In this document: positions 1 through 64,000 of the stretch, one piece after another
Numbering within the stretch: position 1 is the stretch's first letter
Layout of the letters: every line of letters begins with the position of its first letter
Assembly (NCBI RefSeq): GCF_004366795.1
Contig: NZ_SORF01000004.1
Location: 1 to 64,000, forward strand
Length of the DNA stretch: 64,000 nt
From: Alicyclobacillus sacchari
GTDB lineage: Bacteria; Bacillota; Bacilli; Alicyclobacillales; Alicyclobacillaceae
Direction: 5' to 3'
Translations under genes and position numbers: made by a program
The notes under the pieces: generated by a model
Seen by the model: the letters and a program-made list of their open reading frames with translations, nothing else
Told to the model about the DNA's origin: nothing
The model's database searches: none

Positions 1-777
1 CTCAATCTCACATTCTACCAGAGAGGACGGAGATGGCTCATCTTTTATACCTCAAATGTGCCATCCCTTTTTACACAGCATACTGGACTCAACTGGCGCA
101 AGGGCAGTTCCGATGAGTCCCGCGCGTACGCTACCTAATCTCGGGCCCCCGGTCCCCACGACATAATCGACGCCACTAACGCGCCCGCGATACTGATCGG
201 GTGTGCTCATCTGGACGAGCATCTGGGGACTCGCGGAGTGGATCCAGATCCATCAACCAATGCCACCGCGCCAAGTCGAACTCCTCCTATCATGCCGGGT
301 CACATACACTTCTGGTTTCTTGTCTCGACTCTATCGAGTCTATCGAACGGCGTCACGTCATCCCCGAAACGAATTCGGTATATTTCGACATGTCCCAACC
401 TTTTCATTATGTATGAACATTCCATTATATCCATAGTTTTGATACTCACGCCATCTTCGCCCGAACAAGTATAACGGACGGACGATTGGCATCAGCTAGC
501 TTCGAAGATCCATTCCATGAACAAACGTACTCGTCGTGACGCGTAAAACGTAAGTGCTCACACCTTGAGCAAAGGTACATCATTGTTGCCCGATTGTCGT
601 TGACATGTCCAATCGCCTCCCTGCCCCAAATACCTCAGTGTAACGTGTGAGGGCTCTTGACCCGGCACGATCCGCCGCAATGGATGATCCAAATAAATCC
701 GTTCGCTTAGAGTATAAGTCTCGAGCTGCAACGATCTATAATAATCTAAGCTGGCACTTGGTGAGGGGGAATTTGCG
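1..777. other. Stretch with no recognised gene
   Basis: No open frame here has both a ribosome binding site and a protein that looks real. The short overlapping frames between 201 and 474 and at 647-847 are rich in Ser and Arg and resemble no family I know. The DNA looks less GC-rich than the rest of the window. A TATAAT element near 737 probably belongs to the following gene. A small RNA cannot be excluded by eye. Confidence 0.5.
737..742 (+). promoter_or_regulatory. Candidate -10 element (TATAAT) for the YfmQ-like gene
   Basis: A perfect TATAAT lies 35 bases upstream of the TTG start at 778, leaving a leader of about 30 nucleotides that contains the ribosome binding site. No convincing -35 hexamer sits 16-18 bases upstream, so this is a single-element call. 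Confidence 0.35.
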
Positions 778-1224
778 TTGCCGCCTATACCTCATTGGCT
801 TGTTTATGCGTCTGCGGTCGTCCTGCCGCTATGCGCCTTTCTTCTGACTCCGCCCAGTCCGTTGATGAACAAGCTCATCTCAAGATTTGAGATACACCCA
901 AAACTTGAAAATCCTCTGATCACCTCAGTGAACGTATATGGCACGGAGCTACGGGGCAGGGATCGCGATCGCTTCATTGTTGCATTTAATAACGCAGATT
1001 TTCTGTTCGAGTATGGCATGATACCTTCCTTAAACAAAAATCCAATCTTTATTCGCATCAAACAGGGTAAGCGGATGTATGAACTGACCGCATACCTGTA
1101 CGGTGACGGAATGATCCAACTGGTACGCTACAAACGAAAACGACAAGTTACCTATCGAGTTTCGTCAGAAATTCTCGAGCTCGTTCTGCAATCCTGTATT
1201 CGTGATGCTTGGTGGGTCACTTGA
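778..1224 (+). CDS. yfmQ: YfmQ-like membrane-anchored protein
   Basis: A 148-residue protein with one N-terminal membrane segment (about residues 5-25) and a soluble remainder. The block LISRFEIHPKLE followed by RFIVAFNNADFL is what I remember of Bacillus YfmQ, a family of unknown function. The start is TTG, chosen because GAGGGGG lies 8 bases upstream and the frame is open from there. It stands alone: the next gene begins about 270 bases later and encodes a secreted protein. Role unknown. Family assignment fairly likely, function not claimed. Confidence 0.65.
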   Translation: MPPIPHWLVYASAVVLPLCAFLLTPPSPLMNKLISRFEIHPKLENPLITSVNVYGTELRGRDRDRFIVAFNNADFLFEYGMIPSLNKNPIFIRIKQGKRMYELTAYLYGDGMIQLVRYKRKRQVTYRVSSEILELVLQSCIRDAWWVT

Positions 1225-1498
1225 ACTGCCTTTGAACAACATTCTATTGCACGCAAGTGATTTGCTCACCTGCGTGCAGCCAAAATCCCCCTACAACCTC
1301 TCCCGCATCGACTGCAATGGTTCTAAACTTCACGATATCGCTTATGCATGATTTTAAGCATCGACATGAAATCGTCAAAATCCCCGCTTTAACGTTTCAG
1401 CAATCCCTGCAACGGAGGTGTTACTCGTTCACAATTCATCCATGAACCGCTGATTGTTGCCCTTCTGATGAGATAAGCGAAAACTAGGGGGAATGAGC

Positions 1499-3373
1499 TT
1501 GTCCACACGGATCCGCTGGTGCCTAGGAGCACTTGGATGTGTTTCACTTGTATGTAGTTCTGCATGGACCGCGGTTAGGGCCAGTACAGCCATCGTGCCG
1601 ACATCCATGGCCAATCAGACCATGTTTGGGCCTGACGTCTATGTTTTCGATCCGTCTATGCCCAGTTCTGCTATTCAGCAGATTGCGGATTCTATCTACA
1701 ATCAGCAGGAGACCAATGAATTTGCCAGCCAGGGGTATGCACTACTCTTTAAGCCAGGCAGCTATCATGTCGACGTCAAAGAAGGCTTCTACACGCAGGT
1801 AGCCGGATTAGGCCAAAATCCTGGCGACGTCACCATAGACGGCAACATCAATGCCAATGCACAGTACAACAATGGCAACGCTACAGACAACTTCTGGCGT
1901 TCGGTGGAAAACCTCTCCGTCGACCCGACTGATGGCGTGATCGACAACGGAGTGAAATGGGATCCGCAAGGGATGCAGTGGGCCGTATCACAAGAAGCTC
2001 CGATTCGTCGAGTGCACGTCGAAGGAAACCTCGACTTATTCGACTTCACATCGTCATGGGGGGCTGGCTATGCAAGCGGCGGCTTTATGGCCGACTCGGT
2101 GGTCGATGGCAAAGTCGTCCCCGCCTCTCAGCAACAGTGGTTGTCGCGCAACAATCAGTATGGCAGCTGGAGCAACGGTGTATGGAATATGGTCTTCGTT
2201 GGTGACACGAATCCACCGAGCGGAACGTGGCCTGCGCAGCCATATACGGTCGTCGGGCAAACGCCCGTGATCGCCGAAAAGCCGTATCTGTACATGGACA
2301 CCCGAGGACAGTTCAACGTCTTTGTACCCGCACTGCAGACAAACCGCCAAGGCGTGAGTTGGGAAAACGGTTCGACACCGGGACGCTCCATTTCCATCGA
2401 CCAATTCTACATTGCATTCCCGAACACTCCGGTCGCACAAATCAACCGTGCACTCGACCAAGGCAAAAACCTGATTTTCACACCTGGCACGTATCAGCTC
2501 ACGAGCACGATCCACATCACGCACCCGGATACCGTCGTCTTAGGTCTTGGCTTTCCGACTCTCGTTGCAGCCAACGGACAACAGGCGATCTCCGTCGCCG
2601 ATGTCGGAGGTGTTCGCATTGCAGGCCTTATCCTTGACGCTGGAGCGGAACGCACACCTGCGCTTATGACGATCGGAACCAATCATGGCCAGGCGCAGTT
2701 GCACTCACCCCACTTTGATTTCAGCCATGATCCAACCATCCTCTACGATCTGACCTTCCGCGTCGGTGGAGCGCGCCTCGGAACGACAGATGCCTCCCTA
2801 GTCATCAACAGCAATGATGTCATCGGTGACGATATTTGGCTGTGGCGAGCCGATCACGGCACAGGAGTTGGCTGGAACCAAAACGCGGATGCCAATGGCT
2901 TGATCGTCAATGGCGATGACGTGACTATGTATGGCCTGTTCAATGAACACCACGAGCAATATCAGACGGTTTGGAACGGGAACGGCGGGCGCGTCTACTT
3001 CTACCAATCCGAGGATCCGTATGATGTACCAAACCAGTCGGCATGGATGAGCCACAATGGAACCGTAAACGGTTACGCTTCCTATAAAGTCGCCGACGAC
3101 GTCACTTCAAACCAGGTATTCGGGATTGGCGTGTATTCCTATTTCCGTGATGCAGCCGTCATACAAAACAGCGCGATCGAAGTGCCAAACGCACCGGGCA
3201 TCAATATCACACACGCGACGACGGTGTGGTTGAATGGCCAGCCTGGCAGCGAGATTGCACACATCGTGAATGACGTTGGCAACCCTGTATACGCAAACTC
3301 GCCCAGTGACGCCATGCGTCAGACGCTCGATTCGTTCCAAGGAAGCAGCGCTCCGAGCAACGTTTCTCCCTAG
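1499..3373 (+). CDS. Secreted right-handed beta-helix (pectate lyase-like) protein
   Basis: A 624-residue exported protein. A signal peptide covers about residues 1-30 (basic start, hydrophobic core, ending near AVRAS). The rest has short beta-strand repeats with many Asn, Gly and Asp, for example LIFTPGTYQLTSTIHITHPD and VRIAGLILDAGAER, as in pectate lyase-type beta-helices. Relatives are often labelled adenylyl cyclase in databases, a name I would not trust. The frame is also open from an ATG at 1493, but AGGGGG at 1486-1491 is 1 base from that ATG and 7 bases from the in-frame TTG at 1499, so I prefer TTG. Substrate unknown; an extracellular polysaccharide or surface role is inference. The next gene, same strand, is also secreted. 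Confidence 0.7.
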   Translation: MSTRIRWCLGALGCVSLVCSSAWTAVRASTAIVPTSMANQTMFGPDVYVFDPSMPSSAIQQIADSIYNQQETNEFASQGYALLFKPGSYHVDVKEGFYTQVAGLGQNPGDVTIDGNINANAQYNNGNATDNFWRSVENLSVDPTDGVIDNGVKWDPQGMQWAVSQEAPIRRVHVEGNLDLFDFTSSWGAGYASGGFMADSVVDGKVVPASQQQWLSRNNQYGSWSNGVWNMVFVGDTNPPSGTWPAQPYTVVGQTPVIAEKPYLYMDTRGQFNVFVPALQTNRQGVSWENGSTPGRSISIDQFYIAFPNTPVAQINRALDQGKNLIFTPGTYQLTSTIHITHPDTVVLGLGFPTLVAANGQQAISVADVGGVRIAGLILDAGAERTPALMTIGTNHGQAQLHSPHFDFSHDPTILYDLTFRVGGARLGTTDASLVINSNDVIGDDIWLWRADHGTGVGWNQNADANGLIVNGDDVTMYGLFNEHHEQYQTVWNGNGGRVYFYQSEDPYDVPNQSAWMSHNGTVNGYASYKVADDVTSNQVFGIGVYSYFRDAAVIQNSAIEVPNAPGINITHATTVWLNGQPGSEIAHIVNDVGNPVYANSPSDAMRQTLDSFQGSSAPSNVSP

Positions 3374-3504
3374 ACACCGGTCAAGGCCATTCACATGGGT
3401 GCCGAGGAATTTCGTTGCCTGTTTCGATCAAATTTCAATCCATGGGTGTTATGTTCATGTCGAGCCACAAAGCTCCTAATTTCGATATCGAGGTGGTAAC
3501 AGAC

Positions 3505-4359
3505 ATGGCATATCACTTCACGCGCAAAACCATTCTAGGAACTCTAGCAACAACGCTCACGTTAGGCCTGGGTTCGACCGCTGCATTCGCATCTGTGTCG
3601 CACACATCCCACCACCCAGTGCTCGACGCTAGCCAAAACCGTTCTAAGGTCACGTCCAGCACACAACAAACCGAAGATCATCACGACTCATTTAACCTAC
3701 GCCAACTCTTGCTAACAACGGCCGCCAAAGATCTCAATATAAGCGCTTCGACACTGCTGAGCGACTTGAAATCCGGCAACACGTTGGCTGAGGTCGCATC
3801 GGCACATGGCGTTTCCGCATCTACGCTGACATCCGACTTGGATGCGACCGTGCAAACGCAACTGAACACTGAAGTCACCGATGGGAAACTTTCAAGCTCA
3901 CAGGAGACTACGCTTACATCCCATCTCGATGCATGGATCAGCGATTGGGTCAACGGTAAGTTGCCAAACCATCCTGCTGGATTTCACCACGGGGGATGGG
4001 GAGCAAAATTCGATTTTCAAGGAAGCATTCTTTCAACTGCGGCTCAAGATCTCAATCTGAGCACTTCGGCGCTGGAAAGTGACTTGAAATCAGGCAAAAC
4101 ACTCGCAGAAATCGCATCAACACAAGGTGTCTCGACGTCTACGCTCATCTCCGATTTGGAATCGTCGATTCAGTCCGATTTGAATACAGCCGTCTCGAAT
4201 GGAACGCTAACGGCTACGCAAGAGACCAACATCCAATCACGCCTTGATTCTTGGATCACCAACTGGGTGAACGGAACCTTCCCGCAGGGTGCTCATATGC
4301 AAGGAGGTCAACCGACAACGTCGTCGTCCGACAACTCTCCTACCACCAACCAGGCATAA
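3505..4359 (+). CDS. Secreted protein with a duplicated helical module
   Basis: A 284-residue exported protein. The signal peptide is residues 1-28 (MAYHFTRK, hydrophobic core, TAAFA-SV). Two copies of a module of about 90 residues follow. Both run: TAA.DLN.S.S.L.SDLKSG.TLAE.AS..GVS.STL.SDL, a second helical stretch, then LD.WI..WVNG. They span about residues 70-150 and 175-260, separated by a His/Gly-rich linker; the C-terminal tail is Ser/Thr/Asn-rich. Similar modules occur in secreted proteins of actinobacteria and Bacillota without known function. The start at 3505 has GAGGTGG 8 bases upstream; in-frame codons back to 3415 lack a site. A strong terminator follows at once. Probably an abundant envelope or matrix protein (inference). 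Confidence 0.7.
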   Translation: MAYHFTRKTILGTLATTLTLGLGSTAAFASVSHTSHHPVLDASQNRSKVTSSTQQTEDHHDSFNLRQLLLTTAAKDLNISASTLLSDLKSGNTLAEVASAHGVSASTLTSDLDATVQTQLNTEVTDGKLSSSQETTLTSHLDAWISDWVNGKLPNHPAGFHHGGWGAKFDFQGSILSTAAQDLNLSTSALESDLKSGKTLAEIASTQGVSTSTLISDLESSIQSDLNTAVSNGTLTATQETNIQSRLDSWITNWVNGTFPQGAHMQGGQPTTSSSDNSPTTNQA

Positions 4360-4366
4360 GTGCCGG

Positions 4367-4400
4367 ACCCCGGTGCCACCGCACCGGGGTTTATGTTTTC
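4367..4400 (+). terminator. Rho-independent terminator
   Basis: A perfect 10-base-pair stem ACCCCGGTGC / GCACCGGGGT (4367-4376 with 4381-4390) with a CACC loop, followed by TTATGTTTTC. It starts 8 bases after the stop of the duplicated-module gene. Confidence 0.85.
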
Positions 4401-4421
4401 CCACGCCCTTTGCCACGTAAA

Positions 4422-4450
4422 GACGCCCACCGGCATGGGTGGGCGGCGTC
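4422..4450 (-). terminator. Terminator of the dioxygenase operon
   Basis: The stem CGCCCACC (4424-4431) pairs with GGTGGGCG (4438-4445) around a 6-base loop. Read on the minus strand it is followed by TCTTTAC, a short U-rich tail, about 20 bases after the last gene of the operon. It sits back to back with the plus-strand terminator at 4367. Confidence 0.6.
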
Positions 4451-4470
4451 GAGATATGGTCGAGAAAAAG

Positions 4471-4962
4471 CTATACAAAAATACTCAAGTTGAGCATGGA
4501 TAATACCGTCTGATCCGGACGAACAGTTCGTTCCATCAGTTTTAGCGTCCCGTCCACACGGCGGATGACGTCAGTTCGCTCTCCGAATAATTGTTCTACA
4601 TCTGGGTTATCACGAATGCTGCGGAGGATCAACACATAACTTTGCACGGTCGCCTCATCCGGGCCGTTTTCCTCAGTCACCAGAATATTCGTAACCAAGT
4701 GGCGTGTTCGGGTATGGGGATTCTCTGCCCATGCGGATGTCGTACGAAATCGTTCCACCCGGGTGCGCAGACTTTGCTTTGTCTCGTCAAAAAACGTCAT
4801 ATCATCCACGATATCGCATGGATCTTTGAAGTCTCGCGTTGCACGCAATGGCATTCGATAACGGATATGATCGTCAAGCAGGTCCAGCCATTCGTCATAC
4901 CTGCGTGCATCGAGTAGCGAAGCCTCAGTATACAAAAATCTACAAATGTCGTGATAATGCAT
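4471..4962 (-). CDS. Aromatic-ring-hydroxylating dioxygenase, beta subunit
   Basis: A 163-residue protein of the small-subunit (SnoaL/NTF2-like) family. It supports the alpha3beta3 core of Rieske dioxygenases and has no cofactor. Family features visible: an N-terminal helix with YTEASLLDARRYDEWLDLL, the segment YRMPLRATRD, and the core strand ENPHTRTRHLVTNI. The start is fixed by GAGGTG 6 bases before ATG at 4962; open codons upstream would overlap the alpha-subunit end. It follows the alpha gene by 28 bases and ends the operon. Substrate cannot be read from this subunit. Confidence 0.88.
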   Translation of the reverse strand: MHYHDICRFLYTEASLLDARRYDEWLDLLDDHIRYRMPLRATRDFKDPCDIVDDMTFFDETKQSLRTRVERFRTTSAWAENPHTRTRHLVTNILVTEENGPDEATVQSYVLILRSIRDNPDVEQLFGERTDVIRRVDGTLKLMERTVRPDQTVLSMLNLSIFV

Positions 4963-4990
4963 GTGCTTCACCTCTTTCACCCATTGGTGG

Positions 4991-6334
4991 TTAGGTCGCG
5001 TCATCGAGTAAACATTCGATCCAGCGCTGGTAAAAAGCCCGCGAAATGGCGTCCAAATAGCACGTGGGATACGCCACGCCCGGCCCCGGCCACGATGGAT
5101 CCGGTTCAACTCTGTCTAAACCCATTAAGTAGTTGAGCACATTATTGTAATGAACATCTTTGTCCTGCGTCATCCAGCCCTGGCTGGCCTCAGCGACGCG
5201 CGTCCATATTTCTGCATCATCCTGCTCCAATGTTCCTGCCGGGCCAAACGAGCCGACGTAGCTTAGATAGGATGCTTCCTTGAACGCTTCTGGTGCATCT
5301 TGATCTACCATCAACCACGACGTCACTTCAATTGATGTCGGTGTGAGCGGCCTCCATACCCGGAAATTCACAAACGATGTCAAGGGTTCGCCCGGCCCTC
5401 CTGTACCGTGCATCGGACTGACGAATGACAGATTTGGGAAACAGTTACCGACTGTGATCATCGTGTTGCGAAAGACGTCTAGCTGCATCGGATCGAGATT
5501 GCGTTCAAACATCGACCACATTGTGCTTGGAAGTCCTTGAAATGGCGGCACATTCATGTCTTTGCGACGCGTGATGATGTTGATGCCGTGCCCGTTATCC
5601 AACACAATTTGGTATCCGTAACTGGCATACATCGGGTCCTTTGGGCTAATCCCCAATTCGACAGTGGAGCGATGCGTCATCGCCGTATGATAAGGATCTC
5701 CTCCAAAGTTGTCAGCGCTGATTTTCCAGTTGGTGTGGATGATCCATCTCTGAGGAATTCCCCGTACCTCCATGCCGTGGTCGCTACGGCCGAGCATTAG
5801 GTCAAAATACCACTTCATGTCCCCGAGAAACGTCTCAAGAGGCTCGACGTGCTCGTTCAACGAGCCAAAAATCATCCCTTGATAACTTTCAACCCGTGGG
5901 ATTTTGCGCAATGACCACTGACTGCGATCCATCTCCTCGCCATACACCTTGTTTCCTGCGACAATGCCGGTGAGTTCTCCTGAGAGATTGAACGTCCAAC
6001 CGTGGTACGGACAGGTGAAGGCCTTTTTGTTGCCAAAATCGGCCGTACACAGTTTCGTACCTCGGTGTGTGCATGAATTGAGATAGGCTTGCACTTTTCC
6101 TTCTGCATCACGAAGCAACAAGACTGGATCATGTGCAATCCAGCGCGTGACATAGTCCCCCGGACGTGTAATTTCAGATTCATGCCCAAGGAAGTTCCAC
6201 GTCTTCGCAAATATTTGCTCAAGTTCTGCCTTGAACACCTCAGGGTCGGTAAACGCCCATTGTGGCAACATTCCGCGCAGCACTTTTGCGCGTACGTCTT
6301 CGAGGAGCGATCGATCAAGTTTGCCATACTTCAT
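4991..6334 (-). CDS. Rieske aromatic-ring-hydroxylating dioxygenase, alpha subunit
   Basis: A 447-residue catalytic subunit that cis-dihydroxylates an aromatic ring using O2 and electrons from a reductase. The N-terminal Rieske domain has both cluster motifs, SCTHRGTK and TCPYHGWTF (about residues 85-110). The C-terminal domain has the mononuclear iron site in NFGGDPYHTAMTH (about 205-220). ATG at 6334 has AGGTGG 8 bases upstream and is preferred to the GTG at 6346. Upstream is an MFS permease, downstream the beta subunit. No ferredoxin or reductase is encoded in the window, so electrons must come from elsewhere. The exact substrate (benzoate- or phenylpropionate-like) is not determinable here. 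Confidence 0.9.
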   Translation of the reverse strand: MKYGKLDRSLLEDVRAKVLRGMLPQWAFTDPEVFKAELEQIFAKTWNFLGHESEITRPGDYVTRWIAHDPVLLLRDAEGKVQAYLNSCTHRGTKLCTADFGNKKAFTCPYHGWTFNLSGELTGIVAGNKVYGEEMDRSQWSLRKIPRVESYQGMIFGSLNEHVEPLETFLGDMKWYFDLMLGRSDHGMEVRGIPQRWIIHTNWKISADNFGGDPYHTAMTHRSTVELGISPKDPMYASYGYQIVLDNGHGINIITRRKDMNVPPFQGLPSTMWSMFERNLDPMQLDVFRNTMITVGNCFPNLSFVSPMHGTGGPGEPLTSFVNFRVWRPLTPTSIEVTSWLMVDQDAPEAFKEASYLSYVGSFGPAGTLEQDDAEIWTRVAEASQGWMTQDKDVHYNNVLNYLMGLDRVEPDPSWPGPGVAYPTCYLDAISRAFYQRWIECLLDDAT

Positions 6335-6359
6335 ATCCTTCACCACCTGTTAAACACTA

Positions 6360-7625
6360 TCAAGAGACGGATGTCGACGTAATGGCTTGATTTTGTTCGC
6401 GATGGGTCTGGCCGACCTTGCGTGGAGCTGTTTCGCGAACGCCAAAGCCAATTAAGAACACGAGAAACGATCCCGCTGCTGCAATGAACATTGGCATTGT
6501 CAATCCGAAGTGATCGGCTGCGACACCCGCCAGCGTGGGCACAACCGTACCACCAAAAATTTCACCAATCATCATCATCAATCCGATGGTGGATGCCGCA
6601 AAGGCCGCTGGCACAGACTCGCTCGGAATGATCGACATCACGACCGGAGAAAAACCCTGACCGATGGCAAGCACAAACAGAAGGACAATCAGCACACCGA
6701 TTCCCGTATGCACCTCCGCAAGCATAAGTGGAGCCAATGTCGCCAAGAGGCCGGAGGCGATAAGGGCGGGTTTGCGGCCGATGCGATCAGAGATGAATGG
6801 AACGACAAATCCCCAAACCCACGATCCAAACCCGAATGCACTCATGGCCCAGCTCATTTGTGTCGTGCTGATGTGGTCAACCTCGGTCATCAGCACGGGG
6901 GCAAATGTCGCAAATGTAATCAACCATGTGATAAACCCGATGGAACAAACCAAGCACAGCCACGTGTTCCGATTGCGGAAAATCACCTTATAGTCGGACC
7001 AGCGCAAGCGGTGCACCTCTGCCGGTGCGCTTTCATGCCGAATTTGCGGTTCGCGCATGTATTTCACCACGATCAGCGTGAGGATGAGCGCCGGGATCGC
7101 CAGCAGATAAAAGGCGACACGCCAATTGAAGGCGTTGGCCAATCCGACGACGACCAGCGGTGCGATCGCGCTGCCAAGCAAACCACTGGCACTTTGCACA
7201 AAGCCGATGTTAAAGCCCTGTCGACTTGGCGTTGACACGGACTTGACCGCCGTTGCGCCGATGGGAAACACGGGTCCTTCGGAAAGCCCCATCAGGGCGC
7301 GGACAAAAAACATTGCCAAAAACGAACCCACCACGCCCGATAGTACAGATGTCAGCGCAAAAATGACCATGAAGACGACGAGAATAGGTTTCCGATGGCC
7401 GATGAGATCGGAATAGCTTGAGAAAAACCAGGCGGATACACCCCAACAAATGGAGAGAGCCGATGCAAACATTCCAATCTGCGCGTTATTCAAATGCAGC
7501 GCGGGAATGATAAAAGGCTCAAGGAACGTAATGCTCTGGCGATCCATGAAAACAAGACCGAATGCAAAAAACATCATCACAATGATGCCATTCTGGTACG
7601 TCCAGAAGGACGGTTTGGCTTTCAC
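6360..7625 (-). CDS. MFS transporter, aromatic acid/anion symporter type
   Basis: A 421-residue polytopic protein with about 12 membrane segments. The signature loop after TM2 reads YSDLIGHRKPILV and the matching loop in the second half is ISDRIGRKPAL. The segment GLSEGPVFPIGATAVKS is typical of the anion:cation symporter family that takes up aromatic acids, hexuronates or phthalate. The start is GTG at 7625 and overlaps the stop of the preceding hydrolase remnant (GTGA), so the two were translationally coupled. The dioxygenase alpha gene follows 25 bases later. It probably imports the substrate of the dioxygenase (inference from operon position). Confidence 0.85.
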   Translation of the reverse strand: MKAKPSFWTYQNGIIVMMFFAFGLVFMDRQSITFLEPFIIPALHLNNAQIGMFASALSICWGVSAWFFSSYSDLIGHRKPILVVFMVIFALTSVLSGVVGSFLAMFFVRALMGLSEGPVFPIGATAVKSVSTPSRQGFNIGFVQSASGLLGSAIAPLVVVGLANAFNWRVAFYLLAIPALILTLIVVKYMREPQIRHESAPAEVHRLRWSDYKVIFRNRNTWLCLVCSIGFITWLITFATFAPVLMTEVDHISTTQMSWAMSAFGFGSWVWGFVVPFISDRIGRKPALIASGLLATLAPLMLAEVHTGIGVLIVLLFVLAIGQGFSPVVMSIIPSESVPAAFAASTIGLMMMIGEIFGGTVVPTLAGVAADHFGLTMPMFIAAAGSFLVFLIGFGVRETAPRKVGQTHREQNQAITSTSVS

Positions 7626-8451
7626 GGGCTATCCCCCTTCGCATATTCCCGCAAAAACGGGATGAGTGGCTGTGAAAGGCGTCAGGCTGTTCCTTGACGC
7701 AATCGTGGCCACAAGGTAGAACGACCATATGTGCCGCGGGCAAGGATCGATACATTTCCTTGCCAAAATCGATGCTGTTGACCGAATCAAACTCCTCCAA
7801 ACGATGAGCGTCGGTGCCCCGATATACGGTAATCTCCGGCGAAGGTTGTAGCGATCTCGGTGAACCGGATGCGTCATGTGCCGCATGATGAGGGTATAGG
7901 CCGCCACTGCATCCGATCGCTCGACGCGCGCGAGCCGTCTCTCCACAGCCTCCTCGATCTCGCCTTCCTGGATCCGCCCGATCCCCCGAGCATACTGCAC
8001 GAGTTCTTCACGAGTGGGCATCTGGATAACCCTCATCATGGGTGGCGTTGCAGTGGACATGCCACCATTTGCGACCAGTGTAAGCGTGCGAACTCGCTCT
8101 GGGCTTTCGTACGCAAGCAGAGCCGCAACCCAACCGCCCATGGAGTGAGACACGATGTGAGCAGACGCAAGTCCCAGCACATCTTGTACCTCTCGTACGA
8201 AATCGACCAGGTATGCAAACGAATAATCGACAAGCAACCTCTCCCCATCGCCCCATCCCATCAGATCGGGCGTGTAGACGTGAAATTGCGCGGACAGCGC
8301 TTGGATCGTAGAAATCCAATAATCACCTCCCTTCCCAAAATTGGAAACCGTGCAACAGCACTATGGGTTCGCCTGCTCCAGCTTCCCAAACCTCCGTCTT
8401 CCCATGACTCAACTCAATGGCGTTCCGCTGAATGGCGTGGATGTCATTCAT
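7622..8451 (-). pseudogene. Alpha/beta hydrolase (meta-cleavage product hydrolase type), frameshifted
   Basis: The reading starts at ATG 8451 (MNDIHAIQRNAIELSHG) with the oxyanion-hole motif LLHGF. It shifts frame near 8330, where GKGGDYWISTIQALSAQF continues in another frame, and carries the nucleophile motif SHSMGGW. It shifts again near 7795, where FDSVNSIDFGKEMY and the catalytic His block PCGHDCVKEQPDAF appear, and a third time near 7680, giving PLIPFLREYAKGDSP and a stop at 7622. All three catalytic blocks (Ser, Asp, His) are still readable, so the breaks are single-base indels in an otherwise well-kept gene. Family: MhpC/BphD-like C-C hydrolases. Overlaps of 4 and 3 bases with its neighbours show the original operon. 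Assembly error is possible but three indels in one gene argue for decay. Confidence 0.78.
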
Positions 8452-9284
8452 GCAACCACGTCACCTCTTATCTCCAAATTGCCAAACGTCATACCCACAC
8501 CCGTACCAGCCGGTGATCGATAGCCAGAACTATATTCCAGATACTCCAGCTGCAAGTGTTCGACGGCTCCTGCGGCCGCGATCCAATTGAAAATGTCTCC
8601 CGACGCCCCCTCCAACCGTTCTCTAGGAAGCGCTTTCAAAATGCTCGTATCTTTGTTTTGGAGACCTCGTATGACGAGTTCATCTAAAGCTTCATCCAAT
8701 TTGAAGTGACTCAAGCCACCCGATCCGATCACGGCCACACGCAGATCGGCATCCCACGATTCAATGGCCCTGTGCAACGCACGGCCGAACTCGTAACAGC
8801 GCGCCGGAGTCGGCTGATTCGGTTGAAAGAAGCAGTTCATGAAGACTGGTACCATGGGGATGTCTTGTGGAGCCAGCCTCCGTTTCACAAACGTGTACGC
8901 GTGTCCCAGTGACCGATCCCGCAATTGTGTCTTGCTTTGTGAAACGTCAACCCCCTCTTCAGTCAGCCGCAGAAGGATATGCTTGCCCAAGCTACTTTCG
9001 GTTTGGTAGCACACCGGTTCATCCGTCGTGTGCCAGGCCCAGATCACAGGGCGGAGAGATGGATGCAAATCTTCCAAACGATGCGGTATGACCGTGCGTA
9101 ACACCTTCAATCTCTGTGCTTCTACGCCGCATGTACCAACACTCCCTAAGGGCCATCGAAGTTTTAACAACCTCACATGTTCCCTTGCCCCAATCTATGC
9201 CCGTTCCGGTCACGATATGAACCGACAATATTGTCGACAATCATCTGTTAGCGTGAGTCGTGAGTACATTGCCAATTCCACCAT
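8448..9284 (-). pseudogene. Class III extradiol ring-cleavage dioxygenase (LigB family), 5' part degraded
   Basis: The C-terminal two thirds are intact: GHAYTFVKRRL, IPMVPVFMNCFFQPNQPTP and AVIGSGGLSHF, the hallmark of LigB/gallate-type extradiol dioxygenases, then FNWIAAAGA. Upstream of about 9170 the frame loses the family's N-terminal metal-binding region. A plausible original start (ATG at 9284, MVELAMYS) runs into stops after about 25 codons, and the gap to the readable part is much shorter than the missing domain, so internal deletion plus frameshift is likely. The stop overlaps the hydrolase start (ATGA). In the intact state it would cleave a catechol-type ring from the Rieske dioxygenase product. 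A shortened protein could start inside, but without the N-terminal iron ligands it should be inactive. Confidence 0.65.
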
Positions 9285-9479
9285 TGATCTCATAAGGAAA
9301 TGAGCTTGTCGCCGTGATAACCTTTTACCTACAACTCACATCAACAGCCGAATCCTGAATGTCAGGTACGGGGGACCGCAATATATGGGGTGAATCGCCT
9401 TGCGGCATGGCCGCGGCGTAGGGACTGTTCTTCCACCGAACCCGTCAACTAACCTCGGAGGCTTTAGGAGGAATTTTTG

Positions 9480-10004
9480 ATGTTCACGAAGGCAATCTCC
9501 ACCGTCGCTGCAACACTCACAACGCTCGCACTGGGATCGACCATCGCCATGGCAAGCGTAAGCTTGCCGCCTGGGGTTTCCATCGATCACAACATGACTC
9601 CATTGGCCCGCGAAAGCGCGTCGTATCAGGCGAAAACCAACGCGGTTCTTCGCGTGGCGGAAAGCAAACTCGGCACTCCATACATTTGGGGTCACAACGA
9701 AGACCGCGGGCAATATGGATTTGACTGTTCAAACTTCGTGGAGTATGTGTACCATCACGCGCTCGGCTATAGGTTTACCACGTCGTCGCGCATGCAGTAT
9801 TACGATGTGGGAATTAGGGAACCGAAATCCAACTTGCAGCCAGGCGATTTGCTTATCTTTGAAGACGGAAAGCACGTCGGCATTTACGCTGGCAATGGAG
9901 AGATGATTCAGTGCGGCGGAGGCCTCGGAAAGGTTGGCTTCCTGAGCGTCAAACCGGGATCGTATTGGGGCAACCACCTCACAGCTGTGAGGAAAATGTA
10001 CTGA
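9480..10004 (+). CDS. Secreted NlpC/P60 cysteine peptidase
   Basis: A 174-residue cell-wall hydrolase predicted to cut peptide stems of peptidoglycan outside the cell. The signal peptide is residues 1-26 (MFTKAISTV...IAMAS). The NlpC/P60 domain follows: catalytic Cys in YGFDCSNFVEYVYHHA, catalytic His in GKHVGIYAGNGEMI, and a third polar residue in GNHLTAV. There is no LysM or SH3 anchor, so it is a single-domain enzyme. ATG at 9480 has AGGAGG at 9466-9471, 8 bases upstream. A second secreted wall-active protein follows 124 bases later. Confidence 0.88.
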   Translation: MFTKAISTVAATLTTLALGSTIAMASVSLPPGVSIDHNMTPLARESASYQAKTNAVLRVAESKLGTPYIWGHNEDRGQYGFDCSNFVEYVYHHALGYRFTTSSRMQYYDVGIREPKSNLQPGDLLIFEDGKHVGIYAGNGEMIQCGGGLGKVGFLSVKPGSYWGNHLTAVRKMY

Positions 10005-10128
10005 TTGCGATTCTCCGCATTCGCGCATGGGCTGTAGGCCGAAGTTGCCTGCAGCCTTTTGCATTTCTGTGAAGCGCGATCGATCCACAGCGATGTATGT
10101 TTCGCCACTGGCGATACATATTACAGAC

Positions 10129-10644
10129 ATGAACAGTTACCATTTAACTGGTTTATGCATTGCGGCGGCTGTGAGTACATCCTTATGGTGGGGCGAAGTG
10201 CCTGCGACAGCAGGAGATTGCACCAAACCGCGCCATGTGTACCAACGGACGGATATGTCCGCACAGCCAAGTGCCATCACCGTCTTTGGCCGTGATTACG
10301 ACATCCGCAAGTATCGTAAAGAAAGCGATCTTTTCACGATCACGGCATACAACTTGGATCGAATTTCGACGGGTAAGGATCCTGGAGATCCTGGCTTTGG
10401 CATCACCGCAACGGGTACGTTTGCAAAGACGGGACGGACGGTCGCTGTCGATCCCGCGGTCATTCCCTATGGAAGTCTACTCTTTATCGAAGGGGTGGGC
10501 TGGCGCATCGCCGAGGATACCGGCGGCGCCATTCGCGGACATCACATCGACGTACTGATGCCATCCAGGAGAAATGCCTTGCAGTTTGGCGTGAAGCAGT
10601 GCAAGGTCACAGTCTATATCCCGGATAACCTCACAGACGTGTGA
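10129..10644 (+). CDS. Secreted 3D-domain protein (putative murein lytic enzyme)
   Basis: About 171 residues. An N-terminal hydrophobic stretch (MNSYHLTGLCIAAAVSTS) ends near PATAG and serves as signal peptide. The C-terminal 3D domain (a double-psi beta-barrel related to MltA/YocH) has the three signature aspartates: VDPAVIPYGS, AEDTGGAI and HHIDVLM. Such domains are linked to cleavage of glycan strands. The start is uncertain: ATG at 10129 fits the signal peptide but no clear ribosome binding site is visible, and the frame is open to 10027. It may be translated with the preceding NlpC/P60 gene. Confidence 0.78.
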   Translation: MNSYHLTGLCIAAAVSTSLWWGEVPATAGDCTKPRHVYQRTDMSAQPSAITVFGRDYDIRKYRKESDLFTITAYNLDRISTGKDPGDPGFGITATGTFAKTGRTVAVDPAVIPYGSLLFIEGVGWRIAEDTGGAIRGHHIDVLMPSRRNALQFGVKQCKVTVYIPDNLTDV

Positions 10645-10662
10645 GCGATTCTGTGAGCCGTA

Positions 10663-11088
10663 TCACTTGATGTATGCTTGGATCGTATTGATAAAGGGGG
10701 AAAATTGGTTCGCGTAACGCTCGACTGCTTGGCGAACCTCGTTTGCTGCAACTTGTGCGTGATCGCGAAGCAGCTTCGTGCGTAGGTCGAAGATGCCAGC
10801 AAACGATTCGAACCACTGTGCGTCGAGAACCTGCTCTTCGACCAAAACCTTCACGATGTCGGCGTAGCCGCCGGGGTCGCGCATGACCAGTGCATCGATG
10901 ATAAGCGACGAGACGTCGGTCACATACTCGACGCTCGTATGCAACGCGCGCTCGGCGGCAAGGCGCCACGTCAAATCTTCCTCCCAGGGGTCACTTCTTT
11001 GGGATAGTCTCTGCAACCATTCGACTCGTTCGGAAAGCCCCGCTAACCAAGCCCCAATTTGCTTGCGATGCGCATCTGTGAGAAACAC
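10663..11088 (-). CDS. yutE: HepT-like DUF86 protein (YutE type)
   Basis: A 141-residue all-helical protein. The core DVSSLIIDALVMRDPGGYADIVKVL matches DUF86/HepT, and the length matches Bacillus YutE. HepT toxins carry R-x4-6-H-x-Y; here the site reads RTKLLRDHAQV, so the final Tyr is missing and RNase or AMP-transfer activity is doubtful. No MNT nucleotidyltransferase antitoxin is beside it. The start is GTG at 11088, because AGGAGG ends 8 bases upstream inside the Nudix gene tail. It follows the Nudix gene by 2 bases, so the two are co-translated. Confidence 0.7.
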   Translation of the reverse strand: MFLTDAHRKQIGAWLAGLSERVEWLQRLSQRSDPWEEDLTWRLAAERALHTSVEYVTDVSSLIIDALVMRDPGGYADIVKVLVEEQVLDAQWFESFAGIFDLRTKLLRDHAQVAANEVRQAVERYANQFSPFINTIQAYIK

Positions 11089-11090
11089 CT

Positions 11091-11594
11091 TCACATCCTC
11101 CTCTCTAAGCATCTCTGCCGAGCCATAGGAAATAGACAGGAAAACATCTCGTCTTTCATCACCGGGCTCACGGTGTGACATTGTCTCACAGTGGCGGGAT
11201 CAATCGCTGGTCGAGGCACCCATACGTCCAGGATTTCCGAGTCGTGTGGTCTTGCAGCGACGTCGTAGACGTCTGCTGTGTAGACCCATTTGACAGCCTT
11301 CACACCCGTCGGCAACACAATGGTGTACTCGGCCAACCATGCGATGTGTTCCAGTGTGAGCCCAGCCTCTTCCCAAGCCTCGCGTTTGACCGCCTCTTCC
11401 GCGGTTTCGCCTGGTTCCACTTTCCCCCCGGGCAGCTCCCAGCCGCGCAGAGGATGGCGAACCCATACCAGACTGTCAAAGGCAAATGCAAACACGATGA
11501 CAGAGTGTGGCGGCTGGACCGACCTGCGTTCGAAGTCAGTGTGGAGGTCGCGAGCAGGTTGCCAGGCACTCAAGTCCACCGTCCTCACCACCAC
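11091..11594 (-). CDS. Nudix hydrolase (YtkD-like)
   Basis: A 167-residue Nudix protein that would cleave a nucleoside diphosphate linked to another group. The full Nudix box is present: GGKVEPGETAEEAVKREA followed by WEEAGL (about residues 55-78). The block WVRHPLRGWELPGGK resembles Bacillus YtkD, an 8-oxo-dGTPase/RNA pyrophosphohydrolase; the exact substrate is not readable. Several GTG codons (11594, 11591, 11588) and a TTG could serve as start. It overlaps the upstream YuiD gene by about 10 bases and is followed at once by the YutE-like gene. Confidence 0.85.
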   Translation of the reverse strand: MVVRTVDLSAWQPARDLHTDFERRSVQPPHSVIVFAFAFDSLVWVRHPLRGWELPGGKVEPGETAEEAVKREAWEEAGLTLEHIAWLAEYTIVLPTGVKAVKWVYTADVYDVAARPHDSEILDVWVPRPAIDPATVRQCHTVSPVMKDEMFSCLFPMARQRCLERRM

Positions 11595-12067
11595 TTTCCA
11601 AACGCAATGCCGATTGCGAGACCGAGAAAAGCTCCGACAATAATTTCACTCGGTTCATGACCCAAGATTTCCTTGAGGCGTTCACCCTCCTCTTGAGCGG
11701 TTGCAGCCGACTCTCCTCGTTGGGAGAATTCCATCGCAATCCGATTGAGGAGAACGGCATGCTCGCCAGCATGACGGCGAATGCCTCCGGCGTCGTACAA
11801 AACGATTGCGGCAAAGACAACCGCAGTGGCAAAGACAGGGGATGATGGACCCACGACAAACCACAAAGCGCTCGCCAACGCAACAACGCCGGCAGCATGT
11901 GAACTTGGCATGCCACCCGCGTCCAAGAGCTTATGTATATCCCAGGCGCGCGTCATAAGATAATGAATGGGAACTTTCAAGATCTGTGTAAAGACGATGG
12001 CACAAATAGCCGCCATCAGCGCAGTATTGGCCCACAGCCCCAATAGGAAGTGCGGAACGTCTGACAT
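11585..12067 (-). CDS. yuiD: Divergent PAP2 family membrane protein (DUF212, YuiD)
   Basis: A 160-residue membrane protein with about 4 hydrophobic segments. The family blocks are clear: DAGGMPSSHAA, VLYDAGGIRRHAGEHAV and ILGHEPSEIIVGAFLGLAIG. DUF212 proteins are distant relatives of acid phosphatase/vanadium peroxidase-type phosphatases, and some plant and algal members bind lipids; the bacterial role is not established. ATG at 12067 lies 10 bases after GAGGAGG; a TTG one codon earlier is the alternative. First gene of a tight three-gene group with the Nudix and YutE-like genes. Confidence 0.88.
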   Translation of the reverse strand: MSDVPHFLLGLWANTALMAAICAIVFTQILKVPIHYLMTRAWDIHKLLDAGGMPSSHAAGVVALASALWFVVGPSSPVFATAVVFAAIVLYDAGGIRRHAGEHAVLLNRIAMEFSQRGESAATAQEEGERLKEILGHEPSEIIVGAFLGLAIGIAFGKWW

Positions 12068-12092
12068 CAACAGCGGCCCTCCTCGATAGGCA

Positions 12093-12113
12093 GGGCGCCG
12101 ATCAACGGCGCCC
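12093..12113 (-). terminator. GC-rich hairpin after the M42 peptidase gene
   Basis: A perfect 8-base-pair inverted repeat GGGCGCCG / CGGCGCCC with loop ATCAA, about 20 bases beyond the stop of the peptidase gene. The U-tract is missing on both strands, so termination may be weak; an mRNA-stabilising hairpin is the alternative. Confidence 0.4.
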
Positions 12114-12132
12114 GCTTGTACCCACCATCACT

Positions 12133-13215
12133 TTACCATTCTTGAATTTCCTTGACCACACTTTTATCAAGTGCCTTGACTAGAGCCGTGATCAATTGAA
12201 TGGCTTGGAGGTAGTCATCCTCGTGCACAATGGCGTTGTGGCTGTGAATGTATCGCGTCGCAAAGCCGATATTGACGCTCGGAACGCCAATTCCGTGCAA
12301 ATGGAATGCCCCGGCGTCCGTACCGCCCCCGCTCATGCTCTCAACTTGTACCGGAATGTTCTCCGTCGCTGCTGTGTCGAGAACAAAATCGCGGAAGCGA
12401 TTGTTCGGAATCATGGAGCCATCGTAAATCATCAACAGCGGACCCTTGCCCGCATCGGCCAGTTGGCCTCGCTGATCACCATCAATACCAGGTGTGTCGC
12501 CAGCAATGCCGACATCGACTGATATGGCAATATCCGGGTTGACCAGATGTGCCAAGGTGCGGGCACCGCGCAACCCGACTTCCTCCTGCACGGTTGCGCC
12601 CGCATAGAGCGTATTGGGATGCGATTGCCCCTGAAGTTCCTTCAAGACGCCAATCGCCGTCGCACAGCCCAGACGATTGTCCAGCGCCTTTGACATATAC
12701 ATCTTGGGATTACCCATTTGCGTAAAAGGCGAGTAGGGAACAATAGCGTCGCCCGGGCGCACGCCCAACTCCTCTGCATGCTCCTTGCTCGTAGCACCGA
12801 TGTCGATAAACACATCCTTGAGCTCAACAACCTTCTTGCGCTCTTCCGCAGGCAGGATGTGTGGCGGTTTGGAACCCGTGACGCCAAGCAGGTTGCCTTT
12901 GCGCGTTTGGACGATCACACGCTGGGACAACACGACCTGCGACCACCAACCACCAATGGTCTGGAACTTCAAAAAACCATCAGGCGTGATGTGCGTCACC
13001 ATGAATCCGATTTCGTCGAGATGCCCAGCAACCAGCACTTTCGGGCCCTCGGCATCACCAGTCTTGACGCCGACGATCCCGCCAGAGCGATCGCGAAGGA
13101 CTTGCTCCGACAGGGGGGACAGGTGCTGCTCAAATAACTTACGCACACCCGACTCGTAACCGGAAATGCCGTACGCATCACACAGTTCACGCAAAACATC
13201 GATATGTGTCGCCAT
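12133..13215 (-). CDS. M42 family aminopeptidase/endoglucanase-type metallopeptidase
   Basis: A 360-residue cytoplasmic di-metal aminopeptidase of the FrvX/YsdC family that assembles into large tetrahedral particles. Metal ligands visible in order: H in VAGHLDEIGFMV, D in KALDNRLGC, catalytic EE in VQEEVGLRGA, D in SVDVGIAGD, H in SHNAIVHEDD. The PDZ-like insertion lies between about residues 70 and 165. ATG at 13215 has AGGAGG 9 bases upstream, and the remaining length matches the family; the frame is open to 13419 but without a site. The divergent yunC-like gene begins 150 bases away. Confidence 0.92.
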   Translation of the reverse strand: MATHIDVLRELCDAYGISGYESGVRKLFEQHLSPLSEQVLRDRSGGIVGVKTGDAEGPKVLVAGHLDEIGFMVTHITPDGFLKFQTIGGWWSQVVLSQRVIVQTRKGNLLGVTGSKPPHILPAEERKKVVELKDVFIDIGATSKEHAEELGVRPGDAIVPYSPFTQMGNPKMYMSKALDNRLGCATAIGVLKELQGQSHPNTLYAGATVQEEVGLRGARTLAHLVNPDIAISVDVGIAGDTPGIDGDQRGQLADAGKGPLLMIYDGSMIPNNRFRDFVLDTAATENIPVQVESMSGGGTDAGAFHLHGIGVPSVNIGFATRYIHSHNAIVHEDDYLQAIQLITALVKALDKSVVKEIQEW

Positions 13216-13365
13216 GTATGTATGCCTCCTTCTCGATGCCTCATCAAGCATCAGATATATGTTACCACAGTCCCCCTTCCGCGATCCGCCTCCCACATTG
13301 GCAACGATGCGCCCCTTGGAATACGCTGAAGCGACACGCAATCCATACGCAAAGGGGAATGGACT

Positions 13366-13701
13366 ATGGTGCATCTGGAGCCGGTATGGGTCGACGCATA
13401 CCCTTTTACGGCAACACACGTCGCGTTGCCAAAGACCAACTTGCTCGCCATCAGCAATTCAATCGGGTACGCGATGTGCGGTGCGCTGGATATCGCACTT
13501 CTGCGCACGCAGCTCGCAAGCCGAGGTATCGTCGCCGTGCGTGCAACGGGTGTCAGAACCATTTCGGAATTGTTGGAGGGCACCGTCGAAAGCTGTACCC
13601 AATCGGCGGAAGCACTCGGCATCACACCGGGAATGCCGATTCGCGAAGCTTTGCGGCGCATGGGCGCAGCCGAACAAGGACAGTCCACGCAGAACGGTTG
13701 A
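13366..13701 (+). CDS. yunC: DUF1805 protein (YunC-like)
   Basis: A 111-residue protein matching Bacillus YunC over its length: PFTATHVALPKTNLLAISN, GYAMCGALDIALL, RGIVAVRATGVRTISELL and LGITPGMPIREAL. The function of DUF1805 is not known to me. The start ATG at 13366 lies 8 bases after AAAGGGG. It faces away from the M42 peptidase gene and precedes the DedA gene by 165 bases. Confidence 0.85.
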   Translation: MVHLEPVWVDAYPFTATHVALPKTNLLAISNSIGYAMCGALDIALLRTQLASRGIVAVRATGVRTISELLEGTVESCTQSAEALGITPGMPIREALRRMGAAEQGQSTQNG

Positions 13702-13866
13702 CCGTTCTGCGTGAGTACATCGTGAATAGTGATACCTTTGAACTTTTCCCCTGTCCGTTTCGTCGTTTTCTTTTGGAAGAAAAAACGTTACGATAACAGC
13801 GATGGCTCCATACTGGTGCCTTTGGCGCAGTCTGGATTCCAGCGTAGAAGAGAACGGGGGATTGTG

Positions 13867-14460
13867 GTGTCGCATCTTCACCTATTTGTCATGCAACACG
13901 GTCTGCTAGCTATTTTTGTCCTAATGGCCCTCGAAAGTTGTTGCATTCCGATTCCTTCCGAAGTGGTCATGCCTCTCGCCGGCTTTCTGGCATATCGCCA
14001 CCTCATCGGCTTTTGGCCGGCGCTCATCGTGGGCACCATCGCCAACCTCGTCGGTTCCCTGATTGCGTACGCGATAGGCGACTACGGCGGACGGCCATTT
14101 GTCCTTCGTTATGGGCGCTATATCGGTTTGAACGCCCGCCACTTGGACAAGGCAGATCACTGGTTCAACCGCTTTGGCGAAGTAACCGTCTTTTTCGGGC
14201 GCATGGTACCGGCCGTTCGCACGTTCGTCTCGCTGCCAGCAGGATTCGCTCGCATGCGCATGGGCCGCTTTCTTGTGTTTTCGCTCATCGGGTCGGCCAT
14301 TTGGAACCTCGGCATGCTCTATGCGGGATACCAACTCAACAAAAATTGGCAGGTATTCGCCGATCACGTTAAGCCGTTTACGTATGTAGGTGCCGCGATT
14401 CTCGTCATCGCCGTGATTGCCTTCTGGATGCGGCGTAAATCCGGTCAGGGCCTCGAGTAA
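13867..14460 (+). CDS. DedA family membrane protein
   Basis: A 197-residue membrane protein of the DedA/VTT superfamily, which moves phospholipids or undecaprenyl phosphate across the membrane. Family motifs: ESCCIPIPSEVVMPLAGFLA in the first half and FFGRMVPAVRTFVSLPAG (the conserved R-x3-P-x-R region) in the second, with about 5 hydrophobic segments. Adjacent GTG codons at 13864 and 13867 are both possible starts after a G-rich ACGGGGG; open codons to 13729 have no site. Its last 16 bases overlap the convergent HD-domain gene. Confidence 0.85.
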   Translation: MSHLHLFVMQHGLLAIFVLMALESCCIPIPSEVVMPLAGFLAYRHLIGFWPALIVGTIANLVGSLIAYAIGDYGGRPFVLRYGRYIGLNARHLDKADHWFNRFGEVTVFFGRMVPAVRTFVSLPAGFARMRMGRFLVFSLIGSAIWNLGMLYAGYQLNKNWQVFADHVKPFTYVGAAILVIAVIAFWMRRKSGQGLE

Positions 14461-15734
14461 ACGATGGAACGGGCGCGGTGTCCGAGCGGCCCCGCGCTCT
14501 CAGCAAGCATCTCTTTCGGAAGAAACAACCGGTTCTCTTGACTGGGCACCAATGTCCGTATCAATTTCGACGCCTGACTCAGGTCGACCGTGTTCCCACC
14601 GGCATCTATAAGCGTGATGCCTTGTCCCAAAACATCGTATCCGGGAATGATACATTGCCGCTGTGACACGTAGTAGTCAGGATGAAACCCCATGGCCTTC
14701 GCGGTTGTTCGCAGGGCAGCGAGATCGATTTGTGAAGGATCCTCGCGCACTACGGGTGCCAACAGCTTGCGGTGCAGGAAACGCGTTGCAAGATCCCGCA
14801 GAATGGCATCGTCTGCTTCGCACCACAGGTGAAACGCATAGACGAGGACCGACTCGTCAAGCCGCACATAGGCCGCGACATCCGTTCCGGAAGGAGCAAG
14901 TACTCGCGCCAAGGCGTCCGGTACCTCAACTTCGCTCCCCTCATTCATCAAGTCTCGCACGCGCGTGAGAATGTTCTCAACCAACACATCGCTCCCGACC
15001 GTCACAGGATGAAGATAGACTTGAACGTACATGAAATACCGCGCCAACAGGTACTGTTCAACCGTATGCAAACTGGACGATTTCACGTAGATACGCCCAT
15101 CGGTCATCGTCAACGAACGAATGAGTCTGGCCAACTCGAAACGCCCGTACGAGACGCCTGTCGCTTGTGCGTCGCGCAGCATGTAATCCATGCGATCAAC
15201 GTCCAGTTGGCTCGAGATGAGAGCCTCAATCGCAGGAAAACGTCCTTCTTTGCGGAGAATGGAAACCAAGTCGAGCGCAAAATCGCCATCGACGCCATCC
15301 AGCGTCTTTCGCAGTTCCTGATCTTCCAGAATGATACGATAGGTCCACTCTTCGTGGTGAATGCCGAGCACCGACTCAAACGTGTGCGAAAACGGACCGT
15401 GCCCAACATCGTGAAGAAGCGCAGCCGCAAGCGCCAATCGTTCGTCACGGCGATCCGTTGGCCAGCCGCATTCGCGTTGCAAGTGGTACAGGACGCGCCG
15501 CATCGTTTCGTAGGCGCCAAGCGAATGGGCAAATCGCGTATGTTCGGCCCCGTGGAACGTTAAATACGACGTGCCCAACTGACGGATGCGGCGTAGGCGC
15601 TGGACAGCCGGCACGTTTACCAAATCCCAAAGCAACGCATCGTCAAACAAAATTTCGTCATGTACCGGATCTTTCAAGACCTTCTCAAACAGTGAACTCA
15701 CCTGCTTATCAAAAAGGCTGGCCGAGTCCTCCAC
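14445..15734 (-). CDS. ywfO: HD domain phosphohydrolase (YwfO / SAMHD1-like)
   Basis: A 429-residue HD-superfamily protein. Motifs: KDPVHDEILFDD, RLRRIRQLGTSYLTFHGAEH, metal-binding LLHDVGHGPFSH (the HD pair) and DVDRMDYMLRDA, as in dNTP triphosphohydrolases and Bacillus YwfO. It probably hydrolyses nucleoside triphosphates; the direction of regulation is not visible. The start at GTG 15734 has no strong ribosome binding site; a GTG at residue 12 is the alternative. It overlaps the DedA gene end by 16 bases (convergent). Confidence 0.85.
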   Translation of the reverse strand: MEDSASLFDKQVSSLFEKVLKDPVHDEILFDDALLWDLVNVPAVQRLRRIRQLGTSYLTFHGAEHTRFAHSLGAYETMRRVLYHLQRECGWPTDRRDERLALAAALLHDVGHGPFSHTFESVLGIHHEEWTYRIILEDQELRKTLDGVDGDFALDLVSILRKEGRFPAIEALISSQLDVDRMDYMLRDAQATGVSYGRFELARLIRSLTMTDGRIYVKSSSLHTVEQYLLARYFMYVQVYLHPVTVGSDVLVENILTRVRDLMNEGSEVEVPDALARVLAPSGTDVAAYVRLDESVLVYAFHLWCEADDAILRDLATRFLHRKLLAPVVREDPSQIDLAALRTTAKAMGFHPDYYVSQRQCIIPGYDVLGQGITLIDAGGNTVDLSQASKLIRTLVPSQENRLFLPKEMLAESAGPLGHRARSIVYSRP

Positions 15735-15758
15735 GCGGCTCGGTCAGCCAAACGATTG

Positions 15759-16112
15759 TCAATCGCATGAACCCGGTTGTCCAGCCTGTGTCGCTGTTCG
15801 AAAGCTGGAACCACACCCACACATCGAGGTGGCATTCGGATTGTTAATCTTGAAGCCTTGACCCGTCAAGTCGTCGACGTAATCCACTTCCGATCCGTCG
15901 ATCAACTCCAGGCTCTCGGGATCAACTACGACCTTGACGCCGTGTTGAGTGAAGACGAGGTCCCCCTCTTTCTGCACGTCTAAAGCCATGCCGTAGCTGA
16001 AACCCGTGCAACCACCTGGCTTGGTATATAGACGCAACGCGTCTTCAGCGGACGCCTGCTCGGAAATGAGCGCCCGTACGCGCTCCGCTGCGCTTTCGGT
16101 CAACGTGATCAC
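15759..16112 (-). CDS. A-type iron-sulfur carrier (IscA/ErpA/HesB family)
   Basis: A 117-residue protein that carries [Fe-S] clusters to apo-proteins. The three conserved cysteines are visible: GGCTGFSYG (about residue 30) and MCGCGSSF near the end. Domain start ITLTESAAERVRALI is typical. GTG at 16112 follows GAGGAGG by 9 bases and is preferred to the upstream open codons. The tail after CGCGSSF (ATQAGQPGSCD) is a little longer than usual. A peroxiredoxin gene lies 58 bases upstream on the same strand. Confidence 0.9.
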   Translation of the reverse strand: MITLTESAAERVRALISEQASAEDALRLYTKPGGCTGFSYGMALDVQKEGDLVFTQHGVKVVVDPESLELIDGSEVDYVDDLTGQGFKINNPNATSMCGCGSSFRTATQAGQPGSCD

Positions 16113-16170
16113 TGTGCTTCGCCTCCTCACTTTTTATTATACGCGCATTGGCACGAAAAGACAGGCTGAC

Positions 16171-16638
16171 TTACGCGAGGCCTCGCACAACCTCAAGGAC
16201 CGCATCCGCGTGACCATCGACTTTTACCTTTGGAAAGACGGCCGCGATGTTACCGTCGCGATCGATCACGAAAGTCGTTCGCTCGATGCCGATGGACTTC
16301 TTGCCAAACATGTTCTTCTCCTTTAAGACGCCGTATCTCTCACAAATCTGGCTGTCCGTATCGGCCAGTAAGGGAAAATTCAATTGAAATTTGTCCCGAA
16401 ACTTTCCGTGCGACTTCACGTCGTCGCGCGACACCCCGTAAATCGCCGCGCCAAGCGTGGCAAACTCCCCCTGTAAGTCGCGAAACGCACATGCTTCGGC
16501 GGTACATCCAGGCGTGTCATCCTTTGGGTAAAAGTACAGCACAACCACTTGCCCACGCAGATCATGCAATGCCACCTGGTCACCATTGTCAGCGATTGCC
16601 TGGAAATCCGGAGCCTCGTCTCCTACCTGCAGTGTCAT
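16171..16638 (-). CDS. bcp: Thioredoxin-dependent peroxiredoxin Bcp
   Basis: A 155-residue PrxQ/Bcp peroxiredoxin reducing H2O2 and organic peroxides. The peroxidatic Cys is in YPKDDTPGCTAEACAFRD and the resolving Cys lies five residues on, as in atypical 2-Cys PrxQ. GIERTTFVIDRDGNI is the usual C-terminal block. ATG at 16638 has AGGAGG 8 bases upstream. It lies between the decarboxylase gene and the IscA-type gene, which suggests a shared redox setting, but no operator is obvious. Confidence 0.94.
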   Translation of the reverse strand: MTLQVGDEAPDFQAIADNGDQVALHDLRGQVVVLYFYPKDDTPGCTAEACAFRDLQGEFATLGAAIYGVSRDDVKSHGKFRDKFQLNFPLLADTDSQICERYGVLKEKNMFGKKSIGIERTTFVIDRDGNIAAVFPKVKVDGHADAVLEVVRGLA

Positions 16639-16677
16639 TTCATTCGCCTCCTATGTCCCATCATCTGAGCGGACATT

Positions 16678-18138
16678 TCACGCGTTCTCTTTCACGACTT
16701 TGATCATGCGAATTTCCGGATCATCCGGCCCCTGCACGGGCAACCCGGCACGCAAGTTGGCTTCGATGTAATCGATGTTGTCCTGTGTAATGATTTCCCC
16801 GGGCAACAGGATGGGAATGCCGGGCGGATACACCATGACCATTTCCGCCATCGTCCGACCAACCGACTCCTGCAAAGGCACCGCTTCGGTTGGCGCATAA
16901 AAGGCCGATCTCGGCGTCATCCGCAGCTCGGGCATCGATGGCAGTGTAACCGGCGCATGTTCCTTTGTCTCGCGCGGGCGGAAGCGCCCCGCGATTTCGC
17001 GCAGTGCCGTCACGAGGGCCGCGACATCGTCCTCACTGTCGCCCCATGAAACGATGCAAAGGATGTTATATAAATCGCTCAGCTCGACCTCTATGTTGTA
17101 ATCTTCGCGCAGAATGCGCTCCACGTCGTATCCTGTTAAACCCAGATCCTTCACAGAGATCGTCAGTTTCGTCGGATCGAGCGCATACGTGGCACTTCCA
17201 CAAAGCTGCCGCTTATCAAGGCACGCAAGCCCAGGGATCTGTTCGATCTCGGCGCGTGCACGGTTCGCCAATGCGATCGCGTAACCGATGCGATCGCGCC
17301 CGAACATCGCCAACTCCTTGCGTGCGACATCAAGCGATGCCAGCAACAGGTACGAGGTCGACGTCGTGGTGAGCATGCTCAGCACGACCTGCACATGCCG
17401 TGGATCGATCATCCCTTCGCGCACGTTCAACACGCTTGATCCCGTCATCGAGCCGCCCAGTTTGTGCACGCTCGTCGCCGCCATGTCGGCCCCCGCCTCC
17501 ATGGCCGAAAGCGGCAATTCCGGGTGGAAGCCTGTGTGCACACCGTGCGCTTCATCGACCAATACGGGCACGCCGACACTGTGTGCAATCTCGACAATAC
17601 GGGCGAGATCGGCCGCAATGCCGAAATAGGTAGGATTGATGACAACCAATGCCCGGGCGTCCGGATGGCGATGCAAGGCGTCCGCTACCGTTTCCACCGA
17701 TAGGCCGTGCGAGATGCCAAAGTCACAATCGACCTCAGGGTGCAAAAAGATAGGATGCGCATCGGCGAGAATGATGGCCGTGAGAACAGACTTGTGCACG
17801 TTGCGCGGCACCAGGATTTTCTCTCCCGGCCCTACCGTTGCCAGCACCATGGTCATGATGGCGGTGGATGTTCCTTGCACTGAAAAATAGGTATAGTCGG
17901 CGCCAAACGCCTCTGCAGCGAGTTCCTGCGCATGTTTGATGGCGCCTGTCGGGTGATGCAGGTCATCGAGCGGCGCAATGTTGATCAAGTCTAAAGAGAG
18001 TGCATTCTCCCCGACGAACGACCGAAATCGATTGTCCATACCCCTTCCCCGCTTATGCCCCGGGATGTGAAACTGCACCGGCTGGCGCGCCGCGTGGCGA
18101 AGCAGGGCGTCAAAGAGCGGCGTCTCGTTCTGGTTCAA
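16678..18138 (-). CDS. Orn/Lys/Arg decarboxylase family protein (arginine decarboxylase-like)
   Basis: A 486-residue PLP enzyme of the fold-type I basic amino acid decarboxylases, the short Bacillus-type form. Motifs: HIPGHKRGRG, PLP-stacking and Asp region VDEAHGVHTGFHPEL, Schiff-base Lys in ATSVHKLGGSMTGSSV, and the C-terminal decarboxylase domain with VYPPGIPILLPGEIIT. The product would be agmatine, cadaverine or putrescine; the Bacillus SpeA-like size favours arginine, but substrate is inference. Start TTG at 18138 lies 11 bases after AAGGAGG. YwhD is encoded just upstream on the same strand. Confidence 0.88.
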   Translation of the reverse strand: MNQNETPLFDALLRHAARQPVQFHIPGHKRGRGMDNRFRSFVGENALSLDLINIAPLDDLHHPTGAIKHAQELAAEAFGADYTYFSVQGTSTAIMTMVLATVGPGEKILVPRNVHKSVLTAIILADAHPIFLHPEVDCDFGISHGLSVETVADALHRHPDARALVVINPTYFGIAADLARIVEIAHSVGVPVLVDEAHGVHTGFHPELPLSAMEAGADMAATSVHKLGGSMTGSSVLNVREGMIDPRHVQVVLSMLTTTSTSYLLLASLDVARKELAMFGRDRIGYAIALANRARAEIEQIPGLACLDKRQLCGSATYALDPTKLTISVKDLGLTGYDVERILREDYNIEVELSDLYNILCIVSWGDSEDDVAALVTALREIAGRFRPRETKEHAPVTLPSMPELRMTPRSAFYAPTEAVPLQESVGRTMAEMVMVYPPGIPILLPGEIITQDNIDYIEANLRAGLPVQGPDDPEIRMIKVVKENA

Positions 18139-18167
18139 CGGCTAGGTATCCTCCTTCTTCGGGCCCA

Positions 18168-18644
18168 TTACGTCCCGCTTTCAGCTGGCGCGAACGCGCT
18201 GCGAAACCCTTGTACAGCACGTTCCCATAAATCCGGGCGCGTCTGACGTAAAAACGACGCAAATCTTTCTGTTTCGGCAGCAGTGAGCTGGCTGAGATCG
18301 ACGGTGCCACGCACCGCCTTGTCCATGCTGTTCACTTGTTCCGCGAGTTTCTTGTATCCCAATTTCGCTTCTGCGTCAATCCAAAGTTCAAACGGCATGG
18401 CACCTGAATAACCCATACCGCTCTCAAAACGCTTAAGTGTCACCCATAAGCCGACGACTCGGCGCGGATTCGGCACTTCTGCAAGAGACTTGACAAATTG
18501 GATGCCGATTTCAATTCTGCTTTTGGCATGAATGGCCCCGTTGTCCACAAACACCTCATCGCCGTCCATCAGGACCGCGGAAATGCCCTTCATTTGATCA
18601 TCTGTCTGATGTTTCGACGTACCTGTCAGACCGAGTTTTTGCAT
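18168..18644 (-). CDS. ywhD: YwhD family protein
   Basis: A 158-residue protein matching Bacillus YwhD: GISAVLMDGDEVFVDNGAIH, AKSRIEIGIQF, VVGLWVTLKRFE, GYKKLAEQVNSMDKA and DLWERAVQGFRSA. The family's function is unknown to me. ATG at 18644 follows GGGAGG by about 8 bases. It ends 30 bases before the decarboxylase start and probably shares its transcript, an arrangement that would tie it to polyamine metabolism (inference). Confidence 0.85.
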   Translation of the reverse strand: MQKLGLTGTSKHQTDDQMKGISAVLMDGDEVFVDNGAIHAKSRIEIGIQFVKSLAEVPNPRRVVGLWVTLKRFESGMGYSGAMPFELWIDAEAKLGYKKLAEQVNSMDKAVRGTVDLSQLTAAETERFASFLRQTRPDLWERAVQGFRSAFAPAESGT

Positions 18645-18785
18645 GTATTTGACCTCCCGTCCTGTAACATCACTACCTTTCCATTCTACCCTCCGGCAAG
18701 TCCCCTGTCACACGGATAGGAATGCATGGCTTGCAAGGGGATGGGCAAAGTAAGGGCAAATGACCATTGAATGAGGGGAACTGCC

Positions 18786-19424
18786 ATGAAGACTTTACGC
18801 CGTCGAAGCACAATGGCGGCCATCGGCTTCATGCTCGCGATGCCCGGCTTGATCGCGGCGCCCAATGTGGAAGCCGCCCAGACGATTTACAACACCAGCA
18901 TGCCAAGTGTCATGCGCGTGGCGATTCGGGAAAACAACGCGAGCGGTGAACCAGATCCGCGTGGCCGCATCATCTATGTCCAAGCCGTTCCATTTGTAAC
19001 GTATTGCGAAGATGTATTGCCAAATGAATGGTTTCCGAGTTGGCGTCCTGAGGCCTTGAAGGCCGGCGCGATGGCGGTCAAGATGTTTGCCTGGTACCAC
19101 CATCTGCATCCCGTGACCATCGACGGGTATACATTCGATGTGGACAACACAACCAATTTTCAACATTTTCAGGATCTGTCGTCGCAACCAACGACGAACG
19201 CCGCATTCGCTGCCATTCAAAACGTCGCTTATACGCGGCCGAATGGAGAGATCATCGAGTTAAATTATTCAGCCGGTTACCAGAATGACCCAAACTGGCA
19301 ATATCGGAACGCACAGAAAATGGCGCAATGGGGAACCGAGTATTGGGCTGAGAAAGGGCAAAATTACGTACAGATTCTGCAGTTCTATTATCAAAATCGG
19401 GCACTTATGCGGCTCCAATCGTAG
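18786..19424 (+). CDS. Secreted SpoIID-domain protein
   Basis: A 212-residue exported protein: signal peptide about residues 1-28 (MKTLRRRSTM...VEAAQT). It continues with IRVAIRE-type and PFVTYCEDVLPNEWFPSW, the N-terminal part of the SpoIID/LytB domain, and EALKAGAMAVKMFAWYH, the family's central helix. SpoIID is a lytic transglycosylase of spore engulfment; stand-alone secreted forms are common but uncharacterised. It is short and lacks repeats. ATG at 18786 follows GAGGGG by 7 bases. A Pro-rich secreted protein gene follows 72 bases later on the same strand. Confidence 0.8.
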   Translation: MKTLRRRSTMAAIGFMLAMPGLIAAPNVEAAQTIYNTSMPSVMRVAIRENNASGEPDPRGRIIYVQAVPFVTYCEDVLPNEWFPSWRPEALKAGAMAVKMFAWYHHLHPVTIDGYTFDVDNTTNFQHFQDLSSQPTTNAAFAAIQNVAYTRPNGEIIELNYSAGYQNDPNWQYRNAQKMAQWGTEYWAEKGQNYVQILQFYYQNRALMRLQS

Positions 19425-19496
19425 GGTGGGGACACTGCCTATCACCCGCTGCTCATCCTGTAGTGAACGATTCTACAACATAGAGGAGATCCTGCT

Positions 19497-20339
19497 ATGA
19501 AGCGTTTTCCATCCGCACGCTCCGTCATGCTGGCGTGCGCTGCGGCCGGCGCGATCGCCATGGCAATCCCGGTCGACGACACCCCTTCCCACATCAACCA
19601 TGTGCATAGCTTGCGCGGCGCTGTGGCCACGATGGGGCAAATCCAGGACACGGTCGCAAACAACAATCAAACGATCGGCAACCATGCGACTGGCAATCGC
19701 ACGCTGGTGCCGCCTGCGAAGCCGCGGCAAAATCCGTCTGCACCGACACCGCCGCGCACAGCCCCCGTGCAGCCAGGCACGGGCAACCAGGTCAAGCCGC
19801 CGAGTGGTTCGGCACAACCATCGCCAAATCAGTCCGAGGCCGCGACGCCAACGCCAGGGAGCCAACCGTCGGCAAATAATGGGACTGCTATCGGCCCCGA
19901 GTCGTGGGGATATACGCGAAAGACGAGCAAGTTGCGCATTCATGTGATTGACGGTCGCACAAAGCAGCCGCTTGAGGGTGCGGAAGTCGTCGTGATCGAG
20001 ACGGAACAACGGTTTCGCACCGACAAAAACGGCGACACGCCATGGTTTGATGCACCCATTTTCCGCAATCCGAAGTACCGGCCCATGGTCGCGGAACTAC
20101 ATGGTCAATTGGGCGTGATCGCATACAAGAACGGCTACCGCGACTCCATTCACCTCGGTATCCGTATGCACGAGAACATTCGCCAGGAAGCGACGGTCTG
20201 GATGTACAAGATTGGCCCAGGCGACAGGCGAATCGAACCCGTACTCTATCAGGAGCCATATCATCATCTTTGGCTGATTCAACTGGCGGATAAATTTAGA
20301 CAACAATCCCAAATTGGCGAAGGCCCGGAACGCCCCTGA
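19497..20339 (+). CDS. Secreted protein with Pro-rich linker and carboxypeptidase-regulatory-like domain
   Basis: A 280-residue protein. Residues 1-23 form a signal peptide or anchor. Residues about 70-135 are a Pro/Thr/Ser/Gln linker (PPAKPRQNPSAPTPPRTA). From about 140 a beta-sandwich follows: LRIHVIDGRTKQPLEGAEVV, RTDKNGDTPWFDAP, IAYKNGYRDSI, the pattern of carboxypeptidase-regulatory-like (transthyretin-like) domains. Such domains are usually structural or binding. ATG at 19497 follows GAGGAG by 8 bases. The pairing with the SpoIID-domain gene suggests a joint role at the wall (inference). A terminator overlaps the stop. Confidence 0.65.
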   Translation: MKRFPSARSVMLACAAAGAIAMAIPVDDTPSHINHVHSLRGAVATMGQIQDTVANNNQTIGNHATGNRTLVPPAKPRQNPSAPTPPRTAPVQPGTGNQVKPPSGSAQPSPNQSEAATPTPGSQPSANNGTAIGPESWGYTRKTSKLRIHVIDGRTKQPLEGAEVVVIETEQRFRTDKNGDTPWFDAPIFRNPKYRPMVAELHGQLGVIAYKNGYRDSIHLGIRMHENIRQEATVWMYKIGPGDRRIEPVLYQEPYHHLWLIQLADKFRQQSQIGEGPERP

Positions 20340-20357
20340 CGGGGGTCGGGCCTTTTC
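20320..20357 (+). terminator. Rho-independent terminator
   Basis: AGGCCCG (20321-20327) pairs with CGGGCCT (20347-20353). The loop holds a second GCCCC/GGGGG pairing and TTT follows. It lies across the end of the Pro-rich protein gene and before the convergent aminotransferase end, so it may work for both. Confidence 0.75.
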
Positions 20358-20375
20358 GCTGTTTGGCCGTGGGCG

Positions 20376-21548
20376 TCACGTTTGCCGTACGAACGCGGCC
20401 ATTCGCCGTGCCGCCTCCGCCAACCGATCCGGCGGGGCAAGCAATCCGACACGCACATAACCCTCACCGTGATGGCCAAAGCCTGCTCCAGGTGCGACGG
20501 CTACGTGTGCCTTCGCAAGCAGCGCCTCGGCGAACGCGACGGAATCCATACCGTTTGGAATTGGCACCCAGCAAAAGAACGAGCCGTCCGGTGCCGGTAC
20601 ATCCAGGCCGTGATCGCGTGCGCTTTGCACGAATGCGTCACGGCGCACTTGGTATGCGCTCACCAACTCGTCGATGCAATCGGCGGGACCGGTCAAAGCC
20701 TGCGCCGCGGCCTCCTGCACCGCCGCAAAAATAGACACGTAATAGTGATCTTGAATCAGGTTGATGTGCTCGATCACGTCCCGATTTCCCACTGCAAACG
20801 CCACACGCCAACCGGCCATGTTAAACGTTTTGCTGAGTGTGTAAATTTCGATGCCGACTTCCCTGGCTCCTCTTTGCGCCATGAAGGAAGGCGGCCGCTT
20901 GCCATCATAGCCAATGGCACCATAGGCATAATCATGCACAACCAGCGTGCCGTACTGTCTCGCCTTGGCAATCACATGTTGGAAAAACTCAGGCGTTGCA
21001 CCAGCGCCCGTCGGATTGTTCGGGTAGTTGAGATACCAAAGCCGCGTACGATGCCAAACCTCATTTGGAACGGCCTCCAAATCAGGTAAAAACGAACGTT
21101 CCGCAATGAGCGGCAGCGGATAGGCCTCACCGCCCGCCAGTGCGATCCCGCTTAAATAATCTGGATATCCCGGGTCTGGGACAAGTGCAACATCTCCAGG
21201 ATTGAGATATAGTTCTGCCAATTCGACAAGTCCCGTTTTTCCACCGACGAGAATGGCTACCTCCGTCTCCGGATCCAGCGCTACCCCGTACATTCGCTGA
21301 TAAAACGCTGCAGCGGCTTCCTTCAATTTGGGCAAGCCCCGGAACGGCGGGTATTTGTGCGTCACAGGATCGAGAACAGCACGACGCAAAGCCTCCACGA
21401 TGTGCGGTGGTGTCGGCAGGTCAGGATTGCCCTGACCAAGATTGATGACGTCGTGCCCAGCGGCTTGAACAGCCGCAACGCGACGAGTGAGACCTGAGAA
21501 AAACTGCGATGGTAAACGCGAAATGCGATCCGCTACGACAAAGTTCAC
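20376..21548 (-). CDS. mtnE: PLP aminotransferase, MtnE/YkrV-like
   Basis: A 390-residue fold-type I aminotransferase. It closely resembles Bacillus MtnE (YkrV), which transaminates 2-oxo-4-methylthiobutyrate to methionine: PSQFFSGLTRRVAA, GHDVINLGQGNPDLPTPPH, LNYPNNPTGAGAT, VVHDYAYGAIGYDGKRPPSF, and the Schiff-base Lys in TLSKTFNMAGWR. No other methionine-salvage gene is here, so specificity is inferred from similarity. Start GTG at 21548 overlaps the RodA-like stop (GTGA) with AAGGGG 8 bases upstream, so the two are coupled. Confidence 0.82.
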   Translation of the reverse strand: MNFVVADRISRLPSQFFSGLTRRVAAVQAAGHDVINLGQGNPDLPTPPHIVEALRRAVLDPVTHKYPPFRGLPKLKEAAAAFYQRMYGVALDPETEVAILVGGKTGLVELAELYLNPGDVALVPDPGYPDYLSGIALAGGEAYPLPLIAERSFLPDLEAVPNEVWHRTRLWYLNYPNNPTGAGATPEFFQHVIAKARQYGTLVVHDYAYGAIGYDGKRPPSFMAQRGAREVGIEIYTLSKTFNMAGWRVAFAVGNRDVIEHINLIQDHYYVSIFAAVQEAAAQALTGPADCIDELVSAYQVRRDAFVQSARDHGLDVPAPDGSFFCWVPIPNGMDSVAFAEALLAKAHVAVAPGAGFGHHGEGYVRVGLLAPPDRLAEAARRMAAFVRQT

Positions 21549-22750
21549 AACGAGCGCCCCTTGTGTTCGATGGTTTGAAAGCGAATCTTGCGGCGACGCA
21601 ACCCCACGCTAAGAACGAGCCCTACCGCGAGATAGTCGATTGCGAGCGATGTGCCGCCGTAACTGATAAATGGCAACGTGATACCGGTCGATGGACTCAG
21701 ATACATGTCCGCGCCGATATTTTCAAAGACCTGAAACGAAAACATGCCGACTACGCCAATCGCGATATACATACCAAACGGATCGATGGTCGTTTGGGCT
21801 ATACGGATTAAACGGTAGCAAAGCACGAGAAACAGCAATACCAGAATGGCCGAACCGACAAAGCCAAACTCCTCGCCGATTGCCGAGAAAATATAGTCCG
21901 TCCACTGGTTTGGCACCCAGCCGCCGCTCGTCAGTACGCCCTTCCCGTATCCTTCGCCAAACAATTGGCCGCTTCCAATGGCCGTTTGTGCCATGTGAAT
22001 GTTGTACCCATACTGATCTTGGCTGAAGCTCGGATCGAGCCATGTTAGAATGCGGTACGACTGATAGGCTTTCAAAAGATGGTGTTTAATGAGCACATTT
22101 TGAATGAGCCCCAGTGTCTGCTGCGTGTAAATGGTTGTCGCCAAAATGCAGGCAGCGACGATGACCACCACAAACCCCATGATCACCAAAAATGAAGCCC
22201 GACGCGCGAACACGGTATACATGGTCAACACGATGGCGATCATGACGAGTGCTTGTCCAAGTGCCGGCTCTTTGTACGTCAAAGCGAACGGCACCAAAAA
22301 AATAGGGAAAATGATCCACTGTTTCCGCAAACGGTAGTCGGGAACCTCAGATTCTTCCACATTCGCCATGAATGTCGCCAGCCAGATGATTAACGCTAGT
22401 TTGGCTAACTCGGACGGCTGCACAGACAGCGAGTGCAACCGGATCCACGAGTGCGCACCCTGCACGGCCGGAAACGCAAAGACAGCCACCAAGAGCACCA
22501 TGGAGATGCCATATACCCACCAATGCACGCGCCGAAGCAACCGATAATCGAACAACATGCCGGCGACAAGGGCAATCATACCAATGATTTCCCACATGAT
22601 TTGCTTGCTCATCACGTGACTCGGGATGAGTGGGTTATGGTTGCCCCTGGTCGTGGCGTTGATCGCGATACAGGCGTACACGGCGAGCAGAATCAAGGCT
22701 CCGAACACGGAGAGGTCAATATACTTCATATTTCTCCGAAACGATTCCAC
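21545..22750 (-). CDS. rodA: SEDS family peptidoglycan glycosyltransferase, RodA-like
   Basis: A 401-residue membrane protein with about 10 transmembrane segments. SEDS proteins polymerise lipid II. Signatures: HSWIRLHSLSVQPSELAKLA, YKEPALGQALVMIAI (which carries the acidic residue of the E/D-P-x-G loop) and TGITLPFISYGGTSLAIDY. The loop SGGWVPNQWTDYIFSAIGEEFGF is RodA/SpoVE-type. Start GTG at 22750 follows GGAGGA by 6-7 bases; ATG at 22729 is the alternative. It is coupled by GTGA to the aminotransferase gene. Partner class B PBP and MreBCD are not in the window. Confidence 0.88.
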   Translation of the reverse strand: MESFRRNMKYIDLSVFGALILLAVYACIAINATTRGNHNPLIPSHVMSKQIMWEIIGMIALVAGMLFDYRLLRRVHWWVYGISMVLLVAVFAFPAVQGAHSWIRLHSLSVQPSELAKLALIIWLATFMANVEESEVPDYRLRKQWIIFPIFLVPFALTYKEPALGQALVMIAIVLTMYTVFARRASFLVIMGFVVVIVAACILATTIYTQQTLGLIQNVLIKHHLLKAYQSYRILTWLDPSFSQDQYGYNIHMAQTAIGSGQLFGEGYGKGVLTSGGWVPNQWTDYIFSAIGEEFGFVGSAILVLLFLVLCYRLIRIAQTTIDPFGMYIAIGVVGMFSFQVFENIGADMYLSPSTGITLPFISYGGTSLAIDYLAVGLVLSVGLRRRKIRFQTIEHKGRSL

Positions 22751-22797
22751 ACGCCGTCCTCCTCCCGTCAATTTCAAACATCCCCATCATGGCACGA

Positions 22798-23637
22798 TTA
22801 TTGCCTCGTTTCCAGCAGAACGCTTTGCAACGTCTGCGGCGAATTTGTGACAATCCCATCGACACCAAGGTCCAGTAAGTAACGCATTTGCTCCGGATCG
22901 TCGATGGTCCATACGTGTACCTCGACACCGGCTGCGTGAGCGCGATCGATAAATCGACGATCCACCACGGTGATCCCATACCTTTTTAGCGGCACTTGCA
23001 AAGCGACAAATGGGGGTCTGCCTTGCCGAAGTCCGAAGCCCATACGGGAAGCGCATAAAAATGAAGCCACTTCGCGGACGGATGCGCTTGTCTGAAGCCG
23101 TGGGCAACGCGATCGCGCCTCAACAAGCGCCGCGTGATGAAACGAAGCCAGGACGATCCGCTCGAGCGCACCGGCCGCGTCGACGATTTTGATCAACTCA
23201 CTGACCCTGGCATCCCGCGGCTTGATGTCGACGTTGATTGTACAATTCGGGAAGCCATCCAACAATTCGCGAAATGTTGGTATGCGAACGCCTTGACCTC
23301 GAAATGGAAACGTCTTACCTGCATCCGGTGAGAAACGATAGCCAAAGTCCAGACGCAGCAATTCGGCATATGTCATGTCGGCGATCCGCCCGTGACCGTC
23401 GCTGACCGCGTCGACGACATCATCGTGCGACACGACGAGCACGCCATCCTGCGTCCAGTGAACGTCCGTTTCTAAAACATCGGAGCCCATATCCAGCGCT
23501 AATCGAAATGCAGGCAGTGTATTGGCCGGCGCACTGCGGCTGGCACCGCGATGCGCAATGACCTTACATCGAGAATTGTGCCTTTTCGCCGACCACTGCG
23601 ACGGCGTGTCAGATGCCCGCATCGCATCACCCCACAT
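22798..23637 (-). CDS. Glycerophosphodiester phosphodiesterase
   Basis: A 279-residue cytoplasmic GDPD/UgpQ-type enzyme that releases sn-glycerol 3-phosphate from phospholipid headgroup diesters. Catalytic motifs: VIAHRGASRSAPANTLPAF (His-Arg), ETDVHWTQDGVLVVSHDD (E-x-D and second His), INVDIKPRD and a closing VDGIVTNSP. No signal peptide. The start is uncertain: ATG at 23637 (after AAGG) or ATG 15 bases later; the frame is open to 23835 without a site. It is transcribed toward the RodA-like gene, 47 bases away. Confidence 0.88.
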   Translation of the reverse strand: MWGDAMRASDTPSQWSAKRHNSRCKVIAHRGASRSAPANTLPAFRLALDMGSDVLETDVHWTQDGVLVVSHDDVVDAVSDGHGRIADMTYAELLRLDFGYRFSPDAGKTFPFRGQGVRIPTFRELLDGFPNCTINVDIKPRDARVSELIKIVDAAGALERIVLASFHHAALVEARSRCPRLQTSASVREVASFLCASRMGFGLRQGRPPFVALQVPLKRYGITVVDRRFIDRAHAAGVEVHVWTIDDPEQMRYLLDLGVDGIVTNSPQTLQSVLLETRQ

Positions 23638-23737
23638 CAAGTACAACCTTCCCACATGCTGGACAATCTGTGCATTCGCCGGGTCATTCGGGATACGCGC
23701 CCCATACCCTAGGCAGTGACAAAGGAGGCGTTCACCT

Positions 23738-24010
23738 ATGCTTACGCATCGTGACATTCGCAAATACATCGGCCAGCACGTCCACTGCCACACGCCGTTT
23801 GGGACGTTCCAAGGAATTGTCGTCCATTTAAGCAAGCATCATCTCATCCTGGGCAGTGTCCGCACACCCACGTCCCTGGTCGCATACGAACAAACCGAGC
23901 CGTTCCGCCAGATGCCGATGGGGCCCGGCGGCCCGGGAAGCGGTTGGCATTTTGCGATTCCGCTTGCCGCCATCTTAGGAATCACCGCCATTGGCATGCA
24001 CTGGTGGTAA
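23738..24010 (+). CDS. Small Sm-like membrane protein
   Basis: A 90-residue protein not assigned to a named family. Residues 8-40 (YIGQHVHCHTPFGTFQG, then VVHLSKHHLILG) have the G-x-V/F spacing of a small Sm-like beta barrel seen in several Bacillus spore proteins. A Pro/Gly stretch and one membrane segment (about 70-88, ending MHWW) follow. ATG at 23738 has AAAGGAGG 9 bases upstream, a strong site, so expression is likely. It lies between the GDPD gene and an ftsW-like gene. Function unknown. Confidence 0.7.
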   Translation: MLTHRDIRKYIGQHVHCHTPFGTFQGIVVHLSKHHLILGSVRTPTSLVAYEQTEPFRQMPMGPGGPGSGWHFAIPLAAILGITAIGMHWW

Positions 24011-24125
24011 CCCACCGGACGAGGTAAGCTTTTCGTTTGTCATCGTGCACTTGGGATGCAGGGATATGAAAGCCCACGTCGAATTGAAAGACGAGTTGTC
24101 TTCAGTTACGGAGTGGGGTGCGAAC

Positions 24126-25544
24126 GTGCGGACCGAACGACATCAGCCTGACTATATCCTCATGATTACGGTCCTCATGCTGACCGGCATCGGCGTTGTG
24201 ACCATTTACTCAGCCAGCATGGTGTATGACTTGCACATGGGTCTGAGCCCTGGTCACTTCGCCGTTCGCCAGTTGGCTGCTGCTATTCTCGGATTAGTGG
24301 CGTTTGCCGTGTGTACCTATATCCCGTATCACTTCTGGTACCGACATGCGGCCAAATGCTTACTTGCGAGTGTCGCCCTGCTATTGCTTGTCATGGTCCC
24401 TGGCATTGGCCATCGTAGTTTAGGTGCCTCGCGCTGGATTGGCACCAGTAGCTTTCACTTGCAGCCGTCCGAACTCGCAGTCATTGCCATCGTGTTGTAC
24501 CTGGCGTTTTTACTGACCAAAAAACTCCCGGTCCTGCACGATAGTAAGCGTGCGCTGCGCCCGGCGCTGGTGATTACGTACCTGCTTACCATCCTCGTCT
24601 TCGCGGAACCCGACATGGGTACGGCGATGACGCTGTTCCTCAGCGCCACGGTATTGTTGTTCGCCTCGGGTTTGCGCATCAAGCCACTTGTGCTAACCCT
24701 GGCTGTCAGCTTTGGGCTGGGGGTTCTTGGGGCGCATATGGCCTCGTATCGTTCAAGCCGTTTAACTGCATTTTTTCACCCGTTTCAACATGCGCAGACC
24801 TCCGGGTACCAACTTGTTCAGGGACTGACGGCGATTGCAAACGGAGGGTGGACAGGCCGCGGCTTTGCGGCAAGCATCTCTTCGACAGGTTATCTGCCAG
24901 AGTCGTATACCGATTTTATTTTCGCGGTGTTCACCGAAGAGTGGGGATGGCTCGGGGACATTGGCCTGCTCGCCATCTTCGCCGTGCTCATCTGGCGTGG
25001 GTTCCATATCGCCCGCTACGCCCGCGATCGTTTTGGTTCGTTGCTCGCCATCGGACTGACCAGCACCATCATTATTCAGGCGGCCATCAACCTCGGGGCC
25101 GTCACCTGGATGCTGCCCGTCACGGGCATTCCGTTGCCATTCATCAGCTATGGCGGTACAGATGTAGCCATCAACTTACTGGCCGCAGGTATCCTGATGA
25201 GTGTCTCGCGCGAGACAGGGCTCGTCATGCCTGAGGAAGACACGATTGCCGACATCATCTCTGTCGACGAACTTCGAGCAGAACGCTCGCAATCTGAATC
25301 GACCGAAGCAAAATTCCCAAGCCTGCAGCAGCCTGCTCGAGTCACCCGATTGTCTTCCCGCCGCGGCCGCAAACGCGGCAACGCGCAAACCCGTCAGCAA
25401 GACGTCGGGGCACCCGCACGTTCGCAACGAAACCTGTCTCTCTCATGGCGTGCGCAGCAGGAGATGGCATCGGATAGACGTGGGCGTCAAAACGGTCGCA
25501 ACTCAGAATCAAGTCGGGACAAGCGGAACCGCGGCAAGCGATAG
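24126..25544 (+). CDS. ftsW: SEDS family protein, FtsW-like
   Basis: A 472-residue membrane protein. Residues about 10-370 form the SEDS core with about 10 membrane segments: GASRWIGTSSFHLQPSELAV, FAEPDMGTAMTLFL (the essential Asp), TSGYQLVQGLTAIANGGWTG, FAVFTEEWGWLGD and TGIPLPFISYGGTDVAINLL. A C-terminal tail of about 100 residues is strikingly Arg/Gln/Ser-rich and probably disordered, longer than in most FtsW. Start GTG at 24126 (GGGG 7 bases upstream) is a choice; ATG at 24066 is possible. FtsW versus SpoVE cannot be settled. An MBL-fold gene follows 12 bases later. Confidence 0.85.
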   Translation: MRTERHQPDYILMITVLMLTGIGVVTIYSASMVYDLHMGLSPGHFAVRQLAAAILGLVAFAVCTYIPYHFWYRHAAKCLLASVALLLLVMVPGIGHRSLGASRWIGTSSFHLQPSELAVIAIVLYLAFLLTKKLPVLHDSKRALRPALVITYLLTILVFAEPDMGTAMTLFLSATVLLFASGLRIKPLVLTLAVSFGLGVLGAHMASYRSSRLTAFFHPFQHAQTSGYQLVQGLTAIANGGWTGRGFAASISSTGYLPESYTDFIFAVFTEEWGWLGDIGLLAIFAVLIWRGFHIARYARDRFGSLLAIGLTSTIIIQAAINLGAVTWMLPVTGIPLPFISYGGTDVAINLLAAGILMSVSRETGLVMPEEDTIADIISVDELRAERSQSESTEAKFPSLQQPARVTRLSSRRGRKRGNAQTRQQDVGAPARSQRNLSLSWRAQQEMASDRRGRQNGRNSESSRDKRNRGKR

Positions 25545-25556
25545 GAGGTTGCAGAC

Positions 25557-26567
25557 ATGCAAACATCATTCCCTACCCCAACACAAATCGCTCCAGACGT
25601 TTGGCTTATCGACCTATTGGAACAAGGCCAGCCTTTCCGGACTGGTGCGTATGTCATCTGTGACACATACCCCATTTTGATTGAAACGGGTGCCGCCAAT
25701 TCGCACGCGGCGCTGCTGGCGGGTCTAAACGCCATCGGTCTGCGTCCGACCGATCTCGCATACGTGGCGGTTACGCACGTCCATCTCGATCACGCCGGAG
25801 GCGCCGGGCAGTTCATGGCCAAGGCGCCACAGGCCAAATTGCTCGTCCACCCGCGCGGCGCCCGCCACATGGCCGACCCCAGCCGTCTGTTTCAAGGCGC
25901 CTCTGACGTCTACGGTAAGCGGATTCTTGAATTGTTTGGACCTGTGCAACCGGTCGCTTCGGAACAGATTCAGATTCAGGAACACGAGTCGGTCATTTCA
26001 ATTGGCAAGCGGGAGCTCACGTTCTTCGATACGCCGGGCCACGCGAACCACCATTTTTCTATCGTTGACCCGGTTTCGGACATCATCGTTGCCGGCGATG
26101 CAGCCGGACTGCGCTTCCGAAACGAATTTACCGGGTTTTCGTTTGACTTCATCATGCCATCGACGTCCCCAGTCGATTTCGATCCCGATGCAGTCTCACG
26201 CACCATGGCTCTTTTTCGGCAACTGCCCGCCAACACCATCTTGCACACCCATTTTGGCGCGACACCCAAAGCTGAGGCCCTGGACGAAACGGAACGGCTG
26301 TGCAGGGCGTTTGCAGCCATCGTGAACCGGCGTTACGACGAGGACGAATCAGTCGCCGGCCTTGCCGCCGAACTGAGCGACCTTATGGAACAACGACTCA
26401 AGGAGCTTGGTCACCGGGAGTTCAACCTGAACCGGATCGCAGACGACTTTGCCATCAATGCGATGGGCTTGCTCCATTACGAACTGCGCCGCAGACGTAA
26501 GCTACATGCCGAAGCGTCCGGTCAGACATCGACGGACGGGGGGGCGGGTGGCCCCTCGACCAACTGA
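25557..26567 (+). CDS. MBL-fold metallo-hydrolase
   Basis: A 336-residue metallo-beta-lactamase-fold enzyme with the metal motif THVHLDHAGG, a further His in TPGHANHHF, the bridging Asp in VAGDAAGLRF and a last His in LHTHFGATPK. Glyoxalase II-like or generic hydrolase; substrate unknown. ATG at 25557 has AGGAGG 8 bases upstream. The C-terminal 15 residues (about SGQTSTDGGAGGPSTN) are encoded in DNA that also encodes the end of the convergent thpR gene; the low-complexity tail suggests read-in past an older stop. Confidence 0.85.
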   Translation: MQTSFPTPTQIAPDVWLIDLLEQGQPFRTGAYVICDTYPILIETGAANSHAALLAGLNAIGLRPTDLAYVAVTHVHLDHAGGAGQFMAKAPQAKLLVHPRGARHMADPSRLFQGASDVYGKRILELFGPVQPVASEQIQIQEHESVISIGKRELTFFDTPGHANHHFSIVDPVSDIIVAGDAAGLRFRNEFTGFSFDFIMPSTSPVDFDPDAVSRTMALFRQLPANTILHTHFGATPKAEALDETERLCRAFAAIVNRRYDEDESVAGLAAELSDLMEQRLKELGHREFNLNRIADDFAINAMGLLHYELRRRRKLHAEASGQTSTDGGAGGPSTN

Positions 26568-27115
26568 CCAAGCGGAAACCGCTCGCGAACGGGATATGCC
26601 AACTGCCCATCCTCGCGCAACGACTCAAAGAGGCAGAGTTCTGTCACGACTGTCGTCAGCCGGGTGGGCGACGGCAACTTTTTCACGTCGACCCACTTGG
26701 CAAGCTTGCGTGCGAGCGTGATATGTGGTCGAAACCGCTTTTCATCCAAATCAAGTCGAACCCGTTCGGAAACGTTCTGGCGAACCAACTCCCCGAGTTG
26801 CATCAACTCGTCCCAATCCGATTCTTGTCGGTCGAGGCCCAACCAAAAAACCCGATTTCCGGAGAATTCACCGTAATGGCCTGTCGTGAGCTGGATTGGC
26901 TTCACCTGTGCCGCTGCCACACGCCCGGCCTCAGTCAACGAGGAACGGTCGGATTCGTCGACCATTCCAAGGAACAGGACCGTGATGTGGACCAAATCCG
27001 GATTCGACCAAGCAGCCGTGCGAACATACTCCTCACGCAGCAGTCTGACCTGTGCACGCAAGCTCCTTTTCCACTGCATGGGGAGTTCAAGTCCAAAAAA
27101 CATGCGGGCGGTCAC
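26522..27115 (-). CDS. thpR: RNA 2',3'-cyclic phosphodiesterase ThpR
   Basis: A 197-residue 2H phosphoesterase that opens 2',3'-cyclic phosphates on RNA ends. Both HxTx motifs are present: LVHITVLFLG (about residue 40) and RPHITLARK (about 130), with N-terminal MFFGLELP. Start GTG at 27115 has GGAGGAG 6 bases upstream, giving VTARMFFGLELP; the site lies within the end of the preceding YusI-like gene, so the two are coupled. The last 46 bases overlap the convergent MBL-fold gene. Confidence 0.88.
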   Translation of the reverse strand: MTARMFFGLELPMQWKRSLRAQVRLLREEYVRTAAWSNPDLVHITVLFLGMVDESDRSSLTEAGRVAAAQVKPIQLTTGHYGEFSGNRVFWLGLDRQESDWDELMQLGELVRQNVSERVRLDLDEKRFRPHITLARKLAKWVDVKKLPSPTRLTTVVTELCLFESLREDGQLAYPVRERFPLGQLVEGPPAPPSVDV

Positions 27116-27116
27116 A

Positions 27117-27476
27117 TCAATCTCCTCCCATGGCGATGCGCCGATAAGCCCCTTCGTGGTAACCGACATAGATGTCGCCCTCTGGCGTTTCAAGAACGGG
27201 CCGCTTCAATAACCTACCGTCGCGCGTAAGTTCCCGGATCCACTCGTCTTCGGTAAACTGAGCCCGTTTCAAGTCGCGTTGCCGATACACCGTGCCGCGC
27301 GTATTCACAAAATCCTCAATGGAACGCCCCGAGCGCTTCAACCAGCGCCGAAGCGTGGTCTCGTCGGGCGGCGATGCGACCACATCGTGAAACTCGACAT
27401 CAGCCCCTGCTTCCGTCAACGTGCGTTTTGCTTCACGGCACGTCGAACAACGAGCATAGCCGTATAATTGTAACAT
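27117..27476 (-). CDS. yusI: ArsC/Spx-like thioredoxin-fold protein (YusI type)
   Basis: A 119-residue protein with the CxxC site in YGYARCSTCREAKRTL and the ArsC-family RxP region in LLKRPVLETPEGDIYVGY. The blocks FVNTRGTVYR and ELTRDGRLLKRP match Bacillus YusI rather than the regulator Spx, which lacks this spacing. Whether it reduces arsenate is unknown. ATG at 27476 follows AGGAGG by 10 bases. Its stop is 1 base from the thpR start. Confidence 0.82.
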   Translation of the reverse strand: MLQLYGYARCSTCREAKRTLTEAGADVEFHDVVASPPDETTLRRWLKRSGRSIEDFVNTRGTVYRQRDLKRAQFTEDEWIRELTRDGRLLKRPVLETPEGDIYVGYHEGAYRRIAMGGD

Positions 27477-27553
27477 CTCACCTACTCCTCCTTGCCCTCA
27501 TTCATGTTCGGCGTTTTTCGATATCCGACAAGCGTACAGTGTCCCACGTATAG

Positions 27554-27559
27554 TATAAT
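27554..27559 (+). promoter_or_regulatory. Candidate -10 element for murT-gatD
   Basis: A TATAAT in TAGTATAATC. Transcription from it would begin near 27566, on top of the first possible start codons (27565/27568), and this favours the downstream ATG at 27625 as the real start of murT. No good -35 hexamer at the right spacing. Confidence 0.4.
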
Positions 27560-27624
27560 CCACAGTGATGTTGAGAGCGGTGCCTAGACCATCTCGGCCC
27601 GCAGAAGAAAGGACGATCCGCCTC

Positions 27625-28995
27625 ATGCTCGCCATCTGGGTAGGCAAGTTGGTCGCTTGGCTTTTGCGCCTACGTGGTCATGACGCCACCAGTTTCCCGG
27701 GAAAAATCGCTTTGCGCCTATCTCCCAACCTATTGCGTCGTTTCGGACGCCAGTTACGTCGGGCCATCATCGTCACTGGAACAAACGGAAAGACCACCAC
27801 CACGTCGTTGCTGGCGGCGATGGTCAGTCAACAGGAGCCCATCATCACCAATCACAAAGGCGCCAACCTTATACAAGGTATTGTGAGCGCATTGATCCGC
27901 GAATCGTCGTGGACAGGGCGACTCCATGCCAAAACGGCCGTTCTGGAAGTGGATGAAGCCACGTTTCCGCTGATTGCAGACAGCTTGCCCGTTGTCGTGA
28001 TCGTCGTCACCAACGTATTTCGCGATCAACTGGATCGATATGGAGAACTCGATACGACAGTTGAAAAATTGTTTTCTGCGATTCGCAAAACGGAAGCATG
28101 CCTCGTTCTCAACGGTGACGATCCGCTTTGTCGGCATCTTGGCCTGCGTGCCAGTCGTAAGACATTCTATTATGGCATGGACCGCACAACCGCGAAGACA
28201 TCGGCGCGCAAACAGATGCGCGACGGCCAGTTTTGTTTGCAATGTGGACAGGAACTGAGCTACGAAGGATTCTGGTATGGCCAACTGGGTTTATACAAGT
28301 GCCCTGCCTGCGATTTTGTCCGGCCACATCCAGAGTTTTTGGGAACGTACCGAGGCCGCACCCTGACATTCGCGGAAGATCAGGTACCGGAGCTCGAGTT
28401 GACACTGCCCGTTCAAGGTTTGTATAACGCGTACAATGTGCTCGCCGCTGCAAGCGCCGCCCGTGTTCTTGGACTCTGGGCCGATCCGATTCACGCAGGC
28501 CTCGCAGCCTATTTGCCTCCGGCCGGACGCATGCAGTCGTTTGCTGTCGGTGTACCCGTCACGCTGAACCTGATCAAGAATCCAACAGGTTGTGACAGTG
28601 TATTGGAGACCGTTACGAGCGATCCTCGGCGCAAGTGGGTTGTCATCGGCATTAACGATCTCGCCGCCGACGGCCGCGATGTGTCTTGGCTATGGGACGC
28701 TGACTTCGAGCAACTGGCGGAAGATGAATATCTGGAGCGGATCATCACAAGCGGGTTGCGTGCACATGACATGGCATTACGGTTGAAGTATGCCGGAATT
28801 CAGCCGCATCAGATTGGCGTGATCGAAGAGATGGATGATGCCATGGATAAAGCCATTGCGGAGGCAACGGCGGCACAGGCAAACGTGTATGTTCTGTCCA
28901 CGTATACGTTATTGCACCCGGCGGTACAGACGTTAAGTGAGAAGGTGAGAAGCGATGAGTCACAGGGCCTTGCGTATCGGACATCTGTTTCCTGA
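27625..28995 (+). CDS. murT: Lipid II isoglutaminyl synthase, MurT subunit
   Basis: A 456-residue Mur-ligase-like ATPase that, with GatD, amidates the alpha-carboxyl of D-Glu in lipid II. Motifs: ATP loop VTGTNGKTTTTSLLA, Mur ligase VVTNVFRDQLDRYGELD, an inserted zinc ribbon with CLQCG and CPAC (about residues 205-240), and the C-terminal DUF1727 domain with WVVIGINDLAADGRDVSWLW. The start ATG at 27625 sits 11 bases after GAAAGGA and would leave a 5' leader from the -10 at 27554; the longer frame from 27568 is possible. Overlaps gatD by 41 bases. Confidence 0.92.
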   Translation: MLAIWVGKLVAWLLRLRGHDATSFPGKIALRLSPNLLRRFGRQLRRAIIVTGTNGKTTTTSLLAAMVSQQEPIITNHKGANLIQGIVSALIRESSWTGRLHAKTAVLEVDEATFPLIADSLPVVVIVVTNVFRDQLDRYGELDTTVEKLFSAIRKTEACLVLNGDDPLCRHLGLRASRKTFYYGMDRTTAKTSARKQMRDGQFCLQCGQELSYEGFWYGQLGLYKCPACDFVRPHPEFLGTYRGRTLTFAEDQVPELELTLPVQGLYNAYNVLAAASAARVLGLWADPIHAGLAAYLPPAGRMQSFAVGVPVTLNLIKNPTGCDSVLETVTSDPRRKWVVIGINDLAADGRDVSWLWDADFEQLAEDEYLERIITSGLRAHDMALRLKYAGIQPHQIGVIEEMDDAMDKAIAEATAAQANVYVLSTYTLLHPAVQTLSEKVRSDESQGLAYRTSVS

Positions 28996-29704
28996 TCTGC
29001 TCAACTTATATGCGGATCGAGGCAATATCCTCACGCTTACACAGCGGCTGCGGTGGCGGGGCCGCGATGTGATCGTGGATGAAATCACACACGCTGACAC
29101 ACCTCGCTTCGGAGCATATGATCTCGTTTTGCTCGGGGGCGGATCGGATAGAGAACAAATGCTGGTCGCAGGTTATTTGGCGAACCATCGCACGGAATTG
29201 CGCCATGCGATCGAGGACGGGCTGCCCTTGCTCGCTATTTGTGGAGGATATCAATTGTTAGGCGCCTACTACCAGGTTCCTGGAGGAGAAAAGATACCTG
29301 GACTTGAGCTGATTGATATGGTGACAAACTACAGCGCAGGCCAACCTCGCTTGATAGGTAATGTCGCGATTCTCACGGAGGAAGCCGGCGTCGTGATTGG
29401 CTTTGAAAATCACGGCGGTCGAACGATCCACCAGGGTGCCCCCTTGGGCAAGGTCATTCACGGACACGGCAACGACGGCGTGACCGGTCTTGAGGGCATA
29501 CGCTACCGCAACGTCTGGGGCACGTATATTCACGGTCCGCTGTTGCCAAAAAATCCGCGATTGGCGGATGCCATTTTAAAGACCATGCTCCAATACGCCG
29601 GTGTTGACGATGCACTTGATCCCCTTGATGACAGTATGGAGGAAGAAGCAAGGCGCTCGTTTGTGAAACTTCGAATGCCAGAAGTAGAGGCCGCATTGGC
29701 GTAA
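28955..29704 (+). CDS. gatD: Lipid II isoglutaminyl synthase, GatD glutamine amidotransferase subunit
   Basis: A 249-residue class I (CobB/CobQ-like) glutaminase that supplies ammonia to MurT. Catalytic Cys in LLAICGGYQLLG and His in GTYIHGPLLPKNP. N-terminal RIGHLFPDLLNLYADRGN is the family signature. ATG at 28955 has AAGGTGAG upstream inside the end of murT; the 41-base overlap makes translational coupling likely and fits a 1:1 complex. It converges with an oxidoreductase gene 3 bases beyond its stop. Confidence 0.94.
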   Translation: MSHRALRIGHLFPDLLNLYADRGNILTLTQRLRWRGRDVIVDEITHADTPRFGAYDLVLLGGGSDREQMLVAGYLANHRTELRHAIEDGLPLLAICGGYQLLGAYYQVPGGEKIPGLELIDMVTNYSAGQPRLIGNVAILTEEAGVVIGFENHGGRTIHQGAPLGKVIHGHGNDGVTGLEGIRYRNVWGTYIHGPLLPKNPRLADAILKTMLQYAGVDDALDPLDDSMEEEARRSFVKLRMPEVEAALA

Positions 29705-29707
29705 AGA

Positions 29708-30799
29708 CTACGCCTGTGCGGCCTCCTTCCCTTTGACGGCCAAATTCTGCGCCCTTACGGCCAACTCCGCGGCCTTCAATGCATGTTCCTGTGTCATCGC
29801 GTACTCTGTGCGGTTTAGACAATCGAGAATGAGTTCACCAAAGAATGGATAGCCCACTCGCCCATGCACAGGAATGTGATATTCACCACTGTGATTGACC
29901 AGATAGACGTGATCGCCCACATCCTCACGGGCAACATCTGTATACTTGCGCATTTCGATGTATCCATCGGTTCCAAGAATGAACATCCGCCCATCGCCCC
30001 ATGTTCCCAGGCCGTCAGGTGTGAACCAGTCTACGCGAAAGTAGCCAGATGCGCCGTTGCCCCCGATAACGTTTACATCTCCGAAATCCTCGAAGTCCGG
30101 ATATTCTGGATGTGCAAAATTGTCCACGCGGCTTGCGGTAATGGTTGCATCTTCAGCCCCAGTATAATATAAAAATTGTTCCAGCTGATGACTGCCGATG
30201 TCGCACAAAATGCCTCCATAAAGTTCACGGTGAAAGAACCACTCCGGCCTGGAGCGAGGATTCAAGCGATGCGGCCCCATCCCCATCACTTGGACAACCT
30301 TGCCGATTTCCCCGGCTTGAACCAACCTCCCCGCATATACGGCACTTTCGACGTGAAGACGTTCACTGTAGTACACGGCGTATTTTCGTCCCGTTTGCAC
30401 AACCGTTTTGCGAACCTGATCCAGTTGCTCAAGTGTCGTAAGCGGAGCCTTATCAACGAAATAGTCCTTATCATGTTGCATGACCCGCATTCCAAATGCT
30501 GCACGATCCGCTGGAATGCGTGAGCTTGCGATGAGCTGGACGCTCGGATCGTTCAAAACCTGTTCTTCGGACAAAGCAGGACGGGAACCTGGAAATGCAT
30601 CGAGAATGCTCTTCATTTTGTCAGGATCCGGATCATACACCCATGTGAGTTCAGCACCAGCCTCGACCAATCCGCGGCACATGCCAAATATATGTCCGTG
30701 ATCGAGCCCGACGGCTGCGATACGAAAGTCACCTGGTTTGCATACGGGTTGTGGACGCCCCTCTGGCGCGTAGTTACTTCCATCCGCCCGATTTGTCAT
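29708..30799 (-). CDS. Gfo/Idh/MocA family oxidoreductase
   Basis: A 363-residue NAD(P)-dependent oxidoreductase with an N-terminal Rossmann fold (RIAAVGLDHGHIFGMC, an unusual replacement of the common GxGxxG) and the conserved VDKAPLTTLEQLDQV in place of EKP. The middle block GGILCDIGSHQLEQFLYYTG is typical of the C-terminal domain. The substrate is probably a sugar or inositol derivative, but the motifs do not say which. ATG at 30799 has GAGGTG 7 bases upstream. It follows a terminator, so it is probably transcribed separately from the SDR gene. Confidence 0.85.
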   Translation of the reverse strand: MTNRADGSNYAPEGRPQPVCKPGDFRIAAVGLDHGHIFGMCRGLVEAGAELTWVYDPDPDKMKSILDAFPGSRPALSEEQVLNDPSVQLIASSRIPADRAAFGMRVMQHDKDYFVDKAPLTTLEQLDQVRKTVVQTGRKYAVYYSERLHVESAVYAGRLVQAGEIGKVVQVMGMGPHRLNPRSRPEWFFHRELYGGILCDIGSHQLEQFLYYTGAEDATITASRVDNFAHPEYPDFEDFGDVNVIGGNGASGYFRVDWFTPDGLGTWGDGRMFILGTDGYIEMRKYTDVAREDVGDHVYLVNHSGEYHIPVHGRVGYPFFGELILDCLNRTEYAMTQEHALKAAELAVRAQNLAVKGKEAAQA

Positions 30800-30949
30800 G
30801 TTTGGTCACCTCATTGCTGGCCCGTCGTAATGTCATTGATGACGAACTGCAATGCATCCTTATGATAGCCAGCAGAATTTCATGTGCATGCGATACCACC
30901 GCCACCCTCCTCCATGTACCACACCAAGACATGTCGTCGTCGCTTTGCC

Positions 30950-31010
30950 ACCCAACAAAAACATCCCTGGCCTCAACGCGTCACTTGCCCCAACGTCGAA
31001 GACAGGGATG
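30950..31010 (-). terminator. Rho-independent terminator after the SDR gene
   Basis: CATCCCTG (30962-30969) pairs with CAGGGATG (31003-31010). On the minus strand the stem is followed by TTTTTGTTG. The 33-base loop is long, but the stem and U-run are clear. It closes the thrC-thrB-thioesterase-SDR unit. Confidence 0.6.
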
Positions 31011-31040
31011 CTTGTTTGCAATGACCAATTGACGTCTTAC

Positions 31041-31859
31041 TCAAAACCCAAAAATCGTCATGCCACCATCAACAAATAACGTTTGTCCCGTAACATAAGT
31101 AGATGCATCAGACGCAAAGAAGACGACTGGGCCCACCAGTTCGTGGAGTTCTCCGACTCTGCCTAAAGGCGTCCGGGCCAAAATATCGGCAAGATAATCA
31201 GGTTGATCGAGCAGCTTGGCGGTCAGCGGTGTCCGGAAATACCAAGGGCCGACGGCATTGACGCGCACCTGATGCTTTCCCCACTCCATCGCAAGCACCT
31301 TGGTCATCTGCTGAAGCCCCGCTTTCGCAGCCGCGTAGACGACACCAGTACGCAGAGCCACATGTCCCCCAACTGAGGAGATATTCACGATACTGCCTGA
31401 GCGGCGGCCCACCATGTGCTTGCCGAATGCCTGTGCGGTAAAAAAAGCTCCGCGTAAATCCGTGTCGATGATGGTTTGCCAGGACTCCGGTGTTACATCA
31501 AATGCGGACTCGCGAATGTTGACACCAGCGTTGTTGACCAAAACATCCACCGTTCCGTCGGCGACGACAGCTTCCGTCATGGCTCGGATGCTGTCCACGT
31601 TTCGGAGATCGCATGCATAGGACGCCACACGCGCATCAAAGGCCTGTGCAATCACATCCTGCACCTCTGCCAACGCCTCCCGATCTCGCCCGACCAAGGC
31701 CACATCGGCCCCGCAGGCCGCTAGACCGATGGCCAAGGCACGCCCGATGCCGCGACTCGCTCCGGTCACCACTACGCGCTTGCCGCCGAGCGCAAACTGC
31801 GCTGTTCCTCGCAACAACTGTTGATCCTCTTGTGAAATTCCGCCAAGATGCCCGTCCAT
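31041..31859 (-). CDS. Short-chain dehydrogenase/reductase
   Basis: A 272-residue classical SDR. Cofactor motif VVVTGASRGIGRALA, NNAG in DVLVNNAGVNIRE, catalytic Ser in GSIVNISSVGGHVA and YxxxK in VVYAAAKAGLQQMTK. The C-terminal YVTGQTLFVDGGMTIFGF resembles gluconate 5-dehydrogenase and FabG-like enzymes. Substrate unknown. An extra N-terminal 20 residues precede the fold. ATG at 31859 has AGGAGG 8 bases upstream. It is the last gene before a terminator, 30 bases after the thioesterase gene. Confidence 0.87.
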   Translation of the reverse strand: MDGHLGGISQEDQQLLRGTAQFALGGKRVVVTGASRGIGRALAIGLAACGADVALVGRDREALAEVQDVIAQAFDARVASYACDLRNVDSIRAMTEAVVADGTVDVLVNNAGVNIRESAFDVTPESWQTIIDTDLRGAFFTAQAFGKHMVGRRSGSIVNISSVGGHVALRTGVVYAAAKAGLQQMTKVLAMEWGKHQVRVNAVGPWYFRTPLTAKLLDQPDYLADILARTPLGRVGELHELVGPVVFFASDASTYVTGQTLFVDGGMTIFGF

Positions 31860-31889
31860 GCATGAAGCCTCCTATGCTGTCCTTGCGAT

Positions 31890-32315
31890 TTACGCTTGCG
31901 ACTTCCCGCTTTCCTGTGATGAACGATGTTGCACAACCGCAACCGTACAGCGCGAAACGCAGACAAGTCGATTCCGCTCATCGACGATCCGCACGTCCCA
32001 CACCATCGATGTCGCGCCACGGTGCAACGGCGTTGCGGTAGCCGTGACTGTTCCTTCCCGAACGGATCGGATATGATTTGCATTGATTTCCATCCCGACA
32101 GCCGCTTTGTCCGGTGAGTTGAGATTGAGGGCAGCAGCAAGACTGGCTGCAGATTCCGCCAACGCTACACTGGCACCGCCATGCAGCAAGCCCATGGGCT
32201 GATGTGTACGTGCGTCCACAGGCATCGTCATGACAACCCGATCCGGCGACGCCTCCACAACTTCCATCCCCAAATGTGCCATCAACGTGTTCGGCAACGC
32301 GTCCCGAATATCCAT
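31890..32315 (-). CDS. PaaI-type hotdog-fold thioesterase
   Basis: A 141-residue single-hotdog protein. The signature HQPMGLLHGGASVALAESAA (HGG with the catalytic acidic residue in the helix) and the block TATATPLHRGATSMVWDVRI match PaaI/YbgC-like acyl-CoA thioesterases, probably acting on an aromatic or short acyl-CoA. It begins 2 bases after the thrB stop, so it is in the same unit, though no metabolic link to threonine is evident. Confidence 0.88.
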   Translation of the reverse strand: MDIRDALPNTLMAHLGMEVVEASPDRVVMTMPVDARTHQPMGLLHGGASVALAESAASLAAALNLNSPDKAAVGMEINANHIRSVREGTVTATATPLHRGATSMVWDVRIVDERNRLVCVSRCTVAVVQHRSSQESGKSQA

Positions 32316-32317
32316 GA

Positions 32318-33301
32318 TTACACCTCATTCACTGAAATTGGATTGTTTTCTTCCATGTCCCACCGCGGCAAGGTCTCTCCGTACACCGTTCGCAGGACGA
32401 GCGCTCGGCATGGTATTCCGGCGTTGCGCCACGCCAAGGTCATCTCGTCCGCAACCGCTGTGGCAACTTCGGGTTTGCACCAAGCCAATAAGGTGGGACC
32501 TGCACCGCTGAGCGTCACCGCATATGCGCCTGCAGCCACCGCTGCCCGTTCCACCTCGTCGGCTCCCGGTACCAGCCGTTTGCGATAAGGCTCGTGAAAC
32601 GTGTCGACAATACCCCCGCGCAGCAGATCGAGATCCGGTTTGGCGAGTGCCAGCATGAGGCGTGCGCACTGCGCGACGTTCTCGATCGCGTCGGCACGCC
32701 GATACGAATCTGGCAATACGCGCCGTGCCACTTCCGTGCTCAGCGCAAAATCGGGCGTCGCCGCGACAAAGCGCAGTTGATCTGGAATCGGCACCGCCGT
32801 TGTCCGCAATCCTGCGCGATCGTGAAATGCAAGCACCCCCCCGCCAAACAGCGCCGGAGCCACGTTGTCGGGATGACCCTCCATGGCTGTCGCCAAGCTG
32901 AGAAGTCGCTCCCGCGTGAGCACGCGATCCGGCGCAAATCGGGTGAGCAAACCATTGGCCAGGACGAGTCCGCCAACGATTGCCGACGCGCTTGATCCCA
33001 AGCCGGACGAGACGGGAATCTGATTGTCCAAATGGAGGGCAAACGATGGCAAATCGTCAAGTGCGACACCCGCGGCCGCCAGGGCGTTGCGCAAGGACTG
33101 CATCACGACGTTGTCCGCCGTCTTGGGAAGCGAATCAGCCGATTCTCCGGTCACGTGGATGGCAAATGGACGGTCCATCGCGATCGTAAACGAGTTATAC
33201 AGCTCTAAAGCCAGGCCGAGGCAGTCAAATCCCGGACCGAGGTTCGCCGATGTCGCGGGTACGCGCACGGAGAGTGTGAGACCCATGGTTGAAGAACTCA
33301 T
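32318..33301 (-). CDS. thrB: Homoserine kinase
   Basis: A 327-residue GHMP kinase that phosphorylates L-homoserine. N-terminal [20 protein letters not shown], the GHMP ATP loop [17 protein letters not shown] and the C-terminal [14 protein letters not shown] are diagnostic. The start ATG at 33301 overlaps the thrC stop (ATGA). ThrC and ThrB are consecutive; homoserine dehydrogenase is not in the window. Confidence 0.95.
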
Positions 33302-34371
33302 CGCCGGCCTCCAAGGGCTTCCATGACCGATGCAAGATTGCCATCCACAACTTCGGCCGTATCGCCAGCCAAGCGAATCGCGCTATCAGGGTCCTTGAGG
33401 CCGTTTCCTGTTAGCACGCAGACGATGGTTTCACCTGGCGCGAGTGCGCCTGCTCGATGACGCTTGATGAGCCCCGCAACACTGGCGGCCGACGCCGGCT
33501 CGGCAAACACGCCTTCGCGTGCGATCAGGCGGTACGCATTCGCGATTTCGTCATCGGTGACAAAGTCGATCGCGCCGCCTGACACATCGGCAGCATGGAC
33601 CGCCTTGTCCCAGGAAGCAGGATTGCCGATGCGGATGGCCGTCGCAAACGTCTCGGGATTGGCAATCGGCTCGCCGCGGACAATGGCTGCCGCGCCTTCC
33701 GCCTCAAAACCGTACATCCGCGGCTTGGACTGCACCTTACCCACGTGGTGATACGCCTCAAAGCCCATCCAATAGGCACTGATGTTGCCCGCATTGCCGA
33801 CGGGGATGTACAGCGCATCCGGAGCGCGCCCGAGCACGTCGCAGATCTCAAAAGCGGCCGTTTGTTGGCCCAGCAAGCGGTATGGATTAATCGAATTGAC
33901 GATTTCCATGCCAAGTGGTTCCGCCACTTCGCGCACGATGTCAAGAGCGCGATCGAAATTGCCGCGAATCGCCACAATGCGCGCACCATACTGCACCGCT
34001 TGGGCCAATTTGCCAAGCGCCACATAACCGTGTGGAATGAGGATGACAGCCTGCATGCCCGCACGAGCTGCATAGGCAGCCGCAGAAGCCGATGTATTGC
34101 CCGTGCTGGCGCAGATCACCGTCTGTTTACCGGCTTCCTTTGCCTTTGCAACGGCCATGACCATGCCTCGATCTTTAAACGATCCGGTAGGATTGGCTCC
34201 TTCAAATTTTAAGTAGACATGGCAGCCCATCTGCTCGCTTAAAGTCTCCGCATAAATGAGGGGCGTATTACCTTCGTGCAAGGTTAAACGCGGCGTCGAG
34301 TCGGTCACCGGAAGGAACGACTTATATTGCGCCAGTAATCCCGGCCATCCGCGATAAGTTTGTCCATCCAT
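33298..34371 (-). CDS. thrC: Threonine synthase
   Basis: A 357-residue PLP enzyme (fold type II, short class II form as in Bacillus) that converts O-phosphohomoserine to threonine. The PLP Lys is in [32 protein letters not shown] and [16 protein letters not shown] (phosphate-binding) follow. ATG at 34371 has AAAGGAG 10 bases upstream. First gene of the thrC-thrB-thioesterase-SDR unit; the gap of about 100 bases upstream shows no T-box or other leader that I can recognise. Confidence 0.95.
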
Positions 34372-34477
34372 CTTCGTTGTTCTCCTTTAGCCAATCAGAT
34401 TCCCATTCCAGCCATCCGCATCATCGACAGCGCCGACACACGGTTCAACCGAATTTTCATAGAAAACAGACTTGCCG

Positions 34478-35422
34478 TCAATCGATTGTTTGATTTTCCC
34501 GAATATCGGCGGGCTGCCTCGCATAGTAGGTCGTCCCGTGCGAGCCGCGCCACACCTGTTCCTGCGAGGACGCTGCGGCCAACAGACGCCGCATGGGCTC
34601 GTCCACCGGTTCTTGCGATAAAACAAACGTGTCGTGGTGAATGGGCAACAAGCGCTGCGCCTGCGTTTCGACAAACATGTCCCAAGCCTGTTCCGGCGTA
34701 CAATGGGCATTCTCAAAGGGGTGTGGTGCATATGCACCTATTGGGATGAACGCCAATTGCGGCTTAAAATTCCGAACCGCGGTGAAATCAGTCCGCGCCG
34801 TATCGCCGGCGAAAAATACCGACCACGCATGCCGCCGAATGATATACCCTTGATACCCCATGTGTTGGTTCCAGGGATAACGACTCCCCCAGTGTCTCAC
34901 TGCTTGCGCTGTGATCTCAAGGCCACAGTCAAGCGACACCGATTCCGATGGAGCCAATTCGTGAATGCAAAGCGGATGGTGGCGGCGAACCAACCAGCCT
35001 GTTCCCTGCGGCGTAACCACAACCGTGTTCGAGGATATGACCTTTCGCAAACTCGGATGGTCCAAATGGTCCATGTGGGCATGAGAAAGCACTACCACAT
35101 CGACAGGTGTACAAGCGCTGGGTGCAAGAGCCGGATCGACATGTCGCTTCGGGCCAATGGTCAGCCCCAGAATGCGGACGCCAACTCGCCGGGAAAACAC
35201 CGGATCGGTCAAAATGCGAATACCGTCGATTTGCAGCAAAACGGTGGAATGACCAATCCAGGTTACGTATAGTCCTTCTCGCCCCCAGTTCTCTGGATGC
35301 GGACGCTTTGCCGCCGCACGCTTTTTCGGTTTTGGCCAAGCGGATGTCGTTCGCCGATAGAGTATATAGAACGCACATGCGATGACGATGACAAAGATGA
35401 CAATCCCGATGGTGATCCACAC
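34478..35422 (-). CDS. Membrane-anchored MBL-fold hydrolase (NAPE-PLD/UlaG-like)
   Basis: A 314-residue protein with one N-terminal membrane segment (residues 2-22) and a metallo-beta-lactamase-like domain. Motifs: WIGHSTVLLQIDGIRILTDP, metal ligands SHAHMDHLDHPS, the His in AVRHWGSRY, Asp in FFAGDTARTD and His in PIHHDTF. This arrangement is that of the NAPE-hydrolysing phospholipase D-like group; the bacterial substrate is unknown. Preceded by the M16 peptidase pair on the same strand, 47 bases away. Confidence 0.85.
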   Translation of the reverse strand: MWITIGIVIFVIVIACAFYILYRRTTSAWPKPKKRAAAKRPHPENWGREGLYVTWIGHSTVLLQIDGIRILTDPVFSRRVGVRILGLTIGPKRHVDPALAPSACTPVDVVVLSHAHMDHLDHPSLRKVISSNTVVVTPQGTGWLVRRHHPLCIHELAPSESVSLDCGLEITAQAVRHWGSRYPWNQHMGYQGYIIRRHAWSVFFAGDTARTDFTAVRNFKPQLAFIPIGAYAPHPFENAHCTPEQAWDMFVETQAQRLLPIHHDTFVLSQEPVDEPMRRLLAAASSQEQVWRGSHGTTYYARQPADIRENQTID

Positions 35423-35469
35423 GATGCCCGTTCCTCCGTCTCTCTTGCATCAACACGCAACCAGGCGAC

Positions 35470-36759
35470 TCAACCGGCCGCCTGGTTGGGGAGAATGAGG
35501 CTTACGACGCGGCTTTCTTCGCGCAAATGTTCGTCGAGCCGCCGGTTGGCGTCAGCCAAGGACAAACTGGTCAATGCATCTACCGTCTCCAAGAAGGACG
35601 CGCCACGCAAACGGTATGTGAGATACGTTTTCGCCAAATACGCATTTTGATCCAGACTCATGACAAACCGACCAATGGCCTTTTTACGAGCGCGTTCAAA
35701 AGCATCGGCGTCGATACCTGCCGCGCGAACATGAGTCACATACTGAGCGATACGATCCGCCAAGGTATGTGGATCGGGAGAGTTTCCCCCGATTACCGTG
35801 TAGCCGTAATGCTCGGTCAGCTCGTACTCCCAAGAGAATCCTTTGTCAATGAGTCCTGCATCCAGCAACTCGGTATAAATAGAACTCGTCTTTCCAAATA
35901 AAACATCGAGCACGACACCCGTCAACATCTCCTGCCTAAGTAGCTCCTTGCCAGTAGACGTGCCATGTGCTTCTTTCCAGCCGATGAGACAGCGCGGCTG
36001 TGCCACACTGAGACGAACCTCCTGCCAACGCGAGGCTGGTGTCGCCGGTTCCGGTGGATATAACCGTTCAATGACCGGTGCTTTGCCAAACGTCTTACGG
36101 GACTGATTTTGCTCGATCCAGGTGAGCATTTCCTCCGGATCGAACCCACCGACGACGACGAGAACCATATTGGAAGGATGGTAAAACGTTGTATAGCAAT
36201 CGAGCAAGTCTGACCTTGTGATTTGATAAATCGACTCCACACTGCCCGCGATATCGATCCGCACCGGATGTTGCCGGTACATGGCAGCCAACAACTCCAT
36301 GAACGCGCGGCGATCGGGATTGTCGTCTCCCATGCGAATTTCCTGTGCGATGATGCCCTTTTCCTTTTCGACATTCTCGTCCGTCAGATAAATTCGCTGG
36401 ACAAAGTCAAGCAACGTGTTGAGGTTATCCTTGACGTCCGATGTGCAGGAGAAATAATACGCAGTCTCGTCAAACGTGGTGAACGCATTGACTGACGCGC
36501 CGTGTGCAGCGAACTGGGCAAACACGTCCACGTGCTCATCCTCAAACATCTTGTGTTCGAGAAAATGCGCAATCCCATCCGGTACACGCCGCTTTCTGCC
36601 ATCGATGACAAACTCGTTGTCGATGGAGCCGTATTTGGTCGCAAACATGGCGAACGTCTGGTGAAAATTCGGCTTTGGCATGAGGCAAACCTCAAGGCCG
36701 TTGGCGAGCTTATGTTCGGTGACTGTAAGCTTAAGGAGATCGGCCTCTTTGCTCATCAT
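35470..36759 (-). CDS. ymfH: M16 family zinc peptidase (YmfH-like)
   Basis: A 429-residue M16B peptidase. The inverted zinc motif HxxEH is present in GIAHFLEHKMFED (about residue 70) and the distal glutamate lies in EKEKGIIAQEIRMGDDNPDR. The second, non-catalytic half follows. It would cut short peptides, perhaps after processing or export. The 4-base overlap with the ymfF-like gene (36756-36759) suggests a heterodimer, as in two-subunit bacterial M16 enzymes. Confidence 0.9.
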   Translation of the reverse strand: MMSKEADLLKLTVTEHKLANGLEVCLMPKPNFHQTFAMFATKYGSIDNEFVIDGRKRRVPDGIAHFLEHKMFEDEHVDVFAQFAAHGASVNAFTTFDETAYYFSCTSDVKDNLNTLLDFVQRIYLTDENVEKEKGIIAQEIRMGDDNPDRRAFMELLAAMYRQHPVRIDIAGSVESIYQITRSDLLDCYTTFYHPSNMVLVVVGGFDPEEMLTWIEQNQSRKTFGKAPVIERLYPPEPATPASRWQEVRLSVAQPRCLIGWKEAHGTSTGKELLRQEMLTGVVLDVLFGKTSSIYTELLDAGLIDKGFSWEYELTEHYGYTVIGGNSPDPHTLADRIAQYVTHVRAAGIDADAFERARKKAIGRFVMSLDQNAYLAKTYLTYRLRGASFLETVDALTSLSLADANRRLDEHLREESRVVSLILPNQAAG

Positions 36760-38039
36760 GCCTCATCCTTTCGCGTCAGGAAGTACAACGTGCTCATTTC
36801 GATAGCCTGTGCCACTTTGGCAATCTCATCGCGCGTAACCCGTTCGAGATCGATCAACAGCTCATCGATGTCACGCTGGCGCCCACACAAGATCCCTTGA
36901 TGATGCCAATTCGCAAGCGCCGCCGGTTGATCCAACAAGACCGTATATTGGTTGCACAGACTTCGGTACGTGTAAGCCAGCTCTTCGTCGGCAATCTTAC
37001 CATTTCTTATGTCGTCCAATTGTTGCTCGATGATCGTCAGCGCTTGTGCGCGTTTTTCAGGACTAATGCCGGTCATCACCGCGAGCATCCCCGTCGTCTG
37101 GTCCAAATGCGACCAGACAGTGTAAGCGAGCGAGTTCCGCTCACGCACATGAATAAACAGCTTGGAGTGCGCAAAGCCGCCAAATATGCCATTCATCATG
37201 AGCAACTGTGGATATTCCGGATCTGCGTAGCCAATGCCTGTTCTATATGCAAGGTCAAGCTGACTTTGGTGCACGTCATCGTACTCCGTGACCTCGCGAA
37301 CAGAACGATTCTCCAGTCGCGGAAGCACTTCCCGTTCTATGAGAGCCCCCGATCCACCGCCCATTTTCTCCGTCAACCGTTGTAACAACGCCGATCCCAC
37401 CGACTCAAAGTCGGCGAACGGCCCGACGATATAGGCATGTGCTTCGGCATGGTGTAGCAATTCTTCATACGCTGCAAACACCCGTGCGGCGTCGAGCTTT
37501 GGCAATTCCTCGGCAAATCCAAGGCGTGGCAATGCCGCGGGTGTACCTTCACAGGCAATCGCGAAGCACCGCTGCAAGGCGAAACTCATTTTTTCGTCCC
37601 GCGCGGCCTCGATTCGCCGTCGGTGCAAATCGAGTTCCCGTTGCACCAGAGCGTCATCAAAGCAACCGTGTCCCTCCGAGTGATCAAAGAGAACATCGCA
37701 TAGTAGGTCAACAGCGCGCTCTACCAATGAACCTTCCTCAACGAACGAAACGTCCGGAATACTCGCACTTACCTCGAGGATATGATAACCTCCGCGTTTA
37801 CCGAGCGAAGTGCGCACACTCGTTCCGTATAGATCATCACATGCAGTCGTCAAACTGCGGGTCGAAGGAAACTTATCCGTTCCATTCATCCACATGTGGG
37901 GCAATAGTGCATAGGCAGTCAGATGCTGTGCATCCATCCGAACGTGTAGGCGGATGCTTACTTCCTTTGTGCGAAATCCGGCATGAGGCAGCATGTGTAC
38001 GTGGCATCGCCCAGCGGATAGCTTTTGAAACGAATCCAC
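36756..38039 (-). CDS. ymfF: M16-like non-catalytic partner (YmfF-like)
   Basis: A 427-residue M16-fold protein. In place of HxxEH the corresponding helix reads YALLPHMWMNGTDKFPSTRS, so the zinc site is missing, as in YmfF-type partners. C-terminal half with FGGFAHSKLFIHVRERNSLAY is the conserved substrate-binding block. Start GTG at 38039, GGGAG 4-5 bases upstream. Likely to pair with the catalytic YmfH-like protein, with which it overlaps by 4 bases. Confidence 0.85.
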   Translation of the reverse strand: MDSFQKLSAGRCHVHMLPHAGFRTKEVSIRLHVRMDAQHLTAYALLPHMWMNGTDKFPSTRSLTTACDDLYGTSVRTSLGKRGGYHILEVSASIPDVSFVEEGSLVERAVDLLCDVLFDHSEGHGCFDDALVQRELDLHRRRIEAARDEKMSFALQRCFAIACEGTPAALPRLGFAEELPKLDAARVFAAYEELLHHAEAHAYIVGPFADFESVGSALLQRLTEKMGGGSGALIEREVLPRLENRSVREVTEYDDVHQSQLDLAYRTGIGYADPEYPQLLMMNGIFGGFAHSKLFIHVRERNSLAYTVWSHLDQTTGMLAVMTGISPEKRAQALTIIEQQLDDIRNGKIADEELAYTYRSLCNQYTVLLDQPAALANWHHQGILCGRQRDIDELLIDLERVTRDEIAKVAQAIEMSTLYFLTRKDEA

Positions 38040-38132
38040 ACGATCACTCCCATCACCCGCTCATCTTCCGTATTATACCCTACTGGAACCTCTTGCATGA
38101 CGAAACGGCGGCGGTCCCTGAACTGCATGCAG

Positions 38133-39431
38133 CTAGGACGTCGGTCTGACTCGCCGTTTCGCCGCCGATTCGCTCTGTTCGTCTTCTCTAAACGAGGCCG
38201 CAAACGTTCCGGTCCTTCGTCTGAACACGCGCCGCTCCACCTGCCATACTAGGGCAACAGTCGCTAACTGAACGAGACCCAGACCAAAAGACAAGAAACT
38301 CAGCCCACGGACGGCCTGTGGCGATTGGTGACGACAGATGAGGATGAACAAGATGGTTCCAGCGATTCGCCCGGCATTTTCGAACCACTCACGCACAACA
38401 ATATGTGTCGTGCTCGGAACCTCATGCCCCGCGATTTCGTCCATCACATCATAGACATAACCCTGCAACGGCACGAGGAAAAACGGCAAGGTTGCCGATG
38501 TGACGCAGCCGTATAAGATAATCGTCCAAGGGCGGATCGGCAACAGAAAAAGACAAGCTGCACAGGCCATGCCTACAGCTCCCGCAACGAGCAACCGCCA
38601 ACGAAAACGGCCAGAGAAACGCCCCGCAAAGAAGAATGCGGCGAACGACAACGCACCTTGCAGCAGCAAAAATTCGCCCAACTTCATTTCACTGCCGGTT
38701 GCGACGTAGACGAGCAATCCAATCAAAAACATAAACACGCCTTCACGAATTCCGTACAGCGACGAGGCAATCAGGATTTTGCGCCAGGGACGCCGCCGTA
38801 AAGCGCGAAACCCGAAGAACAGACGCAGGTCAGGCAGGCCTTGGCTATGTAATCGAAAACTGAGCAGCGTTGCCGCGATAAATAGAGCAAATGAAATCCC
38901 AAACACGACGTGGTATCCGGTGAGACCGCCAAAAAATGCGTCTTCACGGCTGATTAAAAGGCCAGCGACAGGTGGCGCGACGACATTGGCAACAGACGTC
39001 AACACGCCGAATATGCCAAAGAATGGTTCATGCCCCTTCTTGTCTGTGTACTCGATACTTAAAACATCAAACGCAAGCCAGTAAAAACCTTCTGCAACGC
39101 CTGTTAACAAGCCAAGCAATTCTGGCATGTGTGCAGCCTGCTCGCCGACCATCAGCGTGACGGCATAAAAAACGGCATGTAGAATGATGCCGATGCGCAA
39201 GGCCATGGCTGTCGACGTCTTCCGCGCCACCCAAGCGGCCACGACAAACGTGAACGGCAATGATATGAATACCAATAAGTTGTACCATGCAATAGCAGCA
39301 AACGAATGATCGACCTTGAAGAGAAAAATGTTGACGAATGTGTTGGACAAGCCAATGGATAAATGAAAGAAGCCGCTGACGACAAGCAGCCACCAAGCCA
39401 TGGTCGGCAGTTTAAACGGCTGGCGATGCAT
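38133..39431 (-). CDS. MFS transporter of unknown substrate
   Basis: A 432-residue membrane protein with about 12 hydrophobic segments in two halves. The MFS loop motif is weak (WVARKTSTAMALRIG), and the helix VAEGFYWLAFDVLSIEYTDKKG is characteristic of a Bacillus exporter group (YfmI/YxiO-like) whose substrate I do not know. ATG at 39431 has AAGGGGG 6 bases upstream; the frame is open to 39593 without a site. C-terminal tail is Arg/Glu-rich. It lies 93 bases upstream of the M16 pair and is divergent from the endonuclease IV gene (220-base gap with no other gene). Confidence 0.78.
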   Translation of the reverse strand: MHRQPFKLPTMAWWLLVVSGFFHLSIGLSNTFVNIFLFKVDHSFAAIAWYNLLVFISLPFTFVVAAWVARKTSTAMALRIGIILHAVFYAVTLMVGEQAAHMPELLGLLTGVAEGFYWLAFDVLSIEYTDKKGHEPFFGIFGVLTSVANVVAPPVAGLLISREDAFFGGLTGYHVVFGISFALFIAATLLSFRLHSQGLPDLRLFFGFRALRRRPWRKILIASSLYGIREGVFMFLIGLLVYVATGSEMKLGEFLLLQGALSFAAFFFAGRFSGRFRWRLLVAGAVGMACAACLFLLPIRPWTIILYGCVTSATLPFFLVPLQGYVYDVMDEIAGHEVPSTTHIVVREWFENAGRIAGTILFILICRHQSPQAVRGLSFLSFGLGLVQLATVALVWQVERRVFRRRTGTFAASFREDEQSESAAKRRVRPTS

Positions 39432-39651
39432 GGCAATCCCCCTTGCTGCGGCACATCTGCGTCTTCCGCATGCCTGCGGCGCGCACCGTGGCATGAGTTT
39501 TGGTATGCAAATTTGCTTACGGCAACAACATGCTGCCTGCGGAACTGTAGTATGAGTCAAACCCGATTGAATGATGTGAACCACCTGTTGCATGGAGACG
39601 GAATACGGCCTGTGTTACGATGGTGGACATAGCATATCCGGAGGGACACAG

Positions 39652-40494
39652 ATGACGGTGAATTACGATCATATCCTGCTTGGTGCGAACGTCTCCATCG
39701 CGAAGACGGGTCTGCTTGCTGCGGTCGAGGAAACCATTTCGTATGGTGCGAACACCTTCATGATTTACACACGCAGCAATCGCGGTGGGAAGGCTCGTCC
39801 CATTGAGCAATTCCATCGCGATGAAGCCACTGCGTTGATGCAGCAACACGGCATTGTCGATCCAGTGGTGCACCTGTCATATTTGGTCAATCTTGCAAGC
39901 CCCAAGCCCGAAACACGAGGCTATGGCATTGACGTGTTGCGTGAGGAAATTGGGCGCGTGGAATATCTGGGCATCCGCTATATCGTGATGCATCCCGGCT
40001 CACACGTCGGGGAAGGTGAGGATTTCGCCATTCGGCAGATTTCCGACGCTCTCAATGAAATCCTCACTGGCCACGAAAAACTGTGGATTTGTCTCGAAAC
40101 GATGGCAGGGGACGGATCGAAAGTGGGAAACAGTCTTGAGGAGATTGCGGCCATTATCGATCGCGTTCAAAACCAGGACAAACTCGCTGTCTGCATCGAT
40201 ACGTGCCACAATTACGCGTTTGGCTACGATGTGGTGAATGACTTCGATGGCTTTCTGGAGACATTTGACCGCGTGATCGGCCTCGAGCGTTTGAAGGTCG
40301 TCCATATAAACGACTCGAAGAACCCGTTTGGCTCGCGCAAGGACCGCCATGCCAACGTCGGCGAAGGCACGCTGGGGGCAGAAGCCATCAAGCGCATCGT
40401 GCATCACCCGCAATTGCGCGGTATTCCGCAGATTCTCGAGACCCCGAACGGAAAGTACAAAGAGGAAATTGATTTTTTGCTGGACAGGATCTGA
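39652..40494 (+). CDS. nfo: Deoxyribonuclease IV (AP endonuclease)
   Basis: A 280-residue TIM-barrel endonuclease that nicks DNA 5' of abasic sites during base excision repair. The trinuclear zinc ligands are visible in order: VVHLSYLVNLASP, VMHPGSHVGEG, WICLETMAG, CIDTCHNYAFGYD, VVHINDSKNPFGSRKDRHANVG (split: HINDSK and DRHANVGEG) and ILETPNG. ATG at 39652 has GGAGGG 6 bases upstream. A terminator follows the stop. No SOS box is evident near its start. Confidence 0.95.
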   Translation: MTVNYDHILLGANVSIAKTGLLAAVEETISYGANTFMIYTRSNRGGKARPIEQFHRDEATALMQQHGIVDPVVHLSYLVNLASPKPETRGYGIDVLREEIGRVEYLGIRYIVMHPGSHVGEGEDFAIRQISDALNEILTGHEKLWICLETMAGDGSKVGNSLEEIAAIIDRVQNQDKLAVCIDTCHNYAFGYDVVNDFDGFLETFDRVIGLERLKVVHINDSKNPFGSRKDRHANVGEGTLGAEAIKRIVHHPQLRGIPQILETPNGKYKEEIDFLLDRI

Positions 40495-40499
40495 AGCTA

Positions 40500-40530
40500 A
40501 GGCCGCTTGAAACAACCAGCGGCCTTTCCT
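40500..40530 (+). terminator. Rho-independent terminator after nfo
   Basis: AGGCCGCT (40500-40507) pairs with AGCGGCCT (40518-40525) around a 10-base loop, followed by TTCCTCT. It lies in the 36-base gap between nfo and the convergent MazG-like gene and may serve both. Confidence 0.7.
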
Positions 40531-40836
40531 CTACAAATACCCCTTCTGCTTCAGCTTCTCAATATGCTTGTCCATTTCGGCTTCCATGTCGATGCCATAG
40601 AGGTCTTCGATCACGAACATCATCGACGTAGCAGTCTGAGCGACATCGAGCAGTTCACTGACAATAGCCCGTACGACTTCTTCATCCGGCTTACGATCCT
40701 GCTCTCCGGACAAGCCCCGAAACTTTCCGATGGCCTGGGCAAGTTCGCCGACTTCTTCTGTAATTTTCAACATTGTCGATTCAAGGGTTGGCGTTAGCCT
40801 TCCCAATCTCGGCAAAGAAATGGTCTTTCGTTCCAC
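40531..40836 (-). CDS. MazG-like nucleotide pyrophosphohydrolase
   Basis: A 101-residue all-alpha MazG-like protein. The metal-binding pattern is EEVGELAQAIGKF followed by ELLDVAQTATSMMFVIED (EExxE...ExxD), which hydrolyses nucleoside triphosphates to monophosphates, often for house-cleaning of damaged dNTPs. Start GTG at 40836 has GGGAG 9 bases upstream; longer open codons overlap the aminotransferase gene. It follows that gene by 22 bases. Confidence 0.82.
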   Translation of the reverse strand: MERKTISLPRLGRLTPTLESTMLKITEEVGELAQAIGKFRGLSGEQDRKPDEEVVRAIVSELLDVAQTATSMMFVIEDLYGIDMEAEMDKHIEKLKQKGYL

Positions 40837-40858
40837 CCGACTCTTCTCCCTACCTAAG

Positions 40859-41782
40859 TCACCTATCGGATTTGGCAAACGTCGCGATCGCGTCGGCAAA
40901 CGCCGACTGCAAACGGCCGACCAGCGAGAGATCACGCGCCTCCCACGCCACCTGACATTTATCCGCAGAAAGCTGTTGTAACCCAGTTACGTCTGGTAAA
41001 GATACATACGGTACATCGGGATGCGTCAACACGCGGTGGATCGGGAATACTTCGGTCAACGTGCCAGTAATAAAGATACCATCGACGGTGGCCAAATCTT
41101 TGGCGGGCAATTTGGTCTCTCGCACAGGAATGCCCAATCGATCGGCAAGCTGAATCACAAAACGGCGCGTAATACCGTTTAGGATATAACGATCCGCCGG
41201 CGCGGTGATCAACTGGTTGTCACGAACAAACCACAGGTTGGAACTTGCAGACTCAATCATGGCTCCGTCGCGGACCAACAACGCCTCATCGGCACCCATG
41301 TCGTGCGCTGTCTGTTTTGCCAGAATGTTGGGCAACAAGTTGATGGTTTTGATCCAAGCGTTTGCCCAGCGCTCATCGGCCATCATCAGCAACGTACCTG
41401 GTTCCTTGGCTATCTGCGATGCTACCGGTCGTACGGTGGCACTCACATTAGCCTTGACGGCGGGATTGGGAAACAAATGGTTGCGGATGGCCGAACCACG
41501 CGTAATCTGAAGGTAAATGGAAGCCTCCAGTTCCCCACTCTCGACAATGAGTCGTTCAATGAGTGTCGCACACTCGTCCTTGGTGAACGGCGGGGCGATG
41601 CGAATGGCTTGAAGGCTCATCCACAAGCGATCCAAATGCCAATCAAGTAAAAATGCTCGCCCGCCATAGCAGCGAATCACCTCATACACGCCATCGCCAA
41701 ATTGGTGGCCGCGTTCATCCAATGGTACGATCCCGCTGTTTGGAGTCACAAACTGACCATTGTAGTACCCGACGATAGGCAC
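40859..41782 (-). CDS. dat: Class IV aminotransferase, D-amino acid aminotransferase-like
   Basis: A 307-residue fold-type IV PLP enzyme. N-terminal YYNGQFVTPNSGIVPLDERG and HQFGDGVYEVIRCY, PLP Lys in WIKTINLLPNILAK, and the C-terminal ESASSNLWFV and ITGTLTEVFPIHRV match Bacillus Dat, which makes D-Glu and D-Ala from keto acids. A branched-chain or 4-amino-4-deoxychorismate role is less likely. Start GTG at 41782 follows GAGGG by about 7 bases; a TTG at 41800 is possible. It diverges from the HIT gene. Confidence 0.85.
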   Translation of the reverse strand: MPIVGYYNGQFVTPNSGIVPLDERGHQFGDGVYEVIRCYGGRAFLLDWHLDRLWMSLQAIRIAPPFTKDECATLIERLIVESGELEASIYLQITRGSAIRNHLFPNPAVKANVSATVRPVASQIAKEPGTLLMMADERWANAWIKTINLLPNILAKQTAHDMGADEALLVRDGAMIESASSNLWFVRDNQLITAPADRYILNGITRRFVIQLADRLGIPVRETKLPAKDLATVDGIFITGTLTEVFPIHRVLTHPDVPYVSLPDVTGLQQLSADKCQVAWEARDLSLVGRLQSAFADAIATFAKSDR

Positions 41783-41896
41783 GTAGCATCCCTCTTCCAA
41801 CGCAAATTTTCATCATTATACCATCGCGTGATCGTGGTGACGAAAGATTCGATGTATAATTCATATGTGAGGACAAATGGAAGGAGGGCGTCATCT

Positions 41897-42241
41897 TTGG
41901 AGAACTGCTTGTTTTGCCAGATTATCGCGGGTGAAATTCCGTCGCAGAAAGTGTATGAAGACAAGTTCGTCTATGCATTTCAAGACATTCGCCCGCAGGC
42001 GCCGGTACATATTTTGGTAATTCCTAAGCGGCACATTTCGTCCGCACAAAGTGTTTTAGGCACAGACGGCGAGATCCTTGGTCATTTGCACACCATCATT
42101 CCGCAAATTGCAGAAAGCGCTGGCATTGCAGAAACAGGATACCGCGTTGTGACCAATGTCGGGCGTCACGGCCAACAAACCGTGCCACACCTACACTACC
42201 ACATACTAGGTGGTCGGCAGTTAGGATGGCCGCCAGGTTAA
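41897..42241 (+). CDS. HIT family nucleotide hydrolase (HinT-like)
   Basis: A 114-residue protein with CLFCQIIAGEIPSQKVYED at the N-terminus and the histidine triad VPHLHYHILGGRQLGWPPG at the C-terminus, typical of HinT purine nucleoside phosphoramidases. Start TTG at 41897 has AGGAGG 9 bases upstream; the upstream codons of this frame belong to the divergent control region. The stop overlaps that of the convergent OsmC-type gene by 4 bases. Confidence 0.93.
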   Translation: MENCLFCQIIAGEIPSQKVYEDKFVYAFQDIRPQAPVHILVIPKRHISSAQSVLGTDGEILGHLHTIIPQIAESAGIAETGYRVVTNVGRHGQQTVPHLHYHILGGRQLGWPPG

Positions 42242-42699
42242 TCTGGCTGGCCGTCCGCCTGTCCAATCACATCAAGTGGTGGAATATCTGAACCGTTCAA
42301 CACGAGATGCGGGATCACTTCAGCGCGTACGGTCGCAATCGCAGAACAGTATTTTTCTTCGCTGAGTCGGATTGCGCGCCAAGCTTTCGCTGCGGGGACT
42401 TCGCCCGTCATGTGATATGTCAGATGAATGCGCGTAAAAGCTTGCGGATATTCCTCCCTGCGCTCGCCCACAGCCTCGATTTCCAATCCCTCAAGAGGGA
42501 CGCGCATCCTTTCTAAAATCATCGCGATATCAATACCTGTGCACCCCACCACCCCCATCAAGAGCAGTTCCATGGGGCGGTTACCCTGTCCCGTACCGCC
42601 TTCTTCCTTGCGAGCATCCATGTAAATGGTGTTGCCAGATGGCCCATCGGCCTGAAAGTGGCGTTGTCCAAGCCACTTGCTCGTAACCTTCATCTCCAT
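42238..42699 (-). CDS. OsmC family protein
   Basis: A 153-residue OsmC/Ohr-fold protein. The catalytic Cys motifs are VGCTGIDIAMILERMR and SEEKYCSAIATV. NRPMELLLMGVVGCTG is the usual active-site lead. The YhfA-like subgroup includes hydroperoxide reductases of poorly defined substrate. ATG at 42699 has GGGGAGGGG 7 bases upstream. Position beside a HIT gene has no clear functional meaning. Confidence 0.88.
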   Translation of the reverse strand: MEMKVTSKWLGQRHFQADGPSGNTIYMDARKEEGGTGQGNRPMELLLMGVVGCTGIDIAMILERMRVPLEGLEIEAVGERREEYPQAFTRIHLTYHMTGEVPAAKAWRAIRLSEEKYCSAIATVRAEVIPHLVLNGSDIPPLDVIGQADGQPD

Positions 42700-42747
42700 A
42701 TTGCGTCCCCTCCCCGCCACTATTGTACCAGCGGTACAGTTTGCGCG

Positions 42748-43107
42748 TCACTGTTCCCCATCGACAGTCATCGTTCCTTGCATACCTGGTTCCGGTACGC
42801 CCTGTCGATCCGAATAATAGCGAAAATGCCCCGTTTTGTCGGGAACGAACGACACGTCAACAGATTCACCGGGGTTGAGGTTCTGTGTGAAGATGTAGAA
42901 ATCGGGTATGACAAAATTGTGAACCTGCGTTCCTTCATTTCGAACGCTAATTTGTACGGTCGTTCCCTTATCCACATCGATTGCGCTCGGCAGGATTTGC
43001 CCGTCCCGCAATGTGACCTGAATAGGGGCCGCCGCCACGACATTCAGCCAACCAGCTGCCCCTAAACTCACCGCGGTCACCAATACTGTTTGATACAATG
43101 CGCGCAT
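42748..43107 (-). CDS. Exported cupredoxin-fold protein without the copper-site Cys
   Basis: A 119-residue exported protein: signal peptide about residues 1-27 ending VVAAAP. The following beta sandwich has a His in TQVHNFVIPDF and the C-terminal loop GHFRYYSDRQGVPEPGMQG. In blue copper proteins that loop carries Cys, His and Met; here only Met is obvious and Cys is absent (YYS). A His/Met-only or structural site is therefore likely. ATG at 43107 has AGGAGG 5-10 bases upstream, and a perfect palindrome lies directly before it. Confidence 0.7.
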   Translation of the reverse strand: MRALYQTVLVTAVSLGAAGWLNVVAAAPIQVTLRDGQILPSAIDVDKGTTVQISVRNEGTQVHNFVIPDFYIFTQNLNPGESVDVSFVPDKTGHFRYYSDRQGVPEPGMQGTMTVDGEQ

Positions 43108-43120
43108 CGTCTTCCTCCTG

Positions 43121-43138
43121 CTTTTGATCTATCAAAAG
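43121..43138. promoter_or_regulatory. 18-bp palindrome upstream of the cupredoxin gene
   Basis: CTTTTGAT-CT-ATCAAAAG is an inverted repeat with perfect 8-base arms and a 2-base centre, lying directly upstream of the ribosome binding site of the cupredoxin gene (minus strand). The position suits a repressor operator near the start of transcription. The cognate regulator is not encoded nearby and I cannot name it. Confidence 0.5.
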
Positions 43139-43200
43139 TAGGTTGACGAATCGTCGAACGAATTATTCCCTTTTGCAACATAAAAACCAATCATGTCCAC

Positions 43201-43764
43201 TCACGTTACGTGAAATAGGGCTTGTTGCAGACATGCAAATGTAACTCCGGTGGTCGATCCGCCAATCGCTCCGACGACAACATCACTGACATGGTGCAAT
43301 CCGCAGTACGCCCGAGCGATGGCCAACCAAATGGCCAAGCCCAATAATAGTGGAAAGTAGGGGCCAAGGTGATAGGCTCCGATGGCAAGTGCGAAACCTC
43401 CGGCCGCGTGATTACTTGGAAACGAATCACCCGGTTCATGCCAAAGCAATGGCTGCCATGGTTCCTCGTCAAAAGGTCTTGGGCGCCTAACGAGACGACT
43501 CACGGGCTCATGGAGGACTCGTACCATCACTGCGGATAGGATCGCACTGGCGGCACTCGTGACAGCTGTCATGCGCAACCCAGGATAGGCAAAGCCAGTG
43601 GAGCCCATGACGAGAATCATGAGGATGACGAGCGGTGTGTATTTGGCGCTAGTAATCATCGCGGAGTCAAACGCATAAGAGCAGCCCCACCTGGCTTCGA
43701 TCCATTTCATGACCTTCGTGTCGACTTGTTCAATGTGCCTCCATACGGTCATGACTCGTCCCAT
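43201..43764 (-). CDS. PAP2 family membrane phosphatase
   Basis: A 187-residue membrane phosphatase of the PAP2/undecaprenyl-pyrophosphatase type. The tripartite signature is complete: RLVRRPRPFDEEPW, DSFPSNHAAGGFAL and RAYCGLHHVSDVVVG. About 5 membrane segments. Likely substrate is a lipid phosphate or pyrophosphate. ATG at 43764 has AAGGAG 5 bases upstream within the end of the phospholipase D-like gene; the two overlap by 16 bases and are co-translated. Confidence 0.88.
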   Translation of the reverse strand: MGRVMTVWRHIEQVDTKVMKWIEARWGCSYAFDSAMITSAKYTPLVILMILVMGSTGFAYPGLRMTAVTSAASAILSAVMVRVLHEPVSRLVRRPRPFDEEPWQPLLWHEPGDSFPSNHAAGGFALAIGAYHLGPYFPLLLGLAIWLAIARAYCGLHHVSDVVVGAIGGSTTGVTFACLQQALFHVT

Positions 43765-44873
43765 TGTTTCTCCTTCTCAGTCATCGGATAGTTAGTCCCT
43801 CGAGCAAGCTGAGCGTGCAAATCACCCGTAAGTGCCTGTGAAAACGCCGGTACATTCGTCAACCATAGGTCTGCCTCGTGATTGTAAGTGTACGCCTGGC
43901 GGCTGAAGTTGGCACTTCCGATGATAAACACACGTCCTCCGTCGACGTCGAGAATCTTTGCGTGCATCAACTCTCCCTGGTAGGGTCGATAATATCGTAT
44001 CAAAGCGCCTGCACTCTGCAACTCAGAAACCGCCTTACGGTTGTAAGTTTGGGAAGGATCGACAAGAACCGACACCTGTACACCGCGCGCCAGAGCGCTA
44101 TGTAATGCGGCAATCACGTCGGCATCCGACAAATCAAATGCCTCCAGGTCGATCTCGCGACGCGCTTGCCCAATCGCATCGACCACCGCCTCGCCTATCC
44201 GACGATCGACGAGCAGCGGCTGTGGAAAGCTGGGGGTTTCTACGACTTGGCCGGAAGCACGTGCGAAGTCCCACTCGAAAAGTTCCTCAAATCTTTGGCT
44301 TTGCCCTGGAATGTAGACGGATGCGTCATTGTTGTTCCAACTGGCCTGCCCATAGTTCATGCCACCGAGTAACACATTGTTGTCCACGATTAACATTTTG
44401 ACGTGATCAATCCCCTGCTTAATCTGGATTTGCTCGACCGGAATGCCGTCTTTTTGTAGAGCGGGCACGGCTATGGTGGTTGAGTGTGGTTCGGTGCTGT
44501 CGACGACGACACGGACGTCGACGCCTCGTCGATGTGCGTCTGCGAGGGCTTGAAGAATGTCCGAATCTGACAACTCGTATATGTCAAGATGCACTTCGCG
44601 TCGACTGGCCCGAATCATCTGTAAAGCTTTCTGTTTAATGTCCGGCCCCCACAACAATTCCATCCCGTTCTGAGCGTATGCAGGCTTCGGAAGCGTGTCC
44701 TGCGGATTGCCGCTTCCAAACGGCAGGATCCCGCAGCCGGTTAAACCAAGGCTGAGCGAGATGATGGTTGATGTCAACCAGTGGTGTTTTGTCGCGATAC
44801 GCCGGACGCGCCCGGTATGTGTGCGACGCCCTTCGTCGATTCCGCAATATACAGGCTGTAGAAATTCATCCAT
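43749..44873 (-). CDS. Phospholipase D-like lipoprotein (cardiolipin synthase-related)
   Basis: A 374-residue exported protein with two HKD domains: HVKMLIVDNNVLLGGMN (first) and HAKILDVDGGRVFIIGSANF (second), the paired active site of phospholipase D enzymes. A lipobox LGLTGC places the mature protein, starting at about Cys47, on the outer face of the membrane. The N-terminal region before the hydrophobic core is unusually long (about 30 residues, basic). ATG at 44873 has GGAGGG 7 bases upstream. Coupled with a PAP2 phosphatase, it suggests extracellular phospholipid turnover. Could be an endonuclease of the Nuc family instead. Confidence 0.82.
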   Translation of the reverse strand: MDEFLQPVYCGIDEGRRTHTGRVRRIATKHHWLTSTIISLSLGLTGCGILPFGSGNPQDTLPKPAYAQNGMELLWGPDIKQKALQMIRASRREVHLDIYELSDSDILQALADAHRRGVDVRVVVDSTEPHSTTIAVPALQKDGIPVEQIQIKQGIDHVKMLIVDNNVLLGGMNYGQASWNNNDASVYIPGQSQRFEELFEWDFARASGQVVETPSFPQPLLVDRRIGEAVVDAIGQARREIDLEAFDLSDADVIAALHSALARGVQVSVLVDPSQTYNRKAVSELQSAGALIRYYRPYQGELMHAKILDVDGGRVFIIGSANFSRQAYTYNHEADLWLTNVPAFSQALTGDLHAQLARGTNYPMTEKEKQWDES

Positions 44874-44946
44874 GTCCAATCCCTCCATCGCAAACGGATG
44901 GATGATGAATTCCCCTCAAAGAATCCAAAACCTGTTTTCAATACAA

Positions 44947-44989
44947 TATACATACAAAATGAGAAGTCTGTGATCCTTTTGTATATACG
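44947..44989. promoter_or_regulatory. Inverted repeat between dnaE2 and the PLD-like gene
   Basis: TATACATACAAAA (44947-44959) and TTTTGTATATACG (44977-44989) form an inverted repeat with a perfect 8-base core (ATACAAAA / TTTTGTAT) separated by 17 bases. It lies about 75 bases upstream of the PLD-like start and downstream of the dnaE2 stop. A regulator operator or a bidirectional terminator are both possible; the A/T-rich arms argue against a strong terminator. Confidence 0.35.
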
Positions 44990-45032
44990 ACGCCTGAGCC
45001 CAGCTTTGACACCTATCTTGACACGTCACCCA

Positions 45033-48000
45033 TTACGAAAGTGCCCAGATGTGTTCAATCAAAAGTTGGCCCCTTTCTCCACCTCGCCGTTGGATGATGC
45101 CTGAAGCACCAAGCAACCGCCCGTATGGCGTGAACACAACCGCACCCTCCGTGCGATAGACAGATTCAAACATTGTTGCGTCTAGCATACCGGTTTCATC
45201 TTCCAGCGTAAAAAACACGACGGTACGCCCGCTTTTGGTCGGTGGACGGTGCGGGCGGATGGCCAAACCGGCGACTGTGACGCGATCGCCATCCGGTAGA
45301 CAAAATGCCTCCGCAATGGTGATGTAACCAAGCTGCTGCAAATCGCGGCGATACAAGTCGAGCCAATGCCCGCTCATCCCAACTCCAACAAGCGTATATT
45401 CAGCAGCAAGCCGTTGTGCGAGCGAAGCTGGCCGCATGGCCGTTTGCGGCTGTTTTGTCATATGCATGGGCGGATGGAGCAAGGGCAACGCTCCCGACTG
45501 CCGCTGTGCAAACCATTGGGGAAGCAGCCAAATCAATTCGTTCCGATCCGCCTCTTCAATACGATCCAATGCGCCGACGCGCACCAGATGTTCAATATGC
45601 AATCGATCCGCCAGCGGCACACGGAGAATCAAATCGGCAGCGGATCGAAAAGGTCCCCCGCGGATTCTCTCCTCGTTAACAGCGGCTGCCACCACTTCGG
45701 GAAACCTCGATATCAAGCGCATCCCAAGCCGAATTTCGACTTCTGATGGCACTGTGCAATCCCACATACTCTCATTGATATCGATGGGCAAAACACGAAT
45801 GCCGCGCCGCTTCGCTTCGGCGCAGATAACGTGCACTGGATAATACCCCATGGGCAATTGGTTCAGGATAGACGCGTAAAATAACGCCGGAACATGTTGT
45901 ACAAGATACGCCGTCTTATATGCGGTGGTTGCAAACGCAGCCGCATGCGCTTCGCAAAAACCATAACTGGCGTAACTTTGGATATAGGAAAAAATCGTCG
46001 CAGCCACCGATTCTGCAATTCCGCTTTGTACCGCCTTTTGCATAAACAATTCTCCGATTCTTTCCATCTCAGTATGATTGCGCGCATGGCTCATGACACG
46101 CCGTAACTCATCCGCTTCCCCTGGCGTAAATCCGGCAATCGCAGTGGCAATTTCAATCACCTGCTCCTGAAACAGTACGACGCCGTATGTCTTACCCAAA
46201 ATAGGCTCAAGTTTCGGGTGGAGATACGTCACCTGCTCACGTCCATGGCGCCGTGCAATAAACGGATCGACCATATTTCCAAGGATTGGTCCAGGACGAA
46301 TCAGCGCGACGCTCGCCACGAGATCCTCGATCCCCGTCGCACCTAGCCGAGCCTGCAACGCGCGCTGCGCCGGGCTTTCAAGTTGAAACACGCCAATGGT
46401 GTCCCCGCGGCGAATCATCGAAAAGGTGGCTTCGTCATCAAGTGGGATGGCATCATAGTCGATTCTCCCGAATTTGGAACTCTCACGAATGGCCCCTTCT
46501 ATCGCTGACATTGTTCGTAGTGACAGCAGATCCAGCTTGACAAGGCCCGCATCTTCCAGCATCCGCTTATCGTATGGTGTAATCCAATGGCCCGAAGCCG
46601 ATGGTTGTAAACTCGTTACTTCAAATAAGGGACTGCTGCTGATCACGATCCCGCCGCTATGCATGCCAAAATGGCGTGGAAATCCAGCGATGTGACGAGC
46701 GATGGCAAACAGCCAAGAGAGCCTCTCCCGATATTCTTGAAACGCCTGCAGCTCCGGGACGCGCCTCAGTGCATCTTCTAGTTGATCGGCATGTGTCGAC
46801 CAAGGGACGCGCTTGGCCAGTGCGTCGAGCAGGTCCTCCGGCAACGCGAGTGCAGCCCCAATGTCCCGCACTGCAGATCTTCCGCGAAACGTCTGATACG
46901 TTGCGACACGTGCCACTCGCTCCTGCCCGTACCTATGGTATACATAGTCGATCACCTCGTCTCGCCGATCGCTGGCAAAGTCGATATCGATATCTGGGCG
47001 CTCTGCCCGCTCGAGCGACATAAATCGCTCGAACAACAGTCCCCTGCCCGCCGCGTCGACATCTGTAATATACAAGCAGTACGCGACAGCGGAGTCGGCC
47101 GCGGAACCGCGTCCAGTACAACGAATCCCGCGGCTTCTCGCGAAACGGACAATATCCCAGACGACAAGAAAGTAATCGACATAGCCCAGTTCGCGAATGA
47201 TGTCCAATTCATGCTGCAACCGCGCCATCGTGATACCATCGAGACGACCATAACGCTCTCTGGCTCCCGCAAACACAAGCTGCTCCAAGAGTGGATACCC
47301 ACCTCGCCCGTCTTCCGTCCTATATGTGGGAAAGAGCGTTTTCCCTATGGGAAAAACAGCGGTGCAACGATCCGCAACTTCCACCGTCCGGGCAACCGCT
47401 TTTGGAAACTCGGCAAATCGCACAGCGGCCTCGTCGGCGTCGTGCAACCAGCCCATTCGGTTGAGCGGGCGCCCGGGGTGTGGTGTATAGACATCGCAAC
47501 CGAGTGCAATGCAGCGCAATACATCCTGAACCGGAAACAATGGTTTGTTGGCAGCATGAACGTCGCTTGTAGCCACCAACGGCACGCCTGTACAACTCGA
47601 TAATTCGGAAAGTAGCCGCATGCGCGATACATAACCGGGATAGCCGTCGGCAACAAGCTCTACATACAGCCGATGCCCGAATATCTCGCGATAGCGCTCG
47701 ACCCAATGGCGTGCGCGCCCATATTCCTGCTTGGACAAGGCTTGTTGTAATTGGCCGTGGCGGCAACCAGATAACACAATCAACCCTTCGGATAGGCGAA
47801 ACAAATCTGCCTCTGCCAACCGCGGTTGCATGCGACCGCCTTCTTGCGCATGCATGATGGTGAGCAATTCGCATAAATGGCGAAACCCTTCCCTGGTTTC
47901 GACGAGGACGGTGAGATGCGATCCGTCCTCCATCGTCAGCTCAGCTCCGGAAATCGGTTTGATTCCATAGATGGCCGCCCACCTATGAAATTCCGGCAGG

Positions 48001-48134
48001 CCGGCGATGGTGTTGTGATCTGTGAGCGCGAGCGCCGGCATGCGATACAGTGCAGCCTGTGCCACCAGTGACTCAATCGAAGAGGCGCCAGCTAGAAACG
48101 AATACGGCGAATGGCAGTGCAGATGAATGAACAC
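45033..48134 (-). CDS. dnaE2: Error-prone DNA polymerase DnaE2 (ImuC)
   Basis: A 1033-residue family C polymerase, shorter than replicative DnaE. N-terminal PHP domain: FIHLHCHSPYSFLAGAS and LTDHNTIAG. Palm: GRGSAADSAVAYCLYITDVD and the catalytic acids in RPDIDIDFASDRRDEV (about residue 385). Then KLDLLSLRTMSAI, the finger-thumb region LIRPGPILGNMVDPFIARRHG, and a C-terminal OB fold with VTVAGLAIRPHRPP. These follow the DnaE2/ImuC pattern. It performs lesion bypass as part of the ImuB mutasome. GTG at 48134 lies after AAGGTAGG, 15 bases after the preceding small gene. Position in the operon implies SOS control. Confidence 0.92.
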   Translation of the reverse strand: MFIHLHCHSPYSFLAGASSIESLVAQAALYRMPALALTDHNTIAGLPEFHRWAAIYGIKPISGAELTMEDGSHLTVLVETREGFRHLCELLTIMHAQEGGRMQPRLAEADLFRLSEGLIVLSGCRHGQLQQALSKQEYGRARHWVERYREIFGHRLYVELVADGYPGYVSRMRLLSELSSCTGVPLVATSDVHAANKPLFPVQDVLRCIALGCDVYTPHPGRPLNRMGWLHDADEAAVRFAEFPKAVARTVEVADRCTAVFPIGKTLFPTYRTEDGRGGYPLLEQLVFAGARERYGRLDGITMARLQHELDIIRELGYVDYFLVVWDIVRFARSRGIRCTGRGSAADSAVAYCLYITDVDAAGRGLLFERFMSLERAERPDIDIDFASDRRDEVIDYVYHRYGQERVARVATYQTFRGRSAVRDIGAALALPEDLLDALAKRVPWSTHADQLEDALRRVPELQAFQEYRERLSWLFAIARHIAGFPRHFGMHSGGIVISSSPLFEVTSLQPSASGHWITPYDKRMLEDAGLVKLDLLSLRTMSAIEGAIRESSKFGRIDYDAIPLDDEATFSMIRRGDTIGVFQLESPAQRALQARLGATGIEDLVASVALIRPGPILGNMVDPFIARRHGREQVTYLHPKLEPILGKTYGVVLFQEQVIEIATAIAGFTPGEADELRRVMSHARNHTEMERIGELFMQKAVQSGIAESVAATIFSYIQSYASYGFCEAHAAAFATTAYKTAYLVQHVPALFYASILNQLPMGYYPVHVICAEAKRRGIRVLPIDINESMWDCTVPSEVEIRLGMRLISRFPEVVAAAVNEERIRGGPFRSAADLILRVPLADRLHIEHLVRVGALDRIEEADRNELIWLLPQWFAQRQSGALPLLHPPMHMTKQPQTAMRPASLAQRLAAEYTLVGVGMSGHWLDLYRRDLQQLGYITIAEAFCLPDGDRVTVAGLAIRPHRPPTKSGRTVVFFTLEDETGMLDATMFESVYRTEGAVVFTPYGRLLGASGIIQRRGGERGQLLIEHIWALS

Positions 48135-48149
48135 CGCAGCACCTACCTT

Positions 48150-48392
48150 CTAATCCCAAATTTTATAGATGAACCATTGACCCGCGTCTTCTTCTAAATC
48201 CATCATTCCTCCGTCTTCCGTCCAAACGCGCATCATTTTTCGCTCACCTTCCCCCATCCACCAACATCCCATCTCAAACCACACATCGATCACGTCGACG
48301 ATCGCACGCACAGTCTCTTGATCCTGGAATACCAGCGGCTCCCCGTCACGCCAGCGAGAGACCGCGATGGGTCTGCGGACGATCCGGCTCAC
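48150..48392 (-). CDS. Small protein between imuB and dnaE2 (DUF6504-like)
   Basis: An 80-residue protein: VSRIVRRPIAVSRWRDGEPL, ETVRAIVDVIDVWFEMG and CWWMGEGERKMMRVW, ending DEDAGQWFIYKIWD in sense of a beta-rich fold with conserved Trp residues. From memory it resembles DUF6504 proteins encoded beside imuB and dnaE2 in actinobacteria. Start GTG at 48392 overlaps the imuB stop (GTGA) and has GGGGGG 9 bases upstream. Its fixed place inside the cassette argues for a role in the mutasome, perhaps as adapter; no activity is known to me. Confidence 0.72.
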   Translation of the reverse strand: MSRIVRRPIAVSRWRDGEPLVFQDQETVRAIVDVIDVWFEMGCWWMGEGERKMMRVWTEDGGMMDLEEDAGQWFIYKIWD

Positions 48393-49612
48393 CCGGACAG
48401 TCCCCCCAACACAGCGGCCAAGCGAAGTTCTCGAAAGTCTGGAACCGCGCCGATTCGAATCTTTGGAAACTTGCGAACCAGTTGTTCTCGCACGCATTGC
48501 AGCTTGGATTTGGCAGCGGCGCGCGCTGGTTCATATCCTTCGCCGAACAGCAAAAATCCGGACTGTACCGTCGGCAGCAATTGTACATCGACAGCTTCGA
48601 GTTCCATCTCCTCAAGCCAACGTCCCGCGACGCGATCCCGCCAGCCCTGCAGCTGCGCCATCACGGCATCCCCCTGATATACAGGCCGTTTGAAGGTTTT
48701 CATCCACTCGCCGCTCCCCGTATCCGTCTGCCAGCGAAGTGCAATCCGCCTTACGCCGGAATCTGAGCGAACGAGCTTTTGGCAAAGCCGTGCGGCAAGC
48801 GATTCCAAAACGCTGTCCCAGCCGTTTTCAGGCATCGGTTCACCAAGCGGCGAGCGCCATATCATCAAGTGCTCACCAGGTGGTGAATCGGCAACAATTG
48901 GACCGTACTGTCGCCTCTTGCCGATCCAGCGCCAAGATAGAGCCTCTGTGCCAAAACGAGAAACGAGCATGTCGTCCGTGACAGTATCTAAATCGTGCAA
49001 ACGATGTACACCAAGATTGATAAGCTCGCTGCGGCACGACTTCGGAATCGCCGAAACGACGGCAATCGGCAGTGCATTCGTCCAGTCGAGAATGGGTTCA
49101 CCCCCCGCCAACATGCTTGCAATCGCCGGTGAAATCAGAAGTTGTTGACGACCAACTCGGTAATACAAAGCCTGTGGCACACGTTCCATTCGGCTCCAGC
49201 GCACCAAGGCCTCTGCGGCAAATGGATGCTCCGCCAGGCCAACCCGGACTCGTTGCTCACCATTCAACAGGTCGTCAAACCGCCGGCAGATGGAACGGAC
49301 TTCAGAAAGCGGTGGATGTCGGGATGGCAACTGGACAAAAAAAGCAAGTTGCCGAGGGAGTGTCTTGACAAATGGTGAAGCGTCCCAAAGCACCTGATAA
49401 ACGGATGCGAGTGCTTGTGGCTCCACAATCGGCTCAACCACTTGCACATCTGGCATCAACGCCTTTGCCTGAGCTACAGACCATCCAATTTGCACACCCG
49501 CTTTCCTGGCTGAAATCGACACATCCGCAACACAGTCTTGGCTAACCGTCACAAACGGTCTATCCAAATCGGCCGAAAGCCCTTCTCCTTCACCGTAGAG
49601 CGTAAATTTCAC
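48389..49612 (-). CDS. imuB: ImuB-like Y-family polymerase homologue
   Basis: A 407-residue protein with the Y-family order palm-finger-thumb-little finger (HhH region SELINLGVHRLHDLDTVTDD, about residues 215-235). The usual catalytic start (DxDCFFA-type) is absent, so it is probably an inactive platform, as in ImuB. A candidate sliding-clamp motif QSGFLLF sits at about residues 350-356, before a 51-residue basic C-terminal tail. It should load DnaE2 onto the clamp. GTG at 49612 lies just after an SOS box. A GTGA overlap couples it to the next gene. Confidence 0.85.
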   Translation of the reverse strand: MKFTLYGEGEGLSADLDRPFVTVSQDCVADVSISARKAGVQIGWSVAQAKALMPDVQVVEPIVEPQALASVYQVLWDASPFVKTLPRQLAFFVQLPSRHPPLSEVRSICRRFDDLLNGEQRVRVGLAEHPFAAEALVRWSRMERVPQALYYRVGRQQLLISPAIASMLAGGEPILDWTNALPIAVVSAIPKSCRSELINLGVHRLHDLDTVTDDMLVSRFGTEALSWRWIGKRRQYGPIVADSPPGEHLMIWRSPLGEPMPENGWDSVLESLAARLCQKLVRSDSGVRRIALRWQTDTGSGEWMKTFKRPVYQGDAVMAQLQGWRDRVAGRWLEEMELEAVDVQLLPTVQSGFLLFGEGYEPARAAAKSKLQCVREQLVRKFPKIRIGAVPDFRELRLAAVLGGLSG

Positions 49613-49624
49613 GGTCTCACCACC

Positions 49625-49638
49625 AGAACGTATGTTCT
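49625..49638. promoter_or_regulatory. LexA/DinR box 2 (overlaps the transcription start)
   Basis: The sequence AGAACATACGTTCT (minus strand), within the larger palindrome CCAGAAC-N4-GTTCTGG at 49623-49640. It matches the Bacillus LexA consensus CGAACRNRYGTTYC at 12 of 14 positions. It lies 7 bases downstream of the -10 element and so covers the expected start of transcription of imuB. Confidence 0.85.
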
Positions 49639-49644
49639 GGTCTG

Positions 49645-49673
49645 ATTATATGCAAAGCAAACAAGATATACAA
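49645..49673 (-). promoter_or_regulatory. imuB promoter
   Basis: On the minus strand, -10 TATAAT (49645-49650) and -35 TTGTAT (49668-49673) with a 17-base spacer. The -10 is perfect and the -35 shares three of six bases with TTGACA. One LexA box abuts the -35 and one overlaps the start site. Confidence 0.7.
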
Positions 49674-49684
49674 ACACACGTTCG
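49671..49684. promoter_or_regulatory. LexA/DinR box 1 (overlaps the -35 region)
   Basis: CGAACGTGTGTTTG on the minus strand matches CGAACRNRYGTTYC at 13 of 14 positions. It overlaps the upstream edge of the -35 hexamer. The centres of the two boxes are 46 bases apart, compatible with two LexA dimers on one promoter. Confidence 0.82.
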
Positions 49685-49788
49685 CTCCAAATGAAGGAAT
49701 GTTGATACTGAAACAAAAAAGCCTGTCGGATCGTCTACTTGTTTGAACCTGTCCGCCTGAAATGGCGACAAAAAGGGGATGGCCGAGC

Positions 49789-49992
49789 ATGGGGATTGGC
49801 TTAGTGGTTACATTCGTTTTACTCGCATGTGTCATGGGATTGTTGTCGCGCCAAGTCGTCACCACAAACAGCGAACCCACGCAAAGTGAACAGGCACAAA
49901 GCGTACCTGAAGTCAAAGAAGGGAATACGCAGGCAAACACGAAGGCTACAAACGAAGATCTGATACTTTCCGATCAAGCGCAGGCACAGTAG
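49789..49992 (+). CDS. Small single-pass membrane protein divergent from imuB
   Basis: A 67-residue protein with one N-terminal membrane segment (residues 1-19, MGIGLVVTFVLLACVMGLL) and a polar tail rich in Ser, Thr, Gln, Asn and Glu, predicted outside the cell. ATG at 49789 follows AAGGGG by 10 bases; an ATG at 49762 is possible. Its 5' end is about 105 bases from the nearest LexA box. No LysM or other domain. It resembles in size and topology the SOS-induced division inhibitors, but sequence similarity to YneA is not evident. Function unknown. Confidence 0.45.
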   Translation: MGIGLVVTFVLLACVMGLLSRQVVTTNSEPTQSEQAQSVPEVKEGNTQANTKATNEDLILSDQAQAQ

Positions 49993-50014
49993 CTACCGGG
50001 TGGCCATGGTCTGC

Positions 50015-50710
50015 CTACTCCATCCTGTCGCCAGTTCGAAAATGCGGCACGAGCCGCCCAACCGGATTTGTGCCGCCTCCCTGCAACCAAGTCGCAACAT
50101 CCCAAGCGCTCACCGCCTCCATCGCTTGCCCAGTTTGACCCACAGCCGTTGCATCGCGCAAAGCGGCCTCCGTACTGCCAACCCATTGGGCCGTCCAGTC
50201 ATGCGCGGCAGCAAGCAGCGACTCCTCATCCAGCCCAACGAAGCGAAAGACCCGAAGGGGATGCTCGTCTGCGTCCCAAATGAGATGAAACAAAGCTGTC
50301 AGGACATGTACACACAGCGGATCGGAATCATCACATGTACACTTGGCACCCCACCGCAACTTATCCGCAACGGAGTCACCGGGCAATACGTCAAGCTGAT
50401 TAGACTTGAGAAACGCCTCAAATTCCGGGTCCCACTCGCCGGCAAAGTGGGCTGCCACCCAGTCAGGCCGCATGGCCAGCCATTTCGCAACAGCCTCGAT
50501 ATGTTCCTCATAATGAGCCAAAAACGGCAGAGCCACTTGACAACTGCGCCGTGGGCCACTGATGCGCACCTGTGCCCAGATTTCGCCGCGGAGCAATTCG
50601 GCGTGGACAACGGCACCGGCTTTGGCTTCCTGCCTTGCCTTGCGCACCCGCGCCTTGTCCACCGCATCCCACACCGGACGCCAAAACGGCTCCAGCACGC
50701 TTTTTTTCAT
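50015..50710 (-). CDS. SWIM zinc-finger protein
   Basis: A 231-residue protein with a SWIM zinc finger of the CxC...CxH type in KCTCDDSDPLCVHV (about residues 123-136). SWIM domains bind nucleic acid or protein and are often encoded with SNF2 helicases. N-terminal AELLRGEIWAQVRISGPRRS is typical of the SNF2-associated form. The start overlaps the helicase stop by 4 bases, so the two proteins are probably made together and act together. Confidence 0.85.
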   Translation of the reverse strand: MKKSVLEPFWRPVWDAVDKARVRKARQEAKAGAVVHAELLRGEIWAQVRISGPRRSCQVALPFLAHYEEHIEAVAKWLAMRPDWVAAHFAGEWDPEFEAFLKSNQLDVLPGDSVADKLRWGAKCTCDDSDPLCVHVLTALFHLIWDADEHPLRVFRFVGLDEESLLAAAHDWTAQWVGSTEAALRDATAVGQTGQAMEAVSAWDVATWLQGGGTNPVGRLVPHFRTGDRME

Positions 50711-53598
50711 ACATCATCCTCCTCCCAAACGGTCTGCGGTGTCAATGCAAACAATTCGCGCAACGAATCGTCATCCAGTTCGGTCACCCACTCCTGCGAT
50801 GACGAAACGACCGCTTCCGACAGCTCTCGTTTGCTTAAGATCATCTGATCGATCCGCTCTTCCAGCGTACCTGCACAGATCATCTTGTGTACCTGCACGT
50901 CTTTGGTTTGGCCAATCCGGTATGCCCTGTCGGTTGCCTGATCCTCGACCGCAGGATTCCACCAACGATCGTAATGAAAGACGTGATTCGCGCGCGTCAG
51001 ATTGAGGCCAACACCGCCGGCGCGCAGCGACAACACCAAAATCGGCGACGGATCGCGGCCATTTTGAAACGATTCGACGATTTCGCCGCGACTGCGGGCA
51101 GCTAACCCCCCGTGCAAAAACTGCGGACGCACGCCGAACTCCGCTTCCATCGTGTCACACAAAATCTCGCCCATATCGCGAAACTGCGTGAAGACCAGCG
51201 CACATTCGCCATCCTCGACGACAATCCGCAACAGATCGATAAGCTGTCGCAGTTTTCCGCTGCGCCGCAACGAAGGTGTACCGCCGGAAATGAGACACGG
51301 ATGATCGCAAACTTGCTTTAACCTCACCAACGTTGACAGAATCATCCCACGTCGGGACATCGCCTTGGTCCCCGCACCGATCCCGGTGAACAGCTGATCG
51401 ACAAACGCCTGATACATGGCCGCTTGCTCGGCCGTCAAATAGGCCCGTTCATCGACTTCCCACTTCTCGGGCAGCTCCGTTTGAATATCAGGATCGGTCT
51501 TTCGCCGCCGCAACAATACAGGGCGTAAGAGCGCCTGCAGGCGTGCGATATCGGACGCGCTGTCTTTGTCACCGGAAGCGAGATCGGCAAACGTCCGGCG
51601 AAACCAGGCAAGGGTGCCTAGATAACCTGGATTGAGAAAGTCCATCAAAGCCCAAAGTTCTTCGAGCCGATTTTCGACCGGCGTACCTGTCAGTGCGACT
51701 CGATGGCGCCCTTTGAGCATCCGCAAGGCCCGCGCCTGCTTGGTGCTCGCATTCTTGATGTTCTGCGCTTCATCGATTGCGATCACGTCAAACGAACATG
51801 CCAAAAATGACTCGAGATCCCGTACCAACGTCGCGTAAGTCGTCATGATCAAATCGACTTTATCGACCGTCAAAGCCGCACCCAAATCGCGCAGCGGACC
51901 GTGATGCACGTATACCCGCAAATCGGGCGTAAACCGCTCCAACTCCGCCCGCCAATTGGCCAGCAGCGAAGTCGGGCATACCAACAAATGCACGCCCTGT
52001 GCCGCTCTTTCCTCCTTGAGCTTGAGCAAGTACGCAAGCAATTGCACCGTTTTGCCCAATCCCATATCGTCCGCCAGGCAAGCACCACAACCGATCTCCC
52101 GCAAATGCATCAACCAAGAGAACCCATGTGCCTGATAGTGGCGCAACTGCCCTCGCAGTCCGTGCGGCGGTTCCGCCGCAGGCACTTGCAGAGCATGTGC
52201 GAACACGTCCACCACGCGCTTGACTTCAGCCGCCTCTGATGCGAACTCGACCTCGAGGGAAAGCTCCCCCGATTCCTGCGCGAGGGCGATGGTACGCGAC
52301 AGATCCAGTACTGTCGCCTTGCGATCCGCCCCGAGACCCAACCTCTCCAGCTCCCGCAAAATGTCCGCGATCGGAACCAACCGCCACGATCCTTCAACGC
52401 GAATGAACGGCGCCTGCTCCGCCACCATCTGTGCAAAATCCTGCTGCGACAACTCGCGGTCCTGGACGACAATGGACCAGTCGAAATCGACCAATTGCTG
52501 CGCATCGAGCCACTGGTGGCTGGTCGATGCAATAGAACGGTTGTCTCGTCCACCGCGCGCCTGCCTCACCAAAACCCGTACGCGAACATCTCCAGCCTGC
52601 TCTACCTTCGGCGTCTCAACGTAAAAACCGGCCGCCACAAGCGACGGAATCGATTGAACAAGCAGCGGGTAGACATCGTCCACCGCGATTTCTACACAGG
52701 TCGGCGCCGGGCGCGCCAAGGCGTCGGCAATTTCCGGACAATACCGCGCAGCCTCCCGCAATCTGGGCAGGATCCAAGCGTCCGGAGCCACTAACACGTC
52801 GCCGTCAATCCGCCATCTGCGCTCCTTCTGCCGCCACCAGTCGGACAGAGAAACAAGCTTGCCGGAAAATCGGTGGCGTACGTAAAACTGCAATGCCCAA
52901 TCGGCGATGGGGGCGTCGGACGGCGGCGCTTGCAGCACAAAGGCCACCTCATAAAACGGCCTGCCGCTCCGATCCGCAAAGTCTGCCGCCGCCCAACCTG
53001 ACTGGGCGAGTCCGCCGCGCACCGTTTTTGCCACAAGCCAACCGTCTGCGACAAACGCCGATTCCGACGCCGCCAGCGCACGGAGCCAAGCCGCCATGAC
53101 CTCTGACTCGCCTCGATACATCACTCGATAGGGGCGTTCAGGCGCCGCCGCAGTATCCTCGACCCGCTCAAGGCGTGTGCGAGCGATGGCGTCGACAAGC
53201 TCAATCAACAGCCAATCGATCTCGTCGATTTCATTGAACATGCCGCTGATCTTCGGATCGCATTCCGCCATTGACAAAAGGCGAAAGCGCGCCGCCAAGA
53301 GCGGTCCGAGCGTCCAGGCCGGCGCCCACTTAGCCACGAATGTTCCATCGCCTGCGGCCACAATCACATCCGCGGCGGCGAGTGCCCACTGACGCAAAAG
53401 GCGTACATTTTCCGTTGACCCATTTTCGGCAGGCACTGCAATGGCCAACACGTCGCCCGCCGCGACGATGTGTGAAGCCAAGTCGCGCACTGCGATCAGC
53501 CAACGGTCTGCGGGGTTTGCATCCGATGCACTGTCGGCAAGTGCAGCCTCTACCATCGCCGGAAGCCCGAGTTTCGCATTGACGCCTTCACCCTGCAT
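50707..53598 (-). CDS. SNF2 family ATP-dependent helicase
   Basis: A 963-residue Swi2/Snf2 ATPase. Residues 1 to about 470 are the less conserved bacterial SNF2-associated region. The motor follows: LRHYQAHGFSWL, Walker A LADDMGLGKTVQLLAYL (about 508-524), IDEAQNIKN (about 608-616), LTGTPVENRLEELWAL, and the second lobe with LVFTQFRDMGEIL and GGVGLNLTRANHVFHYDRWW, then RAYRIGQ. Such enzymes translocate on duplex DNA; RapA-like or repair roles are possible. ATG at 53598; GGTGAGAAG precedes it. Overlaps the SWIM gene by 4 bases. Confidence 0.92.
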   Translation of the reverse strand: MQGEGVNAKLGLPAMVEAALADSASDANPADRWLIAVRDLASHIVAAGDVLAIAVPAENGSTENVRLLRQWALAAADVIVAAGDGTFVAKWAPAWTLGPLLAARFRLLSMAECDPKISGMFNEIDEIDWLLIELVDAIARTRLERVEDTAAAPERPYRVMYRGESEVMAAWLRALAASESAFVADGWLVAKTVRGGLAQSGWAAADFADRSGRPFYEVAFVLQAPPSDAPIADWALQFYVRHRFSGKLVSLSDWWRQKERRWRIDGDVLVAPDAWILPRLREAARYCPEIADALARPAPTCVEIAVDDVYPLLVQSIPSLVAAGFYVETPKVEQAGDVRVRVLVRQARGGRDNRSIASTSHQWLDAQQLVDFDWSIVVQDRELSQQDFAQMVAEQAPFIRVEGSWRLVPIADILRELERLGLGADRKATVLDLSRTIALAQESGELSLEVEFASEAAEVKRVVDVFAHALQVPAAEPPHGLRGQLRHYQAHGFSWLMHLREIGCGACLADDMGLGKTVQLLAYLLKLKEERAAQGVHLLVCPTSLLANWRAELERFTPDLRVYVHHGPLRDLGAALTVDKVDLIMTTYATLVRDLESFLACSFDVIAIDEAQNIKNASTKQARALRMLKGRHRVALTGTPVENRLEELWALMDFLNPGYLGTLAWFRRTFADLASGDKDSASDIARLQALLRPVLLRRRKTDPDIQTELPEKWEVDERAYLTAEQAAMYQAFVDQLFTGIGAGTKAMSRRGMILSTLVRLKQVCDHPCLISGGTPSLRRSGKLRQLIDLLRIVVEDGECALVFTQFRDMGEILCDTMEAEFGVRPQFLHGGLAARSRGEIVESFQNGRDPSPILVLSLRAGGVGLNLTRANHVFHYDRWWNPAVEDQATDRAYRIGQTKDVQVHKMICAGTLEERIDQMILSKRELSEAVVSSSQEWVTELDDDSLRELFALTPQTVWEEDDV

Positions 53599-53672
53599 CT
53601 TCTCACCGCTTCCCAGACTTCAAAACCCTGTTCCACCATCATAACACCTGCCCCGGGATGGCGAAAACAGTG

Positions 53673-53700
53673 CTTGCGGGGGCGACCAAGCCCCCGCAAG
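53673..53700 (-). terminator. Hairpin after the small acidic gene
   Basis: CTTGCGGGGGC (53673-53683) pairs with GCCCCCGCAAG (53690-53700) in a perfect 11-base-pair stem, loop of 6. On the minus strand CACTGTTTTC follows. It closes the small acidic gene before the helicase gene. Confidence 0.7.
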
Positions 53701-53706
53701 CCACCA

Positions 53707-53919
53707 TTACACTTCATCGCCTTCGAAATCGAAATCATCCGGATTGTCAATCGCTGCAAGTGTCGCGCCATCTCCTGGCGCCGACGGACCGTCTCGATGC
53801 GGCGATACGTTTTCCGCCTCTTCTGGCATATCATCTGGCCCGCGCTCAGACTGCAGCGAATGATGGACGGGGCGCGGATGTCTCCCCAACGTCGTTTTTT
53901 GTTCTTGCGAATCAGTCAT
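53707..53919 (-). CDS. Small acidic hypothetical protein
   Basis: A 70-residue hydrophilic protein rich in Asp, Glu, Pro and Gly with no predicted fold (MTDSQEQKTTLGRHPRPVHH at the start, DDFDFEGDEV at the end). ATG at 53919 has GGGGAGG 7 bases upstream and a strong terminator follows, which makes it a likely gene despite its composition. No family recognised; small disordered acidic proteins are common in spore formers. Confidence 0.6.
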   Translation of the reverse strand: MTDSQEQKTTLGRHPRPVHHSLQSERGPDDMPEEAENVSPHRDGPSAPGDGATLAAIDNPDDFDFEGDEV

Positions 53920-54076
53920 CTTGTTGCCTCCCCAGGAACGAACTAGGCGCCGCTGATTGCGGATCCGTTACAAAGGTTCCCCAATCGACGCCGAGCATAT
54001 CGGCCGCCAACCATCCGTAGATTGAAGTAGGCGTTGGACATGCGCAAACACCAACTCGCCGCAAGGAGGGATCGCA

Positions 54077-54412
54077 TTGTTCAACAGCATTGCCGCCAAC
54101 TGTCTTTTGGACTTTTTCGTATCCATGGGGCTCGTGATTGGGGGATCGCTCCTTGGAGGCGTTGCCGCACTTTTGACGCATCACGATCCGAATACGACAA
54201 TGAGCACACTTGCCTCTGATCTGAAGGTATGGGCGATTGTCGCAGCGTTAGGGGGCTCCATGGACGTACTGCGCGTGATCGACCGCGGTGTATTCGGCCT
54301 GCATCCAGGGCCTATGGTGCGTCAATTCATCTACCTGGTCGCTGCATTTCTTGGCTGCCACATGGGCTATATTTTGATCCATTGGCTCACAACGGGGCGT
54401 GAGCAACCGTGA
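54077..54412 (+). CDS. ytrH: Sporulation membrane protein YtrH
   Basis: A 111-residue membrane protein with about 3 hydrophobic segments. The block FFVSMGLVIGGSLLGGVAALL, then LASDLKVWAIVAALGGSMD, matches Bacillus YtrH, a sigma-E dependent factor needed for efficient sporulation. Start TTG at 54077 has AAGGAGGG 6 bases upstream. It overlaps ytrI by 4 bases (GTGA), and the pair is conserved in spore formers. Confidence 0.9.
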   Translation: MFNSIAANCLLDFFVSMGLVIGGSLLGGVAALLTHHDPNTTMSTLASDLKVWAIVAALGGSMDVLRVIDRGVFGLHPGPMVRQFIYLVAAFLGCHMGYILIHWLTTGREQP

Positions 54413-54861
54413 AACGTACACTCGCAGCGCTAGCGATTGGTGCACTCGCCGGCATGGCAGCCGCGACGGCCTATACCAGCCGCGACCTGCATCAAATGCA
54501 TGTCGAGGTTAAGGCGCTCCGCCAAGCCAATGATCAACTGGAAAACGAAAATCAATTTTTGATTGCCGAACGAACCGATCCATCTCGCTACACATTGCGC
54601 AAAATCCAAATCGACTGCCCACAGGGCACGGATATCCTTTTGCAGACGGCCATCAAAAGGCAGGTTTTGCAAAGCCTTTCCTTCCTGATTGGAAAGTCAA
54701 TGCAGATATTGGCGGATCACCCGTATATGCCTTCTGCCATCATCGACGTTCAGACCATCACGCTCGACAAGCGGCGCTACCGCCTTCACGTCACAGTCGT
54801 TATAATGACGAATGACACACTGCACCTGAATGTCCGTGGGCAACTTCAGGCGGAACTGTGA
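54409..54861 (+). CDS. ytrI: Sporulation membrane protein YtrI
   Basis: A 150-residue protein: one N-terminal membrane segment (residues 5-22), then a coiled coil (VEVKALRQANDQLENENQFL, about 31-50), then a globular C-terminal part with KIQIDCPQGTDI. This order fits YtrI, encoded beside YtrH in Bacillus. Start GTG at 54409 overlaps the ytrH stop. The next gene starts at or just after its stop. Confidence 0.82.
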   Translation: MKRTLAALAIGALAGMAAATAYTSRDLHQMHVEVKALRQANDQLENENQFLIAERTDPSRYTLRKIQIDCPQGTDILLQTAIKRQVLQSLSFLIGKSMQILADHPYMPSAIIDVQTITLDKRRYRLHVTVVIMTNDTLHLNVRGQLQAEL

Positions 54862-54878
54862 AAGGCGGAATCCAACCC

Positions 54879-55199
54879 ATGCTATATAGCGAAATGACCA
54901 AAGAACAGCTACAGGCAGAAATGAAGGAACTGCAGCAAAAGGGACAGCAAGCGTATGATACCCAAAATTGGACGGAATACGAGGTTTATATGACCAAGTG
55001 GTATTTGGCTAAGAGTTACGAGATTCGGGATGAAGTCGACATCGAAATCGGACGAACCTATCGCATCGCTGAGGAATATGATCGCCTGACAGTGACGGCA
55101 ATCGAGGGTGTCATGGCCTGGGGTGTCCGGCAAATGACCGGTGAGACAGCCGCCGTCCCCATCGCGCAACTCGAATTGCAAGACGAGGACGGCGCATAA
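54879..55199 (+). CDS. yfhH: YfhH family protein (DUF1811)
   Basis: A 106-residue protein: YSEMTKEQLQAEMKELQQKG forms a helical N-terminus, and GRTYRIAEEYDRLTVTAIEG, then VMAWGVRQMTGE, matches the beta barrel of DUF1811/YfhH. Function unknown. ATG at 54879 lies 11 bases after AGGCGG; a GTG at 54858, overlapping the ytrI stop, is the alternative. Co-transcription with ytrH-ytrI suggests a link to sporulation (inference). Confidence 0.78.
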   Translation: MLYSEMTKEQLQAEMKELQQKGQQAYDTQNWTEYEVYMTKWYLAKSYEIRDEVDIEIGRTYRIAEEYDRLTVTAIEGVMAWGVRQMTGETAAVPIAQLELQDEDGA

Positions 55200-55246
55200 G
55201 CGGCCCGTACAACCCGTTATCTCATCCTCACAGTTCCATCACAACC

Positions 55247-56350
55247 TCACAGTTCAATTACGACGTCCCTCAGCCGCTTGGGCGCCTGATTCAATACCTC
55301 TGCGCCTGTTTCGGTCACCGCCACCAAATCTTCAATCCGAACTCCAAATTGCCCGGGCAAATAAATGCCCGGCTCAATGCTCATCACCATGCCAGGCTCG
55401 AGCACTTGCTCATTGCCACCGACAACGAACGGCGCTTCGTGAATATCTAGCCCCACCCCGTGTCCTGTTCGATGTGTGAAATACGAGCCATACCCTGCAC
55501 GTTCGATCACGCCGCGCACAACATCGTCAATCTCACCAAGCGTCACACCTGGCTTCACCGCTGCAATGCCAGCGAGGTTTGCAGCCAAAACACATTCGTA
55601 AACGTCGCGGAGTTGTGGTGATGGCTCGCCGACAATAAACGTGCGCGTGATATCACTGCAGTAACGATGAAATACGCCACCGGTATCGACAATGACCGCA
55701 TGCCCGGGTTCGATCCCAGTGACGCCCGGCTCATGGTGAGGTTCTGCCGCATGTGCACCCGTTGCTACAATAGGTGGAAACGACATGCCCTCTGCACCAA
55801 CGGACTGCCAAAGCGACTCGAGCGTCCTTGCCAGTTCACGTTCACTCACGCCTAGGCGAATGTGTTGCTTCACGGCACATACCACATCGTCCGCCTGCCG
55901 GGAAGCAGCACGCAAAAGCTCGAGTTCTGTAAGATCTTTCTTCACACGTAATTGGTTCACCATGGCATCACCCAATTGAAACGCAAGCCCTTGGGATACA
56001 TGCATCCATGAGAGCAAGTGTCTTGCCGGCAACGTTCCATCGACGCCAATCATACGATGTGAGTCGGCCATCAGCGACGTGAGTAATCGGTATGGATCTT
56101 CACCGTCCCGCCATGTATGCACAGGTACTCCCATCGCTGCAGCCGGATCGGCAAACATTTCGTGCACTACAGCAAAACAGCGCCCATCCGCAAACACGGC
56201 CAGCGCGGATAAACGCTCTCCGCTTTCCAACCAAACACCGGTAAAGTAGTAGAAGTTTGCAGGGTGAGAAAGTACAATCGCTTCCATGTCGGTACGCATC
56301 AGGCCATCGGCAACCTTCCGTCGGCGCTCTGCGCACATATCCATGCTCAT
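55247..56350 (-). CDS. M24 family Xaa-Pro peptidase
   Basis: A 367-residue pita-bread peptidase with an N-terminal creatinase-like domain (residues 1-130). Five metal ligands: D in [12 protein letters not shown] in [13 protein letters not shown] in [14 protein letters not shown] in [11 protein letters not shown] and E in VRIEDLVAV. It cuts X-Pro bonds from peptide N-termini, or acts as a related dipeptidase. ATG at 56350 has GGAGG 8 bases upstream. The permease gene is 87 bases upstream on the same strand, so peptide and amino acid use may be linked. Confidence 0.9.
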
Positions 56351-56437
56351 TGATCAAACCTCCAAACGCGGCTTTCTGATACCGACGAGAAAAGGGACAC
56401 CACAAGGGCATCCCTTTTGCCACATCAACATGTTAAC

Positions 56438-58033
56438 TCAGAAGTTACCGAGCGTCGACTCCTCCGCTTCATCGGTATCCGTGATGCGTGGTACGCGTAA
56501 CGCACTCGCCACACCCCAGTAATAGAAAATCAAACTACCCACACCGACGATAATCGTATCCCACGGGGCAGGGATGACGATGGAATAAACCTTCGTATTT
56601 GTAAAGCTCCCCAAAAACGACATGACGCCAATGAACACGTAGTAAACAACGATCCAAAGCCCATTTTTCCAATCGGATCGCAATTGAGCGCGCGTCTGTG
56701 CATCGCGATCCATAAACGCAAAGTACAAAACTAACGATGCCAGTGTGAAACCGATAAGCAATGAGTCGGTCTGCCATCCTGCCCAGTAAATGATCCATGA
56801 CGCAGCCAAAAATGCAAGGGGTGCGATGATATGGATTCCCTTCAACCGGTAAGGACGAACAAGGTCTGGTAACGTTCTGCGCAACGCAGTTACCGAAACA
56901 GGGCCAATCATATACGTCATGACCGTCGCCGATGTGACCGCGTCAACCAAACCGCTCCATGCGCTGAAACGGAATGGAAGCGTCCAAATGATAGACAGGA
57001 TCAAGGTCATCCAGAGGCCTCCGCGCGGAATGCCTGTACGCGGGTCAATCTTGCCAATCACAGAATAGAAATACCCGTTTTTCGCCCAAGCGAACAGCGT
57101 GCGAGCCGTTCCGGACAAATAGATGTTGCCGGTGCCCGAAGGCGATAAAATGGCGTCTGCATAGATGATGACCGCAGCCCAGCCAAGACCCAGTGTCTCG
57201 AGAAGGTTGGCAAACGGCGATTTAAAATTGACACCGCTCCATCCCTGCGCCAAGTGGCTCGCAGGCACAGCGCCGATAAATGAAATCTGCAACAAGATGT
57301 AAATGGTAGACGCACCGATGACAGCAATGATGATGGCACGTGGAATATCGCGCTGCGGATTGCGAGCCTCGGCGCCGAAATCCACCGCTTGTCGGAAGCC
57401 AAGGAACGCAAAGACCAGTCCCCCGGCTGTCAAAGCCTGCATTGCACCATGCACTCCTCCGGGAGAAGCACCGCCAACGGCAAAGTTATGCGGGTGAAAG
57501 TGCACAAGCAGCAAAATAATGGTCAAAAGGGGTACGATAAACTTCAAGAGCGTCACGATAGTATTGATTTTTCCGAATACATTAACACTCCAATAGTTGA
57601 TGAGAAAGAAAATGACCAAAAGTGCTATTTGCAGTAGATAACCCCACATGGTTACGTTTTGCGAAGCATCTTCGAGACCCGGTACATAGCTGGACATGTA
57701 CCCGCGCACAGCCTCTGCCTCAACGCCAGCGACAGACGAATAAGCCATCATTGAGGCAAATCCGATGAGAAAACCTACCAACGAGCCATGTGTGTAGTCC
57801 GGATAGCGAACGAAACCGCCTGCACGTGGAATGGCAGCCGCCAGCTCACCATACACGAGTCCAATCAGCAAGACCGCGATGGCACCAAAAATCCACGCCA
57901 TCCACGCGTCGCCGCCCGCAAAACCCACTGCCTTTTGCGAGGCAAACAACCACCCAGATCCAACCATTGAACCTATGCCTAATAAGGATAGGTCAAGAAG
58001 ACTGAGCCTTCGCTTAAATTTACCTTGATCCAT
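56438..58033 (-). CDS. APC family amino acid permease (aspartate:proton symporter-like)
   Basis: A 531-residue permease with about 12-14 membrane segments. The N-terminal SLLDLSLLGIGSMVGSGWLF, containing the GSG of TM1, the block GELAAAIPRAGGFVRYPDYT and FLGFRQAVDFGAEARNPQRD follow Bacillus YveA, an aspartate:proton symporter. Substrate is therefore probably an acidic amino acid. ATG at 58033 has AGGGGAG 5 bases upstream. The M24 peptidase gene is next on the same strand. Confidence 0.85.
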   Translation of the reverse strand: MDQGKFKRRLSLLDLSLLGIGSMVGSGWLFASQKAVGFAGGDAWMAWIFGAIAVLLIGLVYGELAAAIPRAGGFVRYPDYTHGSLVGFLIGFASMMAYSSVAGVEAEAVRGYMSSYVPGLEDASQNVTMWGYLLQIALLVIFFLINYWSVNVFGKINTIVTLLKFIVPLLTIILLLVHFHPHNFAVGGASPGGVHGAMQALTAGGLVFAFLGFRQAVDFGAEARNPQRDIPRAIIIAVIGASTIYILLQISFIGAVPASHLAQGWSGVNFKSPFANLLETLGLGWAAVIIYADAILSPSGTGNIYLSGTARTLFAWAKNGYFYSVIGKIDPRTGIPRGGLWMTLILSIIWTLPFRFSAWSGLVDAVTSATVMTYMIGPVSVTALRRTLPDLVRPYRLKGIHIIAPLAFLAASWIIYWAGWQTDSLLIGFTLASLVLYFAFMDRDAQTRAQLRSDWKNGLWIVVYYVFIGVMSFLGSFTNTKVYSIVIPAPWDTIIVGVGSLIFYYWGVASALRVPRITDTDEAEESTLGNF

Positions 58034-58293
58034 ATACTCTCCCCTAACGTGTTAATATATCTGCCAAGGGCGACGACCCTTTGGCCTATTATATCATCGG
58101 ACAGTGACATTTCGAACAATTCTGTTACGTGGACGACAAAAAATTTTCGGTTTTTGGCGAATCCACGCAAAATACCGCAAAATGAAGACAACAAATACGC
58201 AGGTCGCGAGCCAACCTGCGCATGAACCTGCACACCAATTGTCCTAACAGGCTTCTCGAGCCCAACACCCATCCTTAGGTGAAGCTCCATCCG

Positions 58294-58515
58294 TCATCTG
58301 GAAATATGCAATAAAGTAAGGATGCTGAATCCGTGGTTGCCTGCGTTGTAGCCTATGAGAAAGCCACAATAGGCAAGCCAGACAAACCACACGCAAACCG
58401 CAGCGGAGGTCAACCAGCCACGCCCTTTTTGAGCGCGCGAAACGCGTGACCGCCAAACCAAGAGTGCGATGGCCAAAATACCTAACACTATGCCCAAGAT
58501 ATATCCTGAGTTCAT
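58294..58515 (-). CDS. Possible small membrane protein
   Basis: A 73-residue frame with two hydrophobic segments (about 4-21 and 38-58) and a positive loop SRVSRAQKGRG between them. The start at 58515 lies 3 bases from the IspH stop, suggesting a co-transcribed gene, but the ribosome binding site is weak (GGGCG). No family recognised. The composition is more protein-like than the other frames of this gap. Confidence 0.4.
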   Translation of the reverse strand: MNSGYILGIVLGILAIALLVWRSRVSRAQKGRGWLTSAAVCVWFVWLAYCGFLIGYNAGNHGFSILTLLHISR

Positions 58516-58518
58516 GTA

Positions 58519-59487
58519 TCAGGATCGCCCGCCGGTCCCGTGCGTCGCCGTGCTGCGCAGCGTCGGCAAGATTCTGTCGGGGCGCAACGTACGAACAGGC
58601 GTATGCGTCGACTCGTCAGTTGGATCAAACCGTTCCAAGAAGTCGACGACCTCTTTTGTAACAGCGGTTGGTGTGCTGGCACCGGAGGTAACAGCCACCT
58701 TTTTCGCGTGAAGGATCCATTCTGGGCGGATTTCCGTAACATCAGCCACACGGTACGCTTGAACCCCTGCAATTTCCTCAGCCACCTGGGCCAAGCGATT
58801 GGAGTTGTTACTACGAGGATCACCGACGACGATACAGACGTCCGCCTCCCCCGCTTGTTCTGCAACAGCTTGCTGACGGGTTTGCGTGGCTAGACAAATC
58901 TCGTTATGGACTTCCGCTGTTGGGTACTTCTGCACGACCAACTCCGTCAGTTCGCGCGTATCCCATTGGCTCATCGTCGTCTGATTGGTCACGACAATCT
59001 TGTCTGTCGCAAGCGCCAGGTCTTCGACATCGGCCGCACTCTCGACCAGATGCACGCGCCCTGGTGCAACCCCAATCGCTCCTTCCGGTTCAGGATGGCC
59101 GCGCCGACCGATATATACGATTTCATACCCAAGGGCCGTCTTTTCACGGATCAACTCATGTGTACGATTCACATCCGGGCACGTCGCATCGATGACGCGC
59201 AGGCCTTTTTCCAAAGCCCGCCGCTTGACCTCCGGCGATACGCCATGCGCCGTAAAAATCACCGTACCAGAATCGACCTTTTCCAGAAGCTGCAGCCGAT
59301 CCTCGCCATCGACGGTTATCACACCTTCGCGTGCAAACGCATCGACCACATGCTGGTTATGCACAATCATGCCTAAAATATAAATAGGCCGAGGAAGCCG
59401 CTTGTCTTCCGCGGCTCGTTTCGCAATTACCATGGCATCCACCACGCCATAACAGTACCCACGCGGTGTGATTTTGAGGACCTCCAT
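58519..59487 (-). CDS. ispH: 4-hydroxy-3-methylbut-2-enyl diphosphate reductase IspH
   Basis: A 322-residue [4Fe-4S] enzyme that makes isopentenyl and dimethylallyl diphosphates, the last step of the MEP pathway. The cluster cysteines are in [25 protein letters not shown] and [13 protein letters not shown]; conserved His in [11 protein letters not shown] and [19 protein letters not shown] is typical. ATG at 59487 has AAGGAGGG 6 bases upstream. The C-terminal 25 residues after FLERFDP are a low-complexity extension. Confidence 0.95.
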
Positions 59488-59567
59488 CGTCACGCCCTCC
59501 TTTGCTGACTTTATCATACACCAAAGTGGACTTTGGCGGCAGGATCGCCCCACAACACCGTCTGTGA

Positions 59568-61124
59568 TCAACGTTGACCCGAATGACGCCACTGGTGCAA
59601 TAACTTTTGCTTAAGATCCCAAAGCGTCTGCGAGAGATCGACATGGTACTCGTGCGGATTCAAATGCCGTCGAATTTCCGACGAAAACGCGTTTAGCTGC
59701 TGTTCGACGCGCGTTTGAATAGAACGCAGAGGCGGCAATTCATAGACCAAGTCGCCACCGATAAATATAGGAACCAGCAGTTCTTCGATCTCGTAGTTCT
59801 GCACCACTTTGCGTTTGTACGTGTGAATAGGGTGGAACAACTCCAGGGGCTGCGACGGATCATACTGCTCCTCAGCCAGCGCGATGAGATCCGCCACTGC
59901 AGCACCATCCACGTACAGGCGAAGCACCTTCTTCTTTCCCGGATTCGTCACCTTATTCGGATTCTCCGAAATCTTGATGCGCGGCTCCAGGTGGTCGCCA
60001 AATTGTTGTGCAACCAGCTTGTAGACGCACCCCAAAGCGGGACAATCCGTGCTGGTGATAAGCCGTGTACCGACACCCCACGAATCGATCTCGGCACCTT
60101 GCGTCAGAAGGTCGCGGATCGTGTATTCGTCGAGATCGGAGGAAGCAATAATTTGAACGTCCTCAAGACCTGCGGCGTTCAACATCTGGCGGGAGCGCTT
60201 CGACAAATATGCGAGATCGCCGCTGTCGATGCGAATGCCCTTCAATGATTGACCGACTTCTTTCATCGCGAGGCCCACGCGAATGGCGTTGGGCACGCCG
60301 CTGCGCAATACGTCGTACGTGTCGACGAGGAGCACCGTATTCTCCGGAAACGCCGCACGATACGCCTCGAACGCCTCCAATTCGGTGGGAAAGCTCTGTA
60401 TCCAACTGTGCCCTTGCGTACCGGCTACCGGGATGTCATAGGCCTTGGCCGCCAACACATTGCTCGTCGCCACACAGCCGCCAATGAATGCAGCGCGCGT
60501 TCCGAACACCGCTGCATCTGCGTTCTGCGCCCGCCTGAGGCCCATTTCGATCACGGCGCTGCCCGGATGCTTGACATTTGTCTGTGCGGCCTCGACAATA
60601 CGCCGAGATTTCGTCGCAATCAGGCTTTGATGATTGACAAACGTGAGCAGCGCGGATTCAATCAACTGCACCTCAGCGATGGCTCCCTCGATCCGCAGAA
60701 GTGGCTCGTTTGGGAACACGACCGTCCCTTCGGGGACCGCATATACGTCACCGCGAAAACGGAAACCGCGCAAATACCCGAGAAAGTCCTCGGAGAACAT
60801 GTCCAACGAGCGCAAATAGGCGAGATCGTCCTCTGAGAAGTGCAGTTGGTGCAGGTACCACACGACCTGTTCCAGCCCTGCCGCAATGACATAGCCGTTG
60901 CCGCATGGGTTTTTCCGATAAAACAAATCAAAAACAACCCTTTGCTCGTGCCTGCCAGCCTTAAAGTGGCCATACATCATGGTCAATTGGTATAAATCAG
61001 TCAATAAAGCCAGATTTCGATCGCGATACACAGGCAAGGCCCCAATTTCCTCAACCCGTTGCTGTGCCCGCTCCCGTTCATTCGACACTTCGTTCATCTC
61101 CAGTACTGTGTTGCAAGTTCTCAT
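59568..61124 (-). CDS. pncB: Nicotinate phosphoribosyltransferase
   Basis: A 518-residue enzyme of NAD salvage making nicotinate mononucleotide from nicotinate and PRPP. The N-terminal [18 protein letters not shown], the phosphorylatable His in [26 protein letters not shown] and [20 protein letters not shown] are diagnostic. The start is ambiguous: ATG at 61124 overlaps the suhB stop (ATGA); ATG at 61097 and GTG at 61088, the latter with GGAG 9 bases upstream, are alternatives. Coupled to suhB. Confidence 0.93.
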
Positions 61125-61993
61125 GGCTTCATGATGCGTGCCACTTCGTGCAGCACCGCTGCATCGGATCCGGCCGCCACGTCCCGTGCCGCAAGTGTAT
61201 ACGGCTGTTCGTCAAGCGTCTCTATGACCCCGCCTGCCTCAGCCACCAACAAGGCGCCTGCCGCGATGTCCCAGGCGTTTAGATCGAACTCCCAAAAAAC
61301 ATCAATACGACCAGCGGCTACGTATGCCAAATGCAACGCCGCCGCGCCGAGTGTCCGCAAGCTCTTCACGCGGCCGATCAGCCCTGCCGCCACCTGCATC
61401 ATGCGCTCTCGTTCCAGGTGGCGGACAGGCATCCCTGTCGCCATGACTGCACGCCGAAGTTCCCCGACGCCGGAAACGGACATGGCTCTTCCCGGGAATT
61501 TCGCTTCGGGCTGTGCGAGCCACGCTTGCGCGTCGACTTTCGAGCATACATGTGCACCGCCGCCACGCACGGCGAAAAACACCTCGTCTCGATATGGATC
61601 AAAGACGACGCCTGTTTCGAGCTCGCCACTGCAGGCATACGCAATCGACACGACCGACAGCGGCAGGCCGTGTACAAAGTTCGTCGTTCCGTCGAGCGGA
61701 TCGACAATCCATAAGTGCTCCTGCTCGGTACATGCGGCAAGCGCCGCCACCGCCGCATCGCGCCCCGGCGCGACTCCCTCTTCGCCAAGTACGCAGTGTT
61801 CCGGGAAGGACTTCCGGATCTCGTCGCGAATCGCCGCTTCGCAAGCGCGATCGACATCTGTCACAACGTCTGCCAAAGACGACTTCGTCTCGACGACGAG
61901 CTCCGTCTGATAACGCGCGGTCATCCGTTCACCCGCAGCCAGCGCCGCCCGTATCGCTGTACCGAGAATTGCTGATTGTGGCACATCTGCCAT
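61121..61993 (-). CDS. suhB: Inositol monophosphatase family protein (SuhB-like)
   Basis: A 290-residue Mg-dependent phosphatase. Metal motifs: VLGEEGVAPG, IVDPLDGTTNFVHGLP and NAWDIAAGALLVAEAGG. Substrate could be myo-inositol 1-phosphate, NADP(H) or histidinol phosphate; the family alone does not tell. ATG at 61993. Its stop overlaps the pncB start (ATGA); an NADP phosphatase activity would fit the pairing with NAD salvage (inference). Confidence 0.9.
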   Translation of the reverse strand: MADVPQSAILGTAIRAALAAGERMTARYQTELVVETKSSLADVVTDVDRACEAAIRDEIRKSFPEHCVLGEEGVAPGRDAAVAALAACTEQEHLWIVDPLDGTTNFVHGLPLSVVSIAYACSGELETGVVFDPYRDEVFFAVRGGGAHVCSKVDAQAWLAQPEAKFPGRAMSVSGVGELRRAVMATGMPVRHLERERMMQVAAGLIGRVKSLRTLGAAALHLAYVAAGRIDVFWEFDLNAWDIAAGALLVAEAGGVIETLDEQPYTLAARDVAAGSDAAVLHEVARIMKP

Positions 61994-62027
61994 CCAAGTT
62001 ACAATCCCTTCTGCAACATCGCGAACT

Positions 62028-62432
62028 TTATTCGTCTTTAAAGCTTCTCCAATCGAGCTTAGAATCGGCTAACATTTCTTCAAACGAAACATCGTCATCG
62101 TCCGCCGGATCGAACAGTTCCGCGAACGACAAGTCCGGATTCTCTGCCAACCGCTCCGTGGCAGGGCGCCGTTTCGCCGCTTTCGCCTTCTTATGTGCCT
62201 GCGGCACATCCGGCCGCGCTTGCGCTTCCTCGACCAATGCGTTCTTCAACGCGGCCAAGCGTGTCGCGACATCGGACTTCATCGCATCGCGCAACAAGAA
62301 CGACTCGGCTTCGTCCCCTCGTTTCGCAGACTCCCGCTTGGGCTTTGGATCCATCCGATCCGCCGCATACACCGGCTTGTCATCCGCGAACGAATCATCT
62401 TGCTGCCTGCGCTTACGCGCTTGCTTCCCCAT
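62028..62432 (-). CDS. Uncharacterised hydrophilic protein
   Basis: A 134-residue protein with a strongly basic N-terminus (MGKQARKRRQQ), Lys/Arg/Ala-rich middle (HKKAKAAKRRP) and an acidic C-terminus (FAELFDPADDDDVSFEEML). I recognise no family. A nucleic acid-binding tail is possible by charge only. ATG at 62432 overlaps the stop of the next gene upstream (TGATG), so the two are coupled; AAGGTGAGG precedes it. Confidence 0.6.
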   Translation of the reverse strand: MGKQARKRRQQDDSFADDKPVYAADRMDPKPKRESAKRGDEAESFLLRDAMKSDVATRLAALKNALVEEAQARPDVPQAHKKAKAAKRRPATERLAENPDLSFAELFDPADDDDVSFEEMLADSKLDWRSFKDE

Positions 62433-62824
62433 CACGCCTCACCTTCAGCTTTCCCACGACCTTGTAGCCACTCGGCTAGGTACGCCTTCTCCTCATCGAC
62501 GACCGCCGGGTGTGCCGCCAAGTAATTGCGCAGGACTTCATCCTCGTAAGCCGGGTGTTGAGGATCTAGTCCCACCTGTGCAATGTCCGCTGTCAATCGC
62601 CGATCATAAAGCACAGACCAAATCTCGGCGCCATCAACCAGCTCACGCTGCAGCATCTGCATATAAATCCCGTCGTCTGCATCGCCGTCCTGCCGAACAT
62701 ACATGTACATCTCGTAATCGTCAAACGCGTGCACCCAATCCAGCGGATCAAACGTGCGCACATCTCCCACCTCTGATATGCCGGCCCATGGCGACGAATC
62801 TGGTGCCGGCATCTGCTTATGCAC
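62432..62824 (-). CDS. Uncharacterised acidic protein
   Basis: About 130 residues, acidic, with tyrosine-rich DDYEMYMYVRQDGDADDGIY in the middle and a helical C-terminus DEEKAYLAEWLQGRG. No family recognised. The start is uncertain: GTG at 62824 or ATG at 62812; the frame stays open to 62887, which approaches the divergent small gene. Coupled to the downstream hydrophilic protein gene. Confidence 0.5.
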   Translation of the reverse strand: MHKQMPAPDSSPWAGISEVGDVRTFDPLDWVHAFDDYEMYMYVRQDGDADDGIYMQMLQRELVDGAEIWSVLYDRRLTADIAQVGLDPQHPAYEDEVLRNYLAAHPAVVDEEKAYLAEWLQGRGKAEGEA

Positions 62825-62903
62825 GTGAACTTGTGCACCCGATTTGCTACAATACCGATAGTTGTGCTGTAAAACAACCAGCAACACTTGGGGGGCGTTG
62901 TCC

Positions 62904-62984
62904 GTGCGTCGGTTTTTTTGGGTACTCTTCTTTGTCGCGTTGGTCGTCGTCGCTGTCGAAACATTTATCCCGCGCAGCGCATAA
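62904..62984 (+). CDS. 26-residue single-pass membrane peptide
   Basis: GTG at 62904 opens a frame of 26 codons giving MRRFFWVLFFVALVVVAVET followed by FIPRSA: two arginines, a 17-residue hydrophobic helix, and a short tail. A ribosome binding site of six Gs (GGGGGG) ends 8 bases upstream. TACAAT at 62848-62853 may be a -10 element. Below the length usually annotated, but the combination is convincing. Role unknown. Confidence 0.5.
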   Translation: MRRFFWVLFFVALVVVAVETFIPRSA

Positions 62985-63013
62985 CGCCAACGGCGAAGGC
63001 GAACCGAACGTCC

Positions 63014-63463
63014 TTATAGGTTAGCGAGTCCAAGCGCTTCACGGACCTTCGGTTCGACCTTGGCAAAGCCCTTGTCACCTGCGGCTCGAAATGTGAGCGT
63101 ACCGTCATTGCCAAAGACAAAAAAAGCGGGCGTGTACTCGTTGCTGAACGCATTTGCCAGCTTGTGCCCGTTGTCGATGGCACATGGCTGGGTGATGCGG
63201 TACCGTTCGATGTCGGCTTGCACTCGCGAAATATCCGTGTCCTCTTCCATTCGTGGCATGTGCACCGCGATGGTCACGAGCCCATGCTCCGCATATTCGT
63301 CGCGCAAGCGCAGCACCTCTGGCATGGTTTCGTGGCAAATGTGGCACGAAACGGCCCAAAAATGAACCAAAACCACCTTCCCCGCTTCGATGTTTGGCTC
63401 ACCGTTTATCCATTCTGTTGCACCGGCCAAGGGGGGCATCTCAGTTCCCAGCCGCATCGGCAT
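63014..63463 (-). CDS. Thioredoxin-fold TlpA/ResA-like protein
   Basis: A 149-residue redoxin. The active site is CHIC in VVLVHFWAVSCHICHETMPE; cis-Pro region in NEYTPAFFVFGNDGTLTFRA. No signal peptide or membrane anchor, so unlike ResA it is probably cytoplasmic. ATG at 63463 has GAGGAGG 8 bases upstream; an open extension to 63553 exists. It is 122 bases downstream of the peroxiredoxin gene and could recycle it (inference). Confidence 0.85.
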   Translation of the reverse strand: MPMRLGTEMPPLAGATEWINGEPNIEAGKVVLVHFWAVSCHICHETMPEVLRLRDEYAEHGLVTIAVHMPRMEEDTDISRVQADIERYRITQPCAIDNGHKLANAFSNEYTPAFFVFGNDGTLTFRAAGDKGFAKVEPKVREALGLANL

Positions 63464-63585
63464 ACAAATAACCTCCTCACGTAAAACATCCCCGGATGAA
63501 ACATCGTCTACCGTTGACGAAGTCACTGCATATGCAAAAGGAAGTTCTGACATCGTCAGAACTCCCCGCCGTAGTCCGAACCGTA

Positions 63586-64000
63586 TTATACGGACAGCGT
63601 CTTGTCACCAGGCTTCCAGTTGGCAGCACACATACCACCGGCCTGTAAAGCCTCCAACACGCGCAAGGTCTCATCGACGCTGCGCCCGACATCATTGTTG
63701 TGCAAAACTTGGTACATCACGGTGCCGTCCGGATCGATGATGAAAAGTCCGCGCATCGCTGTACCAGTCTCTTCGTCAAGCACCTCGTAGCTCCGCGAAA
63801 CACGCTTCGTAAAATCAGAAGCAAGAGGGTAGTTCAAACCGCCAAGGCCATTCTGTGTGCGTGGTAACTGAATCCAAGCCTTATGACTATGTACGCTGTC
63901 CGTGCTTACGCCCAACACCTCTGCATCGAGGTCATGAAACTCTTGGATACGTTCGTTAAACGCCATGACTTCTGTCGGGCACACAAACGTAAAGTCCCCC
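63586..64000 (-). CDS. 2-Cys peroxiredoxin (AhpC/Tsa type), 5' end beyond the window
   Basis: The visible 138 residues start in the catalytic block DFTFVCPTEVMAFNERIQEF (peroxidatic Cys, FVCPTE), continue with GVSTDSVHSHKAWIQLPRTQ, GTAMRGLFIIDPDGTVMYQV and end with the resolving Cys in GGMCAANWKPGDKTLSV, so the enzyme is a typical 2-Cys peroxiredoxin. About 45 residues and the start lie to the right of the window. It reduces peroxides with thioredoxin or AhpF. The thioredoxin-fold gene follows on the same strand. Confidence 0.93.
   Translation of the reverse strand, partial: GDFTFVCPTEVMAFNERIQEFHDLDAEVLGVSTDSVHSHKAWIQLPRTQNGLGGLNYPLASDFTKRVSRSYEVLDEETGTAMRGLFIIDPDGTVMYQVLHNNDVGRSVDETLRVLEALQAGGMCAANWKPGDKTLSV

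Follow-up and report, generated by a model that had tools for sequence, protein, structure and literature searches.

Within the 64,000-nucleotide stretch of Alicyclobacillus sacchari DNA analysed here (the window), a gene of 80 codons stands between a gene for a Y-family polymerase-like protein and dnaE2 (Table 1). Its place raises the question of whether it encodes an undescribed mutasome subunit or adapter, as the initial annotation proposed, or a known component under another name. Its sequence argues for the latter: the gene appears to encode a detached C-terminal domain of ImuB (ImuB-C), set between an inactive Y-family polymerase (iPolY) and dnaE2. The anatomy originally described for it, i.e. 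a Trp-rich 80-residue product (seven Trp), coupling to the upstream gene through GTGA, and a distance of 15 bases to dnaE2, agrees with the coordinates and the intact frame. The gene starts with GTG at 48392 and stops at 48150 on the minus strand, GTGA being a 4-base overlap of the upstream TGA stop with this start codon, and the 15 bases run from its stop to the GTG start of dnaE2.

Table 1. Coordinates of the operon genes and of candidate control elements in the window
Feature	Position	Strand	Details
dnaE2, error-prone C-family polymerase	45033..48134	minus	1033 aa; Pfam DNA_pol3_alpha, finger, PHP
Small gene, standalone ImuB-C (DUF6504-like)	48150..48392	minus	80 aa; GTG start
Inactive Y-family polymerase (iPolY/ImuY type)	48389..49612	minus	407 aa; Pfam IMS 25.3 bits (cut-off 23.2)
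LexA-like box, proximal	49626..49637	plus	GAACGTATGTTC; pattern match
Possible sigma-70-type promoter between boxes	49645..49673	minus	TTGTAT, 17 bases, TATAAT; by eye
LexA-like box, distal	49672..49683	minus	GAACGTGTGTTT; pattern match

The gene is short, starts with GTG, and its product is matched by none of the NCBIfam models, features that would suit an open frame arisen by chance between two genes. That reading, to which we give practically no credence, is refuted by the substitution pattern, by homologues in 34 of the 41 genomes of the family, and by the 14 invariant residues in an alignment of 29 of the 33 operon copies (alignment A1, which omits L043, L046, L065, and L071). Between the window genome (2.95 Mb) and its two closest relatives, Alicyclobacillus tengchongensis and A. 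hesperidum, substitutions in the first, second, and third positions of the gene's codons number 6, 3, and 25, respectively, for L031 and 6, 4, and 25 for L032, with the frame intact, as would be expected under selection at the protein level.

The only Pfam family to match the window protein is DUF6504 (PF20114), at 16.7 bits against a gathering cut-off of 24.2, and a six-frame PF20114 search of the window's genome returned nothing at E ≤ 0.01. All 29 aligned family members, in contrast, match the model at E ≤ 0.1 (best 2e-7), so that the relation to DUF6504 suggested in the initial annotation is upheld, although the window copy itself is not a called member. Among four copies scanned from outside the operon in the Alicyclobacillaceae, two pass the cut-off (L094, 29.5 bits; L081, 30 bits) and two fall below it (L070, 22 bits; L077, 20 bits). 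When compared by hhalign with alignment A2, which covers the C-terminal 115 residues of seven proteobacterial ImuBs, the profile of the small-protein family gave a probability of 81.9, an E value of 1.1e-5, and a score of 33.7 over 75 of the 80 columns; 200 column shuffles scored at most 17.9 and the reversed profile 13.4. PF20114 also matches the extreme C-terminus of two of four proteobacterial ImuBs (residues 430–502 of 505 and 400–474 of 477; E values of 0.0012 and 0.0015, both below the cut-off; the other two were not among the matches listed). Hallmarks described for ImuB-C are a C-terminal Trp and two or more basic residues, all of them conserved (PMC3765255), and the small-protein family has both, Trp79, Arg3, and Arg51 being invariant in all 29 sequences. 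An AlphaFold2 model built from three sequences is poor (mean pLDDT 54.4, pTM 0.42) and, at this low confidence, places strands at residues 3–9, 51–57, 63–69, and 72–79 and a helix at 25–41, which speaks neither for nor against the beta-barrel fold of ImuB-C; no significant hit emerged from sequence searches of the PDB (best E about 0.5).

The clearest bridge between the small gene and DUF6504/ImuB-C is, as judged by profile comparison, a plasmid cassette of Deinococcus aetherius annotated as lexA, Y-family DNA polymerase, DUF6504 family protein, and dnaE. Its DUF6504 protein aligns with the Alicyclobacillus family by hhalign at 96.2% probability (E 2.1e-9, 77 columns) and scores 33.3 bits against PF20114, and its gene overlaps that of the Y-family polymerase by 4 bases, as in the window. 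The neighbouring proteins are more distant: the two DnaE2 proteins are 32% identical, and the hhalign match of the iPolY family to the Deinococcus Y-family protein is weak (35%, E 4e-4). In Deinococcus lexA comes first in the operon, whereas no lexA gene was noticed in the window operon.

Under the name ImuB-C the small protein has a literature of its own. The standalone form received this name in 2013, its reported settings being operons that also encode DnaE2 and an inactive DinB, pairings with SRAP only, and associations with Ku and ligase (PMC3765255). An operon of an inactive PolY, standalone ImuB-C, and DnaE2 was described from Kyrpidia tusciae in 2019 (PMC6511836), and a Deinococcus cassette containing the small gene, of 80 residues in D. 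deserti, in 2021, with ImuY and DnaE2 tested in Deinococcus (PMC8072749). A complex of the type DnaE2X-iPolY-ImuBC-RecA was modelled in 2026 (PMC12926913). The operons of Kyrpidia and Deinococcus share with the window operon the gene order, the size of the small protein, the inactive PolY, DnaE2, and signs of LexA control; no ImuA was detected in them, although for the window's family the model used is of doubtful reach. The claim of an undescribed mutasome subunit is thus contradicted by all four papers. The string DUF6504 did not occur in the literature searched, where the papers on this protein speak of ImuB-C; the published work was hidden from the initial annotation by this difference in naming, the protein being known both as DUF6504 and as ImuB-C. 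Since both the small gene and its place had already been described, the finding is real and largely ordinary. In PMC3919608, a table note on the row for PolC, DnaE3, and DnaE2 names Kyrpidia tusciae and Alicyclobacillus acidocaldarius as relatives of Sulfobacillus acidophilus on the basis of their sets of polymerases.

The upstream gene had been called imuB. Its membership of the Y-family is borne out by the IMS match, but the ORF ends at 48389 without an ImuB C-terminal domain, which is supplied by the separate small gene, and iPolY is therefore the better name. We aligned 12 of the 34 iPolYs of the family, the window's included, with the DinB of the same genome, and observed that none of the 12 has the SIDE-motif catalytic Glu or the first catalytic Asp, for which five, the window's among them, have Glu. 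The SIDE Asp is absent from nine of the 12, and of the three catalytic positions at most one is still acidic in any of them; the 12 thus have the dead active site that characterises the DnaE2X-iPolY-ImuBC-RecA mutasome. A RecA-binding tail on iPolY was expected from the account in PMC6511836. When iPolY C-terminal tails were aligned with the RecA N-terminal helix, no RecA-NT motif stood out above shuffled controls in either of two tests (score 11.3 against 28 RecAs, shuffles up to 20.8; 11.8 against the genome's own RecA alone, shuffles up to 13.6). The downstream partner scores best among NCBIfam models with PRK05672, error-prone DNA polymerase, at 835.5 bits and below its cut-off of 939.

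The three genes are distributed as a unit. The small protein (E ≤ 0.01) and iPolY (E ≤ 1e-5) were each found in 34 of the 41 family genomes, and DnaE2 in the same 34, with a main match of at least 56% identity that is in some cases in pieces. The seven remaining genomes, of which four are less than 90% and three at least 90% complete, are without all three and have only a distant DnaE (36–43% identity); the genes were therefore gained and lost together. Order is also kept: iPolY, the small gene, and dnaE2 are contiguous on one strand in 33 of the 34 genomes, so that the operon combination of standalone ImuB-C and DnaE2 with iPolY recurs in these 33, and the small gene and iPolY overlap by 4 bases in 23 of the 33 operons. 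The expectation that the small gene would accompany a Y-family gene and dnaE2 elsewhere is thereby upheld. At the level of the order, DnaE2 (at least 54% identity) was found in 40 of 59 genomes and the small gene in 38, both misses lying at contig ends (G448, where DnaE2 starts at base 4847 of a contig of 4987 bases, and G450, where DnaE2 is cut at base 3). The other 19 genomes have neither gene, and three of these, all less than 90% complete, gave no DnaE match whatever. The one family genome that departs from the order is G016, in which dnaE2 comes directly after iPolY, the matched stretches lying 28 bases apart and the small gene being absent (L088, G016:C1:367000-379000, together with L070); its single small-protein homologue lies on another contig, near a transposase gene (Pfam DDE_Tnp_1_6). 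In genome G013 (L048) the dnaE2 matches fall in separate pieces, with iPolY and imuB-C open, and this dnaE2 may be decayed, broken, or misassembled.

Upstream of iPolY the window has two LexA-like boxes, and between them a possible promoter (Table 1). All 32 relatives compared have one or more of these boxes at the iPolY start or upstream of it, and 31 of them have two, against a chance level of 0.12 per 440-base stretch, and G016 and three sister-family genomes each have two before the operon. The pattern is not enriched over the window as a whole (nine matches against 4.8 expected, with 12 of 100 shuffles reaching nine), and the weight of the boxes lies in their conserved place, not in window-wide abundance. 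The Deinococcus operon has no box of this pattern. LexA itself is encoded in the genome (244.5 bits). Upstream of the operon and on the same strand the window also carries a gene for an SNF2 helicase (212 bits; within 50015–53598, minus strand); the last 4 bases of this gene are shared with another, which matches a SWIM zinc finger below threshold (16.8 bits, cut-off 19.6).

ImuB-C is also found away from the operon. Fourteen such copies occur in 11 of the 41 family genomes (L070, L072, and L076–L087); as they lie apart from iPolY and DnaE2, the domain is not confined to the mutasome complex. In eight of these cases a LexA-like box precedes the match by no more than 100 bases, where about 0.013 would be expected per 100 bases; the eight include L072, which has a weaker box (GAACGCGAGTTT) within the preceding ORF and a resolvase nearby. 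At L077 the small gene is overlapped by a SRAP gene (226 bits), and a box is found immediately ahead of the latter, 708 bases upstream of the former. A further SRAP gene adjoins L081 and another lies about 2.8 kb from L082, a gene for an ATP-dependent DNA ligase is near L077 and L079, and a Y-family polymerase is found about 2.8 kb from L085. One outside copy resides on a 47.9-kb plasmid of A. mengziensis, where the homologue is annotated as a DUF6504 family protein. G016's only ImuB-C copy, outside its operon as described above, has a LexA-like box of its own at −30. A displaced copy of this kind was not found in the available parts of the cited mutasome papers, and this displacement and the outside copies as a whole form the new, if modest, part of the finding.

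Beyond the family, PF20114 matches 110 of 398 genomes of the phylum at E ≤ 0.01, 90 of them over the cut-off, and none of the 15 same-class genomes listed at that E value. We examined 16 of the phylum loci, each 8.5 to 10 kb long and chosen mostly as high scorers, not at random. DnaE2 lies downstream on the same strand in nine (within 100 bases in seven, at about 340 bases in one, and at about 1.5 kb in one), and a Y-family match (E ≤ 1e-4) accompanies it in three of these nine. The other seven (L158–L163 and L165) have no DnaE2 or PolY match nearby, and the Pfam family is therefore wider than a mutasome subunit. Among plasmid records, the window protein matched four at E ≤ 1, of which two are real (A. 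mengziensis and Thermaerobacter) and two have E values of 0.6. None of 23 pattern matches in viral contigs is a relative; phage records gave one weak match (E 0.07), and the best PHROGs match, for one of four proteins, has an E value of 0.08.

Other plasmids were considered for comparison. The initial annotation placed DUF6504 proteins beside such polymerases in actinobacteria; in the one actinobacterial plasmid stretch covered, from Curtobacterium, the plus-strand ORFs around the polymerase include no such cassette and a 1415-residue DNA polymerase III alpha-like ORF. Small genes between imuB and dnaE2 on plasmids of acetic-acid bacteria were rejected as a parallel, since ImuB there has its own C-terminal domain; the Gluconobacter small protein has no Pfam match and that of Komagataeibacter no match to the family profile (0.15%). 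These two genes (L093:3228-3485 and L097:2743-2988, respectively), annotated as hypothetical, encode proteins 54% identical to one another over 70 residues. A plasmid of Thermomicrobium roseum has genes for a ‘recombinase A’, a hypothetical IMS_C-domain protein, and DnaE2 in a row (L089:1703-7168), possibly a mutasome with its own RecA-like gene; its DnaE2 is 40% identical to the window's, and its Y-family-like protein has no PF20114 match.

We regard it as probable that standalone ImuB-C and iPolY together make up a split ImuB, with ImuB-C docking DnaE2, in a LexA-repressed operon for error-prone bypass. By analogy with the systems of relatives and with published models, iPolY would contribute the inactive body of a polymerase together with a C-terminal tail that is predicted to bind RecA; the 80-residue ImuB-C would serve as the adapter for DnaE2, with the PHP domain of the latter as the most likely docking site. 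All three would be encoded in one operon repressed by LexA, so that DNA damage would lead to the complex being made, and DnaE2 within it would then perform error-prone lesion bypass. PMC12926913 likewise suggests that iPolY and ImuB-C may count as a split ImuB, and gives DnaE2X systems as a possible precursor of DnaE2A (ImuA-ImuB-DnaE2) systems. The canonical ImuA-ImuB-DnaE2 mutasome also combines a dead Y-family protein, DnaE2, and an ImuB-C domain. In contrast to the window, where the domain is a separate ORF, its ImuB-C is fused. It also has ImuA, which RecA may replace here. RecA, a component of the modelled complex, is encoded in genome G000 (484.7 bits). No family genome among the 41 has a match to the ImuA model NF033429 above the cut-off, but neither has any of 14 controls, which makes the test for absence of ImuA a soft one and the reach of the model doubtful. 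Weaker NF033429 matches occur in 40 of the 41 genomes, and the one in G000 overlaps RecA.

The outside copies bear on how ImuB-C might act in place of, or in addition to, a role as protein–protein adapter. ImuB-C has been proposed to be a DNA-binding sensor (PMC3765255), and its chief role might accordingly be to detect damaged DNA and to recruit polymerases and repair enzymes there. Copies apart from the polymerases and near SRAP (L077, L081, and L082) or ligase (L077 and L079) fit such a general damage-site factor; the tight coupling of the gene with dnaE2 and iPolY, however, fits a subunit, and the AlphaFold models in PMC12926913 set Mycobacterium tuberculosis ImuB-C against the DnaE2 PHP domain, so that we hold a primarily DNA-sensing role to be unlikely. 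Less likely still, and in our view improbable, is a regulatory role for the small protein, which would then be produced along with the operon, e.g. to limit DnaE2 use, while the active complex could do without it. The gene can leave the operon, as G016 with its iPolY-dnaE2 pair shows, and separate copies carry LexA-like boxes; yet G016 has kept one copy elsewhere under a LexA-like box of its own, and even the most reduced ImuB still has the ImuB-C domain fused (PMC12926913), and a structural part is therefore favoured over a regulator. No experiment on ImuB-C was found in the accessible parts of the cited mutasome papers.

An ImuB-C that docks DnaE2 as part of a split ImuB is thus the reading we prefer, and for the displaced copies we tentatively add, as a possibility with the odds rather against it, that ImuB-C is a subunit which can be exchanged, is induced separately by the SOS response, and works in trans. 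If this were true, a mobile element or a second repair pathway might use outside copies to join the host mutasome, to compete for it, or to redirect it. Once the names DUF6504 and ImuB-C are linked, genome annotation could name such genes, and a free 80-residue protein in a three-gene operon with LexA-like boxes makes the role of the domain testable by simple deletion, which is harder with a fused ImuB.
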